A DNA stretch of 53,723 nucleotides from Flavobacteriales bacterium (GTDB taxonomy: Bacteria > Bacteroidota > Bacteroidia > Flavobacteriales_D > CAJJDF01), in contig JAHDBM010000009.1 in NCBI GenBank assembly GCA_020630395.1, positions 3,554-57,276 on the forward strand, given 5' to 3'. Positions 1-53,723 of this stretch are shown here, in pieces. The position numbers were made by a program, and so were the translations under genes. Position 1 is the stretch's first letter. Each line of letters begins with the position of its first letter. Under the pieces are notes generated by a model. The model was not told the origin of the DNA. It worked only from the letters and a program-made list of their open reading frames with translations, and ran no database searches.

Positions 1-38
1 TTCCAATCTTTATTTAAATGTTCTTGTTTTTTTATCAT
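1..38 (-). CDS. possible start of a gene running off the left edge (partial)
   Basis: An ATG on the minus strand at 36-38 opens a frame that stays open to the window edge (12 codons, beginning MIKKQEHLNKDW). The composition is ordinary for a protein and the position downstream of the folC terminator suits a next gene on the same strand. Too little is visible for any family call, and it may be chance. Confidence 0.35.
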   Translation of the reverse strand, partial: MIKKQEHLNKDW

Positions 39-117
39 AATTGTAATGTGTTTTCCTCAATGAGGATTCGAATGTACAAAAAATAGCAGAGTAGTCGAAG
101 AATATAATAGGTTGTAA

Positions 118-140
118 CTATAAAAAACCTCCCTAAGGTT
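118..140 (-). terminator. terminator-like hairpin after folC
   Basis: On the minus strand the sequence reads AACCT, a five-base loop, AGGTT, then a run of T. It lies 7 bases past the folC stop. The stem is only five pairs, so it is a weak intrinsic terminator. Confidence 0.45.
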
Positions 141-146
141 AGTCTT

Positions 147-1421
147 TTATTCTTCTTCCAAATTTAGTGGTTGAGGTATAGAAGGATTAAGTATATCTTT
201 GGTTTCTAGTATTTCTCCAACTAAAAAATTACTACCACATACTAGTATAATGTCTTTCTTTTTTGCTTTTGTTTTAGCTTTTAATAATGCTTGCATAGGC
301 GTTTCGTAATGTTTACCATGAAGAGCAAACATAACAGCATCATAGCGTAAATTTATAGCGGGTAATAACCTTTGGTTTTTTCCATTACAAAAGTAATAAG
401 TGGCTGTTTTTGGTAATACTTTAAAGATAGCTTCATGGTCTTTGTCGTTACTTAAAGCAAGAACAATATGGAGATTTTTGTATGTGTATGATGTTAGTTC
501 GGTTAATGCATTTTCGATTCCAGCTTTGTTGTGAGCAACATCTAAAATAATAAGTGGTTTTTCTTGAAGAATTTGCCATCTTCCTTGTAGTCCAGTGTTG
601 CCTACTACAGATAAAAGCCCTTTGTTGATTTTTTTATGACCAATTTTCCATCCAATAGTTTTTAATACATCTATTGTTGTTAAAACAGTGGCTACATTCT
701 TATCTTGATAATCACCTTTAAGATCAGTAAAAGGAAGAGCATCTCGTTTTATTTTATCTGCAAAAAAGATATTTGATTTTTTCTTTCGTGCTGCTTTTTT
801 AAATACAGAGGCAGTTTCCTCATGAGTTTCTCCAACTACAACAGGAATATCATCTTTAATAATACCAGCTTTTTCTTTTGCAATAGCTTTTAGCGTATTT
901 CCTAAAATGTTTTGATGGTCATACCCAATATTGGTTATAACAGAAACTAGTGGGGTGATTATATTAGTAGAATCTAGCCTTCCGCCTAATCCAGTTTCTA
1001 TAATGGCAATATCAACTTTTTGACGATTAAATTCATGAAAAGCTAAACCTACTGTCCATTCAAAAAAAGAAGGACGTATATCAATTAACATCTCTTTATA
1101 CTTGTTCACGAACTTTATTACTCGTTTTTCACTAATGGGTTTACCGTTAATTTTTATTCGCTCTCTAAAATCTACAAGATGTGGAGAAGTATATAGCCCT
1201 ACTTTATATCCAGCAGTTTGTAATATGCTTGCTAGCATGTGAGCAGAACTACCTTTGCCATTTGTACCAGCAATATGTATGGCTTTTAATTTATCTTGAG
1301 GATTTCCAATTAAATAGCATATAGCTTGAATGTTCTCTAGGCTATCTTTATATGCTTTTTTGCCCTCTTTTTGATATTGAGGTAATTGTGAGTATAAAAA
1401 GTCAAGTGTTTCTTGGTACAT
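147..1421 (-). CDS. folC: bifunctional folylpolyglutamate synthase/dihydrofolate synthase FolC
   Basis: Cytoplasmic Mur-ligase-family enzyme that adds glutamate to dihydropteroate and folates using ATP. The 424-residue length is normal. The ATP-binding loop AGTNGKGS is at about residues 51-58, followed by YTSPHL and RERI; the stretch GLGGRLDSTN at about 145-154 and the C-terminal Mur ligase domain with DVAHNKAG near residue 290 are also typical. The N-terminus (MYQETLDFLYSQLP) matches the family pattern, so the ATG at 1421 is very probably right. It is the last gene after exbB, two exbD genes and tonB, a neighbourhood common in flavobacteria. A strong hairpin with a T-run ends about six bases before this start codon, so the ribosome-binding region lies inside a terminator-like structure. 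Confidence 0.95.
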   Translation of the reverse strand: MYQETLDFLYSQLPQYQKEGKKAYKDSLENIQAICYLIGNPQDKLKAIHIAGTNGKGSSAHMLASILQTAGYKVGLYTSPHLVDFRERIKINGKPISEKRVIKFVNKYKEMLIDIRPSFFEWTVGLAFHEFNRQKVDIAIIETGLGGRLDSTNIITPLVSVITNIGYDHQNILGNTLKAIAKEKAGIIKDDIPVVVGETHEETASVFKKAARKKKSNIFFADKIKRDALPFTDLKGDYQDKNVATVLTTIDVLKTIGWKIGHKKINKGLLSVVGNTGLQGRWQILQEKPLIILDVAHNKAGIENALTELTSYTYKNLHIVLALSNDKDHEAIFKVLPKTATYYFCNGKNQRLLPAINLRYDAVMFALHGKHYETPMQALLKAKTKAKKKDIILVCGSNFLVGEILETKDILNPSIPQPLNLEEE

Positions 1422-1423
1422 GG

Positions 1424-1457
1424 CATAAAAAAAGTGATACCTAAATGTATCACTTTT
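1424..1457 (-). terminator. intrinsic terminator between tonB and folC
   Basis: Near-perfect inverted repeat: AAAAGTGATAC and its complement around a six-base loop (1441-1446), with a run of T on the minus strand at 1427-1433. It follows the tonB stop by about 30 bases and directly abuts the folC start codon at 1421. Confidence 0.8.
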
Positions 1458-1487
1458 GAGTGTTATAATGATTGTTTGGGTTAAGAA

Positions 1488-2225
1488 TTATTCTAAAATA
1501 AATCTAATATATATAATTCTTTTCTCGTATTCTTTAGCACTAGATTTTGCATTGAATTTAAAATCCATTGCTTTTCTTTTAGCTTCAGATAAGTGGGCAG
1601 GGTTACTGGTAGTCGTTCTACTGTGCCTACTTAATACTTTAGCAGACTCTACTTTACCCGATTTTTTTATTAATATTTCTACGGCAACTGTTCCTTCTTC
1701 GTTTGCAGGGTTACTAATTCTTGGTTGAGAAATCATTTTTCTACCTCTACCATCACCAATTTTATCTCCTACACCAGGACCTGTTCCATTTCCGTCACCA
1801 TCTCCATTTCCGTCACCATCACTGTTTCCGTTCCCATTTCCGTTATTGTTTCCAAACATACCAGATCCAGCCATAGCTTTACTATTGGCTTTTTTACTAG
1901 AACTAGAATTTTTAGAGTTGCTTTTGTTTTTTGTCTTCGTCTTTGTTTTAGATGATGTCTTTGTTACTGGTGATTCTTCTTTTTGAGTTTTTACAGGATC
2001 AGCTGCTGCGGTTTCTTCAGTTTTAGATTCTGATTTAGAAGAACTACTACCACCTTTTTTACTTCCGCCTGAAAAATCAAACTCTACGATTGGTATGGGC
2101 TCGTCTTTAACAGGAATGTTAATTTCGAAAGCATATAAAATAACAGCTAATAGCACTAAAAAAAGTCCGGAAAACATTACTCCAACTCTTTTTCTTTTCT
2201 TCTCATTTTCTTTTTCCATTTCCAT
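1488..2225 (-). CDS. TonB-like energy transducer
   Basis: Inner-membrane protein that passes proton-motive energy from ExbB/ExbD to outer-membrane receptors. It has a lysine-rich cytosolic N-terminus, one membrane segment at about residues 14-33, a Ser/Lys/Thr/Asn-rich linker (about 50-115), a Gly/Asn/Asp run (about 122-158) and a C-terminal TonB-like domain (about 170-245) with EGTVAVEILIKKSGKV and a final YIRFILE strand. The linker is Gly/Asn/Asp- and Ser/Lys-rich and not the classic Pro-rich type. It is downstream of exbB and two exbD genes. The 111-base gap to exbD is the longest in the operon, so it may have its own promoter. Which receptors it serves is unknown. Confidence 0.85.
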   Translation of the reverse strand: MEMEKENEKKRKRVGVMFSGLFLVLLAVILYAFEINIPVKDEPIPIVEFDFSGGSKKGGSSSSKSESKTEETAAADPVKTQKEESPVTKTSSKTKTKTKNKSNSKNSSSSKKANSKAMAGSGMFGNNNGNGNGNSDGDGNGDGDGNGTGPGVGDKIGDGRGRKMISQPRISNPANEEGTVAVEILIKKSGKVESAKVLSRHSRTTTSNPAHLSEAKRKAMDFKFNAKSSAKEYEKRIIYIRFILE

Positions 2226-2336
2226 AGCATATAATTTTAATACCTGTACACCTTACTAATGTATTAGTTCATGAATGGTATAAATTTATCGATATAACGA
2301 ATATTAATGATTAATGTTTCTAGAAATCTGTTAAAA

Positions 2337-2720
2337 CTATAATAGTACTACTTTAACCCCTTCTATTTCATCAGCTACTATTAATACCTTATGCACGCTT
2401 TCATAGGGTGCTTCTCTACTACCATCTATTTCAATTACTTTGTCTTCTGTTAGTTCATGGGTTATCATCATTTCAATATCCTCAAGAGTAGTAGGTTTGT
2501 TATTGATTAAGACTTTTCCGTTATCAAGAATTTTTACTTTTGTAGTCTTAGTTTCTTTGTTAACAGTGGTAGTTGCTTGTCCTTGAGGGAAACTAGCGGG
2601 TGTAGAGTTTTTAGCTAATGTAGACAGTATAATAAAAAAGATAAGAAGAAGGAATACCAAGTCAGTCATGGAACTCATTCCACCACCTGTTTTGATATTA
2701 TTTGAACTTCTCATTGACAT
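2337..2720 (-). CDS. exbD: ExbD-type biopolymer transporter (second copy)
   Basis: Small inner-membrane protein of the ExbB/ExbD proton channel. One N-terminal membrane helix (about residues 18-38) carries the conserved aspartate in SSMTDLVFLLLIFF (D20), which is the proton-carrying residue in the family; a periplasmic domain follows. It is 127 residues, normal for ExbD. It lies 14 bases after the first exbD and is a paralogue with the same length. The helix-coding DNA is nearly identical in the two copies while the periplasmic parts differ, which suggests a hetero-oligomeric ExbD pair. Confidence 0.9.
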   Translation of the reverse strand: MSMRSSNNIKTGGGMSSMTDLVFLLLIFFIILSTLAKNSTPASFPQGQATTTVNKETKTTKVKILDNGKVLINNKPTTLEDIEMMITHELTEDKVIEIDGSREAPYESVHKVLIVADEIEGVKVVLL

Positions 2721-2734
2721 TTTATCGCTTCTTG

Positions 2735-3118
2735 TTAGTTAGACATTAATGCAACCTTAAGGTTATTCTTTTTACCTATTTCAATCACAGAATAAATGTA
2801 TTTGTATTGACTTTTTACATCTCCGTAAATTTCAATAGCATTGTTTTCTTCAGTAATAGTGTTCATGATGGCGGTTTCTACATCTCCTTCTATTGCTAGT
2901 TCATTGTTTATTTTAACCGATCCATCTGCATATACTTCAACTTTAGTTGCTTCTTTATTTTCTGCTGAAGGTTTACCTCCATCCGGTAAGTTAACATCAG
3001 TTGGTTGATCTGCCATTGTAGACAGTATAATAAAAAAGATAAGTAAAAGAAATACCAAATCAGTCATGGAAGATGATCCATCTTCAATTCTAATTTTATT
3101 TTGTCCTCTTACGCTCAA
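2735..3118 (-). CDS. exbD: ExbD-type biopolymer transporter (first copy)
   Basis: Same architecture as its neighbour: N-terminal cytosolic tail, a single helix with SSMTDLVFLLLIFFIILST and the key aspartate D20, and a periplasmic domain of about 85 residues. It starts 28 bases after exbB, so the three genes form one transcription unit. Two exbD copies behind one exbB are common in Bacteroidota. TolR is an alternative name for the fold, but the adjacent TonB-like gene favours ExbD. Confidence 0.9.
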   Translation of the reverse strand: MSVRGQNKIRIEDGSSSMTDLVFLLLIFFIILSTMADQPTDVNLPDGGKPSAENKEATKVEVYADGSVKINNELAIEGDVETAIMNTITEENNAIEIYGDVKSQYKYIYSVIEIGKKNNLKVALMSN

Positions 3119-3146
3119 TTTATTGTTCTTTCAAGTCAATTAACTA

Positions 3147-3866
3147 TTATTTACCCGGAGCCTCTAAAATATCAATAAACTCAATAGAGGTAGCTTCCAT
3201 GTTCTGTACTGCTTTACCAACTCTAGCTACAAGCATATTATACATAACATAAGCTAAAATCCCCACAATTAAACCTGCTACAGTTGTTATCATGGCCATC
3301 ATAATACCACCAGATAAATCTTCAATTTTAAAATTACCCGACATACTATTAAATACTACAATCATACCTAGTACAGTACCTAAGAATCCTAACATAGGTG
3401 CTACCCCAGATATAGTAGCTAAAGCAGAAAGTTTATTCTCTAATTTGTAGATTTCCAATTTTCCAACATTTTCAATAGAGACTGCTATATCACTCATTGG
3501 TTTACCAATTCTTGCAACTCCTTTTTCTACCATTCTTGCTATGGGATTATCAGTAGATTCACATAAGGTTTTGGCAGCATCTAATTTACCATCATGCACA
3601 TAATCCTTTATTTTTAACATGAATTCTTTTTCTTCTTTATTGGCTCTTTTTAACGCCATAAATCGCTCAACAAAAATAAATACAGCATACAGAGACATCA
3701 GCAATAAAGGGATTAAAATATACCAAGAACTTTCAAATGCATCCCAAAGTATTTTTCCAATTTTAATAGTTTTGGCAGGCTCCGCATTTGCTCCTCCAAC
3801 AGTATCTGAAAGTGCTCCAGTTAGATCAACTGCGTCTTGTAAAAAAACAAAATCTAAAATATTCAT
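3147..3866 (-). CDS. exbB: ExbB/TolQ/MotA-family proton channel protein
   Basis: Inner-membrane channel subunit that works with ExbD and TonB. The 239 residues hold a periplasmic N-terminal part, a first helix (about 50-70, WYILIPLLLMSLYAVFIFV), a cytosolic loop (RFMALKRANKEEKEF), and two C-terminal helices (about 150-175 and 185-215) in the MotA/ExbB domain, with GFLGTVLGMI and the TTVAGLIVGILAY stretch. First gene of the exbB-exbD-exbD-tonB-folC unit. Its leader (3867-3996) contains two hairpins that share a repeated sequence, described separately. Confidence 0.92.
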   Translation of the reverse strand: MNILDFVFLQDAVDLTGALSDTVGGANAEPAKTIKIGKILWDAFESSWYILIPLLLMSLYAVFIFVERFMALKRANKEEKEFMLKIKDYVHDGKLDAAKTLCESTDNPIARMVEKGVARIGKPMSDIAVSIENVGKLEIYKLENKLSALATISGVAPMLGFLGTVLGMIVVFNSMSGNFKIEDLSGGIMMAMITTVAGLIVGILAYVMYNMLVARVGKAVQNMEATSIEFIDILEAPGK

Positions 3867-3881
3867 GTTAATTATTTTATA

Positions 3882-3938
3882 GTTAGCGCTTATTTTGAGC
3901 TAACAATAGTTTTTAAAACAAGCTAACGTTTTAAAAAC
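3882..3938 (-). promoter_or_regulatory. two competing hairpins in the exbB leader
   Basis: Upstream of exbB on the minus strand, hairpin 1 (3909-3938) has a perfect 11-base stem (GTTTTTAAAAC with its complement) and an eight-base loop GTTAGCTT. Hairpin 2 (3882-3904) has a GTTAGC/GCTAAC stem. The loop of hairpin 1 repeats the 5' arm of hairpin 2, so the 3' arm of hairpin 2 could pair with either. There is no T-run after hairpin 1, so it is not an ordinary terminator of nhaD. A regulatory leader is an inference. Confidence 0.45.
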
Positions 3939-3996
3939 ATGGATTATTATTTTGTGTTATATATTGGCTTCTAAATTAATAATTTATTAGACTTAA

Positions 3997-5376
3997 TTAT
4001 GTAAAAAAGAAATAATAAACAGCTGCACCAGCTAAGTATCCGATTAAAGCTAGCCAAGCAATTTTCTTTAAATACCAAAAGAACGATATTTTTTCCATTC
4101 CCATAGCTACTACACCAGCTGCAGAACCAATAATTAACATAGAGCCCCCAGTTCCTGCTGCATAAGCTATAAAATGCCATATATGGTCATCTACAGGAAA
4201 AGTAGACATGTCAAACATTCCCATACTAGCAGCTACCAATGGTACATTGTCAATAACAGCTGACCCTCCTCCTAATAACATCACAAATAAGTCATTGTCG
4301 ATAGAGTTTTGAACACTTTGCCCAAACATAAAAATCATACCTAAAGATTCCAATGCAGCAACCGTCATTAATATTCCTAAAAAGAACAAAATAGAGGGCA
4401 TTTCAATTTTACCTAGAGCTTTAAATGTTGGGCTGCTATCATGAGACGAATGCTCAACTTCTTCAGCAACATTGGTAAGGCTAAATTGACGATTACTAAC
4501 AACTTCAGCAATTAGAGATACTATTCCTAATGATAACATCATACCAACATAAGGAGGAAGATGTGTAACAGTTTTAAAAATAGGAACAAATACAATCATT
4601 CCTAAACCAATGTAAAGCATAGTAGGTCCAAATGGATTGTCGTTTGAGGAATCATCTTTTGTAGGTGTAAATTCACCTTTAAAAGCGGGTAAAAAACTAG
4701 CAATTAATGTAGGCAGGATCATACAAATTAATGAAGGAACAATTAAGTATTCAGCAAGTTTAAGTGCTGTTACTTTGTCTCCCATCCAAAGCATAGTAGT
4801 TGTTACATCACCAATTGGAGACCAAGCACCACCAGCATTAGCAGCAATGATGATTAAACCTGCAAACCAAATACGTGTTTTATTATCGTTAATTAATTTC
4901 CTTAGGATTGTAATTAATACAATAGTAGCTGTTAGGTTATCTATAATAGCAGATAATATAAAAGCTAAAATACATACAATCCACAATAGCTTTTTTTTCT
5001 TGTTTGTGCTTATGTAACGCTTAATAGTTGAGAAGCCATTAAAATGATCAATAATCTCAACAATGGTCATGGCTCCAACTAAAAAGATTAATATCTCACA
5101 TGTTTTACCAAAGTGATGAAGTAAGGTGCCTTCAAACCAAGCCATTTTACTCATTTCACCATGATGACCATCAAGAGGTAAGCTTTTGAATCCTTCAACC
5201 ATGTGGTGCGAACTCGAATCGAACCAGGTTGTAAAATTATCTAATCCAAATGCAACACATGCCCAAGCAAGTGCCATCATAAGCAATGCAGGGATTAGTT
5301 TGTCTATTTTAAGAGAATGCTCTAGCGTGATACCAAGGTATCCAAGAATAAATATTATTAATATAGCTATTTCCAT
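3997..5376 (-). CDS. nhaD: NhaD-type sodium:proton antiporter
   Basis: Polytopic inner-membrane antiporter of the ion transporter superfamily (CitMHS/ArsB-like fold), which exports Na+ in exchange for protons. The 459 residues contain about 11-13 hydrophobic segments, the helix-break stretch IIDNLTATIVLI (about residues 140-151) and, in the second half, GGGSAVIDNVPLVAASMGM, both typical of NhaD. GGAWSPIGDVTTTMLW is another diagnostic motif. The start is 12 bases from the dehydrogenase stop, so the two genes are probably cotranscribed. A sodium antiporter fits a marine or alkaline habitat. The assignment to NhaD is firm; the physiological role is inferred from the family. Confidence 0.93.
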   Translation of the reverse strand: MEIAILIIFILGYLGITLEHSLKIDKLIPALLMMALAWACVAFGLDNFTTWFDSSSHHMVEGFKSLPLDGHHGEMSKMAWFEGTLLHHFGKTCEILIFLVGAMTIVEIIDHFNGFSTIKRYISTNKKKKLLWIVCILAFILSAIIDNLTATIVLITILRKLINDNKTRIWFAGLIIIAANAGGAWSPIGDVTTTMLWMGDKVTALKLAEYLIVPSLICMILPTLIASFLPAFKGEFTPTKDDSSNDNPFGPTMLYIGLGMIVFVPIFKTVTHLPPYVGMMLSLGIVSLIAEVVSNRQFSLTNVAEEVEHSSHDSSPTFKALGKIEMPSILFFLGILMTVAALESLGMIFMFGQSVQNSIDNDLFVMLLGGGSAVIDNVPLVAASMGMFDMSTFPVDDHIWHFIAYAAGTGGSMLIIGSAAGVVAMGMEKISFFWYLKKIAWLALIGYLAGAAVYYFFFT

Positions 5377-5388
5377 AATTTGTGTGTA

Positions 5389-6621
5389 TTATACAAGTTG
5401 TTCTAACGCAAGTTCGAATGCGGTTTTGCTTATGTTTGCTTTAGATTGATTTTTAGAATAGGTTTTTTCAAGTGCATCTTTTATAATATTTGATGTATCA
5501 TCAAAAATAGCAGCATCAATTAATGCTGGTGGTAAATCATTAGACATAAGATAGGCAAATACTCTAGCCATACCACAGTTTGCTATAAAATCTGGTATTA
5601 CACTGATTTTTTCATCTGCATATTCTGCAATAGGACCAAAGAAAATTTCTTGGTCTGCAAAAGGAACATTAGCACCAGCTGCTATTACTTCAATTCCACT
5701 AGCTAACATTCTATCTAATTGATCTCTATTTACCAATCTAGATGCAGCACACGGAATAAACACCTCTGCTTGTAAATCCCATATTTTACTATTGGTTTCT
5801 TCAAAAGAAAGCATATTTGGAGCATGTAACTTGTTTCCGTTCTTGTTTAAAAACAGTGTTCTTATTTCTTCGATAGATAGCCCCTCTTCATTAATAATCC
5901 CTCCGGCTATATCAATAACACCAACTATTTTAGCGCCCATTTGAGCTAAATAATAAGCACCTGCAGAACCTACATTACCCCATCCTTGAACAACAACTTT
6001 TTTCCCTTTCACATCACCACCATAAATGTCGTAATAATGTTTTACAGATTCAGCAACACCAAATCCAGTTACCATATCAGCAACAACATATTTTTTATTT
6101 AAATCAGGTGTGTAACGGCTATCTTCAATTACTTTTAAAACTCCTCTTCTTAACTGACCAATCCTATGAATTTTTTGAGGCTCTGTTGGTTGAAAATGAC
6201 CATTAAAAACGCCTTCTTGTGGGTGCCATACTCCACAATCTTCTGTCATAGGTATTACTTCGTGTATTTCATCAACATTTAAATCACCACCTGTACCATA
6301 ATAATTTTTTAAAAGAGGAGATACTGCTTTGTACCATCTCTGTAAAACAGCTGCTTTTCTTGGGTCATTAGGATCAAAATTAATTCCAGATTTTGCACCA
6401 CCAATAGCTGGTCCAGCTACCGAAAATTTAATTTCCATGGTTTTTGCAAGCGAAGTAACTTCGTGTTTATCGAGTCCTTTTCGCATTCTTGTTCCTCCCC
6501 CAGCTGCACCACCTCTTAATGAGTTTATGACTACCCATCCTTCGGCATCCGTTTCGGCATCTTTCCATTCAAAAACAATTTCGGGTTGTTTGTTTTCGAA
6601 TTTTTCCAGTAAATGTTTCAT
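5389..6621 (-). CDS. Glu/Leu/Phe/Val dehydrogenase family protein
   Basis: Cytoplasmic NAD(P)-dependent amino acid dehydrogenase that deaminates an amino acid to the 2-oxo acid. From the ATG at 6621 it has 410 residues. The substrate domain has RGGAAGGGTRMRKG (about 36-49) and the catalytic lysine in GGAKSGI (K77); the Rossmann domain has the nucleotide loop GWGNVGSAGA (about 214-223) and an acidic VIDIAGG at the end of the second strand. Family members act on Glu, Leu, Val or Phe and the substrate cannot be read from sequence. A TTG two codons upstream is in frame, but the ATG is preferred because the family begins here. It heads a unit with nhaD. Confidence 0.9.
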   Translation of the reverse strand: MKHLLEKFENKQPEIVFEWKDAETDAEGWVVINSLRGGAAGGGTRMRKGLDKHEVTSLAKTMEIKFSVAGPAIGGAKSGINFDPNDPRKAAVLQRWYKAVSPLLKNYYGTGGDLNVDEIHEVIPMTEDCGVWHPQEGVFNGHFQPTEPQKIHRIGQLRRGVLKVIEDSRYTPDLNKKYVVADMVTGFGVAESVKHYYDIYGGDVKGKKVVVQGWGNVGSAGAYYLAQMGAKIVGVIDIAGGIINEEGLSIEEIRTLFLNKNGNKLHAPNMLSFEETNSKIWDLQAEVFIPCAASRLVNRDQLDRMLASGIEVIAAGANVPFADQEIFFGPIAEYADEKISVIPDFIANCGMARVFAYLMSNDLPPALIDAAIFDDTSNIIKDALEKTYSKNQSKANISKTAFELALEQLV

Positions 6622-6771
6622 TAACAAGATTTGATTTAAGTATGAAAATTACCAAATGAAAAGGAACTGTCAAAATTTAAACCATCAAATTGATGTAAAA
6701 GTACCAGTTAAGTTTTATGAAAATTTAACAAGCTCTTTTTAATCAGCACAATACATTTTCTAAAATGCACG

Positions 6772-6779
6772 TATATTTG
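6772..6779 (+). promoter_or_regulatory. TAnnTTTG -7 box before the transglycosylase gene
   Basis: TATATTTG matches the Bacteroidota -7 consensus TAnnTTTG exactly. It ends only five bases before the first ATG of the downstream frame (6784). No clear -33 TTG is visible at the usual distance. Confidence 0.5.
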
Positions 6780-6783
6780 TAGC

Positions 6784-8316
6784 ATGAGAGAAAAGTACTT
6801 GGTGTTAAAAAAGAAGGAGTTGAAGAGAGTGATAATGTTAGGGATAATATGCGCATTTAATGTAATAGCTTACAGCCAAGACACGGCTCAAACAATAATA
6901 GATACTACTGCTTTTTTTAAGCGTGATCTTGTAGTGTTTAAAGATACTTTTTTACTACAGCAAATTGATGAAGCGTTACTTGCTTTTAATAGTCAATATG
7001 ATTCTTTTACTACTGATACTGCTATTTTAAATACAGCAGGCTACACGAAAAATGAACGACCAGAAATTTCAGATTCTTTAATGAAAGAAAGATTACGATT
7101 ATTAGATGATAACACTCCAATGTCTTTTGAGTTTAATAGTGTGACTAAAAATTATATTAATTTATATGTAAATAAAAGAAGAAGACTTACCTCTATAATG
7201 TTAGCAAGGAAAGAATACTTTTTTCCTATGTTCGAAGAGCATTTAGCTGCTCAAAAATTACCTCAAGAATTAAAATATTTAGCTATTGTAGAATCTGCAT
7301 TAAGACCAGATGCCGAATCTTGGGCAAGTGCAAGTGGTTTATGGCAATTTATTTACTCGACAGGGAAAATGTATGGTTTAGAAGTAGATTCATATAAAGA
7401 CGATAGAAAAGATCCATTCAAATCTACTGTTGCTGCTTGCAAACATTTAAAAGACTTATATGAAATTTATGATGATTGGGAATTGGCTCTAGCTGCATAC
7501 AATTCTGGCCCAGGAAATGTAAACAAAGCTATAAGAAGAGCAGGGGGTAAAAAGAATTTTTGGGCTATATATAACTATTTACCTAGAGAAACACAAGGGT
7601 ATGTGCCAGCTTTTATTGCTGTTAACTATGCTATGAATTATGCTTCAGAACATAACATATATCCTAAACAAGCACAATGGAAGTTTTACGAAATGGATAC
7701 CATTTATGTAAACGACAGAATAGATTTTAAAGTAGCAGCTAAGTATTTAGATGTACCAGTTGAGGATTTAGCTTATTTAAATCCCATGTATATTCATAAT
7801 ATAATACCTAATCGTGAAACGACTAATACGCTATACTTACCAAAAGATAAATTAGGGTTGTATTTAGCCAATGAAGATTCTATTATTTATTATAGTACCG
7901 AATTTAAAAAGGTATATGAATCAGATATTTTTGCATCTAATGAAACGGGTGGGAGAATGACTTATCGAGTAAGAAGCGGAGATTATTTAGGGAAAATATC
8001 TAGAAAATATGGGTGCAGGGTTAGTGACATTAAGAAGTGGAATAACCTTAGAAGTAATAACCTAAGAATAGGACAAAGGTTAACACTATATACCAAGAAA
8101 AAGAGCAAAGGAAAAAATACGAAATTAGGTACTAAACCAACTGTCGAAAAAATTAATGGATTTGATTATTATACCATAAAAAAAGGAGACACGCTTTGGG
8201 ATATTGCTTCAAAATTCCCTGGTGTTTCTGTTGATGATTTAACAAAACATAACAAAGGGTTAAAGCCGTCTAACCTTAAAACTGGATCGAAGATTAAAAT
8301 TGTAAAAAAAGGATAA
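6784..8316 (+). CDS. MltD-like membrane/secreted lytic transglycosylase with two LysM domains
   Basis: Cleaves peptidoglycan glycan strands in the periplasm. The 510 residues hold a hydrophobic export signal (about 16-31), a soluble lytic transglycosylase domain (about 145-290) with the catalytic glutamate in AIVESAL (E170), GLWQF (185-189) and AAYNSGPGN (237-245), then two LysM peptidoglycan-binding repeats at about 396-438 and 464-507 (RVRSGDYLGKIS and TIKKGDTLWDIA). The first ATG at 6784 sits almost on a -7 promoter box, so translation may begin later: in-frame TTG 6820, GTG 6829 (with AAGGAG at 6814-6819) or ATG 6835. The following lipoprotein gene is a common partner in this phylum. Confidence 0.92.
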   Translation: MREKYLVLKKKELKRVIMLGIICAFNVIAYSQDTAQTIIDTTAFFKRDLVVFKDTFLLQQIDEALLAFNSQYDSFTTDTAILNTAGYTKNERPEISDSLMKERLRLLDDNTPMSFEFNSVTKNYINLYVNKRRRLTSIMLARKEYFFPMFEEHLAAQKLPQELKYLAIVESALRPDAESWASASGLWQFIYSTGKMYGLEVDSYKDDRKDPFKSTVAACKHLKDLYEIYDDWELALAAYNSGPGNVNKAIRRAGGKKNFWAIYNYLPRETQGYVPAFIAVNYAMNYASEHNIYPKQAQWKFYEMDTIYVNDRIDFKVAAKYLDVPVEDLAYLNPMYIHNIIPNRETTNTLYLPKDKLGLYLANEDSIIYYSTEFKKVYESDIFASNETGGRMTYRVRSGDYLGKISRKYGCRVSDIKKWNNLRSNNLRIGQRLTLYTKKKSKGKNTKLGTKPTVEKINGFDYYTIKKGDTLWDIASKFPGVSVDDLTKHNKGLKPSNLKTGSKIKIVKKG

Positions 8317-8390
8317 ATTTTAGTTTGAATTTAAAGATCAAAAAGTTTATCTTAAAAAACCGTATTTGATAAGTATTTAAAAAACCATAG

Positions 8391-9410
8391 ATGAAAAGAT
8401 TATTGTTAGTGTCGTTCTGTTTTGTTTTTCTCTTTTCTTGTGAAGATGAAATTACAGATGATAATGTGTATAAGCCAACTTCTATGGGGACTCAAGGTCA
8501 AATAACTGTAGTTATGCCTCAACAATTATGGAAAGGTAAAATAGGGGAGCTAGTGAAAGATTATTTGGCGCCAGAAATATTATATTTTCCACAAATTGAA
8601 TACCTGTTTGATTTAAAGCATAATACAAAAGGTATTTTTAACAAGAGCACGAAAAGACATAAAAATATAGTTCAATTTGAAATCACAGATCATCCAGAAA
8701 TTACATCAGGAATTAATTATTTAACTGATGTATGGGCATCTGACCAAGTTGTTATTAAAATTACAGGAAAGTCACAACAAGATTTGGCTCAGCTTTTTGT
8801 AGACAATGCTCAGGATATTCAAGATTATTTAATGGATAAAGAGATTGCCAGAATACAAGAACGAGTAAATACTAAAAAGAATCATTTAGTTGAGAAAGAG
8901 TTAATGGCTAAGCATCAGTTATCAGTTACTGTTCCTTTAGATATGGAATTAATATTGAATAATGAATCTTTTGTGGCTTTAGAAAGAAAGCGATTAAGAT
9001 CGGAAGGAGGTAGTTCTGGAGATATTCAACAATACTTAATAATCTATCATTACCCTTACACTAGTGATAGCACGTTTACTAAAAATTTCCAATTAAAGAT
9101 GAGAGATTCTATTGTGAAAAAATATTTTACTGGCTCATCAGAAGATTCATACATGATTACAACTCCAGATTCTTTAGCTCCTTCATTTGTTAGAGAACGT
9201 TTATTTAAGGGTGTTTATGCTTTTGAATTAAGGGGGCTGTATAGTATGGTTAATGATTTTAGAGGTGGGCCTTTTTTAAGTGTTTCAATGGTAGATGAGC
9301 GAAACAATAGAGTTGTGACAATTGAAGGGAATTTATTTTGCCCTAAATTTAGTAAAAGAGAATTCATGATGGAGTTGGAGACTATGATAAACTCATTATC
9401 TTTATATTAA
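8391..9410 (+). CDS. DUF4837-type lipoprotein
   Basis: A 339-residue protein with a lipoprotein signal ending in the lipobox FLFSC (Cys17), followed by an acidic EDE. The rest is soluble and should face the periplasm on a lipid anchor. The start region (GQITVVMPQQLWKGKIGELVKDYL) and the C-terminal LRGLYSMVNDFRGGPFLS are features I associate with the Bacteroidota family DUF4837, usually found next to a LysM transglycosylase as here. Its function is unknown; the neighbourhood suggests a cell-wall or envelope role. The gene starts 74 bases after the transglycosylase stop. Confidence 0.75.
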   Translation: MKRLLLVSFCFVFLFSCEDEITDDNVYKPTSMGTQGQITVVMPQQLWKGKIGELVKDYLAPEILYFPQIEYLFDLKHNTKGIFNKSTKRHKNIVQFEITDHPEITSGINYLTDVWASDQVVIKITGKSQQDLAQLFVDNAQDIQDYLMDKEIARIQERVNTKKNHLVEKELMAKHQLSVTVPLDMELILNNESFVALERKRLRSEGGSSGDIQQYLIIYHYPYTSDSTFTKNFQLKMRDSIVKKYFTGSSEDSYMITTPDSLAPSFVRERLFKGVYAFELRGLYSMVNDFRGGPFLSVSMVDERNNRVVTIEGNLFCPKFSKREFMMELETMINSLSLY

Positions 9411-9426
9411 CCATTTAATCCATTCA

Positions 9427-10623
9427 TTGCACAAACCAACTTACGAATATTACAGTAATCTTTTAACAAGGCATAAGTTACCTGCTGCTGTTTTAGATGA
9501 AGACTTATTATTAGCAAATGTTAGTAACATAATTGATAGAGCTAAAGGAGTTAAGATTAGGGTAGCCTCCAAATCTGTTCGGTCAATTTCTGTGTTAAAG
9601 AAAATTATATCAATTAATCCAACTGCTTTTTCTGGGATTATGGCATTTACATTAGATGAAGCTATATTTTTAGCAGATAATGGTTTTGATGATATTTTGT
9701 TAGGTTATCCATCTATGCAGGAAAGCTTAATTAGGGATGTTGCCAAAGCTGTTAAAGGAGGTAAACGAATCGTGTTGATGGCTGATTTAGTTGAACATCT
9801 TGAATTAATTAATAAAATAGGGAAAGAAGAAGAAGTTGATATGTTGGTTTGCTTAGATGCTGACATGTCGATTAAATTCCCAGGTGTTTATTTTGGTGTT
9901 TACCGCTCTTCACTCACGAATAAAGAGAAGTTGGATACTTTATTAAGTAAGATTGGTGGTTTAAACAATATAAATATAGTTGGGTTAATGGGCTATGAAG
10001 CTCAAATTGCTGGAGTTGGAGATAACACTAAAGGGAAAACCTTAATTAATAGTGTTATAAGATTATTGAAGAAAAAATCTATTACAAAAATTGCTAAACG
10101 AAGGGGAGCTTTTGTTTCTAAGTTAGAATCAGTTTTAAATAAAAAGTTAGATTTTATAAATGCTGGCGGGACTGGAAGTATAGATAGTTCAATAGCAGAA
10201 AAATGGGTTACTGAGGTAACGGTAGGTTCAGGTTTTTACAGTCCAGCATTATTTGATCGCTATAAAGACTTTAATTATCTGCCTGCGTTATTTTATGGAG
10301 TTGAATTGTCAAGACACCCAAATGAAAAAATATGGACTGCAAATGGTGGGGGGTATACAGCTTCAGGTCCATTAGAGGGCAAACTTCCGGTACCATATTT
10401 ACCCAAGGGAATTAAGTTAATTAAGAACGAAGCAGTAGGTGAGGTGCAAACTCCTTTTACTTATAATGGTAAAGATGAATTGATTTTTGGAAACCCTATC
10501 TTCTTTAGACATGCCAAAGCAGGCGAGTTATGCGAGCGATTTAACGAGTTAATTGTTGTTTCTAATAATAAAGTAATTGATACTTATAAAACATACAGAG
10601 GGGAAGGAAAGTGTTTTTTATAA
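9427..10623 (+). CDS. PLP-dependent aldolase/deaminase of the alanine-racemase N-terminal fold (D-threonine-aldolase-like)
   Basis: A 398-residue cytoplasmic enzyme. The N-terminal TIM-barrel of the alanine racemase type carries the probable PLP lysine in RVASKSVRS (K49), with FTLDEAIFLADNGFDDILLGYP and VGLMGYEAQIAG downstream. The C-terminal part ends in a Cys-rich tail (GEGKCFL), as in metal-dependent D-threonine aldolase and D-serine dehydratase relatives. Substrate is not certain; the family name used for such proteins is amino acid deaminase/aldolase. Translation appears to start at TTG 9427, 14 bases after the previous stop, since no upstream ATG fits. The next gene starts 13 bases on, so an operon is likely. 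Confidence 0.8.
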   Translation: MHKPTYEYYSNLLTRHKLPAAVLDEDLLLANVSNIIDRAKGVKIRVASKSVRSISVLKKIISINPTAFSGIMAFTLDEAIFLADNGFDDILLGYPSMQESLIRDVAKAVKGGKRIVLMADLVEHLELINKIGKEEEVDMLVCLDADMSIKFPGVYFGVYRSSLTNKEKLDTLLSKIGGLNNINIVGLMGYEAQIAGVGDNTKGKTLINSVIRLLKKKSITKIAKRRGAFVSKLESVLNKKLDFINAGGTGSIDSSIAEKWVTEVTVGSGFYSPALFDRYKDFNYLPALFYGVELSRHPNEKIWTANGGGYTASGPLEGKLPVPYLPKGIKLIKNEAVGEVQTPFTYNGKDELIFGNPIFFRHAKAGELCERFNELIVVSNNKVIDTYKTYRGEGKCFL

Positions 10624-10636
10624 TAAATAAATAATT

Positions 10637-11923
10637 ATGGGAAGTTATAGTAATTGGTCCGGTTCAGTAGATTTTATTGCAGATGAAATTTTACATCCAT
10701 CTACCATTGATGAGGTTCAAAGAATAGTTAAAAAGGCATATAGAGAAGATAAAAAAATCAGATTAGTAGGTTCTGGACATTCTTTCACCCCATTAATTGA
10801 AACTAATGATATTTTAATGACATTAGATAACCTACAAGGAGTTATAGGATATGATAAAGAAGCATACCAAGCTGAGGTGTATGCAGGAACAAAATTACAT
10901 GTATTAGGTCCTGAATTAGATAAGCTAGGAATGGCTCAAGAAAATATGGGAGATATTAATGTCCAAAGCATAGCTGGAGCATTAAGCACAGGCACACATG
11001 GAACAGGTGCAACTTTAGGAACCCTTTCTACTCAAATGGTAGAGATTACGCTTGTAAATGGAAAAGGAGAGCTAGTAGTATTAAATAAAAGCAATAATCC
11101 AGTTGAGTTTTCTTGTGCACAAGTTAGTTTAGGGGCATTAGGCATAATAGTAAAGATTAAGCTACAATTAATACCAAAATACAAGTTAAAATATACTGTA
11201 GGGAAAAGAAAGTATGGAGAACTTATGAATGAGTTAGATCATCTTATTAAACATAATAGGAATGTGGAATTTTACTTTTTTCCTTACACAGAGACGTGTC
11301 TTTTAAAAGTAATGAATGAGACTAATGAATCTGTTAAAACAGGTGGAATAGGAAAGAAAATTAATGATCTTTTACTAGAAAATGCATTATACTATGTCTT
11401 GTGTAATATTTCGGTTTGGTTTAAAGCACATAAAGCAATTGCTAAGCTATCGGGGTGGGCTGCAGGAGGTGGTGAATATGTAAACTGGAGTCATGATTTA
11501 TATGCGACTAAACGTTATGTAAAGTTTAATGAGATGGAGTATAATATTCCTGCAGAAAACTTTAAAGAAGTGTTAGACGAGATAAAGGAAATGATTATTA
11601 GAGATAAAGTACCCGTTCATTTCCCTATAGAATGTAGATGGGTAAAAAGTGACGATATAGCATTAAGTCCGGCATATGAAAGAGAATCAGCCTATATAGC
11701 GGTACACATGTATCGTACTAGAGATTATAAAGATTACTTTAAGAAAGTAGAGGCAATTGTTGCTAAATATAATGGACGACCACATTGGGGTAAAAGACAT
11801 TTTTTATCTGCTAAGCAGTTTAAAGAAAGATATCCAAAATGGAGTGAATTTCATGCTGTTAGAAAAGAAATGGACCCCAAAGGTGTATTTATGAGTAAGT
11901 ATTTGAAGTCAATATTCGAATAA
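10637..11923 (+). CDS. FAD-linked sugar-1,4-lactone oxidase (D-arabinono/L-gulono-lactone oxidase family)
   Basis: A 428-residue flavoprotein. The FAD-binding domain (about 15-185) has RLVGSGHSFTPL, where His48 matches the residue that binds FAD covalently in the vanillyl-alcohol-oxidase family, and GALSTGTHGTG at about 115-125. The C-terminal ALO domain ends with PHWGKRHF (about 385-392), diagnostic for sugar-lactone oxidases. It would oxidise an aldonolactone or polyol, with oxygen or another acceptor. The native substrate is unknown. It shares a plus-strand run with the upstream PLP enzyme and the downstream queD-like gene. Confidence 0.85.
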   Translation: MGSYSNWSGSVDFIADEILHPSTIDEVQRIVKKAYREDKKIRLVGSGHSFTPLIETNDILMTLDNLQGVIGYDKEAYQAEVYAGTKLHVLGPELDKLGMAQENMGDINVQSIAGALSTGTHGTGATLGTLSTQMVEITLVNGKGELVVLNKSNNPVEFSCAQVSLGALGIIVKIKLQLIPKYKLKYTVGKRKYGELMNELDHLIKHNRNVEFYFFPYTETCLLKVMNETNESVKTGGIGKKINDLLLENALYYVLCNISVWFKAHKAIAKLSGWAAGGGEYVNWSHDLYATKRYVKFNEMEYNIPAENFKEVLDEIKEMIIRDKVPVHFPIECRWVKSDDIALSPAYERESAYIAVHMYRTRDYKDYFKKVEAIVAKYNGRPHWGKRHFLSAKQFKERYPKWSEFHAVRKEMDPKGVFMSKYLKSIFE

Positions 11924-11941
11924 GATGCTTACTTTCGTCTT

Positions 11942-12376
11942 GTGAAAAAAGTAAGAGTATCTAAAGAATTTTTATTTGAAGCTGCCCACGCTTTAGATAA
12001 TCATGAAGGGAAATGTAAAAATTTACATGGTCATTCCTATAAATTAACGGTAACCGTTATTGGTGAGCCACAATCTAATAATGCATTATCAGATGCTGGA
12101 ATGGTAATAGATTTTTCTGATTTAAAGAAAATAGTAAATGAGCAAGTAGTAGATGTTTGGGATCATGCACTTATTTTAAAAGCGGATTCTCGATTTAAAG
12201 GAATTGAAAAGCAAAACACAAAAACCATTTATGTGCCTTATCACCCTACATGTGAAAACATGTTGTTGGATGTTGTAGGTAAAATATCAGCTCAATTACC
12301 CCAAAAAACAACTCTTATTTATGCAAAATTGCATGAAACAGCTAATAGCTTCTCTGAGTGGTGTTTAAGTGATTAA
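11942..12376 (+). CDS. queD: 6-carboxytetrahydropterin synthase / 6-pyruvoyltetrahydropterin synthase family protein
   Basis: Converts dihydroneopterin triphosphate to 6-carboxy-tetrahydropterin for queuosine synthesis. The 144 residues include the zinc ligands His16, His29 and His31 (EAAHAL and NLHGHSY), the catalytic Cys25 and the C-terminal stretch KLHETANSFSEW with the conserved glutamate. Start is GTG at 11942. Its end overlaps the convergent lipoprotein gene by four bases. Without queC, queE or queF nearby, a role in another pterin pathway cannot be excluded. Confidence 0.85.
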   Translation: MKKVRVSKEFLFEAAHALDNHEGKCKNLHGHSYKLTVTVIGEPQSNNALSDAGMVIDFSDLKKIVNEQVVDVWDHALILKADSRFKGIEKQNTKTIYVPYHPTCENMLLDVVGKISAQLPQKTTLIYAKLHETANSFSEWCLSD

Positions 12377-13380
12377 TTCCAGTTACATGTGCAACCATAC
12401 TGATCTCCTGTACTAAACCTTCTAAATTTAGAATAGCCATCATCAGTTTTATCAGCAATCACAGTAAACACTTGGTACATACAAAATCCTTTAGGATTCT
12501 TTGAAACCATGGCAACACTAAGTGTTTTCGAAACAATTGCTCCAGTATAACTTTTTTTGTAAAGATAATCTTCCGATAGGATAATCGTTTTGCCAAAAGT
12601 TTCCTGCCATCCCATATTATTAAAATGATCTACTAGTTGTTCCTCAATTGCAGGTTCATTCATGTTTGCTTTTGGTAGAGGAACTGAACTAACATGTTTC
12701 ATACGTATTTGCTCAATTTCATGGGCTAACTCATCTTTACTCTTCTTGTTTGTGGCATCATAAGTTATTTCTCCCTTAACGGCTGTTTTAGACCCACTAG
12801 AAGTATAAAGTGAGGCTTTTAACTCATAGCTTTCGTTCTTTAACTTACTCAATGTTTCCATGCTATTGGCAATGGTAGATGCTCCACCTTTTGTTGGCTT
12901 GTATTGATCAAGTGGTACGGATATGAAAAACTCTACGAACAATAACCCCTGATCGTATTTTCGATAACGCTCAATTTGCCATTTATGCTTTCGTTTGCCT
13001 ACTGTGTACTTTAAGATTGGGAAACCGTTTTGCCCAAATTTCTCTCCAGCCGTTTTATCTAAATATGCTACACCTTTAATTGTTTCCCCTGCTTTAAAGG
13101 AAGATTTAAAATCATTTGCAGTAGCGGTTTCAGGGTTAAGGTTGATGTTGTTGGTGAACAAAATCTCGTTTATATGGGCATTATGAAAATCGCTAGGATT
13201 ATAACTTAATGATCTTGGTTTTGTAATCCCCATTCGCTTATAAATAGCTCCAGAACCATCATCCTCAATAGAAGGATCAATTGTTTTATTGCCATTTTCA
13301 TCAGTCTCGGTATTTCTGCCACAACTCGTAATGGAGAATGTAAGCCAGATACCTAATAAAAGTTGAAGAAGTAATTTCAT
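12373..13380 (-). CDS. lipoprotein of unknown function
   Basis: A 335-residue protein with a lipoprotein signal (lipobox SITSC, Cys20) and an Asn/Asp/Thr-rich stretch just after it. The remaining sequence is soluble, with a repeated mixed strand-like pattern. I recognise no family. Two CxC/Cys residues lie near the C-terminus (YGCTCNWN). It converges on queD with a four-base overlap of the reading frames and no terminator between them. Cell location is inferred as lipid-anchored in the envelope. Confidence 0.75.
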   Translation of the reverse strand: MKLLLQLLLGIWLTFSITSCGRNTETDENGNKTIDPSIEDDGSGAIYKRMGITKPRSLSYNPSDFHNAHINEILFTNNINLNPETATANDFKSSFKAGETIKGVAYLDKTAGEKFGQNGFPILKYTVGKRKHKWQIERYRKYDQGLLFVEFFISVPLDQYKPTKGGASTIANSMETLSKLKNESYELKASLYTSSGSKTAVKGEITYDATNKKSKDELAHEIEQIRMKHVSSVPLPKANMNEPAIEEQLVDHFNNMGWQETFGKTIILSEDYLYKKSYTGAIVSKTLSVAMVSKNPKGFCMYQVFTVIADKTDDGYSKFRRFSTGDQYGCTCNWN

Positions 13381-13414
13381 GCGATAGGATTTTTATAAAT
13401 TAATAATAAGATAA

Positions 13415-14206
13415 TTATTTGTTTTGAGGTAAACCAAGAAGATAGAGTTTATTACCTCCTTTTCCTTTTAGACTGTCCATCTCCCATTTATAATTGGTGT
13501 CATCTTCTAATCCTTCTAGTAAGATTTTCATATCATTTATAGTATATGTTCTTGCATTAGAAACTGCTCCATCCCAAGCGATCATTAATGGTAGGATAGG
13601 TATTAAATAGGTAAATGTAAATTGTTGCCATGTAAATGGACGAACAAGTGGAGTAAATAAAAATGTCATAATAAACCCAAATGGTATAGCAATCCACCAA
13701 AGGAAAATAGGAAATCCGTTATCGCTTATTTCATAAATACATATAGGCTGGTTATCGTCTTTAGCATCTTTTAAAATACCTTTAGCGATATCTGGTTTCA
13801 TGTGATGCATACTACATATCATGGTTCTGAGGCCATTAATTTTTTTATCAACTTTGGTTGCATTTACAGAGCCAGTTAAGTAAGTTAATGAAGGGTCATT
13901 TTTAGCATTTATTTTATTTGCAAATTTTTTATGCGGATATAAATCACTGAAGGAAAATTTCACGTCAATATTATGCTTGTCTTTTAATACTTGTTTTACA
14001 TCAAGCATTGGTCCGCCACTGCCGCTACACATATCCAATACATGTTTTTTTTTGCTGTGTTTTAGGCCTTTGTTAATTATGCCAGCTAATTGCTCGTGTG
14101 TAGCCAGTATTTTATGGAAAGCAACAATATAATTAGTCATACAGTCTCTTAGCCAAGATGGAAACCATTTAAAATCTTCGAATTCGAATAGGTGTATTCT
14201 TTTCAT
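13415..14206 (-). CDS. SAM-dependent methyltransferase-like protein with C-terminal membrane segments
   Basis: 263 residues. The SAM-binding motif I is clear at residues 56-65 (VLDMCSGSGG), followed by an acidic FSFSDLY at the position of motif II and CSMHHMKPD at the position of motif IV. Unusually, two hydrophobic segments follow (about 165-184 and 195-211) before a soluble tail, suggesting attachment to the inner membrane. The substrate is not evident; a membrane lipid or small hydrophobic acceptor would fit. It lies 43 bases after a small unknown gene on the same strand. Confidence 0.75.
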   Translation of the reverse strand: MKRIHLFEFEDFKWFPSWLRDCMTNYIVAFHKILATHEQLAGIINKGLKHSKKKHVLDMCSGSGGPMLDVKQVLKDKHNIDVKFSFSDLYPHKKFANKINAKNDPSLTYLTGSVNATKVDKKINGLRTMICSMHHMKPDIAKGILKDAKDDNQPICIYEISDNGFPIFLWWIAIPFGFIMTFLFTPLVRPFTWQQFTFTYLIPILPLMIAWDGAVSNARTYTINDMKILLEGLEDDTNYKWEMDSLKGKGGNKLYLLGLPQNK

Positions 14207-14223
14207 TCTTAAGTGATTTTTAG

Positions 14224-14262
14224 TTTTATTAAAGATAGTAGTATAAATACTATTTAATAAAA
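14224..14262. repeat. AT-only inverted repeat over a gene end
   Basis: TTTTATTAAA (14224-14233) pairs with TTTAATAAAA (14253-14262), and ATAGTA with TACTAT inside. The structure covers the stop codon of the minus-strand gene ending at 14250 and has T-runs on both strands, so it could act as a weak bidirectional terminator. Confidence 0.4.
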
Positions 14263-14633
14263 ATGAACAGTCGATTAAAGAATTGATCTCTAAAAATAAC
14301 AGTCATGCGAGAAGTTTTGGCTGTTGTATTTTGCAAGGGTTTGAAAATACGCTCAAAAAAATCTATAAAGATTGGTTCTTGATGCTCAGATAAATGAATA
14401 TTATCAATGTAAATATCACCATTATAGGGTATTGAGATAGCGTTAATTCTATTTTGAATAATAGCTAGTTTTATTGAAGGGTCATTGCTTAAATAGTAAT
14501 TGAAGTTCCCTACAGGATCAGATTCGGAAACAAAGTCTCCTTTTTTTACGTATTCTATTGGATTTCCATTTAAGAAATCTAACCCTTTAAATTTAGCAGG
14601 ATCAAAAGTATATTGTTTTTTCTCAACAAGCAT
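14250..14633 (-). CDS. small protein of unknown function
   Basis: 127 residues, no signal peptide and no membrane helix. It starts directly after the stop of the AlkD-like gene (no bases between), so the two are translationally linked. The sequence contains a mix of strands (YTFDPAKFKGLDFLNG, ISIPYNGDIYIDNIHLSEHQEP) and ends in RLFIFIK. I recognise no family. Given the operon with a DNA-alkylation-repair-type protein, a related role is possible but unproven. Confidence 0.7.
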   Translation of the reverse strand: MLVEKKQYTFDPAKFKGLDFLNGNPIEYVKKGDFVSESDPVGNFNYYLSNDPSIKLAIIQNRINAISIPYNGDIYIDNIHLSEHQEPIFIDFFERIFKPLQNTTAKTSRMTVIFRDQFFNRLFIFIK

Positions 14634-15338
14634 TTATGGGCGATATGTTTCTCTAGGATAGTCCATTATTTTACACGTGTCTTTTTCTAGTTCTCTAAGA
14701 GCATCTTTTATAATCCAGCTACAAGCTTTATCATTAGGATATTTTTCGTTCATTTTATAACAAAATGATGTAGCAGAATCTCTTAAATCTTCATTTCGTT
14801 TACCAATACTTCTTATTGCCCAATTAACCGCTTTTTTTGTATATAATCTATTGTCGGTTATGCTAGATTCGATAATAGAGAAAAAAGACATAAAAACTTT
14901 ATTAATTTCTTTTTTGTGAGCGTAGCTATAAGAAGCCATTGTTGCAAAACCTGCTCTTTTTTCGAATTCACCTTTTCTAGAAGTCCAAGCTTTTATTTTT
15001 GTTAAAGCTAAAGGAGATTTTGATATAATATTTTGTGAGAAAGCGTCACAAATTTCCCAATTGTTAAATGTTTTTACCCATGTTTCGGCTAATTCATTCG
15101 TAAGTTCGTTAGGTGGAAAACATTTACTGCAGAGTAGTTTTGCTTCGTAAATATTAGTGCGCCAAAGTGTTAAGGCTAAGTCTTTATTATACCCTATGTT
15201 TTTTGCAATTTGATTGAGGTCTTTATGTGAAATACCAAGCCCATTGGTATTAGATATACCAAATTTAACTTCTCTTTTTTTTACTAATTCAGGATCAGCA
15301 AGAAAATGAAGAGATTCAATTATTTCGTTTAACTCCAA
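14634..15338 (-). CDS. AlkD-like DNA alkylation repair HEAT-repeat protein
   Basis: 234 residues of all-helical HEAT-like repeats. AlkD-type glycosylases remove bulky or cationic alkylated purines. The conserved block LSHKDLNQIAKNIG-like near residues 35-48, the helix with LCSKCFPPNEL, the WEICDAFSQN stretch at about 95-104, and KKAVNWAIRSIGKRN at about 168-182 are the reasons for the call. The family also contains non-catalytic DNA-binding members, so the activity is inferred. It ends exactly where the next small gene begins and starts six bases after accD, giving a tight minus-strand run. Confidence 0.82.
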   Translation of the reverse strand: MELNEIIESLHFLADPELVKKREVKFGISNTNGLGISHKDLNQIAKNIGYNKDLALTLWRTNIYEAKLLCSKCFPPNELTNELAETWVKTFNNWEICDAFSQNIISKSPLALTKIKAWTSRKGEFEKRAGFATMASYSYAHKKEINKVFMSFFSIIESSITDNRLYTKKAVNWAIRSIGKRNEDLRDSATSFCYKMNEKYPNDKACSWIIKDALRELEKDTCKIMDYPRETYRP

Positions 15339-15344
15339 AAGGAA

Positions 15345-16187
15345 TTATTTTTGAAATAGTTGAATTAATAAGCTTAATCGTTCTCTTAGTTCTCTTCGGT
15401 CTACAATAAAATCCAGAAACCCGTGCTCTAATAAAAATTCAGAAGTTTGAAACCCTTCAGGCAAATCTTTACCAATGGTTTCTTTAATAACTCTTGGCCC
15501 TGCAAAGCCAATTAAAGCTCCTGGTTCAGCAATGTTAACATCTCCAAGCATAGCAAATGATGCAGTTACACCACCTGTAGTTGGGTCTGTTAAATAGGAT
15601 ATATAAGGAAGTTTCTTTTTGGCTAATAGCGTTAATTTTGCTGATGTTTTTGCCATTTGCATTAAAGAAAGTCCTGCTTCCATCATTCTCGCTCCACCCG
15701 ATTTAGAAATCATCATAAAAGGGCATTTCTTTTTAATGGCAAAATCAATAGCTCTAGCAATTTTTTCTCCCACTACTGATCCCATAGAACCGCCAATGAA
15801 AGAAAAATCCATACAAGCAACTACTATTGGTGAGCCAGATGTTTTACCATAAGCCGTTCTGCAAGCATCTTTTAAACCTGTTTTAGCTTTAGAAGCCTTT
15901 ACACGATCAGTATAAGCTTTAGTATCAACAAATTTTAGAGGATCTTTTGAAGACATTGTTTCATCTAATTCTTGAAATTTATTATCATCAAAAATGATAG
16001 AAAAATACTCTTTAGATCCTATTCTAAAGTGATAATTATCTTCTGCAGCAACCCAAAGATTAGCTTCTAAATCGTCTTTGTCTACAATTTTCCCACTCGG
16101 AGTTTTGTGCCAAAGACCATCTGGCGTTTCTTTTTTCTCGTTTGTAGGAGTAACAATGTTTTTATTTTTCCTAGTAAACCATCCCAT
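15345..16187 (-). CDS. accD: acetyl-CoA carboxylase carboxyltransferase subunit beta (AccD) lacking zinc-ribbon cysteines
   Basis: With AccA, transfers CO2 from carboxybiotin to acetyl-CoA, the first step of fatty acid synthesis. The 280 residues have a crotonase-fold domain with the active-site loops [17 protein letters not shown] (about 160-176) and [17 protein letters not shown]. In most bacteria the N-terminus carries a four-cysteine zinc ribbon; here the positions are T29-G32 and A47-D50 (TPSG and AAED), with no cysteine, although the surrounding residues align (WHK, DLEANL). Loss of the ribbon is something I recall in flavobacteria, so it is probably lineage-typical. Second gene of a run after the aldolase. 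Confidence 0.95.
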
Positions 16188-16217
16188 AGTATAGACTTTT
16201 AATTCTTATTTGGAATA

Positions 16218-17279
16218 TTATGCAATCGTAATTTTATCGTCTAGGTATACATCTTGAACTGCGTTCAATAGTTTAATACCATCACTCATGTCTTTTTGGA
16301 ATGCTTTTCTTCCTAAAATTAGACCATGACCACCAGCTCTTTTATTAATTACAGCAGTTTTAACTGCCTCATTAAGATCAGTTCCTTTTTCTCCAGTAGA
16401 TGCTCCACCTGAGTTAATTAAACCAATTTTACCCATGTAGCAATTGGCTACTTGGTAACGGCATAAGTCAATTGGGTTATCTGTAGTTAAGTCAGAGTAT
16501 ACTTTTTTATGAGTTTTGCCAAAACCAATATTTGTATATCCCCCGTTTAATGTAGGAAGTTTTTGTTTAATAATATCAGCCTGTATAGTAACACCTAAAT
16601 GATTTGCTTGAGAGGTAATGTCGGTAGCAGTATGATAATCTACTCCGTCTTTTTTAAATCCACTATTTCTTAGGTAGCACCATAAAATAGTAGCCATCCC
16701 TAATTCATGAGCTCTTTCAAATGCTTGTGCAACTTCAATTATTTGTCTAGAAGAATCTTCTGATCCAAAATAGATAGTAGCACCAACTGCCGTAGCTCCA
16801 AGGTTCCATGCTTCTTCTACCGATCCAAACATAATTTGGCTGTATTTTTCTGGGTAAGTAAGCATTTCGTTATGGTTTAACTTTACGATAAACGGAATTT
16901 TATGAGCATATTTTCTAGAACATGATGCTAGTACACCAAATGTAGAAGCAACACCATTACAACCTCCTTCAATTGCTAGTTTTACAATGTTTTCTGGATC
17001 GAAATAAATAGGGTTTGGCGCAAAAGATGCTCCTGCTGCATGTTCTATACCCTGATCTACAGGTAATATAGATACATGTCCTGTTCCTCCAAGTCTCCCA
17101 TGACTATATAGTGCCTCAAGACTTCTCAAAACTTGAGGGCTTCTATTCGTGTTAATGAATGCTTCAGTTGTAAAGTCACCATTAGGTAACATTAACATAT
17201 CTTTAGTGATGGTTTTACTTGTATGGTTTAAAAGTGCATCTGCATCAGCACCTAAAAGTTCTTCTATATTTAAAGACAT
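16218..17279 (-). CDS. fbaB: class I fructose-bisphosphate aldolase (FbaB/DhnA type)
   Basis: Cleaves fructose 1,6-bisphosphate to two triose phosphates in glycolysis and the reverse in gluconeogenesis, through a Schiff-base lysine. 353 residues, normal for the archaeal-type class I group. Diagnostic stretches are [19 protein letters not shown] (about 77-95), [30 protein letters not shown] and [13 protein letters not shown] near the phosphate-binding end. The start at 17279 follows a leader with a TAGTTTTG box at 17302-17309. A copy of that leader (with the first codons of this gene) occurs again at about 18243-18290, part of a tandem duplication described separately. Confidence 0.93.
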
Positions 17280-17301
17280 AAAATTCTTGTTTTTAGTATG
17301 G

Positions 17302-17309
17302 CAAAACTA
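17302..17309 (-). promoter_or_regulatory. TAnnTTTG -7 box of the aldolase gene
   Basis: Reading the minus strand, TAGTTTTG matches the Bacteroidota -7 consensus TAnnTTTG, 22 bases upstream of the fbaB start codon. The second copy of this leader at 18251-18290 carries TAGTTTTT, having lost the final G. No convincing -33 TTG is seen. Confidence 0.55.
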
Positions 17310-17405
17310 TGAAAAAAAGTTAAGAAGGAGTAATTGATTTAGCCATAACTTTTTTTCAAGATTTTTTCTTTAAATTTATAATGATTTATTGTTGTTATTT
17401 AGGTT

Positions 17406-17876
17406 ATGGGTTATAGAAATTTCATGAATGTGTATTTACCAAATTTAAATGAAGCCAAATTAGAAGTAGAGTTAGAAAGGGTATTTAACATGAATAATTT
17501 TTATCTAACCAATAATGTTGATGATGAAAAGGGAGTTGTTGAAGTTAGGAAGGTTCGTAATTGGCTAGTTTTAATGTTTAATGATACAATGGATGATCGA
17601 ATGAATTTAGCATGGAATAAATACATTATATCATATTACATTAGTCTTAAATCGGATAATATTATAACATCTGTTTGGCTTAGTAATTTGGAAAATGAAA
17701 TTAGTGGCTGTTGGATAGCAACTAATGTTGTTATTTCTGATCTTATAAAAAAGATGAGGCCAGATAATTTATTAGATCGATTTTCTGCTGTGGATAATGA
17801 TCAATTAGTTAGTTCGGCATTTACTCATTTTGATAGTACAAGAAATGATTCTTTATTTTACATTTCAAAAAGTTAA
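17406..17876 (+). CDS. protein of unknown function (cargo gene 1 of the duplicated module)
   Basis: 156 residues, soluble, no signal peptide, rich in Asn and Asp (LPNLNEAKLEVELERVF, NWLVLMFNDTMDDRMNLAW). The alternation of short strands and helices looks like a small alpha/beta protein such as a chaperone-like or YbjN-like fold, but I cannot support a family call. It is transcribed away from the fbaB leader and ends six bases before the ispF pseudogene remnant, which faces it. Its counterpart position in the second module copy is filled by an unrelated lipoprotein gene. Confidence 0.6.
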   Translation: MGYRNFMNVYLPNLNEAKLEVELERVFNMNNFYLTNNVDDEKGVVEVRKVRNWLVLMFNDTMDDRMNLAWNKYIISYYISLKSDNIITSVWLSNLENEISGCWIATNVVISDLIKKMRPDNLLDRFSAVDNDQLVSSAFTHFDSTRNDSLFYISKS

Positions 17877-17881
17877 TTAAT

Positions 17882-18244
17882 CTTATAAATCAAACCTGAG
17901 GCACAGGTGTTAATATTTCTTCTCTCCCAACAAAGCCTAATTTTTTGGCTGTAGTTGCTTTTGCCGATCCTTGATCTATGTTAATTGAAAGTGTATAGTA
18001 ATATAAACTTTCATAGAGTCTATATACGATACAATTTTAGGTTGTTGTAAATATATTGTGTTGTTGATATTACTTATAGTGTATTCTTTTTTATTAAAAA
18101 GGTTAGCAACTTTTTTCAGTAAGATTTTACTGTCTATTCCTTTGTATGCATCAGAAGTGTCAGAAAAATGTTTGTCGATATCTCCTAAGCTACTGAAACC
18201 AATAATGCATCTGTTGTAGTGTGAAGTAGTATATTAGCATCATT
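17882..18244 (-). pseudogene. ispF: decayed duplicate of ispF, N-terminus missing
   Basis: Minus-strand sequence that aligns along its whole length with intact ispF at 18930-19293. Recognisable translations include KATTAKKLGFVGREE against KATTTEKLGFVGREE, and a 38-base block around 18124-18161 identical to ispF. It lacks the first roughly 37 codons including the metal-binding Asp-x-His, and has a one-base deletion giving a stop after about 15 residues plus another frameshift just after GREE. At its upstream end it joins, at a GCATCA sequence present in both genes, to the first bases of fbaB. This covers most of the 455-base stretch 17877-18331 that holds no functional gene. Confidence 0.9.
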
Positions 18245-18290
18245 ACCTAAAAAATCTTGTTTTTGATATGGAAAAACTATGAATAAAAAA
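18245..18290. repeat. copy of the fbaB leader and 5' tip
   Basis: 18251-18290 aligns without gaps to 17281-17320 (leader of fbaB) with about five mismatches; 18242-18250 resembles the first codons of fbaB, with about 27 bases including the start codon deleted. It is the right-hand half of the junction of a tandem duplication with the ispF remnant. The promoter box is altered (TAGTTTTT). Confidence 0.8.
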
Positions 18291-18331
18291 TGTTTTATTT
18301 ATCATTCATAATTAAATAATACAAATCAAGT

Positions 18332-18922
18332 ATGACACTTTACAAATATTCGTTTCCACTTTTAATAATTTTAATTGTTTTTTCATGTGACAATGGTTGT
18401 CCTGAGGTTGATGACAAGGAAAAAGTTAAACAGAATACAATTGTGAATGAAAAAAAGGGAGAAGATAAAACAAATGATAGTGGAGCTAGTTTTTTTGAAA
18501 TAGATAATAAATTAAAAGGACTAATGGATGGAGAAGATTGGGAATATGGTAGTGCTGTTTTTTCTGAGGAAGAAATATTTGGAGAGAAAAGTTTTGATTT
18601 AACCCTTACGAAATACATAAGTGATTTATGCGGGTTTAACTATTTAAAAACACAAAAAATTAGTGTTAATATGCCTGTTTTAAAATTAGGCAAGTATTCA
18701 TTAAATGATTTATATGAAATGGATGGTATTTCAGGGATATTTATAAGAGATCCCAAGTATAAAAAGGAAGCAGGTTTAATGGGATGGATAGTTGAAAAAG
18801 GAAGTATAGAGATCACTAAAATTAGTAGTGACAGGCAAGTCATTGAAGGATATATTAAAGCATATATTGATGAGGATTTTGATTTAGAAGGTAGTTTTAA
18901 AGCTAAAAGATGTAGATTATAA
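18332..18922 (+). CDS. lipoprotein of unknown function (cargo gene 2 of the duplicated module)
   Basis: 196 residues with a lipoprotein signal ending in LIVFSC (Cys19), then a Lys/Asp/Glu-rich linker to about residue 55 and a compact C-terminal domain (about 60-196) with several aromatic strand-like stretches (GEDWEYGSAVFSEEEIFG, GIFIRDPKYKKE, EGYIKAYIDEDFDLEGSFKA). The last pattern resembles small secreted beta-barrel proteins in this phylum, but no family is recognised. It ends four bases from the convergent ispF. It occupies the same place relative to ispF and the leader copy as the unrelated gene in the first module. Confidence 0.72.
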   Translation: MTLYKYSFPLLIILIVFSCDNGCPEVDDKEKVKQNTIVNEKKGEDKTNDSGASFFEIDNKLKGLMDGEDWEYGSAVFSEEEIFGEKSFDLTLTKYISDLCGFNYLKTQKISVNMPVLKLGKYSLNDLYEMDGISGIFIRDPKYKKEAGLMGWIVEKGSIEITKISSDRQVIEGYIKAYIDEDFDLEGSFKAKRCRL

Positions 18923-18926
18923 TTAT

Positions 18927-19403
18927 CTACTTATATATCAAACAAGAAGCATAGGCGCTTATACCTTCTTCTCTACCTACAAATCCTAGTTTTTCAGTAG
19001 TGGTTGCTTTAACAGATACTTGATCTACATTAATAGATAAAACATTAGCAATACATTGCCTCATTTTATCTATATAGGGAGCAATTTTAGGTTGCTGAAG
19101 ACAAATGGTACTATCAATGTTACCGATAGAATATCCTTTTTCTTTAATCAGTTCCACAACTTTCTTTAGTAAAATTTTACTGTCTATTCCTTTGTATGCA
19201 TCAGAAGTGTCAGGAAAATGTTTGCCGATATCTCCTAAAGCGGCTGCACCTAATAATGCATCTGTTATAGCGTGAAGTAATACATCAGCATCAGAATGAC
19301 CAACAGCACCTTTCGTATGATCGATTTTAATACCACCTAACCAAAACTCTTCACCTTCTTTTAATTGATGAACATCATAACCGATACCAGTTCTTATATT
19401 CAT
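18927..19403 (-). CDS. ispF: 2-C-methyl-D-erythritol 2,4-cyclodiphosphate synthase IspF
   Basis: Cyclises CDP-methylerythritol phosphate in the MEP isoprenoid pathway. 158 residues, full length. Metal ligands Asp10 and His12 (GYDVHQL) and His44 (VLLHAI), the loop HSDADVLLHAITDALLGAA and the C-terminal KATTTEKLGFVGREEG are all intact. It starts three bases after the porV stop, so it is probably read through from the T9SS gene porV. A decayed second copy lies about 1 kb downstream. Confidence 0.97.
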   Translation of the reverse strand: MNIRTGIGYDVHQLKEGEEFWLGGIKIDHTKGAVGHSDADVLLHAITDALLGAAALGDIGKHFPDTSDAYKGIDSKILLKKVVELIKEKGYSIGNIDSTICLQQPKIAPYIDKMRQCIANVLSINVDQVSVKATTTEKLGFVGREEGISAYASCLIYK

Positions 19404-19406
19404 AAC

Positions 19407-20672
19407 TTACTCAGCTGCAGCTTCAGCACTTTTGTCAAAATTAAATGCTAATGAGAAACGGATAGTGTTGGCTAGAGGATGGTTTTGTACAGTTGGAATT
19501 AGGTAAGAAAAGTCTAGTGCAAATCGGCTAAATTTCATACCTGCCCCCATTGTAATATATCGTCTGTTTCCTTTTGTGAAATGTTCATGAAAGTATCCAG
19601 CCCTAACCGCAAATTTCTTTGCATACCAATATTCCATACCTAGAGAAATGTTAACTTCTCTTAACTCTTCAGTTCTAATGCTTCCTTTCTCTACTTCAAC
19701 AAAATTATCATTGTCGTCATAAATTACATTGCCTGGAGCATCAGTAAATGATCCAAAAATACCAGAAGCAACACTCACGTCATTGTCTCTTCCCGAAATA
19801 ATTTGATTAGGATTTGCGATATCATATTTAGGCGGAGTTGGAACTAATAATTTGTTTAGATCCATACCAATTGAGAATGAGTTGTATTCATCCATTTCGA
19901 TATTTAAATTACTCCCAAGTCTTAAGTTAGCAGGTAAAAAGTCTCTGTCTTCGTTACTCGTATAGCTCATTTTAGCACCTATATTAGATACATTACCACC
20001 AATTGAAACGGTAGCATCTGTTTCTCCTAAATCAAATTCAGGTGTAACATAATACCCTGATACATCAATTGCGAAAGTTTGACCAGGTTTTGTATCTACA
20101 GAACCTACAGTTAATCCTCCAGTTAAGTTAGAATAAATGTATCGTGCTGCAATTCCTCCAGAAAAATTACGAGATAATTTTACGGAATATCCCATGTCTA
20201 GAGAGAATTCGTTTGGGCTAAATTCTCTTATCGTAGCTCCTGTATTATCAGTAAAAGTTATACTTCCTAGAGAAAAATAACGCAGTGCGCCAGCTAAAGC
20301 TTGTCTATCATCTAGTTTTTTATATCCTGTTAAGTATATAAGGTTTATATCATTAATTCCAAGTCTTCTAAGCCATGGAGAATATGAAAATGAAACACCA
20401 AAATCTTCCTCAACAAAAGCAAGTTTTGCAGGGTTCCAATGCAATGAATTTGCATCAGGAGAAGTAGCTACACCAATATCTCCCATCCCAGTAGCTCTAG
20501 AATCTGGAGCAATTAAAAGAAAAGGAACAGCTGTGGTAATGGTGTTTAGTTGTAAATCGAAATCTGTGCCGTTTTTACTAGTGTTTTGAGCATTGATTTT
20601 TGAGCACCCAAAAAGCACTAGTCCACCAAGCAAAGATTTTTTGATTCCTGCAATATTTATCATACTTAACAT
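19407..20672 (-). CDS. porV: type IX secretion outer-membrane shuttle protein PorV (LptO)
   Basis: An outer-membrane beta-barrel of the FadL type that receives cargo proteins from the translocon and carries them to the PorU sortase. 421 residues with an N-terminal signal (about 1-28) and the family-diagnostic FLLIAPDSRATGMGD (about 51-65), followed by SLHWNPAKLAF. Repeated amphipathic strands run to the C-terminus, ending in LAFNFDKSAEAAAE. It lies 107 bases downstream of porU and three bases upstream of ispF, an order I know from other flavobacteria. Confidence 0.93.
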   Translation of the reverse strand: MLSMINIAGIKKSLLGGLVLFGCSKINAQNTSKNGTDFDLQLNTITTAVPFLLIAPDSRATGMGDIGVATSPDANSLHWNPAKLAFVEEDFGVSFSYSPWLRRLGINDINLIYLTGYKKLDDRQALAGALRYFSLGSITFTDNTGATIREFSPNEFSLDMGYSVKLSRNFSGGIAARYIYSNLTGGLTVGSVDTKPGQTFAIDVSGYYVTPEFDLGETDATVSIGGNVSNIGAKMSYTSNEDRDFLPANLRLGSNLNIEMDEYNSFSIGMDLNKLLVPTPPKYDIANPNQIISGRDNDVSVASGIFGSFTDAPGNVIYDDNDNFVEVEKGSIRTEELREVNISLGMEYWYAKKFAVRAGYFHEHFTKGNRRYITMGAGMKFSRFALDFSYLIPTVQNHPLANTIRFSLAFNFDKSAEAAAE

Positions 20673-20779
20673 ATTAACTAACGGTATAATCCGTCTTTAA
20701 ATTAAAAGTAAAGTTTATTCTATATAGACTTTGTTTTTGGTTTAACTTGAACAGCAAAGATAGTAGTTTCTTTAAACTT

Positions 20780-23700
20780 CTATTTTAATATTACTAATTT
20801 TTCAAATTTTTCAACTTTATTACCGTCATTATCTGTTACTTTAACACGATAAACATAGGTTCCTTTTCCTATATTGTCTCCATAGTCATCTGTTCCGTTC
20901 CATTCGATAGGGTCTGTTCTGTAACCATGTGTTTGAACTCGTTTATTAATTGTTTTTACTAATTTCCCTGAAACAGTAAAGATTTGTACTTGTGCATCTA
21001 AAAATTCGCAAGCTTGATTGTGTTCAAAAAAGAATTGAGTTCTAGTAGTAAAGGGGTTTGGATAATTTAAAACATGATCAATAGCTAGCTGCTCATTCTT
21101 AACAACTACAAAATCGATAGTTTTATCGGAAGAATTATTATGCACATCCCATGTTTTAAGTGTAAGTGTATGATTACCCTCAGCAACAGAGCTTAAAGGG
21201 TAACTTATTTTTCCGCTTTGATAGGTGTCAGCATCCGACTCATAAGAATTATTAAGTACAATAGCTTGATTAGTGTTTCCGTCTATAACAGCTGTAATAT
21301 CATGCCCAATTCCATTACCTGTGGTATTTATGCCATTTGAGTCAAAAATCTCAGCATAAATAGTAGGGTTTTCATCAGTAATTCCACCAGAGACAAAGTT
21401 TTTGTTGTTTAAGAAGAGGTCAATCTCCGGACCTTTTTCATCAAGAGTAGCATTGTTGTTAGTTCCGCCAACTGTAATTCTATCTTCATATCCTCCTGCA
21501 TCTTCGTTTCCATTAAATGCATAATAACTTAGTTTTCCGTTTCCGAAAACATAATTGATGTCTTTTGGGACTATAAATGTATAACTAAATTGACCATTGG
21601 TAACGGTTGCTTTTCCTTTATATAATACGCTAGATTGAATTTCAAAATCTCTAATGAAAGAAGGAGAATAGTTTCCTAGTGTAGAAAATGTTTTAGCCTT
21701 ATCGTAAACAGTAGGGTAAACAAAACCGTTATATGAACTAATGATGTTATCATTTTCATTCGCTACTATTCCAGTTATGGTTACTTTACTTAATGCTTTT
21801 AAAGTATCAATATTACTTGTGATAGGAATTCCGTTTACTGTTTGTGTAATAACCTTGTGTTTAGGATATGCTATGTCTAAGGCGGGATCTCCGACTAGAC
21901 CAAATTTTCTAGAGTTATTATTACCTATTACACTAGGATGATTTTTCGTAAGAAGATACACATCACCTAAAGTTCTTGGTGAGCCATCTGCTTTTTTTAC
22001 AAAAACTTCTTCAAAAAAGGCTTCAATTAATCTTTCGTTAGCCGATTGAAATACAGCTCTGGTTGTAGTAAATAGAGCAATACACCCTCCGTTAGGATTT
22101 AAAAATAATTGTTCTCCTGCTGAAGTTCTACTTGGGTCATCATATTTAGTAAATTCGCAAGTGGCTGTTAAGAATATTGGTAATCGATTATAATTAGTCC
22201 AACTATTAATAGTTGCTAAATCAAGAATTCTTTCGTGAGCAAAGCCAACTTCTCCACCATGTCCTTCATAAGCAACAATTAAGGAGCCATTTTCTACTCT
22301 TCTTCTAAGTTCTTCGGCACCTACAGGATATCGTTCGCCTCCAGGTGTTGATTCTTGCTTGTAGGCATCCATGTGTAGTTTACTGAGATTAAAGACAGGG
22401 TAGTTCTTTGTAATGCTATCCATCACTTTTTCTGCATGATTAAAGAAGCTCATCTCCCATGATTCGTCAACATCATCTGTTAGAAACGTTAAAATATTTC
22501 TCCAATCACCATAAGAGTTACCAGAATTGGTAGTGTTACATTGCTTTAATTCCTCTAAAGAAACACCTTCTTTTTGGTAATTAATAATTTTGTCAACAAC
22601 AACATTAGCTTCTGTTGCTGATCTTACGGTTAATCTTCCAACCGAAACATCCATTAAATCAGAATCGCCTATACCTTCGTTAACATCAAGAATTCCAAAA
22701 AAATCATCCGAAGTATAACTTGACAAATCATTTAATGAAGCTTGAGATTCCCATACCGGGACAAAGTTGTGATTTGGAGAAACTCTCCCCTTATAATCAA
22801 AAGATCCATCACCAAATAGTAATAAATATTTTGGAGGATTAGCGCCACCTTTTTCATATAACATTCTAGCATATGTTTTAATTGCTGTGATATCTTGAGA
22901 GCCACTCGAAAACTCATTATATATTTCCTGTACCGATGCTTTTACAACTGTCAATCCCTTAGAAACATGAAAATTCTCAAGTTTGTCAACCGCACTCTTA
23001 AAATTAGGGTGATACACAATAATCATATCCGAAGGTGTTTGTCCGTGTAAATTTTGTTTCTCTAATTTACTTAGTATGGTAGGTGTTAGATAATTATTGT
23101 TGTTAAAGGCAATGAAGGTTCTTAGTGTATCTGATGTAAACACGAATGACTTAGTTGAACCAGATGATGTATAGTTACATTCTATTACTTCAATAGGATT
23201 AGTAATGTCCCATATTTTCTGAACATTAGTCGCATTTTGTAAATCGAATTGAGTTATGTTTCCTGTACCAACAGTACTCAAATCTCTAAAAGATAATTGG
23301 TTTGCATGCATTATTAGTCTGCGTTTAGCATTTACTTCAATGTAGTCCAGCCATCCTTTTGAGTTTCCTCCAGTTGCTTTTGTGAATGATATGTTTACTG
23401 GGATATTGCTACTTGATGTTTGAAAAGTTAAAGTGCTATTACCTTTTGAGGCTAAAGATGAATGTGATCCTTGAGGGATACCAGCTATCGATATGTTATC
23501 TGAGGTGCTTCCCGCATTAACTTGAAAATAACTTGATGCAGTTCCTGGGGTATAGGCTAATAATGCAGTTTTAACAATAACATTTTGTGTTGGGTCAATA
23601 TTAGGAAAGTTAAAATTAAACGCATAGTTGAGTTGTACATCAAATACTTCTCCATACCACTCTTTACCAGATCCACCTCTGTTGTTATCGAACATAAGAT

Positions 23701-24652
23701 TGTACCTTTCTATTTCTCTGCCTTGATATGCATTAAAACTTGTCATGGTTTGATTGGCCGAGGAGGTGCTTGAAGTTTGACTAGCTATTCTTTTTGCTCC
23801 ACTACCATCATTTACACTTAAAAAACAATATGCTTTTGTATCGTACAAGTGTTGATCGTAGAAGAAAGCATTATTGCCTGAGTTTAATTTCCATTTGTTA
23901 ATTTCTTCAGCATAAAATAAAATATAGTCTCCAGATCCAAAAACACCATCATTTCCGTCTTCAATATAAATTGCATTTTTTTTCAAATCATCATGCCTAA
24001 ATCCATTATTTTGTTCAGGCAACATTCCATTATGATTTCCATAAATGTTGATTAAGTTACTTGAAATGCTTCCAGAAATAATATTCTTTGAAATTAATGA
24101 CTCGTATGTAATTTTGTGTACACCAGTATTTATAATTTCTAATTTGTAAAGATCTGTATTGCTAAATACTGAAGTGGTAGAAAAATTGTTACTTCTGTTA
24201 TATGTGTTGTTGTTAGCAGCATAAGCTTCTTGATATGACAAATTAAATTCTTCTATTACATACGGGATATTATTTTTCAAATAAATTGGGCTAAATGAAA
24301 TGAAAGCTTTTTTGTTTTTTCTAAATGAAGGGTAAGATGCTTTTGGCTTGTTTAAAGTTGTAAGTTGTTCTTGATTAATATTTAAACAAGTAAGCTCTAT
24401 GCTTGTTAGCTTTCTTTCTCTTATTATTGTAACAGAAGGGGTTATTTCATTTTGGTTATCAATATCTATAATGTGGTTAAATGTCGGGTTTTTCAACAAA
24501 TTATATGTTAGGTTGTTGTTGAATGACAGTATTTTTGTCTCACCTTCAGTTACTTTCCATTTCAAATTGAAATTCAAAGTGGTTTGACTGTAAGAAACAG
24601 AAAATGTAGTAGGTAAAATTATTAAGGATAAAGCAAGAAAGAGGTTAATCAT
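20780..24652 (-). CDS. porU: type IX secretion system sortase PorU
   Basis: A surface-attached Cys protease of family C25 that cleaves the sorting tails of T9SS cargo and attaches anionic lipopolysaccharide. 1290 residues with a signal peptide (1-22), an N-terminal propeptide-like region, the C25 catalytic domain with His near residue 795 (AYEGHGGEVGFAHERI) and Cys near 831 (LTATCEFTKYD), then Ig-like repeats and a C-terminal type A sorting-like domain (YPNPFTTRTQF, RVKVTDNDGN, VEKFEKLVILK) that in PorU is not removed. The first gene of a unit with porV. The gap to porP (185 bases, divergent) must hold both promoters. Confidence 0.93.
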   Translation of the reverse strand: MINLFLALSLIILPTTFSVSYSQTTLNFNLKWKVTEGETKILSFNNNLTYNLLKNPTFNHIIDIDNQNEITPSVTIIRERKLTSIELTCLNINQEQLTTLNKPKASYPSFRKNKKAFISFSPIYLKNNIPYVIEEFNLSYQEAYAANNNTYNRSNNFSTTSVFSNTDLYKLEIINTGVHKITYESLISKNIISGSISSNLINIYGNHNGMLPEQNNGFRHDDLKKNAIYIEDGNDGVFGSGDYILFYAEEINKWKLNSGNNAFFYDQHLYDTKAYCFLSVNDGSGAKRIASQTSSTSSANQTMTSFNAYQGREIERYNLMFDNNRGGSGKEWYGEVFDVQLNYAFNFNFPNIDPTQNVIVKTALLAYTPGTASSYFQVNAGSTSDNISIAGIPQGSHSSLASKGNSTLTFQTSSSNIPVNISFTKATGGNSKGWLDYIEVNAKRRLIMHANQLSFRDLSTVGTGNITQFDLQNATNVQKIWDITNPIEVIECNYTSSGSTKSFVFTSDTLRTFIAFNNNNYLTPTILSKLEKQNLHGQTPSDMIIVYHPNFKSAVDKLENFHVSKGLTVVKASVQEIYNEFSSGSQDITAIKTYARMLYEKGGANPPKYLLLFGDGSFDYKGRVSPNHNFVPVWESQASLNDLSSYTSDDFFGILDVNEGIGDSDLMDVSVGRLTVRSATEANVVVDKIINYQKEGVSLEELKQCNTTNSGNSYGDWRNILTFLTDDVDESWEMSFFNHAEKVMDSITKNYPVFNLSKLHMDAYKQESTPGGERYPVGAEELRRRVENGSLIVAYEGHGGEVGFAHERILDLATINSWTNYNRLPIFLTATCEFTKYDDPSRTSAGEQLFLNPNGGCIALFTTTRAVFQSANERLIEAFFEEVFVKKADGSPRTLGDVYLLTKNHPSVIGNNNSRKFGLVGDPALDIAYPKHKVITQTVNGIPITSNIDTLKALSKVTITGIVANENDNIISSYNGFVYPTVYDKAKTFSTLGNYSPSFIRDFEIQSSVLYKGKATVTNGQFSYTFIVPKDINYVFGNGKLSYYAFNGNEDAGGYEDRITVGGTNNNATLDEKGPEIDLFLNNKNFVSGGITDENPTIYAEIFDSNGINTTGNGIGHDITAVIDGNTNQAIVLNNSYESDADTYQSGKISYPLSSVAEGNHTLTLKTWDVHNNSSDKTIDFVVVKNEQLAIDHVLNYPNPFTTRTQFFFEHNQACEFLDAQVQIFTVSGKLVKTINKRVQTHGYRTDPIEWNGTDDYGDNIGKGTYVYRVKVTDNDGNKVEKFEKLVILK

Positions 24653-24837
24653 AATTTTAAATGAAGTATTTAGAATATAAAATTAAATTAATTAAGTATT
24701 ACTTTCGGCAATAAATGTATTTTTCTTTCTCTTTTCTTTGGTCATTATAACGTACTATAAATAAATCTTATTGTATTTCATTGTTGATTTTTGAAACTTA
24801 TTTATATTTTTACCGTATTGATTGTAATTGAAATTTT

Positions 24838-25803
24838 ATGAACAGCAATTTGTTAAAAACATATATTGGGATTTTAGTGGTGTTTTTGACTCTTGATTTA
24901 AGAGCTCAAGACCCTGAGTTTACTCAGTTTTATGCTAATCCACTTTATTTAAATCCTGCCTTTGCTGGAACTCACAACTGCCCAAGGGTTGCATTGAATT
25001 ACAGAAACCAATGGCCAGGTATTTCAGGAACTTATGTAACTCAAAGTTTTTCTTATGATCAAAATGTTAGGTCTTTGAAAGGAGGGTTAGGATTATTAGT
25101 GACAAACGATCAAGCAGCAAAAACGCTATCCACATTAAATGTTAGCGGTATTTATTCATATCAAATTAAAGTATCTAGACAGTTTTCTGTTCGTGTTGGA
25201 TTTCAAGCAACTTTTTTCCAAAAAAAATTAGATTGGAGTAAATTGACCTTTGGAGATATGATTGACCCTAGAAGAGGGTTTGTATATCAAACTAATGATG
25301 TGCCAAGAGGAGGTAGTAAAACGGGAGTTGATTTTTCAGGTGGTATATTAGGGTTTAGTAAATCTTTTTATATTGGTGCTGCTGCACATCATGTTACTGA
25401 ACCGGATGAGAGTTTAGTTCAAGGAAACAGTCCTTTGCCAATGAAGCTAACTGGGCATGCGGGTGCGATCATACCTTTGTCTGAGAGTAAGTATGCAAGT
25501 AATGATGCTAAAGTTTCTCCAAATATCTTATTTAGACAACAAGGTACTTTTCAACAATTAAATTTAGGTTTGTATATAACTAAAGGTCCGATTTGGGCAG
25601 GCGCTTGGTATAGAAATGGAGACGCATTTATTGTATTATTAGGTTTACAAACAGATATAGCTAAAATTGGATATAGTTATGATGTTACTACTAGTAAATT
25701 AACTCTTGCAACAGCAGGATCACATGAAATATCATTTTCATTAAATTTTACGTGTAGACCACCAAAGAAAAAGTATAGAACAATAAGTTGTCCATCTTTT
25801 TAG
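24838..25803 (+). CDS. PorP/SprF-family type IX secretion membrane protein
   Basis: An outer-membrane beta-barrel that anchors cell-surface cargo or binds sorting tails of the type B kind. 321 residues with a signal peptide (about 1-23), then DPEFTQFYANPLYLNPAFAG, which is the diagnostic start of the family, and YRNQWPGISGTYVTQSFSYD. The barrel ends at SFSLNFTCRPPKKKYR. Family members often sit beside a large adhesin whose type B tail they bind; here the neighbours are porU on one side and gldJ on the other, which is an established arrangement. Transcribed divergently from porU. Confidence 0.92.
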   Translation: MNSNLLKTYIGILVVFLTLDLRAQDPEFTQFYANPLYLNPAFAGTHNCPRVALNYRNQWPGISGTYVTQSFSYDQNVRSLKGGLGLLVTNDQAAKTLSTLNVSGIYSYQIKVSRQFSVRVGFQATFFQKKLDWSKLTFGDMIDPRRGFVYQTNDVPRGGSKTGVDFSGGILGFSKSFYIGAAAHHVTEPDESLVQGNSPLPMKLTGHAGAIIPLSESKYASNDAKVSPNILFRQQGTFQQLNLGLYITKGPIWAGAWYRNGDAFIVLLGLQTDIAKIGYSYDVTTSKLTLATAGSHEISFSLNFTCRPPKKKYRTISCPSF

Positions 25804-25860
25804 TTATAGATAGGATGCTTTAGTGTTATAATAAAGAGAGAAAAGAAAAGGAAGAGAAAT

Positions 25861-27789
25861 ATGAAGAAGTCGATTAGGAGTGTTAACAGGATGTTTGTTG
25901 CTGTTTTAGCAATTTCTTTTATAGCTGTGTCTTGTAAAAGAAAAGAAAGAAGTAGTGCAACAGGTTGGAATTATAATGATCCACAAAACGGAGGGTATTT
26001 AAAAGCTAAATTTGTAGATCAAGAAACTGGTCCAGGTTTAGTCCTTATAGAAGGTGGTACTTTTACAATGGGTAGAGTTGAGCAAGATGTAACATATGAT
26101 TGGGATAATATACCAAGAAGAGTTACTGTTTCTTCGTTTTACATGGATGAGACAGAAGTTACGAATCAACATTGGTTAGATTATTTACATTGGGTAGGTA
26201 GAACATATACTGATTTTCCGGTTGTTTACAAGAAAGCTTTACCGGATACATTGGTTTGGAGGAGTAAATTAGGGTACAATGAGCCTTATGTTGAGTATTA
26301 TTTAAGACATCCTGCATACAGAGACTATCCTGTAGTTGGTGTAAGTTGGTTACAAGCTAATAATTACTGTGCTTGGAGAACAGACAGAGTTAATGAGTAC
26401 ATTTTAATTAGAGAAGGTATATTGTTATGGAATAATAACCAACAAAATGAGCCATATTCTACTGATGCTTATTTAGCAAATCAATATGAGAACGGTAAAA
26501 ATGAAAAAGGTCAATTAGTTGATCTAGATCCTAACAAAGGAAATGGAGGCGGAAACGGTAAAAAAATAAGAACTAAAGATTTAGCTACCAGAAATGTTAA
26601 AATGGAAGATGGTATTTTATTGCCAAGATATAGACTTCCAACTGAAGCAGAGTGGGAGTATGCTGCTTATGGTTTAATTGGTAATTCAGTAGATGAGCGT
26701 ATTACGAATAGAAGAATTTACCCTTGGGATGGTCATTGGACTAGAAATCCAGAAGATAAGTTTCAAGGAGACATGCTAGCAAACTTTGTAAGAGGTAGAG
26801 GTGATTACATGGGGGTAGCAGGTAAGCTTAATGATAATGCTGATGTTACTGCACCAGTATATGCATATTGGCCAAATGATTATGGGTTGTATCATATGGG
26901 AGGTAATGTTTCGGAATGGGTTATGGATGTATACAGACCATTATCTAGTGAAGATTTTGATGAATTTAGACCATTTAGAGGTAATGTATTCAAAACAAAA
27001 GTGTTAAATACTGAAGGAGCAATTGCTGATAAACTAGACGAAACGCTATATGATGTGCCTGGTATTAAGGAATATCTAGTAGACTTTAGATCAGAAAGGG
27101 AAAATAGAAAAGCAGGTATTGTTACTGATTCATTAGACTTTTATTTATTAGATGAATTAGATTCCCTAGTTGCTATAGCTAATGGGTTATATTTTGATGG
27201 TAGAAAACTAGATGCTTCTATAGCAATTAGAGAAATAATTGAAACAAATATTCCCGATATCTCTGATAATGTACAGGCTGCGCCAGGATTAGAGAATTTT
27301 CAATTCGAGATTGTGCCAAAAATACTTAAAGGTATATCAGACTTTGTAATGAATACACCTGGTAATCTTAAAGTAAGAAATGTTACAAGAGAAGAAAATC
27401 TTGATAGAAGAAATTATCAAGATGATGATTATATTGATTATTTAGATGGTGATTTAAATTCAAGTGCATTCTATGAAGATGAAGATGTAATAAGCCAAAT
27501 TAATGAATTTGATGCTCAAAATGATGTTGCTGAAAGAAATAGAGATGGAGAAAACCCAAATTGGGTAATGTATCAGTCTGGTAAGAAAAAATCTGGAGAT
27601 GAGCCAACTTCTCTTATACACGATCATTCTAGAGTTTATAAAGGTGGTAGCTGGAAAGACAGAGCTTACTGGATGAACCCTGGAACTAGAAGATATTATG
27701 ATGAGCATAGATCGACTGATTTTATTGGGTTTAGATGTGCTATGACTCGTGTTGGTAGTCCAGTCGGAAAAAATGCTAAAAGAAGATAA
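25861..27789 (+). CDS. gldJ: gliding motility lipoprotein GldJ
   Basis: A lipoprotein needed for gliding and type IX secretion, related to sulfatase-modifying-factor (formylglycine-generating enzyme) fold proteins and to GldK. 642 residues with lipobox IAVSC (Cys25). The FGE-like domain starts at about 60 (GPGLVLIEGGTFTMGR), includes VTNQHWLDYL, GVSWLQANNYCAWR, RLPTEAEWEYAAYG and LYHMGGNVSEWVMDVYRP, and closes with YKGGSWKDRAYW and FIGFRCAM. A long Asn/Asp-rich insert of about 170 residues (about 370-545) separates the halves. AAGGAAGAG lies just before the start. A terminator follows 22 bases downstream. Confidence 0.93.
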   Translation: MKKSIRSVNRMFVAVLAISFIAVSCKRKERSSATGWNYNDPQNGGYLKAKFVDQETGPGLVLIEGGTFTMGRVEQDVTYDWDNIPRRVTVSSFYMDETEVTNQHWLDYLHWVGRTYTDFPVVYKKALPDTLVWRSKLGYNEPYVEYYLRHPAYRDYPVVGVSWLQANNYCAWRTDRVNEYILIREGILLWNNNQQNEPYSTDAYLANQYENGKNEKGQLVDLDPNKGNGGGNGKKIRTKDLATRNVKMEDGILLPRYRLPTEAEWEYAAYGLIGNSVDERITNRRIYPWDGHWTRNPEDKFQGDMLANFVRGRGDYMGVAGKLNDNADVTAPVYAYWPNDYGLYHMGGNVSEWVMDVYRPLSSEDFDEFRPFRGNVFKTKVLNTEGAIADKLDETLYDVPGIKEYLVDFRSERENRKAGIVTDSLDFYLLDELDSLVAIANGLYFDGRKLDASIAIREIIETNIPDISDNVQAAPGLENFQFEIVPKILKGISDFVMNTPGNLKVRNVTREENLDRRNYQDDDYIDYLDGDLNSSAFYEDEDVISQINEFDAQNDVAERNRDGENPNWVMYQSGKKKSGDEPTSLIHDHSRVYKGGSWKDRAYWMNPGTRRYYDEHRSTDFIGFRCAMTRVGSPVGKNAKRR

Positions 27790-27809
27790 ATTATAATTTT
27801 ATTAGATTT

Positions 27810-27844
27810 AAAGCCTCATTCAAGCGAATGAGGCTTTTTTTATT
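27810..27844 (+). terminator. strong intrinsic terminator after gldJ
   Basis: AGCCTCATT, a six-base loop, then AATGAGGCT and seven or more T. Nine perfect base pairs with four G:C pairs. It ends about 15 bases before the murF start codon. Confidence 0.9.
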
Positions 27845-27858
27845 TAGAAATTAGAGTA

Positions 27859-29148
27859 ATGATACAATCACTTTATACAAAATACCTTAATGCAAACCGA
27901 GTTACAACCGACTCTAGAAATATAAAAGAGGGTGATATTTATTTTGCATTAAAAGGAGACCGTTTTGATGGCAACAAATTTGCTAAAGGGGCTATCGATT
28001 TAGGAGCTAACTATGCAGTTGTTGATAATGCAGAATATGCTGTGAGTGAACGTTATATTTTAGTAGATAATGTTTTAACAACACTTCAAAATTTAGCAAA
28101 GTATCATAGAGATCAATTAAATATTCCAGTCATTGGAATAACGGGGTCTAATGGAAAAACAACATCAAAAGAGCTTATAAAAAGTGTGTTATCACAGCAG
28201 TTTAATGCTTTTGCAACTTTTGGCAATCTTAATAATCATATTGGTGTGCCTTTATCGTTATTGCAAATAAATGATACACATGAAATAGCGATTATCGAGA
28301 TGGGAGCTAATCATCAAAAAGAGATCGAATTTTTATCAGGTATTGCCCAGCCAGACTATGGTTACATTACCAACATAGGGAAGGCACACTTAGAGGGGTT
28401 TGGAGGAGAAGAAGGAGTGTTAAAAGGTAAAACCGAATTATTTACATATTTAAAAAAACATAATAAGAAGGCATTTATAAGATTAGAGGATGAAAAACTT
28501 AATCCATATATTAAAACTCTCGATAGTATCGTGTTTGGAGAAGGAAATCAGGTTTATTGTAAAGGGAATTTAAAAAATGAAACACCAACATTATTAGTAG
28601 AGTTTTGTACAGATAAAATATCAGGAACGTGTAAAACCCATTTAATAGGAGCTTATAATTATCATAATGTTTTATCTGCAATAACCATTGGTGCGTATTT
28701 TGGATTATCGTCTGAGCAAATAATTAAAGGAATAGAATGTTATATTCCAACAAATAATAGATCCCAAATAATAGAAAATAAATCAGTTAAAATTATTTTA
28801 GACGCTTATAATGCAAATCCTACAAGCATGCAGGGAGCTTTAGATAGTTTTATAAGAACTAAAGCGACTAATAAGTATGTAATTTTAGGTGATATGTTAG
28901 AACTTGGAGAATACTCCGAGAAAGAACATGAGGAAGTTGTAAGAAAAATTGAAGAAAATAATATTGAAGGAGTGTTGGTTGGGAAAGAATTTAAATCAAT
29001 TAATCAATCGAGTTATACCTGTTATTCGTCAACCAAGAATCTCGAAGACGACATGTCAAAAATAGATTTTAGCGATACGTTAGTGCTAATTAAAGGATCT
29101 AGAGGGATTGGTTTAGAAAAGTTGCTGCCATTTATTAATGAGAAATAA
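27859..29148 (+). CDS. murF: UDP-N-acetylmuramoyl-tripeptide--D-alanyl-D-alanine ligase MurF
   Basis: Adds D-Ala-D-Ala to the UDP-MurNAc-tripeptide, the last cytoplasmic step of peptidoglycan precursor synthesis. 429 residues: N-terminal substrate domain (TTDSRNIKEGDIYFALKGDRFDG), ATP loop GITGSNGKTT (about 93-102), central domain (GNLNNHIGVPLSL, EMGANHQKEI) and the C-terminal ligase domain with DAYNANPTSM. It starts 15 bases after the gldJ terminator, leaving very little room for a promoter. The order gldJ-murF is conserved in many flavobacteria, which suggests partial readthrough or a promoter inside gldJ. Confidence 0.96.
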   Translation: MIQSLYTKYLNANRVTTDSRNIKEGDIYFALKGDRFDGNKFAKGAIDLGANYAVVDNAEYAVSERYILVDNVLTTLQNLAKYHRDQLNIPVIGITGSNGKTTSKELIKSVLSQQFNAFATFGNLNNHIGVPLSLLQINDTHEIAIIEMGANHQKEIEFLSGIAQPDYGYITNIGKAHLEGFGGEEGVLKGKTELFTYLKKHNKKAFIRLEDEKLNPYIKTLDSIVFGEGNQVYCKGNLKNETPTLLVEFCTDKISGTCKTHLIGAYNYHNVLSAITIGAYFGLSSEQIIKGIECYIPTNNRSQIIENKSVKIILDAYNANPTSMQGALDSFIRTKATNKYVILGDMLELGEYSEKEHEEVVRKIEENNIEGVLVGKEFKSINQSSYTCYSSTKNLEDDMSKIDFSDTLVLIKGSRGIGLEKLLPFINEK

Positions 29149-29217
29149 GACCCTTGTTATATTCTTGCAAGAAATGCACATATTCATTAACTTGCATAAG
29201 AACTCAATAAAAAAAGA

Positions 29218-30303
29218 ATGGCCAAAAAAATAGTTACGAGTAAATCAATTAAATTTTTAGAAAAATACCTTAATAATTACTCGCCTACTGGCTTTGAAAG
29301 TGAAGGGCAAAAATTATGGTTAGATTACCTAAAACCATATATAGATGAGCATTATGTTGATACTTATGGTACTGCAGTAGGTGTTATTAATCCTAAAGCT
29401 AAATTTAAGGTAGTAATCGAAGCGCATGCAGATGAAATTTCATGGTTCGTTCACTATATAACAAAAGATGGTTTTATATACCTTAGAAGAAATGGAGGGT
29501 CAGATCATCAAATTGCACCTTCTAAAAGAGTAAACATCCATACGGATAAAGGAATTGTGCCAGCATTATTTGGATGGCCAGCTATACACACAAGAAAAGG
29601 ATCATCAGAAAAGCCACCAAAAACCGATAATATATTCCTTGATTGTGGTTGTAAAACAAAAGAAGAAGTTGAAAAACTAGGGGTTCATGTTGGTTGTGTA
29701 GTTACCTATCCAGATGAATTTATGATACTTAATAAAAAATATTATGTAGGTAGAGCACTTGATAATAGGATGGGCGGGTTTATGATAGCAGAGGTTGCTA
29801 GGTATTTAAAAGAAAATAAAATAGAACTACCTTTTGGGCTATATATAGTTAATGCCGTTCAAGAAGAAATAGGACTAAGAGGAGCTCAAATGATTGCTGA
29901 AAGAATTAAACCTGATGTAGCTGTAGTTACTGATGTTTGTCATGATACAAATACACCAATGATTAATAAAATTGAACAAGGTGATATTGTTGGAGGCAAA
30001 GGACCTGTATTAACGTATGGTCCAGCAGTTCAAAATAATCTATTAAAGTTAATAATTGATACTGCTAAGAAAAACAAAATACCTTTTCAAAGATTAGCAG
30101 CATCAAGAAGCACAGGTACCGATACAGATGCATTTGCATATTCTAATGAAGGAGTTGCTTCAGCATTAATATCACTACCTTTAAGGTATATGCATACAAC
30201 TGTTGAGTCTGCTCACAAAGATGATGTAGAGAATATCATTAAATTATACATAGAAGTATTACAAAATATTAAGAACAATCACGATTTTAGATATATTAAA
30301 TAA
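29218..30303 (+). CDS. M42-family aminopeptidase
   Basis: A zinc or cobalt-dependent glutamyl-type aminopeptidase expected in the cytoplasm. 361 residues with YSPTGFESEG near the N-terminus, metal ligands in EAHADEI (His70, Asp72), GRALDNRMGG (about 178-187), QEEIGLRGA with the catalytic glutamates, VVTDVCHDT and a C-terminal THTTVES-like MHTTVESAH that holds the last His ligand. It lies 69 bases after murF and is followed within eight bases by a lipoprotein gene, so those two are probably cotranscribed. Family members of this size form dodecamers that cut short peptides; the natural substrate here is unknown. Confidence 0.9.
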   Translation: MAKKIVTSKSIKFLEKYLNNYSPTGFESEGQKLWLDYLKPYIDEHYVDTYGTAVGVINPKAKFKVVIEAHADEISWFVHYITKDGFIYLRRNGGSDHQIAPSKRVNIHTDKGIVPALFGWPAIHTRKGSSEKPPKTDNIFLDCGCKTKEEVEKLGVHVGCVVTYPDEFMILNKKYYVGRALDNRMGGFMIAEVARYLKENKIELPFGLYIVNAVQEEIGLRGAQMIAERIKPDVAVVTDVCHDTNTPMINKIEQGDIVGGKGPVLTYGPAVQNNLLKLIIDTAKKNKIPFQRLAASRSTGTDTDAFAYSNEGVASALISLPLRYMHTTVESAHKDDVENIIKLYIEVLQNIKNNHDFRYIK

Positions 30304-30311
30304 AAAAAGAA

Positions 30312-30875
30312 ATGAAGATTAAATTATTTAGCATAGCATTATTAACCATTATATTGGCTTCATGTGCAGCTGGTGAGGCTATTGAAGATAATACCCTTGA
30401 AATTTTACCAGATAACATCAAAAAAACAGATCTTAGTGAACATGAGTTACCAGTATATATTTATACTGAAAAAATAAAAGATGAAAATGGAGTGCCCATT
30501 AATATGGATATTACCCATGAAGAAGGAGATTTGGACTGGGATATTAGATTAGGAAAAACATTTAATATTATAATAGAGGATTGGGGAGATGAGAAAAAAG
30601 ACCCAGTAGGAGAAATTAAATATATGAAAGATTTAGAGCAATTCTATGATTATAAATTTATACAGGAGAGTGAAGATCATGTTGTATATTCTAAAGCCAT
30701 ACCAGGAGATTCATTAAATACTACGTATCATTTTTATTTGCAAAAAGAGTTAAGAGATAATTATTTCTATACAGTGAAAAATAACGCTATGGAAAAATAT
30801 ACGCTAGATCAAGTGAATATCATGTTAGAGGCTGCAAGGTCAATAAAACCTATTGACGAAGCGAAAACAGTTTAA
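30312..30875 (+). CDS. lipoprotein of unknown function
   Basis: 187 residues with a lipoprotein signal ending in ILASC (Cys18) and an Ala-Ala-Gly-rich beginning of the mature protein. The rest is highly charged and predicted soluble; acidic (DWDIRLGKTFNIIIEDWGDEKKDP). I do not recognise a family. It sits between the aminopeptidase (eight bases) and deoC (four bases), so it is part of the same unit, but its role is unknown. Confidence 0.75.
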   Translation: MKIKLFSIALLTIILASCAAGEAIEDNTLEILPDNIKKTDLSEHELPVYIYTEKIKDENGVPINMDITHEEGDLDWDIRLGKTFNIIIEDWGDEKKDPVGEIKYMKDLEQFYDYKFIQESEDHVVYSKAIPGDSLNTTYHFYLQKELRDNYFYTVKNNAMEKYTLDQVNIMLEAARSIKPIDEAKTV

Positions 30876-30879
30876 TATA

Positions 30880-31794
30880 ATGGCTAAAAAAACAAGTATA
30901 AGAGACTTTTCTGTTACACCATCTGTAGATCAGGTTGGTATTAACGATAGAATCACAAGGATTCAAAAGCGTAGTATCAAAAAAGAGTCTAAAATGGAAG
31001 GATTAAAAATGATCCTTAACATGATTGACTTAACTACGTTAGAAGGAGCTGATACCAAAGGAAAAGTTGAGCAACTTTGCTATAAGGCTCAACATCTTCA
31101 TGATGCTCAACCTGGACTGCCAACAGTAGCAGCAGTTTGTGTGTACCCAACATTTGTTGGAGTAGCAAAAAAAGCATTAGGTAAATCTGGAATAAAAGTA
31201 GCGTCAGTAGCAACAGCTTTTCCATCAGGTCATTCATCTTTGGAGATTAAAAAGATGGACACTCAAATTGCTATTGATAATGGAGCAGATGAAGTAGATA
31301 TGGTAATATCTAGAGGGCGTTTTCATCAAGGAGATTATAATTATGTTTTTGATGAAATAGCTGCTATTAAAGAAGTATGTGGAAAGAAAGTGAGGTTAAA
31401 AACGATTCTCGAAACAGGAGAATTAGGCACATTAGACCGAGTAAGAAAAGCAAGTGATATTGCGTTACATGCAGGATCAGATTTTATTAAAACATCTACT
31501 GGGAAAATAAAACCAGCAGCTACGCTTCCTTTTACTCTAACCATGTTAGAAGCAATAAAAGATTATTACTACGAAACAGGTATTCAAGTAGGGATGAAGC
31601 CTGCTGGAGGAATATCTAACTCAAAACTAGCTTTACAATATTTATTAATGGTGAAAGAAACATTAGGTAATGCTTGGTTATCGAATGAGTGGTTTAGATA
31701 TGGAGCGAGTAGTCTTGCAAATGATGTATTGATGCAAATTATGAAACAAGAAACAGGAAATTACCAATCGAAAGATTATTTCTCGATAGATTAA
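30880..31794 (+). CDS. deoC: deoxyribose-phosphate aldolase DeoC
   Basis: Cleaves 2-deoxyribose 5-phosphate to glyceraldehyde 3-phosphate and acetaldehyde; the Schiff-base lysine is in the DFIKTSTGK segment and the second active-site lysine is in GMKPAGGIS. From the ATG at 30880 the protein has 304 residues, a long version with an N-terminal extension of about 60 residues. The ATG is chosen over an upstream in-frame TTG at 30853 that would overlap the previous gene. Downstream lie a small membrane protein and two aldehyde dehydrogenase genes, which would oxidise the acetaldehyde product. The deoC-aldehyde dehydrogenase arrangement supports deoxynucleoside catabolism. Confidence 0.95.
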   Translation: MAKKTSIRDFSVTPSVDQVGINDRITRIQKRSIKKESKMEGLKMILNMIDLTTLEGADTKGKVEQLCYKAQHLHDAQPGLPTVAAVCVYPTFVGVAKKALGKSGIKVASVATAFPSGHSSLEIKKMDTQIAIDNGADEVDMVISRGRFHQGDYNYVFDEIAAIKEVCGKKVRLKTILETGELGTLDRVRKASDIALHAGSDFIKTSTGKIKPAATLPFTLTMLEAIKDYYYETGIQVGMKPAGGISNSKLALQYLLMVKETLGNAWLSNEWFRYGASSLANDVLMQIMKQETGNYQSKDYFSID

Positions 31795-31797
31795 GAA

Positions 31798-32118
31798 ATG
31801 GGACAAATCATTATTACACATAGTATAATATATGTTCTTGTAGGACTTTTGGTATTATTTGCAACAGACGGTAAATCATCAAAAGCCTTTTTTACAGTTT
31901 TTATGTTGTCTTTTATACCTTACCTTATACGATTAGTAATGTATTTTATAGAAGGAACATGGTATTCTCCAAATTTAGAAGGAGTAGTTATGATGTTTAG
32001 TAGAGGAGCATTCGAAGCAATTTATTTTCTATTTGTAATTAGTATTTTTCCTATTATGACATTTGCGGTATCATTGGGTATTTACCGTAGTATAACATTA
32101 CCCAAACAAAATTATTAG
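31798..32118 (+). CDS. small membrane protein of unknown function
   Basis: 106 residues with three hydrophobic segments (about 5-21, 29-48 and 71-95), so an inner-membrane protein. It starts three bases after deoC and ends eight bases before the aldehyde dehydrogenase gene, so it is embedded in the deoxyribose operon. No family is recognised. The conserved neighbourhood suggests a role with the metabolism of deoxyribose or acetaldehyde, but nothing in the sequence shows this. Confidence 0.75.
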   Translation: MGQIIITHSIIYVLVGLLVLFATDGKSSKAFFTVFMLSFIPYLIRLVMYFIEGTWYSPNLEGVVMMFSRGAFEAIYFLFVISIFPIMTFAVSLGIYRSITLPKQNY

Positions 32119-32126
32119 TATAGTTT

Positions 32127-33599
32127 ATGGCTAAGAAAGAAGTGAAAATTGAGTACAATAAGGGATGGGATTTAGCTCCTGCTCCTGAGAGTACAAGTCA
32201 CATTAAATTAAAGAAAAAGTACGATTTATTTATTGGAGGTAAATGGGTGAAACCATCATCTGGTAAATATTTTGATACGATTAATCCTGCAAATGAAGAA
32301 GTTTTAGCTAAAATAGCTGAAGCAGATGCAAAAGATGTTGATAAAGCAGTAAAGGCAGCACGTAAAGCTTATGATACGGTTTGGTCTAAATTATCGGGTA
32401 AAGAAAGAGGTAAATATATTTATCGTATTGCTCGCATCATGCAAGAACAAGCTAGGGAATTAGCAGTAATAGAATCGTTAGATGGAGGAAAAGCGATTAG
32501 AGAATCAAGAGATATTGATGTTCCTTTAGCCGCAAATCATTTCTTTTATTATGCAGGTTGGGCAGATAAATTAGAATTTGCTTTTCCAAATAGAGAGGTT
32601 AAGTCTTTGGGTGTTGCTGGTCAAATTACTCCATGGAACTTTCCATTGTTAATGGTAGCATGGAAAATAGCTCCAGCTTTAGCATGTGGAAATACAGTAG
32701 TGTTAAAACCTGCTGAGACAACTCCTTTAACAGCACTTAAACTAGCAGAAATTTGTCAACAAGCAGGTTTGCCAGATGGTGTAGTAAACATTGTTACAGG
32801 TGCAGGAGCAACAGGAGCAGAGATTGTAAATCATAATGATATTGATAAGATAGCCTTTACTGGATCAACAGGAGTGGGTAAAATTATTCAAAAAGCGGTA
32901 GCTGGAACCAATAAAAAAGTAACATTAGAGCTTGGAGGAAAAGCAGCTAATATTATTTTTGAAGATGCACCATTAGATCAAGCAGTAGAGGGAGTTATAA
33001 ACGGAATTTTCTTTAATCAAGGTCACGTATGTTGTGCAGGATCAAGATTGTTTGTACAGGAGTCTGTTTATGAAAAAGTAATGCGTAAGCTAAAGGACAG
33101 AATGGAAAGCTTGATAGTAGGAGATCCTTTAGATAAGAATACGGATATTGGAGCTATTAACTCTAAAGAGCAATTAAATACGATTAAAAAGTATATAAAA
33201 ATAGGAAAAGAAGAAGGTGCCGAAATGTATCAACCTAAATGTGCTATTCCAAAGAAAGGATATTTCTGTAAGCCTACCTTATTTTATAATGTTGCTCAGT
33301 CGAATAGAATTACACAAGAAGAAATTTTCGGGCCAGTATTAGCTATTCAAACCTTTAGAACAGTATCAGAAGTGATTTCTAAGGCAAATAATACTCCTTA
33401 TGGATTATCTGCTGGGGTTTGGACTGATAAAGGATCTAAAATCTTTAATATGACTTCTCAATTAAGAGCAGGAATTGTTTGGGCAAACACCTATAACAAA
33501 TTTGATCCAGCTTCACCTTTTGGAGGATACAAAGAAAGTGGTTTTGGTAGAGAGGGAGGTATGCATGGATTATCGGCATATTTAAATTTAGATAGCTAG
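32127..33599 (+). CDS. aldehyde dehydrogenase, catalytic half of a probable split ALDH16
   Basis: NAD(P)-dependent aldehyde oxidation. 490 residues with the full fold: TPWNFPLLM (about 170), [14 protein letters not shown], the catalytic Glu in [13 protein letters not shown] (about 269) and the catalytic cysteine in [14 protein letters not shown] (Cys302 or Cys303), then [13 protein letters not shown] and [13 protein letters not shown] near the C-terminus. Positioned behind deoC, where acetaldehyde is the likely substrate. The neighbour downstream is a shorter aldehyde dehydrogenase without a catalytic cysteine, so the two together look like the catalytic and non-catalytic domains of ALDH16. 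Confidence 0.93.
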
Positions 33600-33623
33600 T
33601 TGTTTTAGGTAGAAAAAAGTGTT

Positions 33624-33654
33624 CTGTCATCCTCAGCTTGATTGGGGATCTAAA
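33624..33654. repeat. short intergenic repeat-like element A
   Basis: The sequence TGTCATCCTCAGCTTGATT, followed by GGGGATCTA, resembles the dispersed intergenic motifs (of the type TGTCATCC...GGGATCT) that I have seen in many flavobacterial genomes. CCTCA can pair with TGGGG in a small hairpin. Copy number in this genome cannot be seen from the window. Confidence 0.45.
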
Positions 33655-33664
33655 TAGATAAAAA

Positions 33665-34543
33665 ATGAGATTAGAAGTATTGAAAACGAACAAATTATAT
33701 ATCGGAGGTAAATTCCCTAGAACAGAATCTGGAAGATTTTACACAGCAGTAGATAAAAATGGTAAAGAAATTGCCAATATGTGTTTAGGCTCTCGAAAAG
33801 ACTTTAGAAACTCAGTTGTTCCTGCAAGGAGTGCATTTGGAGGTTGGAGTGCTAAAACAGCTTTTAACCGTAGTCAAATCTTATACCGAATTGCAGAAAT
33901 GCTAGAAGGTAGAAGAGATCAATTCGTTAGCGAATTAACGAAAATGGGATCGACTAAAGCAGCTGCAGAAAAGGAAGTAAATACTTCAATAGATCGTTTA
34001 ATCTACTATGCTGGCTGGTCAGATAAATATTTACAGGTATTTAGTGCAGTAAATCCTGTATCATCTTCGCATTTTAATTTTTCTGCTCAAGAAGCAATGG
34101 GGGTTGTAGGGATTTTAGCTCCAGAAGAAAACGGATTAATTGGACTGGTATCTTCAATAGCTCCAGTAATTGCATCAGGTAATACATGTGTAGTGTTAGC
34201 ATCAGAAACAAAACCATTGTGTGCTATATCTTTTGCCGAAGTATTAAACAGTAGTGATGTTCCTGGTGGAGTAGTAAATATACTTACAGGTAAAAAAGAA
34301 GAATTAGTATCTCACTTTGTTACCCACATGGATGTTAATGCCATTTTATACTGTGGTAAAGACGAAAAGATTAAGAAACAATTACAGGAGGATTCGATAA
34401 CCAACTTAAAGAGAATTTTAATTAAGGATTTCGACTGGTTAAGTGACAAAGCAGAAAACCCTTATTTAATTACCGATTTTACTGAAGTAAAAACCACATG
34501 GCACCCAATTGAACAAGTAGGAGGGGCTGGATCTGGTTATTAA
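33665..34543 (+). CDS. aldehyde dehydrogenase family protein, non-catalytic (ALDH16-like second domain)
   Basis: 292 residues related to the N-terminal nucleotide-binding part of aldehyde dehydrogenases (LYIGGKFPRTESGRFY, RSQILYRIAEMLEGRRDQF, MGVVGILAPEENGLIGLVSS, SGNTCVVLASETKPLC, DVPGGVVNILTGK). The usual NPW of the family is replaced by EENG and the whole catalytic domain with the Cys motif is missing, so it should be inactive. Fused two-domain ALDH16 proteins in other bacteria have a similar non-catalytic C-terminal half, and here it is a separate gene 65 bases after the active one. Structural or regulatory partner is the best guess. Confidence 0.85.
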   Translation: MRLEVLKTNKLYIGGKFPRTESGRFYTAVDKNGKEIANMCLGSRKDFRNSVVPARSAFGGWSAKTAFNRSQILYRIAEMLEGRRDQFVSELTKMGSTKAAAEKEVNTSIDRLIYYAGWSDKYLQVFSAVNPVSSSHFNFSAQEAMGVVGILAPEENGLIGLVSSIAPVIASGNTCVVLASETKPLCAISFAEVLNSSDVPGGVVNILTGKKEELVSHFVTHMDVNAILYCGKDEKIKKQLQEDSITNLKRILIKDFDWLSDKAENPYLITDFTEVKTTWHPIEQVGGAGSGY

Positions 34544-34548
34544 TAAGT

Positions 34549-34578
34549 GTGTCATACTGAGCGGAGTCGAAGTACGAT
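34549..34578. repeat. short intergenic repeat-like element B
   Basis: TGTCATACTGAGCGGAGTCG followed by AAGTAC resembles the dispersed element (TGTCAT..TGAGCG.AGTCGAAG) common between flavobacterial genes. It lies just after the second aldehyde dehydrogenase stop and before the terminator. Confidence 0.5.
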
Positions 34579-34602
34579 TGTGAGTTTAATTTTAAAAGTG
34601 TA

Positions 34603-34634
34603 AAGGCATCAAGTTAACTTGATGCCTTTTTTTT
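34603..34634 (+). terminator. strong intrinsic terminator of the deoC-ALDH run
   Basis: A perfect 26-base palindrome: AAGGCATCAAGTT and its complement, followed by a run of eight or more T. It closes the plus-strand transcription unit from murF/M42 through the second aldehyde dehydrogenase. Confidence 0.9.
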
Positions 34635-34666
34635 GTTAATGAATAATATCCTAAGCTTAAAATCAA

Positions 34667-34674
34667 TATTTTTG
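34667..34674 (+). promoter_or_regulatory. TAnnTTTG -7 box of the AsmA-like gene
   Basis: TATTTTTG matches the -7 consensus TAnnTTTG exactly and lies 25 bases before the GTG start at 34700, just after the terminator of the preceding unit. No good -33 TTG at the usual spacing. Confidence 0.5.
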
Positions 34675-34699
34675 TGGAAATAACGAATACATACATTAA

Positions 34700-37600
34700 G
34701 TGAGTAAACCACCTTTTTATAAAAGAAAAAAATTCTGGAAACGATTTGTAATATTAGCAATACTCTTACCCATTGTATTATTTTTTGCAGTTGTAGGAGT
34801 AGCGTATTGGAAACAAAAAGAAATTGTTCAGCATTTAATAGAAGATGTTAATGAAGATTTTGAAGGGTTAATAGAAATAGAAGGCTCGCATATTTCTCCT
34901 TTTGAAACATTTCCGTACATATCTATTGATCTTGAACATGTACAAATATTCGAAAACAAGCAAAAAACAACACGTCCTTTGGTTGATGTAAACGAAGTTT
35001 TTTTAGGTTTTGATTTATGGACCATCATTACGGGTAATATGGAAATTAAGGATATCAAACTAAAAAATGGTAACCTTAATCTAGTTCAGCACGAAAATGG
35101 GGAGTTCAATATAACTAAAGCACTAACATCCAAAAAAGAAATAGAAAGTGCCAATGAAGAGTTCCATTTAGATCTACATGAAATAGAATTAGAAAATATA
35201 GACATTATAAAACTTAATGAGGCCAATAATTTATTGGTAGAAGCATTTATTAATGATGCCGACATGATCTTTAACACATCACCAGATCATGTATATACTT
35301 CATTAGACTCTCGGTTCGAACTTAATATTATTGTAGAAGGAGACACTACATTTATCAAACATAAACATTTTGATGTAGATACTGAATTAGATTATTTGGT
35401 CAAAAAGGATATGTTGCATATTCAGCCTACAAAAGTCAAGCTAGAAGGAACAGACTTTAATATGGAAGGAGATGTTAATTTATTAGAGGATGGTTTGCTT
35501 GATTTACATTTTGATGGAAATAAAGAAAATTTCAAGCTAGTTATGGCAATGGCTCCCGAAGAAATTATTCCAATTTTAGAGCGCTATGATAATCAAGGGA
35601 AAATCTTTTTTGACGCTACCTTAAAAGGAAAATCCATGAATGGGCACACACCTGCAATTGAGGCAACATTTGGGTGTAAGGAGGCTTATTTTGCTAATCA
35701 GCAGGTTAATAAAAAATTAGATAAATTAAATTTTGTTGGTCATTTTACTAATGGAGAAAAAAGAGATCTTTCTACCATGAAATTTACCATTGAAGATTTA
35801 TCTGCAAGACCAGAAGTAGGAGATGTAAAGGTAAATCTTGCTGTAGAAAATTTTGAAGAACCTAACATAGATTTAAAATTAAACACCAAATTTAAGCTTG
35901 ATTTTTTAGCTAAGTTTTTAAATGTAACCGATCTTAAAAACATGAACGGAGAGGTTGATTTAACCATGAATTTTAAGGATATAATTGATTTAGAACACCC
36001 AGAAAAGAGTATTGAAAAATTAAATGAATCATACTATACTCAACTTAAAGTAACTGACCTTAGTTTCCTATACACGAAAAAAGATGAAGTTCCTCTAAAG
36101 GACTTAGATATGTTCGTTAAAGTAGATGGACATAAAGCGGTTATAGAGTATTGTAACATTAAATTAGGTAAATCTGACCTTGCGATTGATGGCTCTATTA
36201 GCGATTTGCCTGCTATTATTCACCATACCGATATACCAGTAGATACTCGATTAAATATTAAAAGTAAGTTAATAGATATATATGAATTAACTAAAAAAGA
36301 TAGCGGACAAGGATTTGATGAGCAAATAGAGAATTTATCATTAGCCTTAGATTTTAAAAGTTCGGCAAAGGCTATTACCGAATCTCCTAATTTACCAAAA
36401 GGAGAGTTTTTTATAGAAAACTTATATGCTAAGTTAAAGCATTATCCACATGCCTTTCATGATTTTCATGCAGATATTTTTGTTGAAAGTGAAGATTTTA
36501 AAGTTGTAGATTTTAAGGGGATGATCGATAAAAGTGATTTCTTCTTTTCAGGTAAACTGAAACATTACGATTTATGGTTTGCTAACGAAATGAATGGCGA
36601 TACACGAATAGATTTTAACCTAATTTCCGATCATTTAAGACTTGAAGATATTTTTGCATATAAAGGTGAAAACTATGTTCCCGAAGATTATAGACATGAA
36701 CAATTCGATAAATTAAAAGTACATGGAATTGCAGATTTACACTTTAAAAAAGAATTGCAGTCCATTGACTTAATGATGGATAAATTTGATGCTAAAATGA
36801 AAATCCATCCCTTACGATTCGAAAAATTTAAAGGTAGAGTGCATTACGAAAAAGACCATTTAGTAGTTGAGGATTTTTCGGGTAAATTAGGTAAATCAGA
36901 TTTTAAAACAACTCTTCATTATTATTTAGGAAAAGAAGAAGCCTTAAAGAAAAGAGAGAATCACTTTGAGATCGCTTCAAACCGCTTAGATTTTGACGAG
37001 CTTTTTAACTATAACCCATCACCTAATAGTGCAAATGAACAAGTAGATCATGATGCCGGGTTTAATATATATGAACTACCGTTTACCGATATGACCTATC
37101 ATTTAAATATTAAACATTTAAATTACCACAAGTATTTAATCCATAATATAAAAGGAGAATTGCGAACTACCCCTCAGCATTATATTTATATGGATAAGTT
37201 AAATTTAGATGCAGCAGGAGGTCATCTTGCTATTAATGGATATTTTAATGGTTCTAACCCTAAACTAATTTATTTTAGTCCAGATATGAAAGTTAAGAAT
37301 GTTGAGCTAGACAAACTAATGTTAAAGTTCGATAATTTTGGACAGGATCATATGGTCTCCGAAAATCTTCATGGTAAGTTTTCTGGAACAATAACAGGTA
37401 AAATACATATGCATAATGATTTGGTTCCTAAAATTGATGACTCCGAAATACACATTGATGCACATGTTACCGAAGGTAGATTAGAGCACTTTGCAGTATT
37501 CGACTATATGTCAGATTATTTTAAAGATAAAAACCTAACTAACGTACGTTTCGATACATTAGATAATAAATTTGATTTTATTAATGGAAAACTTATCATA

Positions 37601-37876
37601 CCAGAGATGGATATTAACTCTTCTATAGGGCACATGCTCGTAGAAGGATCACAGGATATGGATATGAATATGGATTATTATATTCGTGTTCCATGGAAAA
37701 TGGTAACCCAAACAGCTTCTAGTAAATTATTTAAAAGAAAAAAAGAGGCAGTAGATACCAATCAAGTAGACGAAATTCAATATGCTAACGAGAATAAGAA
37801 AACACGATACGTAAATATTCGTGTTAAAGGAGATGCAGACGATTACAAAGTTACCCTCAAGAAAAAGAAAAAGTAA
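34700..37876 (+). CDS. large AsmA-like inner-membrane/periplasmic protein
   Basis: 1058 residues: a basic N-terminal tail, one membrane helix at about residues 13-33, then a very long periplasmic region of repeated beta-rich segments. The N-terminal periplasmic part (ISPFETFPYISIDLEHVQI, LVDVNEVFLGFDLWTIITGNMEIKDIKLKNG) and C-terminal part (HIDAHVTEGRLEHFAVFDYMSDYFKDKNL, VRFDTLDNKFDFINGKLIIPEMDINSSIG) match the AsmA family, whose members form long lipid-conducting or envelope-organising proteins. It starts with GTG at 34700. A lipid-transfer role is inferred from the family. Family members in Bacteroidota are usually 800-1100 residues, so the length is normal. Confidence 0.85.
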   Translation: MSKPPFYKRKKFWKRFVILAILLPIVLFFAVVGVAYWKQKEIVQHLIEDVNEDFEGLIEIEGSHISPFETFPYISIDLEHVQIFENKQKTTRPLVDVNEVFLGFDLWTIITGNMEIKDIKLKNGNLNLVQHENGEFNITKALTSKKEIESANEEFHLDLHEIELENIDIIKLNEANNLLVEAFINDADMIFNTSPDHVYTSLDSRFELNIIVEGDTTFIKHKHFDVDTELDYLVKKDMLHIQPTKVKLEGTDFNMEGDVNLLEDGLLDLHFDGNKENFKLVMAMAPEEIIPILERYDNQGKIFFDATLKGKSMNGHTPAIEATFGCKEAYFANQQVNKKLDKLNFVGHFTNGEKRDLSTMKFTIEDLSARPEVGDVKVNLAVENFEEPNIDLKLNTKFKLDFLAKFLNVTDLKNMNGEVDLTMNFKDIIDLEHPEKSIEKLNESYYTQLKVTDLSFLYTKKDEVPLKDLDMFVKVDGHKAVIEYCNIKLGKSDLAIDGSISDLPAIIHHTDIPVDTRLNIKSKLIDIYELTKKDSGQGFDEQIENLSLALDFKSSAKAITESPNLPKGEFFIENLYAKLKHYPHAFHDFHADIFVESEDFKVVDFKGMIDKSDFFFSGKLKHYDLWFANEMNGDTRIDFNLISDHLRLEDIFAYKGENYVPEDYRHEQFDKLKVHGIADLHFKKELQSIDLMMDKFDAKMKIHPLRFEKFKGRVHYEKDHLVVEDFSGKLGKSDFKTTLHYYLGKEEALKKRENHFEIASNRLDFDELFNYNPSPNSANEQVDHDAGFNIYELPFTDMTYHLNIKHLNYHKYLIHNIKGELRTTPQHYIYMDKLNLDAAGGHLAINGYFNGSNPKLIYFSPDMKVKNVELDKLMLKFDNFGQDHMVSENLHGKFSGTITGKIHMHNDLVPKIDDSEIHIDAHVTEGRLEHFAVFDYMSDYFKDKNLTNVRFDTLDNKFDFINGKLIIPEMDINSSIGHMLVEGSQDMDMNMDYYIRVPWKMVTQTASSKLFKRKKEAVDTNQVDEIQYANENKKTRYVNIRVKGDADDYKVTLKKKKK

Positions 37877-37933
37877 TTTTTTATAAAAAGAGGGGTTACC
37901 TTTTTATAATTTCTTCATTAACTAATAAAGCAT

Positions 37934-40333
37934 ATGAAAAAAGTTCTGTACATAGTTTGTATCCTATTATTAGGAGGTTTAGGATATGGTCAAATATCAA
38001 AACCTAAAAAAGTAAAGTTACATTACAACTCTATAGATCATAAGGTTTTAGAAGAGCTAGTCTTATCGAAGGTTAATCAATTAAGAGATTCATTAAATAT
38101 TAAGCCATTAATAAAAGATGATATATTAAGGCAAGCAGCCTTAGATCATTCTGATTACCAATCTTACTTTAATAAACTTACACATATACAGAAAAGAGTA
38201 GGAAAAAAGGAACCCTATAATAGAGTTGCTTATTACAATGGAACACATTCGTTAATTGGAGAAAATTGTGCTTTTAGTTACATCAATAAAAATGTTAAAC
38301 TTAAAAATGGAAAAGTAGAGTCAAATAATACCTTAGCATCTTTAGCAGAAAGTTTGTTCCAAAGCTGGTTTCATTCTCCGGGACATTATGCAAATATGAT
38401 TAATGAAGAATATGTAACTACCGGGATAAATTTTTCTATTAATAAGAAAAGTAAAAAAATATATGCCACACAAGTATTTGGAGGTAAGCCTTATGAGCTT
38501 CCTAGAGGAGTTAAAGTTCCAAAAGATGCCTATGGTATATCAGAAGGGAATAATAAGCTGTGTGATAAAATTAAAACATACAAATATGGATCAGAGTTTT
38601 TTGCAAATTATTTAGTAAGGGATGGTAGGGATGTCTATATTTATTTTCATGATTTAAATTATTTTAAAAAGATTTTATCGGGAATAAATGATGCTATTGC
38701 GATAGATATTATAGAACGAAATCAATTACCTTGTAATAAACCTAATGTTTTTCATGGAAACCCGGTTCATGATGGCGTGCTTAAAAAGCCAGTTTATTTT
38801 TATGAATTATATAAAAACAATCAAGCAAAAAAAGAGAATCATCTATATAGTTATTTAGGAACAGTTCCAGAAAGTATAAGAGGGGAATATCAAGTAAATA
38901 CCTTGCTTATAAAAAGAAATAAAATGTGTTATAATTCTTATCCGGTTTCTGTCCCGTCTGATGAGATCCCGTTATTTAAATTTCAACCATTGTTCGATAC
39001 AGTTTCTGTCGGTAAAGTTGGAATTGATACCTTAAACTTTGACATGGAGTTTTATGTTCCATTTAATAGAGGAGAGGTAGATTATGGTTCAAAAGAGTTT
39101 AAAACATTATATAATCGAATAAAGGGTTATAAAAAGCACATTAAAGAAATTAATGTATTTTCTTACAGTTCGGTTGAAGGGTCTTCTCAACAGAATAAGT
39201 TTTTACAAGAAGAAAGAGCTAAAAAGATTATAGCTAGAATTAAACAAGCCAATTTACCTAGTTCAATTTCTATTCAATCCACATCTGAAGAAAACTGGAA
39301 GATGTTTTATGAGCAAATAAAACAAACCGAATATGCTTATTTAGCTAACAAAACTAAACAAGAAGTAAAGGTCTTTTTAACTGATAAAAATAATTTAAAC
39401 TTTTTTGAAGATATGCTTTTTCAAGAGCGAACGGCAAAAGTTATAGTTAAGGTAAATGGAATTATTGATGCTAATTCTACAAACGATCTATACGATTTAT
39501 CCCTTTCTTACAGAAAAAAAGTTGATACTAAAAAATTAAAGGAAGCAACAATAGTATTAGGGAAAGCTTTAAAAAGTTATAGTGTATCTAATGATTTTCC
39601 GTTAGATGTATTTTATAATCCTTCTATTGAAACAAGCAATGAAAACTTAGTGATATTTAATAACCAATTAGCATTATTAACTAATATCAGTTGGTTTTCA
39701 TTAAATAAACAAGAAGCAAAGCCAATTGTTAAGCTGATAAAAGACAATAATAATTATGTGCCATTAAAGTACAACATGTATTGTAACGCTATTAAATATA
39801 TGTTTTATGAGCAGGATACTATTTATTCTACTAAGGAATTGTTGAATGGGATTAATGCATTAAAAAAACATAAAGATTGGAGTAAATACGAAACTCAATT
39901 GGGTGAAGAAAACTTTAATAGATTAATTATTAATTATCATTTAGGAGCTTTAAAGTTTAATAGAAGATATAGAAAGTATGAAGAGGTAAATGAGTCTTTA
40001 AAAGTGATAAAAAATTATTTTAGTAAAGCTAATATGACCGTTCAAGAAGCAACTAAAATGGGGTTGTTTTTTAATGAATATTACCGATTCGATTGGACTA
40101 TTGAAATTTTAAAACCGTATTTAAAGGAAACAAAAGTAGATGAAGAAGCCATTTTTACTTTTGTGCAAACTACCACTTTATTAAGAGAAGAATTTCCAGA
40201 TGATGAGTATTATGAATATATGAACAAGGCAAAAAACAAAAACAGCACACGTTTTTGCACATGGATTAATAAAGATTTCCAAGTGATGAGATATAAAAAA
40301 GTAAAGGAAGTATTTTGTAATGCTTGTAAATAA
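37934..40333 (+). CDS. secreted CAP-domain protein with an OmpA-like segment
   Basis: 799 residues with a signal peptide (1-20). The CAP/SCP domain spans about 35-185 and has the conserved GENCAF (with the metal-site Glu), QSWFHSPGHYANMI and ATQVFGG. A second region (about 370-440: EFYVPFNRGEVDYGS, IKEINVFSYSSVEGSSQQN, EERAKKIIARIKQ) looks like an OmpA C-terminal peptidoglycan-binding-type domain with the usual two-strand, helix arrangement. The remaining half (440-799) is helical and Lys/Glu-rich, with no family I recognise. It probably acts at the cell surface or in the periplasm. The combination of CAP and OmpA-like regions in one protein is uncommon to me. Confidence 0.75.
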   Translation: MKKVLYIVCILLLGGLGYGQISKPKKVKLHYNSIDHKVLEELVLSKVNQLRDSLNIKPLIKDDILRQAALDHSDYQSYFNKLTHIQKRVGKKEPYNRVAYYNGTHSLIGENCAFSYINKNVKLKNGKVESNNTLASLAESLFQSWFHSPGHYANMINEEYVTTGINFSINKKSKKIYATQVFGGKPYELPRGVKVPKDAYGISEGNNKLCDKIKTYKYGSEFFANYLVRDGRDVYIYFHDLNYFKKILSGINDAIAIDIIERNQLPCNKPNVFHGNPVHDGVLKKPVYFYELYKNNQAKKENHLYSYLGTVPESIRGEYQVNTLLIKRNKMCYNSYPVSVPSDEIPLFKFQPLFDTVSVGKVGIDTLNFDMEFYVPFNRGEVDYGSKEFKTLYNRIKGYKKHIKEINVFSYSSVEGSSQQNKFLQEERAKKIIARIKQANLPSSISIQSTSEENWKMFYEQIKQTEYAYLANKTKQEVKVFLTDKNNLNFFEDMLFQERTAKVIVKVNGIIDANSTNDLYDLSLSYRKKVDTKKLKEATIVLGKALKSYSVSNDFPLDVFYNPSIETSNENLVIFNNQLALLTNISWFSLNKQEAKPIVKLIKDNNNYVPLKYNMYCNAIKYMFYEQDTIYSTKELLNGINALKKHKDWSKYETQLGEENFNRLIINYHLGALKFNRRYRKYEEVNESLKVIKNYFSKANMTVQEATKMGLFFNEYYRFDWTIEILKPYLKETKVDEEAIFTFVQTTTLLREEFPDDEYYEYMNKAKNKNSTRFCTWINKDFQVMRYKKVKEVFCNACK

Positions 40334-40358
40334 AAGTTAATCCCCAAAAAAGTTAGTT

Positions 40359-41381
40359 TTATTTCTTTCGTAGACGAAATCCTCTTACTCGTTTAGTTGA
40401 TTTTTTTTGTTGGATATTTTCTTCTTCCCAAGATGGGTCAATCATTATTCCCATGAATACACTTTCGTGATCTTCTTCTAATTCGATTGTTAATTTACCC
40501 CCCTCTTTTATTGATTTTTCATTCGGTTTTATTTTGATTACTTGTTCTTTATAGCCAATATATTTTATAACTATTGAAAGGTCTGTTAAGGTATCAAGAT
40601 CTTCTAATATATAAGAGAATTTCCCATCTAAATCAGTGATAATTTCTGTTTCAGAATTTATTCTAATACTACAAAAAGGTAAAGGTTCTCCAGAATGCTT
40701 GTCGGTTACAATTCCATTTAAAGTAGTTTGATTTATTTTATTAGAATCAGAAAGGGTAGCATTGTTATTTAGTTTGTCAAGTGTAAAATTGACGGTAGCT
40801 GTAGCGGTTTGATTAAAATTAGTCTTATTAAGACTTTGCTCTATTTGCTTGTAATTTTCGTGTGAGACAATCAATTTAAGACTGTTAATTACATTAACAT
40901 CATTTAATATTAAGTGAAAAGCCCCATTATTATCAGAAGTTGTTTCAAGATCTAATTCGGCTATATAAATTCTTGCACCAGCTATTCCTTTTCCGTTATC
41001 TCCTATAATTGTGCCTCTAATATCGAAAGGTTTTGGCACTTTAATAGATTGTTCAATTACTTGTTCAGGTTTTATATTAATATGAGAGTTTCCAATATTT
41101 GGAATTGTGAATGCTAACAATCCAGCAGCCATAAATTTTAATGGAGGCAAAAAATTGTATTCTTTAGCTTTTGGTCGAACATTAAAATGTTCTTTAGCAT
41201 ATATACCACAAACTTGTGTTTCAGAAGCTTTGTGCGTGTTTATTATTTCTTGTATAGATGAATGTGTAAAGTTGATAACTTCTTTATCGCAAGATGAACA
41301 AAACTTACCTTTTTCAGTAGCTTTCATCTTGTAAAGATTTTCTTTACAAGGATACATGTTTTTAGCGTTTAGATGTTTCAT
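40359..41381 (-). CDS. cysteine-module plus carboxypeptidase-regulatory-like domain protein
   Basis: 340 residues. The N-terminal 70 residues hold Cys12, Cys28, Cys31 and Cys58 in the pattern PCKENLYKM, then KGKFCSSCDKEVINF and VCGIYA, a module I know from other Bacteroidota proteins and that may bind a metal. A hydrophobic stretch (about 81-97) follows, then two carboxypeptidase D regulatory-like beta-sandwich domains (about 119-185 and 222-287). The C-terminus is Lys/Arg-rich (KKSTKRVRGFRLRKK). The N-terminal module would be cytosolic and the beta-sandwiches periplasmic if the segment spans the membrane. Function unknown. It faces the CAP gene and shares its intergenic end. Confidence 0.75.
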   Translation of the reverse strand: MKHLNAKNMYPCKENLYKMKATEKGKFCSSCDKEVINFTHSSIQEIINTHKASETQVCGIYAKEHFNVRPKAKEYNFLPPLKFMAAGLLAFTIPNIGNSHINIKPEQVIEQSIKVPKPFDIRGTIIGDNGKGIAGARIYIAELDLETTSDNNGAFHLILNDVNVINSLKLIVSHENYKQIEQSLNKTNFNQTATATVNFTLDKLNNNATLSDSNKINQTTLNGIVTDKHSGEPLPFCSIRINSETEIITDLDGKFSYILEDLDTLTDLSIVIKYIGYKEQVIKIKPNEKSIKEGGKLTIELEEDHESVFMGIMIDPSWEEENIQQKKSTKRVRGFRLRKK

Positions 41382-41416
41382 AAAAGTTATCTTAAATTAT
41401 ATACTTATTCATACAC

Positions 41417-41749
41417 CTAAAGGATTAAAAAGTTCAGTGTATAGTGAATCTCTTGAGTAATAGCTGTTCCTAATATTATAAATACTATTAATCTATAATT
41501 AGCATAGGTAATAAATGATAATGTTTTAATAGTAGGGTTAAATAATTCAATTTGTGATTTATCATCTATATCAAAAGGAGTGTCTCCTTTTTTATAGTGG
41601 ACTGTATTTATCTCTTGTAAAGACATGTTGCAAAAATCGATAATCTCACGATTGTATGAGTCAAAACATTTACTAACTGAACTTGTTCTAAATTCGTTCC
41701 ATTTTTTAATACATGGTTTAATTTGCTTTATAGTTGTAAATTTTGTCAT
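41417..41749 (-). CDS. decayed paralogue of the cysteine-module protein
   Basis: 110 residues. Residues 11-45 (KPCIKKWNEF, SKCFDSYNREIIDFCNMSLQEI) align with the neighbour's module (YPCKENLYKM, KFCSSCDKEVINF, SSIQEI) but the CxxC pair has become C-F-D-S-Y, so a metal site of that kind could not form. Then comes one hydrophobic segment at about 86-97, and the beta-sandwich domains of the neighbour are absent. It is 36 bases upstream of the neighbour, so they are probably cotranscribed. Either a small degenerate relative or a truncated pseudogene copy; I treat it as a coding gene with low confidence. Confidence 0.5.
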   Translation of the reverse strand: MTKFTTIKQIKPCIKKWNEFRTSSVSKCFDSYNREIIDFCNMSLQEINTVHYKKGDTPFDIDDKSQIELFNPTIKTLSFITYANYRLIVFIILGTAITQEIHYTLNFLIL

Positions 41750-41792
41750 AAATCATGGGTTTATAATGAGATGATAAACTAACCTATTTCCA

Positions 41793-41822
41793 TAAAAAAA
41801 CCACCACAAATAAATGTGGTGG
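41793..41822 (-). terminator. intrinsic terminator of the small outer-membrane protein gene
   Basis: CCACCACA, a six-base loop and TGTGGTGG form an eight-pair GC-rich stem (41801-41822), with seven T on the minus strand just after it (41794-41800). It follows the stop of the gene at 41872 by about 50 bases. Confidence 0.9.
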
Positions 41823-41871
41823 CTGGGATTACACTGTTGTTCCTATGTATATTTTGTTCTACTAAATACTG

Positions 41872-42396
41872 TTAGAACTTCAGTTTTATCTCTAGTCCTG
41901 GGTCTATTGCAACCCAAGTATTTCCGTTTGTAGTTACTTCTACAAATGGTTTAACATCTAAACTAATAGCAAAAGGTATGTTTGGAATTGCATATTCAAT
42001 CCCTACAATTCCATCAACACCTAACCCCATATCATTATCAGCATAATCATATCTGTTGTTGCCATTATTTAAACGAAAATCTGATGACCAAAATGCTGCA
42101 TGTCCACCGGCACCATAATACCAATTAAGTCCATCAACATTAAAGGCATTTACATATTTTTCCCATAATAAGGTTGCGCCAAAACCGTTATTCCAAATTC
42201 CTAATATACCTTCAATTGCTTGTGATCCATTAACAAATTGTTTTATAGTTAATCCAGATGTTCCTCCACCTCTTAAACCAATTGCAGTATTATAGTTTCG
42301 ACTACTTTGTGATGTTGTATTTAATGTTGTTTGTGAGTTTGAACTAACAGTGCATAGAATTAATACTATTACTGATAGATGTTTTAAAATTTTCAT
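41872..42396 (-). CDS. outer-membrane beta-barrel-type protein
   Basis: 174 residues from the ATG at 42396, chosen because a signal peptide begins there (MKILKHLSVIVLILC); an in-frame ATG at 42459 would add 21 basic residues and break the signal. The mature protein is strand-rich with Gly and aromatic residues (GLRGGGTSGLTIKQF, GILGIWNNGFGATLLWEKY, GINWYYGAGGHAAFW-type repeats) and ends in KLKF, a typical barrel end. It is probably a small eight-stranded barrel. Function unknown. Confidence 0.8.
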   Translation of the reverse strand: MKILKHLSVIVLILCTVSSNSQTTLNTTSQSSRNYNTAIGLRGGGTSGLTIKQFVNGSQAIEGILGIWNNGFGATLLWEKYVNAFNVDGLNWYYGAGGHAAFWSSDFRLNNGNNRYDYADNDMGLGVDGIVGIEYAIPNIPFAISLDVKPFVEVTTNGNTWVAIDPGLEIKLKF

Positions 42397-42562
42397 ATTG
42401 TCTGTTTTTTTTGATTTAGTTATTGTAGTTCTATTTTTGTGCCAATCAAAAAAAAACACTTTAAAAGCTGTTAATCAGAGTTTTATTTTTTTTCACTTTT
42501 GCTTGATGTGTGAAATAAAACCACACTTTTGGTATGCAGGACACATCACCAAATAATGGACT

Positions 42563-42591
42563 AATAAAAAAGGATTAACCATTGGCTAACC
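42563..42591 (-). terminator. terminator-like hairpin after the single receiver gene
   Basis: On the minus strand, AGGGTTAGC, loop CAATG, GTTAATCCT, then a T-run. Stem of nine positions with about two mismatches. It lies downstream of the receiver gene ending at 42664. Confidence 0.55.
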
Positions 42592-42663
42592 CTTTAAAAC
42601 GCTAGATAATATTTATTCTGTCCTACCAAAATTCATATTGAAATAATTATGAGCGTTTAATTA

Positions 42664-43089
42664 CTACATATCTTTTAAAAGATCTTGTAGTACAGCACCA
42701 ACTCTATTTTTAGAATTAATATTTTTATCTATGTATGCTGATATGCCTTTGTTTTTTAGTTCTTCTGTTAAACCTTTCTCTTCTTGAGCACTTATCATCA
42801 CAACTTTACATTCGTCACAGTGTTTTGTTACTTCATCTAACACATCAGCTCCAGTTAGTAAATCAACTTCATTTTCATGTTCCAAATAATAATCGAGTAA
42901 CATAATGTCTGTGTCATCTTCTAGCTCCTGTATGGTGTTTTCTGCAGTATGATAGGATTTAATATTAAAATTAAAATCTGAATATACTTTCTCATCACAA
43001 ATTGTTTCAACATACTTTGTTAATACCTTATTGAAATATTTATCGTCTTCCACGATAACAATATTTACATCTTTTTTATTTTTCTTCAT
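42664..43089 (-). CDS. single-domain response regulator (receiver 1)
   Basis: 141 residues, one CheY-like receiver and no output domain. The acidic pocket EDD is at residues 14-16, the phosphoacceptor Asp66 is in MLLDYYL, Ser100 is in the Thr/Ser switch position and Lys122 (YIDKN) completes the site. It ends with a helix. It is separated from the hybrid kinase by a 122-base gap containing its own promoter, so it can be expressed alone. A likely partner of the adjacent kinase in a phosphorelay, or a CheY-like effector. The unusual LLDYYL motif is shared with receiver 2. Confidence 0.85.
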   Translation of the reverse strand: MKKNKKDVNIVIVEDDKYFNKVLTKYVETICDEKVYSDFNFNIKSYHTAENTIQELEDDTDIMLLDYYLEHENEVDLLTGADVLDEVTKHCDECKVVMISAQEEKGLTEELKNKGISAYIDKNINSKNRVGAVLQDLLKDM

Positions 43090-43126
43090 GGCTTTTGGTT
43101 TACTATAGATACTTCTACAATCAGTC

Positions 43127-43156
43127 CAAAATTAAAAAGTATTGATTTTCAGCAAA
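43127..43156 (-). promoter_or_regulatory. promoter of the receiver 1 gene
   Basis: On the minus strand, TTTG at 43153-43156 and TAATTTTG at 43127-43134 are separated by 18 bases, matching both boxes of the Bacteroidota promoter (TTG at -33 and TAnnTTTG at -7). The -7 box is 37 bases before the start codon. The best complete promoter I found in the window. Confidence 0.65.
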
Positions 43157-43211
43157 TTAATAAGTGTTAGATGTGAGAAAGTCGTGATTTTTTTCTCAAA
43201 ATGAGCGTTTT

Positions 43212-45572
43212 TTACCCGTCTTGGACGGTATTTAATTCTTGCTTTGCCAGATTAACAGTTTCATTGACTTGATCAAGTGTATCGTCAACAAGTACCTTAA
43301 TGATATGAATAGGCTTATCGATTTTACAATTTTTCTCTATAGCAGATAAGTTATTCATTATACCAAATGCTTCTAAATGTCCAAAAGTAGCCTTCATTTT
43401 ATGGGCTATTTTGGCGATAGATTCTGTGTCTTTTCTTGCCAGTTTTTTCTTTAAAGCAAGCGAAGATTCTGATGTAGATTCAATAAAAGTGTTAAGCATA
43501 TCTGTATAAAAATCTTGATCATTATTACAGAGTTTCTTAAGGTTATCGAAATCTATTTTATTAGAGGGTTTTTCGTTTTTGTGTTTTCCTTTAGGTTCAA
43601 AAGAGTTTTTTCCTTCAAATACTTGTTCAATTTTGTATAAAACATCTAGTTCTTTAAACGGTTTAGCAATAAAACCATTAACTCCAGCCGACATATAATT
43701 GCTAACATCATTATTTTCTACAGCAGCACTTATTACTATTATTGGAATATTATTTTTAGTATCGTCTTTTAATTCGCGTATTTTTATTGATGCCTCAGTG
43801 CCGTTCATTTGAGGCATGTAGTTATCCATCAGTATTAAGTCAATATGATAGTTGTTAACTTGTTCAATAGCTTCTATTCCATTAGTAGCAGTTAAAGTAT
43901 GAATGTTTTTTTTATTTAATATAGCTTCTAATAATTGTCTATTAAATGGCTCGTCATCAACAATTAAAATGGTTTTGTCTTGTAGTAGTTTTTTATTTAC
44001 AGGTTGCTGTTTTTCAGTAGGTATTTCTGCTTTTTTACTGATAGGATAAGAAATTAAGATTTCAATAGTTGTTCCTTCATTTTTTTTGCTTTTAACAGTT
44101 AGTGATCCATCATGAAGATCTATAAGCCTTTTAGTAATTGATAATCCTAAACCCGTTCCGCCATAAGCTCTCTCGGTTTTTGTTTCTCCTTGCTCATACG
44201 TATTGAATACTTTATCTAGTTGCTCAGGAGTCATACCAATACCAGTATCAGTAATCTTAAAAAGCATATTAGTTTTATCAATATTTGGTTTAAGCTCTTT
44301 CAGAGATAATGTTATAGAGCCTTTGTGAGTAAATTTAATTGCATTACCAAGTAGGTTTAATAGAATTTGTTTTATCCTGTAGGGATCACCAATAACGATA
44401 TCATTTTTTGTGTCAATATTTACGTTTAATGTTACGGGTTTATTTCGGAGTAATGAGGTAGTAGAATTTTTTAGATCATGAATAGTTTCAGTAATATTAA
44501 AAGAAGTTTTTTCAAGTTTTAATTTACCAGATTCTATTTTAGAAAGAGATAGAATGTCATTTATAATATATAGTAAGTCTTCACTAGATTTTTGAACAAT
44601 TTCTATTTGTGATCTTTGTTCTTCATTTAAAGGCCCTAGTGCAATTTGCTCAATAAAACCAGTTACGGCATTCATAGGAGTCCTAATTTCATGGCTCATA
44701 GTTGCTAAAAATTGCTCTTTCGTTCTAGCTAATTTTTCTGCGTATTCTTTTTCTTTTTGTAAAGCAAGTTTATAAGATTTATTGGAGTTTACATACCTTA
44801 TGATAATAATCATTAATATTATTAACATAATTAAAATTAAAATAGAGCTAGAGATTAAAATTACTCTTGATGATTCTATGGCATAACTATTAGCACTTGC
44901 ATTATTAAGTAGTTTTTCTTTTTCTTTTATCTCAAAACGGCTGATAAAATCAGTGATTTTATTACTGATGTTTTTATCTTCTGATAATAATTTAATTTCA
45001 TGAGTTATTAAAGTATCCTTAATTAAAGTTTCATTGTTTTTAACATTGTTAACAATACGTTCAACTTCATCTTTGTTTACTTTGTTTTTTGAGTGGAATA
45101 TTTTATTCCATATTTTGTTTTTATCAGATTTATTATTTGAATTTATTTCCCTAATAATGTTAGATAATCCATCAGTATTTTCTTTTAGGTCTTGAGTTAA
45201 TATAAGTTGATTTAATACATTTATTTTGTTGTTGATAAGCGTGTCTAAAACAAGTAAATTGGTGTTAGAACTAAAATCAGTTATAATTTTTTTTGATTTC
45301 AATTTAAGTTCTTTAACATTACTCTTAAAGTTTTTAAGGTAATCTTTACTTTGAGTTATGACATAGGACTTTGCATTATTATCAATTTTATTTAATCTGT
45401 TTAAAACAGTTTGTATTCTAATTGATTCATAATCTGGTTTAGTAGTTTCGGTTAAGATGGATAGGGTGTTAGAAAATTTACTATATGTAAACATACTTAC
45501 AGCAAGTATTATCATAGCGATTATCGCTATGATAATATAAATTTTATTGATAAAACTTAATTTTCTAATCAT
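43212..45572 (-). CDS. hybrid sensor histidine kinase with receiver and HPt domains
   Basis: 786 residues. Two membrane helices (about 8-28 and 235-261) bracket a helical extracytoplasmic sensor domain of about 205 residues. The cytosolic part has HisKA with His294 (TMSHEIRTPMN), an ATPase domain with the N-box (Asn406, Asn410), DTGIG and GGTGLGLS, then a receiver (about 534-652) with phosphoacceptor Asp583, and an HPt domain (about 675-786) with His724 (IAHKMKATFG). One protein can therefore run a full His-Asp-His relay, leaving the final acceptor to another receiver; single-domain receivers flank it on both sides. 12 bases after receiver 2, so cotranscribed. Confidence 0.93.
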   Translation of the reverse strand: MIRKLSFINKIYIIIAIIAMIILAVSMFTYSKFSNTLSILTETTKPDYESIRIQTVLNRLNKIDNNAKSYVITQSKDYLKNFKSNVKELKLKSKKIITDFSSNTNLLVLDTLINNKINVLNQLILTQDLKENTDGLSNIIREINSNNKSDKNKIWNKIFHSKNKVNKDEVERIVNNVKNNETLIKDTLITHEIKLLSEDKNISNKITDFISRFEIKEKEKLLNNASANSYAIESSRVILISSSILILIMLIILMIIIIRYVNSNKSYKLALQKEKEYAEKLARTKEQFLATMSHEIRTPMNAVTGFIEQIALGPLNEEQRSQIEIVQKSSEDLLYIINDILSLSKIESGKLKLEKTSFNITETIHDLKNSTTSLLRNKPVTLNVNIDTKNDIVIGDPYRIKQILLNLLGNAIKFTHKGSITLSLKELKPNIDKTNMLFKITDTGIGMTPEQLDKVFNTYEQGETKTERAYGGTGLGLSITKRLIDLHDGSLTVKSKKNEGTTIEILISYPISKKAEIPTEKQQPVNKKLLQDKTILIVDDEPFNRQLLEAILNKKNIHTLTATNGIEAIEQVNNYHIDLILMDNYMPQMNGTEASIKIRELKDDTKNNIPIIVISAAVENNDVSNYMSAGVNGFIAKPFKELDVLYKIEQVFEGKNSFEPKGKHKNEKPSNKIDFDNLKKLCNNDQDFYTDMLNTFIESTSESSLALKKKLARKDTESIAKIAHKMKATFGHLEAFGIMNNLSAIEKNCKIDKPIHIIKVLVDDTLDQVNETVNLAKQELNTVQDG

Positions 45573-45584
45573 GTATACACTATA

Positions 45585-45992
45585 TTAAAAACGTTTGGTA
45601 ATCGTTTTTTCGATAAAATAACATGCTCTTTCAAGAGTTTTATCGTCCTTTGGTATAAATGCTGAAGCCCCATAACTTCTAGTTATAAATGAAAGTTTAG
45701 GATCATCTTTTTGAGTAACAATTGCAATGCTACAATCTTTATTTTTTTCAGATATTTTTTTTAGTACATCAATAGCAGTTGTAGAATCTCCTAAATAGTA
45801 ATCTAATAATATAATATTCGTCCCTGATCCTAAATTTTGATATAAGTCTTCTGGATGCAAAAAACTCATTATACGATAATCTAATGTGTTATTTTGTGAG
45901 TATTCTTCTAAAAAATTATTAATTCGAAAAGAAGCTAAATTGTTAAAAAAAGGATTGTCGTCTAATACTGATATGTTAATTCGTTTGCTCAT
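45585..45992 (-). CDS. single-domain response regulator (receiver 2)
   Basis: 135 residues from the ATG at 45992, where the receiver begins (MSKRINISVLDDN); a longer in-frame start at 46019 adds nine residues. Asp11 and Asp12 form the acidic pocket, Asp64 in ILLDYYLG is the phosphoacceptor, Thr93 the switch residue and Lys115 (FIPKDD) the conserved lysine. No DNA-binding output domain. It lies 12 bases before the hybrid kinase, so they are in one operon. A plausible phosphate sink or downstream acceptor of the kinase. Confidence 0.85.
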   Translation of the reverse strand: MSKRINISVLDDNPFFNNLASFRINNFLEEYSQNNTLDYRIMSFLHPEDLYQNLGSGTNIILLDYYLGDSTTAIDVLKKISEKNKDCSIAIVTQKDDPKLSFITRSYGASAFIPKDDKTLERACYFIEKTITKRF

Positions 45993-46154
45993 AACTAAAG
46001 GTTTCGTTTTGTAGAACAAAAATTAAACCATGAGTAAGGATGCTTTAATAATTTGAAAGTCAATTTTTTAAAATAAAAAGATAGATTTTAAGTGAGGGAT
46101 TTTTACCTGTTATGAGTAATTATTACGCACTTTTATAAAAAGATAATTATTAAA

Positions 46155-46664
46155 TTAATGTTTTACGATCTCACAATCTTTTAATTCCAATACAGTATAT
46201 TTCATACTAGGTTCTATATACCACTGTTGTTGATAAATGATTCCTTTTATTAAAACGAAACTTCCTTTTTTTAGAGCATCAACTTTATCAGCAAATTCTG
46301 CATTAAAAATACAAGCTACATCATAGCTAAAATCTTCTTCGCTTATATCTTCTTTTTCTTTAAAACGTACTTTAGCACCAGTAACTTTAAAAGAATCATC
46401 ATCTTGTAATGAGCTAATAGATCCTTTGCTGTATATAATCCCAGAAATTATAACCTCTTTTCCATCTAAGATATCATTTCCTTTCATTTCTCCTTTCCAA
46501 TTCTCATTGTAAAGGGTTTTTAATTCCATAAAAGGGTATACTTTTTCTTCTAAAGGATTTTCAGTCATATTTTCATTAATTGTTTCGGTTATTTCATCTT
46601 TTATTATTATTTCTTGGCAAGAAGAGATAATAATAAGTAGAAAAAGAATAGTTATTAATCTCAT
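46155..46664 (-). CDS. lipoprotein with a tRNA_anti-like (OB-fold) domain
   Basis: 169 residues with a lipoprotein signal (lipobox ISSC, Cys16), a Glu/Asn-rich linker, then an OB-fold domain at about 50-165 with the pattern LYNENWKGEMKGNDILDGKEV, SGIIYSKGSIS, ACIFNAEFADKVDALKKGSFVLIKGII. The tRNA_anti-like domain family in this phylum includes such lipoproteins, and the name does not mean that it binds tRNA here. Its role is unknown. It is divergent from recJ. Confidence 0.7.
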   Translation of the reverse strand: MRLITILFLLIIISSCQEIIIKDEITETINENMTENPLEEKVYPFMELKTLYNENWKGEMKGNDILDGKEVIISGIIYSKGSISSLQDDDSFKVTGAKVRFKEKEDISEEDFSYDVACIFNAEFADKVDALKKGSFVLIKGIIYQQQWYIEPSMKYTVLELKDCEIVKH

Positions 46665-46743
46665 GTTATTTTAAGTTTTTTACGAAACTACTACAAAAAT
46701 TAACATCAAGTTGTTAAACGATTTAAATCATGGCTTATTTCTG

Positions 46744-46751
46744 TATCTTTG
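46744..46751 (+). promoter_or_regulatory. TAnnTTTG -7 box of recJ
   Basis: TATCTTTG matches the -7 consensus, 19 bases before the recJ start at 46771. An upstream TTG at the usual spacing is not obvious. Confidence 0.55.
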
Positions 46752-46770
46752 TAGATTAAATTTTTTGCTA

Positions 46771-48501
46771 ATGGAAAAAAGATGGAATATAAAAGAAAAA
46801 GTTGTTAACCAAGAAGTTGAGGCTCTTTCTGAAGCATTAAATGTAAGTTCTTTTATTGCTCAACTTTTGGTTCAAAGGGGAATAAAAACCTTCGAAGAAG
46901 CAAAAAGTTTTTTTCGTCCATCTTTAGCAGAATTACACGATCCTTTTTTAATGAAGGATATGGATAAAGCTGTAGGTAGGGTTTTATTAGCAATTGAAAA
47001 AGGAGAGAAGATTTTGGTATTTGGAGATTATGATGTTGATGGTACAACTGCTGTTTCGTTAATGTATAGCTTTTTATCTACCATTCATGGTAAGTTAGAA
47101 TATTACATTCCTAATCGTTATACAGAAGGTTATGGAGTTTCCATGAAAGGGATAGACTATGCAGTAGAACATAATTTTTCATTAATAATTGCACTTGATT
47201 GTGGTATAAAAGCAATAGATAAAGTACAGTATGCAAAAGAAAAAGGAATAGATTTTATTATTTGCGATCATCACAGGCCAGGAAGTGAAATACCAAATGC
47301 TGTAGCTGTTTTAGATCCTAAAAGAAGTGATTGTGAATATCCTTACAAAGAATTATGTGGATGTGGAGTAGGGTTTAAATTAGTACAAGCAATAGCGATT
47401 AAAAAAGATATTCCCTTTAATGATTTAAAACAATACTTCGATCTATTAGCAATAAGTATAGCATCTGATATAGTTCCTATAACTGGAGAAAATAGGATAA
47501 TGGCTTATTTCGGATTAAAACTAATTAATACCAATCCTAGAAGAGGGATAAAGCAATTATTATCTATTGCGGGAACAAAAGATAAGGAGTTAACGATAAC
47601 TGGTTTAGTTTTTACTATTGGACCAAGAATTAATGCTGCAGGTAGAATGGAAACGGGTATGAATGCTGTTAAGTTATTAGTTTCTGGAGATGATGAAAGT
47701 GCTAAAGAAGTGGGGCTGTTTATTGAAAAAGAAAATGCCCAAAGAAAAGATTTTGATCGAAATATTACTGAAGAAGCCTTGGCTATTATAGCTGATAATG
47801 ATGAAATGGTTAAAGCAAAAACCTCTGTTTTATACGATAAAGATTGGCACAAAGGAGTAATAGGTATTGTAGCCTCTCGATTAATTGAAACGTATTACAG
47901 ACCAACAATAGTATTAACTGAAAGTAATGGAAAAGCAGCAGGTTCTGCTCGTTCAGTAAGTGGTTTTGATGTATATGAAGCTATCGATAAATGTTCTGAT
48001 TTACTTACACAATTTGGAGGACATAAATATGCCGCAGGTTTAACTATGCCAATAGAGAATATTCCAGCTTTTCAAGAAAAATTTGAAGAAGTTGTAAGTG
48101 CTTCAATTGCCCCAGAATTATTAGTTCCTGAAATAAAAATTGATGCCGAAATCTCTTTTTCTGAAATTAAGAATGGCTACAGCAATGAATTACCAAAGTT
48201 TTATCGTGTCATAAAACAATTTGCACCATTTGGTCCTCAAAATATGACACCTGTTTTTTTAACTAGAAACTTAAAGGCAAAGTGGGTAAAGGTAGTTGGA
48301 GAAGTTCACTTAAAATTTACCGCATTTGAAGAAGATAATCCAAACAATTCATTTAGCTGCATAGCTTTTGGTTTAGGAGATTTTTATGAGCATTTGCAAT
48401 CTGGTAAATCGTATGATTTGTTATATGTGTTGGAAGAGAATCACTGGAATGGTAGTACCACTTTGCAATTAAATGTTAGGGATATAAAAATAATACACTA
48501 A
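46771..48501 (+). CDS. recJ: single-stranded-DNA-specific exonuclease RecJ
   Basis: A 5'-3' single-strand exonuclease of recombination and mismatch repair, with a DHH phosphoesterase active site. 576 residues from the ATG at 46771; an in-frame start 20 codons upstream at 46711 lies above the promoter box and is less likely. Motifs: GDYDVDGTTAV (about residue 84), ALDCGIKA, CDHHRPG (the DHH motif), RINAAGRMETG, and the DHHA1 region with HKGVIGIVASR and GSARSVSGFD, GGHKYAAGLTM. OB-like C-terminal domain to the end. Confidence 0.96.
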   Translation: MEKRWNIKEKVVNQEVEALSEALNVSSFIAQLLVQRGIKTFEEAKSFFRPSLAELHDPFLMKDMDKAVGRVLLAIEKGEKILVFGDYDVDGTTAVSLMYSFLSTIHGKLEYYIPNRYTEGYGVSMKGIDYAVEHNFSLIIALDCGIKAIDKVQYAKEKGIDFIICDHHRPGSEIPNAVAVLDPKRSDCEYPYKELCGCGVGFKLVQAIAIKKDIPFNDLKQYFDLLAISIASDIVPITGENRIMAYFGLKLINTNPRRGIKQLLSIAGTKDKELTITGLVFTIGPRINAAGRMETGMNAVKLLVSGDDESAKEVGLFIEKENAQRKDFDRNITEEALAIIADNDEMVKAKTSVLYDKDWHKGVIGIVASRLIETYYRPTIVLTESNGKAAGSARSVSGFDVYEAIDKCSDLLTQFGGHKYAAGLTMPIENIPAFQEKFEEVVSASIAPELLVPEIKIDAEISFSEIKNGYSNELPKFYRVIKQFAPFGPQNMTPVFLTRNLKAKWVKVVGEVHLKFTAFEEDNPNNSFSCIAFGLGDFYEHLQSGKSYDLLYVLEENHWNGSTTLQLNVRDIKIIH

Positions 48502-48536
48502 TAAATTAGTTTGCTATACTAGAAGCAGAGTGATTT

Positions 48537-49490
48537 ATGGAGAGGAAGTTAGTATTATTATCATTAGCGTGCGTTTCAAGTTTATCTTTTTCTCAGAAAG
48601 AGAGTAACTCCCGAAGAGGAGATTATCATACTTACATAAAAGAACACATCCCTACTAAAAGAGTTGTGCCATATCCATCATTGAGAGAAGCAGATGTAAT
48701 GTGGAGCAAAAGGATATGGCGAAAAATTGATTTAAGAGAAAAAATCAATTTTCCAATGTACTATCCGCTCGAACCTATATCTGATCGTATGAGTTTGTGG
48801 GATATCATTAAATTTAGTATAGAAACTGAAGGTAGTTTAACACCTTACGAAATAATTCCAAGTGAAAACGGTAATGAAAATGATATGGTTAAATTCGATC
48901 AAGATGGTCAATTTTTATATCCAATATCACCATTAAATGGAAATATAAAGGATTCAACTTATACACAAAAAATTAATGATTTATTCTATACCGTTAGAAC
49001 AATAGAAAAGTGGGATGATGAGCTAGATCAACCTGCTACTGATGATAATGGAGAACCTTTATACATTGAAGAAAAGATTCCTGTTTCTAGTAAGGATGTA
49101 GTTCAATATTTAATAAAAGAAGATTGGTTTTTTGATAAACAAAGATCAGTTATGGATGTTAGAATTATAGGTATATGCCCTATGGTTAGAAAATATGATG
49201 AAGAGGGTAATCTAAAGCCTGGCATGGAACAAAAATTTTGGTTGTACTTTCCTGAGTGTAGATATGTTTTTCAGAATTACTTTGTGTATAATAGAAAAAA
49301 TGACGCTCAAAGAATGTCTTTTGATGATTTGTTTTGGAAACGCATGTTTGGAAGCTTTATCTACAAAGAATCAAATGTTTATGACAGGGAAATAGATCAA
49401 TACGAGCGTGATGGTGTTAGAGCGTTATTAAATGCCGAGAAGATAAAATCTCAGATGGCTAAAATAGAGCATGATTTATGGCATCTTTAA
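48537..49490 (+). CDS. gldN: gliding motility/T9SS protein GldN (PorN)
   Basis: A periplasmic ring component of the type IX secretion core complex, associated with GldK and GldM. 317 residues with a signal peptide (about 1-19). Diagnostic features are EADVMWSKRIWRKIDLREKIN (about 52-72), PLEPISDRMSLWDIIK, DWFFDKQRSVMDVRIIGICPM and FNVYNRKN-like NYFVYNRKNDAQRMSFDDLFWKRMF. It stands alone, 36 bases after recJ, whereas gldN normally follows gldK, gldL and gldM. It may be a second copy (GldO-type) or the only copy, moved away. Confidence 0.92.
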   Translation: MERKLVLLSLACVSSLSFSQKESNSRRGDYHTYIKEHIPTKRVVPYPSLREADVMWSKRIWRKIDLREKINFPMYYPLEPISDRMSLWDIIKFSIETEGSLTPYEIIPSENGNENDMVKFDQDGQFLYPISPLNGNIKDSTYTQKINDLFYTVRTIEKWDDELDQPATDDNGEPLYIEEKIPVSSKDVVQYLIKEDWFFDKQRSVMDVRIIGICPMVRKYDEEGNLKPGMEQKFWLYFPECRYVFQNYFVYNRKNDAQRMSFDDLFWKRMFGSFIYKESNVYDREIDQYERDGVRALLNAEKIKSQMAKIEHDLWHL

Positions 49491-49520
49491 AAGCAATACT
49501 TAACGGATTAATTTGGTTGA

Positions 49521-51435
49521 TTAACGTTTGTTTCCTTCTGTAGCCTCTACAAGGTAAATTCCGGGAGTAAGTTTGTTTACAGTAATAGGAGTTTTATTTG
49601 GAAAGACTGTTGGTATATGTAATATTAATGTTCCTGTTAAAGTAAATATTCTCAAAGAGACAGGTTTTGTGTTATTTGTTGAAATATAAATTTCATTATT
49701 AGAAGGGTTAGGGTAAATGCTAAGTTTCTTTTCTTGTTCAGCCTTTATAGAAACAGTAGATTGATTATAAGAGTCAGCTAACCAAACTACAGCATTTCGA
49801 ATTACTTGCCCAAATGGATGATTAATGTTAATGCTTTCTCTTCTTTCTCCTGCTTCTAAGTAAGCAACTTTTCCAATCATGCTATTTGAGCTCACATCAA
49901 TAAGTTTTGTAAATCCAGCATTGTGATTTTGAGAAGCCGGATTTTGGTCATTAGAAAATAAAGGGTTGATATCATTTATATTATCTCCAAATGTTTGTCC
50001 AGGAATAAACGTCATGTTGTCGTAGAGTTCATCAAAAATATCAAATGTTTGAAAATTGGAATAACTGTTGTTTGTTGCGGTACTTAGCGGATTAGAACTC
50101 CATGTATTTGGAGCTGTTCTAACCGTATCAAAATGAACTCCATATGTAGATACAAAATGTCCGTAGTTTGTGTTAAACAAATTATATCCCGTTAAGTTAG
50201 CCTACCAGCCAGCTTGAGCACTTTCTGCTCCAAACAATTGGTTTACTATAATGTCTTTATTGAGCGAACCACTATAGTCGTTATATAATCCATGATGTAG
50301 CGATAAAACACCCCCTCCATTGTCAGCATAATTTACTATTGCTTGTTGTAGCTGAGAAGTAACAGCAGTTTTCCAATGTTTAAAGAAAATGACAACATCA
50401 AATTGATTGATGTAAGCTTCTATGGATGTTTGAGAACTAGGATTATAAGGTAAAGAGATATCTGTTATGTCTACATTAGTTACCTGTATATTAAAATCAT
50501 CTTGAGTAGAATTAGCTAATAATAAATTGTTTAAATGTCTATAATCGGCTGGTAAATTTGTACCTGTTCCATAGTTACACGGTACGTCATTTAGCCTATT
50601 TCCAGGTCCACAATTGGTAGAATCAATTTCACCTCCATGAAGAATTAAAGTTGATACCGAAGAGGTGTTGTGTTGCTGATTTGGATATGATGCGAGAATA
50701 TTTAATACTGTTTTTGCTGCATAAGACACTAGAAGGATTTCCAGGAGTTTGTGCTTCAAGATAACCCGTAGCTTGGTTGTTTTTTAGTAAACTGAAACCC
50801 AAAGCCTCAGCTCCTGGACCTGATGTGCCAGGAATTCGCCAGTTAACAGGTAAACTTGCCCCATGACATTGGGCTAACACGGTTTTTTCTTTTGTTAAAG
50901 CATCAATGGCTAAATCATTTAGCTTTTCTGCTGCAGCTTGTATATCGGTTGATGATACTAATCTAGTTCCAGTTCCTTGCGAAGTGTAAGATCCATCAAT
51001 TCTATACTCCATTATTCCTGTTCCGCCAGCTATTAGTAATCCATCATAATTATCCATGTTTACAACATCTTGTATTCTACCATTAACAGAAATTTAGTTA
51101 GGAGTGGAATTTAAGGTTGCATTCCATGATGAATCAAATAAATTACTAAACTGAGATTGAAAATCTGAATAGCTGCTGTTTGATAAAGAATTGGCAGTAT
51201 TAGCAATAGTAGTACTTGCCGGAATCATATAAGTACAGGCAGAGTCGTTACTAGCACTTCTAACATCAACTGTATAGCCTTGAGCTTCAAATGCTTCGAG
51301 CATGACAATATATTCCGAGTAATAAGTGTCTTCATGAGATACAAACAATAACACTGTATTTGTTTGTGAGTACGAACTCATCATACAGGAGAAAAAACAA
51401 GAAATAGCAAAAAGGTATTTATTAACCATAAGCAT
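49521..51435 (-). pseudogene. broken secreted DJ-1/PfpI plus ThuA-like protein with a T9SS sorting tail
   Basis: A protein of about 640 residues is spread over four minus-strand frames. From the N-terminus: signal peptide (FAISCFFSCMMSSYSQ), a DJ-1/PfpI-like domain (LLIAGGTGIMEYRIDG, VLAQCHGASLPVNWR), a ThuA-like domain (LILHGGEIDSTN, FDVVIFFKHWKTA, GGGVLSLHHGLYNDYSG, GKVAYLEAGERRESIN) and a type A sorting domain (LSIYPNPSNNEIYIST). The first stop (TAA 51094-51096) and the last stop (TAG 50202-50204) are in frame with the following piece, and a one-base shift near 50730 separates the middle pieces. Three lesions imply a pseudogene unless the assembly has errors. Likely an abandoned secreted enzyme. 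Confidence 0.8.
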
Positions 51436-51507
51436 ATAATAGTATGAATTACAAATCTTATTATACGGATATAATGTTCTTAAAGTTATTAGGATTATAT
51501 TTATTCT

Positions 51508-52911
51508 ATGTCATCATTTTCAGAACGTTTTATTAAAGGGTTTAAATCCTTATTACCTTCTCCTTTAACAATCGCTTTGTTGCTTACATTGCTAACGTTT
51601 GTAATAGCATTAATATTCACTATAAAACCAAATGAGTCAACAGGTAAATATGCTTTACAATTATTAGAGTATTGGGAAAAAGGACTATGGGGTTTTGATT
51701 TAAAAGATGGTGAATGGGTTAGAGGATGGCAACTTCCGTTTATAGTTCAAATGATGTTAATGTTGGTGCTAGGGTACATATTAGCACTGAGCTCAACTGT
51801 AGATAGGGCAATCTCTGTTATAGTGAAATACTGTGATACAACTGCAAAAGCAGCTTTCCTAGTTACTTTATTAACGCTTTTGGTTAGTTTGTTTAATTGG
51901 GGTTTAGGATTAATTTTTGGTGCTATTTTTGCCCGTAAAGTAGGAGATTTTGCATCTAAAAAAGGATTTAATTTAAACTATGGATTAATTGGAGCAGCAG
52001 GTTATTCGGGTTTAATGGTATGGCATGGAGGATTATCTGGAAGTGCGCCCATAAAAGCAGCCGATACAGAAGGTGTAGCGAAATTAGTTTCTAACACTAG
52101 TAATTTTCCAAGTAATGTAGGGATGGATGAAACCGTTTTTTCATCTATGAATATTGTGGTGTCAATAGTATTACTAATTATTCTGCCATTAAATATGTAT
52201 TTATTGGGCAAAAAATATGATGGCAGTAAGATTAAACTAAAGAAAACAGTTAAAGAAAAAAAACATGAAAAAGGAATTGGAGCTGAGCGAATAGATGCAT
52301 CTAGAATATTTACATTGTTTATTGGAGCTGTTATTTTGACTTATGCTTTTTACAAAGCCATCTTAAAGCCAGATGAGTTATCACTAAAGTTTTTAAATCC
52401 CGATTTTATTAACCTTACCTTATTGGGCTTATGTTTTTTATTTCATAAAAATATTATTCAGTTCTTAAAAGCACTTGATCAATCTATTGGTAGTTCGTCA
52501 GGAATACTTATTCAATTTCCTTTTTACTTTGGAATATTAGGGTTAATGAAATATAGTGGGTTAATGAATGACATGTCTGGGTTTTTTGTAGAAATATCTA
52601 ACGAGTCTACTTTTCCATTATATACATTTATGAGTGCCGGAATCGTTAATATTTTTGTTCCAAGTGGAGGCGGACAGTGGGCTGTTCAAGGACCAATTGT
52701 ATTAGAGGCAGCTCAGCAATTAGGTGTATCATTGCCTAAAAGTATAATGGCAATTGCCTACGGAGATCAATTAACAAATATGTTACAGCCGTTTTGGGCT
52801 TTACCTTTATTAGGAATTACCGGACTTAAAGCAAAAGAGATATTACCCTATACTTTGTTTTTGATGGGTATCGGACTCGTTATTTTTTCATTAGCTTTGA
52901 TTGTATTTTGA
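51508..52911 (+). CDS. AtoE-family short-chain fatty acid transporter
   Basis: Inner-membrane transporter for short-chain fatty acids such as acetoacetate or butyrate. 467 residues with about twelve membrane segments. The family shows [17 protein letters not shown] (about 130-146), [23 protein letters not shown] (about 158-180) and the very conserved [17 protein letters not shown] (about 380-396), all present. Start ATG at 51508. Its last codon overlaps the ruvC start (TTG at 52908) by four bases, so the two are cotranslated. Confidence 0.92.
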
Positions 52912-53465
52912 AAAAAGAAAAAATCATATTAGGAATAGATCCAGGTACAACCATTATGGGATATGGGTTGATATCGGTAGTGGGTAATAAAATGACGCTC
53001 ATTACAATGGGAGAATTAAAGCTTTCTAAGTACGATACACATCCTCTTAAGCTTAAAAAAATATTCGAACGTACATTAGGGTTAATAGACCAATATCATC
53101 CTGATGAGCTTTCTATTGAAGCACCTTTTTTTGGTAAGAATGTTCAGTCTATGCTAAAACTTGGAAGGGCACAAGGTGTTGCTATGGCTGCAGGATTATA
53201 TCGAGAGGTAGCGATTACCGAATATTTACCAAAGAAGATAAAACAGTCTATTACAGGTAATGGAAATGCTAGTAAAGAACAGGTGGCTAAAATGCTTCAA
53301 ACATTATTAAATATAAAAGAAATTCCTAAAAACTTAGACGCAACTGATGGCTTAGCAGCAGCAGTTTGTCATTTTTTTCAAGCAAAAATTGGAAGTGAAG
53401 ATAAATCGCATGGTAGTTGGAAATCGTTTATTTCATCTAATCCAAAAAGGATAAAGAAAAGTTAA
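52908..53465 (+). CDS. ruvC: crossover junction endodeoxyribonuclease RuvC
   Basis: Resolves Holliday junctions. 185 residues with the catalytic acidic residues Asp11 ([12 protein letters not shown]), Glu71 ([10 protein letters not shown]) and the C-terminal pair in [11 protein letters not shown]. Normal length. Start TTG at 52908 overlaps the preceding stop by four bases (TTGA), a translationally coupled arrangement; there is no better ATG. It resolves with RuvAB, which is not in the window. Confidence 0.93.
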
Positions 53466-53483
53466 TTGCTATGCTAGGAATTT

Positions 53484-53520
53484 GAGATTGCTTCACACTC
53501 ATTACGTTAGTTTTCACAAT
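53484..53520. repeat. short intergenic repeat-like element C
   Basis: GAGATTGCTTCACACTCATT, then ACGTTAGTTTTCACAAT, resembles degenerate copies of the widely dispersed flavobacterial element GAGATTGCTTC...CGCAATGA. It lies in the gap between ruvC and the last partial gene. Confidence 0.4.
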
Positions 53521-53553
53521 AATAATTTAGATGAATGTTAAAATATGATTAAC

Positions 53554-53723
53554 CTAAAAAGAAGGAACTCCAGCTGTTTTGTAGTAAATACGTTTAGCTT
53601 TAAATATTAGTACTAGTTTTTTATATGGATTAACAGTAATATCAATGTCTTCGTAGCGAAAAGAATGTCCTTTTTTATTATGAAATGATGGAATGTCTAT
53701 TTCAAATATTAAGGATTCATCAG
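53554..53723 (-). CDS. C-terminal end of an unknown protein (partial)
   Basis: An open frame of about 56 codons runs from the right edge to a TAG at 53554-53556 on the minus strand. It has normal codon composition, charged and aromatic residues (IDIPSFHNKKGHSFRYED, KLVLIFKAKRIYYK) and ends GVPSF. The 5' part is outside the window; no family is recognised. Confidence 0.55.
   Translation of the reverse strand, partial: DESLIFEIDIPSFHNKKGHSFRYEDIDITVNPYKKLVLIFKAKRIYYKTAGVPSF

Follow-up and report, generated by a model that had tools for sequence, protein, structure and literature searches.

Two unrelated genes in a decayed tandem duplication between fbaB and ispF of a Flavobacteriales bacterium

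Layout of the fbaB–ispF interval

The window, meaning the whole stretch of DNA that was analyzed, comprises 53,723 nucleotides from a Flavobacteriales genome (assembly GCA_020630395.1, contig JAHDBM010000009.1), and all positions below are counted from its first letter. Between intact fbaB and intact ispF, both on the minus strand, lie a decayed second copy of ispF, a second fbaB leader and two genes on the plus strand that we refer to as A and B:

16218–17279, minus strand: fbaB, an intact class I (DeoC/LacD-type) aldolase gene (Pfam DeoC, E 1.4e-60)
17280–17405, minus strand: leader of the working fbaB (copy 1), with TAGTTTTG at 17302–17309
17406–17876, plus strand: gene A, 156 aa, no signal peptide seen
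17882–18242, minus strand: ispF pseudogene, from about codon 37 to the end, with three 1-base deletions and no start region
18222–18249, minus strand: duplication junction, read directly, at which a remnant of the first fbaB codons (TTTTAGGT..TGATGC) runs into ispF
18250–18288, minus strand: copy of the fbaB leader (copy 2), 87% identical to copy 1, with its TAnnTTTG-like box broken
18332–18922, plus strand: gene B, encoding a 196-aa predicted lipoprotein (Cys19)
18927–19403, minus strand: ispF, intact, 158 aa (Pfam YgbB, E 7.4e-73, profile positions 1–154 of 155)

A single copy of fbaB was found in this genome (one match), and the intact ispF is 76–79% identical to its orthologues in five relatives (G001–G005, discussed below). 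Genes A and B both end about 5 bases or less from an ispF 3′ end, that of the pseudogene in the case of A and that of the intact gene in the case of B, and their G+C contents are 0.274 and 0.286, respectively, compared with 0.317 for the window. Both open reading frames look coding: their codon scores are 0.138 (A) and 0.247 (B), on a scale where 31 long training ORFs, scored on themselves, range upward from 0.081 (median 0.186) and the highest of 20 spurious overlapping ORFs is 0.074.

Two minor features were seen within the interval. An inverted repeat at 17303–17365, with 20-nt arms that are 85% complementary and 23 nt apart, overlaps the fbaB promoter region upstream of gene A; the DNA is AT-rich, and the pairing could have arisen by chance. 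An Rfam scan returned one sub-threshold match, to mir-1923 at 18087–18158 inside the ispF pseudogene (27.4 bits against a gathering score of 94), which we took as chance.

A tandem duplication and the decay of its spare parts

The preliminary description of this DNA had proposed that a module was duplicated here, and the repeats bear this out. Positions 17996–18188 match 19046–19238 at 77% identity, 18187–18242 match 19238–19293 at 82%, and the leader segments 17280–17318 and 18250–18288 match at 87%, with a score that none of 200 dinucleotide shuffles reached. A direct repeat beside the original, single in relatives and with a novel junction, marks a real tandem duplication of a chromosomal unit. 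That unit runs from ispF, of which it holds the 3′ three quarters, through the spacer into the first fbaB codons, and its ends are joined where fbaB and ispF have CTGATGCWGATG in common. When the first 100 bases of fbaB are aligned locally with ispF, the top match pairs CTGATGCAGATG (fbaB codons 11–15) with CTGATGCTGATG (ispF nucleotides 110–121). A match of this score is not unusual by itself, being equalled or bettered in 95 of 200 shuffles; what matters is that it coincides with the observed junction, which fits a tandem duplication that arose through recombination at a very short shared sequence.

Duplications that depend on 0–5 shared bases have been described in A. baylyi (PMC9997567), and the cases presented there resemble this one in that a direct duplication joins two different genes at few shared bases. 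The amplicons given in that report are far larger, at 12–290 kb, whereas the ancestral unit here is about 0.5 kb, and the ispF–fbaB duplication, unlike those amplicons as they are portrayed, is old, decayed and without known selection.

The duplicated ispF is a pseudogene that fails an open-reading-frame test, its start region being missing and its frame broken by the three 1-base deletions. The preliminary description notes neither this decay nor the closeness of A and B to the ispF 3′ ends. It is 74.9% identical to the intact ispF of its own genome (382 compared sites) and 61% identical to that of G001; in a tree of seven sequences, it groups with the intact ispF with a support of 97, the branch lengths being 0.455 for the copy and 0.042 for the intact gene. 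The pseudogene derives from the ispF of its own genome. Polarized on G001, the changes at codon positions 1, 2 and 3 number 22, 19 and 16 in the copy and 5, 0 and 16 in the intact gene, and Fisher's test of positions 1+2 versus 3 separates the two (p = 2.0e-4, or 0.0079 when polarized with the majority of outgroups). The copy has decayed neutrally, without codon-position bias. Together, the tree, the codon-position changes and the deletions imply that the copy came into being in its own lineage once G001 had split off, and that it has spent most of its history decaying as a pseudogene.

Decay has also reached the spare fbaB leader. In copy 1, TAGTTTTG lies 30 bases before the ATG, at the same offset as TAGCTTTG in G001. 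The TAnnTTTG box, which we take to be the −7 element of Bacteroidota, is present in all five relatives and in copy 1 and absent from copy 2; by chance, it appears in 4.6% of shuffled leaders.

The proteins encoded by A and B

The two genes were initially described as encoding a soluble protein of 156 residues and a lipoprotein of 196 residues with no visible similarity, and our comparisons agree: the ORFs are as described, the best BLASTP piece between the proteins is 10 residues long (E 0.19), and the score of the DNA alignment was reached by 192 of 200 shuffles on the same strand and by 60 of 200 on the opposite strand. BLASTP and the shuffled DNA alignments thus rule out a recognizable A–B homology. 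Single-sequence AlphaFold models were unusable, with mean pLDDT values of 33.8 for A and 34.5 for B without its signal peptide. A is probably a soluble cytoplasmic protein and B is probably exported as a lipoprotein.

Gene A had no convincing relative among 120 related genomes, 395 genomes of the phylum and 339 of the order (overlapping sets). At E ≤ 1, 22 of the 120 relatives gave a match, its own genome included, the best non-self value being 0.0198. At E ≤ 0.01, matches were found in 8 of the phylum genomes (own included; best non-self 5.6e-4, with two stops inside) and in 4 of those from the order (own included; best non-self 0.00107). Three of the non-self candidates were inspected and taken as chance: the match at L072 is covered by no ORF of at least 80 aa on its strand, the one at L075 lies in a small ORF opposite a larger one, and the one at L167 lies inside a methyltransferase-like ORF. 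Searches of viral contigs, phages and plasmids found no relative of A, and neither NCBIfam nor PADLOC gave a match; the best hits to known families had E values of 0.052 (Pfam), 0.013 (PHROG) and 0.42 (PDB chain).

Gene B has a lipobox-like LIVFSC at residues 14–19. Matches to it, own genome included, were found in 17 of the 120 relatives, 3 of the 395 phylum genomes and 5 of the 339 order genomes, and no relative was found in viral contigs, phages or plasmids. A match at L156 belongs to a response-regulator-like ORF and was taken as chance. The best candidate is a 168-aa two-cysteine lipoprotein in genome G587 (L171:1498–2001, minus strand), at a locus unrelated to the ispF–fbaB site. It is colinear with B, sharing 36 of 145 aligned columns (25%) as well as the lipobox cysteine and two further cysteines, and the BLASTP E value is 8e-9 as a single comparison. 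The relation is borderline, since in the discovery search the E value was 0.0027 for one genome of 339; the G587 protein is a probable distant relative of B. Its ending resembles that of B (Gx(n)EIT...GxFxA..C). A profile built from these two sequences retrieved no further member in 31 relatives or the PDB, and the G587 protein matched no named family in Pfam, NCBIfam or PHROGs. Lipoproteins of this type could possibly form a widespread, undescribed family, and our working guess is that B is an accessory lipoprotein facing the surface or the periplasm.

The site in relatives and the arrival of the two genes

Among 120 relatives searched, an ispF match was found in 81, an fbaB match in 42, and both in 19. 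The two genes are adjacent in 6 of these 19, namely the genome studied here and G001–G005, which are all the members of the family in the set; in 12 of the 19 they are on different contigs, and in G099 they are approximately 2.76 Mb apart on one contig. In each of the five relatives, ispF and fbaB sit in a gldJ–porP–porU–porV–ispF–fbaB–accD block (gldJ is partial in G005, at a contig end). The names porU, porV, porP, gldJ and accD, like queD used below, are labels that we presume to fit these neighbors. The spacer from ispF to fbaB measures 70, 126, 142, 145 and 137 bp in G001 through G005, and in all five it holds no gene, no A, no B and no ispF remnant. Two broader searches were made: a scan of genome contigs for fbaB gave 80 loci, none with ispF in its flank, although several flanks were short and near relatives may have been left out; and a DNA search of 17280–18926 against 20 genomes returned, among the matches listed, ispF in the genome itself, G004 and G001, and otherwise only short AT-rich matches.

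As the spacer is empty in all five relatives, the duplicated unit most likely carried no cargo; this ancestral state is read from just five genomes, a single one of which belongs to the same genus. The preliminary description had expected both copies to hold related genes; a spacer of 70–145 bp that is gene-free throughout the family relatives speaks against this, and the notion that related cargo is obligatory in duplicated modules can be corrected accordingly, the ancestral spacer having apparently been empty.

The duplicated ispF DNA still matches at 76% (E 3.2e-66), and we found no trace of A in the copy 2 interval (181 of 200 shuffles reach the score) and none of the stretch upstream of B in the copy 1 interval (78 of 200). 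With the neutral DNA of the duplication still visible at approximately 75–76% identity, any cargo that pre-dated it and was not deleted should show in both copies. A and B being unrelated, at least one cargo must have been gained, swapped or lost after the duplication, a point on which the preliminary description was right. Two separate gains are the simplest reading.

We therefore favor, with a probability of roughly 60%, a tandem duplication of the ispF–fbaB unit, its decay, and then separate gains of A and B, and we infer the following order of events. In the ancestor, ispF would have been followed directly by fbaB across a short spacer. A tandem duplication would then have joined fbaB codons 11–15 to ispF codons 37–41 at the short shared sequence, leaving, in order, an intact ispF, one spacer, a fusion of an fbaB stub with an ispF stub, another spacer and an intact fbaB. 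One ispF and one fbaB promoter would have been kept in use while the truncated ispF and the redundant fbaB leader degenerated. The first spacer may then have received B and the second A, in both cases between an ispF 3′ end and an fbaB promoter, where an insertion would harm neither essential gene. What speaks against two separate gains is that A and B have the same orientation and the same place, about 5 bases or less from an ispF 3′ end, a likeness that independent gains need not produce. Constraint explains part of it: with both the ispF stop and the fbaB promoter to be spared, an insertion had a few dozen bases in which to land. At neither A nor B did we find a donor, an integrase, a repeat or a target-site duplication.

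The likeness in position would follow more directly if the spacer had held A in some strains of this species and B in others, and unequal crossing-over between two such alleles had brought the genes into tandem in one step. A single event would then account for different genes in the same place and orientation, and a donor from the same species is allowed by the split of the copy from its own ispF after that from G001. Two earlier gains are still required, however, and the lack of a third-position excess on the copy indicates that it did not stay functional for long in a lineage apart. We consider this route unlikely, and it is the first of the alternatives in rank; if true, it would rank among the rare records in which a single chromosome preserves both alternative occupants of a site. 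The further idea that the spacer serves this species as a place where small orphan genes are exchanged at the population level, with the array as a captured fusion of two alleles, is more doubtful.

A little less probable than the crossover between strains is that one gene pre-dated the duplication and was later replaced or deleted in one copy while the other gene came in. This accords with the idea in the preliminary description and needs just one gain before the duplication, but neither interval holds a remnant of the other's cargo, and neither gene is at the site in any of G001–G005. Were A and B instead side by side before the duplication, with each copy losing a different one, their common orientation would be accounted for and their order would be as such losses would leave it; this calls for two clean deletions, one of them ending about 5 bases or less from the ispF 3′ end, and with no remnants seen we think it very improbable. 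That A and B are true homologues diverged past recognition since the duplication would suit their common place and orientation but is hardly credible: they lack similarity, although neutral sequence from this duplication has kept 75% identity, and a signal peptide and a colinear, distantly related lipoprotein were seen for B but not for A.

Duplication followed by separate gains leaves the question of whether the place between fbaB and ispF is a site where small genes are exchanged, as had been suggested. A gene fixed there in all relatives would have spoken against exchange; none was seen, and the constant feature is an empty site. Recurrent exchange is unsupported by the genomes compared, because the site is empty in all five relatives, and the two genes are neighbors in just 6 of the 19 genomes that have both. 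At integration hotspots, one pair of core genes flanks different genes in different genomes (PMC2617782). The likeness to the hotspots outlined there is that non-core genes lie between two conserved neighbors; the difference is that those sites hold different genes from genome to genome, whereas here none of the five relatives with adjacent ispF and fbaB carries any. Insertion with long target duplication (Nobusato et al., 2000, as described in PMC1643837) is similar in that new genes accompany a directly repeated target of which relatives have one copy. In that description, the new genes lie between the target copies, whereas A and B each lie within a copy, in the spacer between ispF and the fbaB leader, and the ispF–fbaB case, unlike the insertion described there, has no restriction-modification gene.

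The locus gives the impression of ordinary genome evolution, with no exchange of genes at this site demonstrated, and the result as it stands is an ordinary one. Its value is to show, in compact and datable form, that neutral spacer DNA added beside conserved genes by a small tandem duplication can end up holding new lineage-specific genes. Elsewhere in the window, four ORFs (335, 263, 127 and 234 aa) lie at 12373–15338 between the accD-like and queD-like genes; accD and queD are adjacent in G001, without these ORFs. None of the four was matched in the stretches of G001–G005 that were examined, and they may lie elsewhere in those genomes. Their presence suggests that gain and loss of small genes is not special to the ispF–fbaB spacer.
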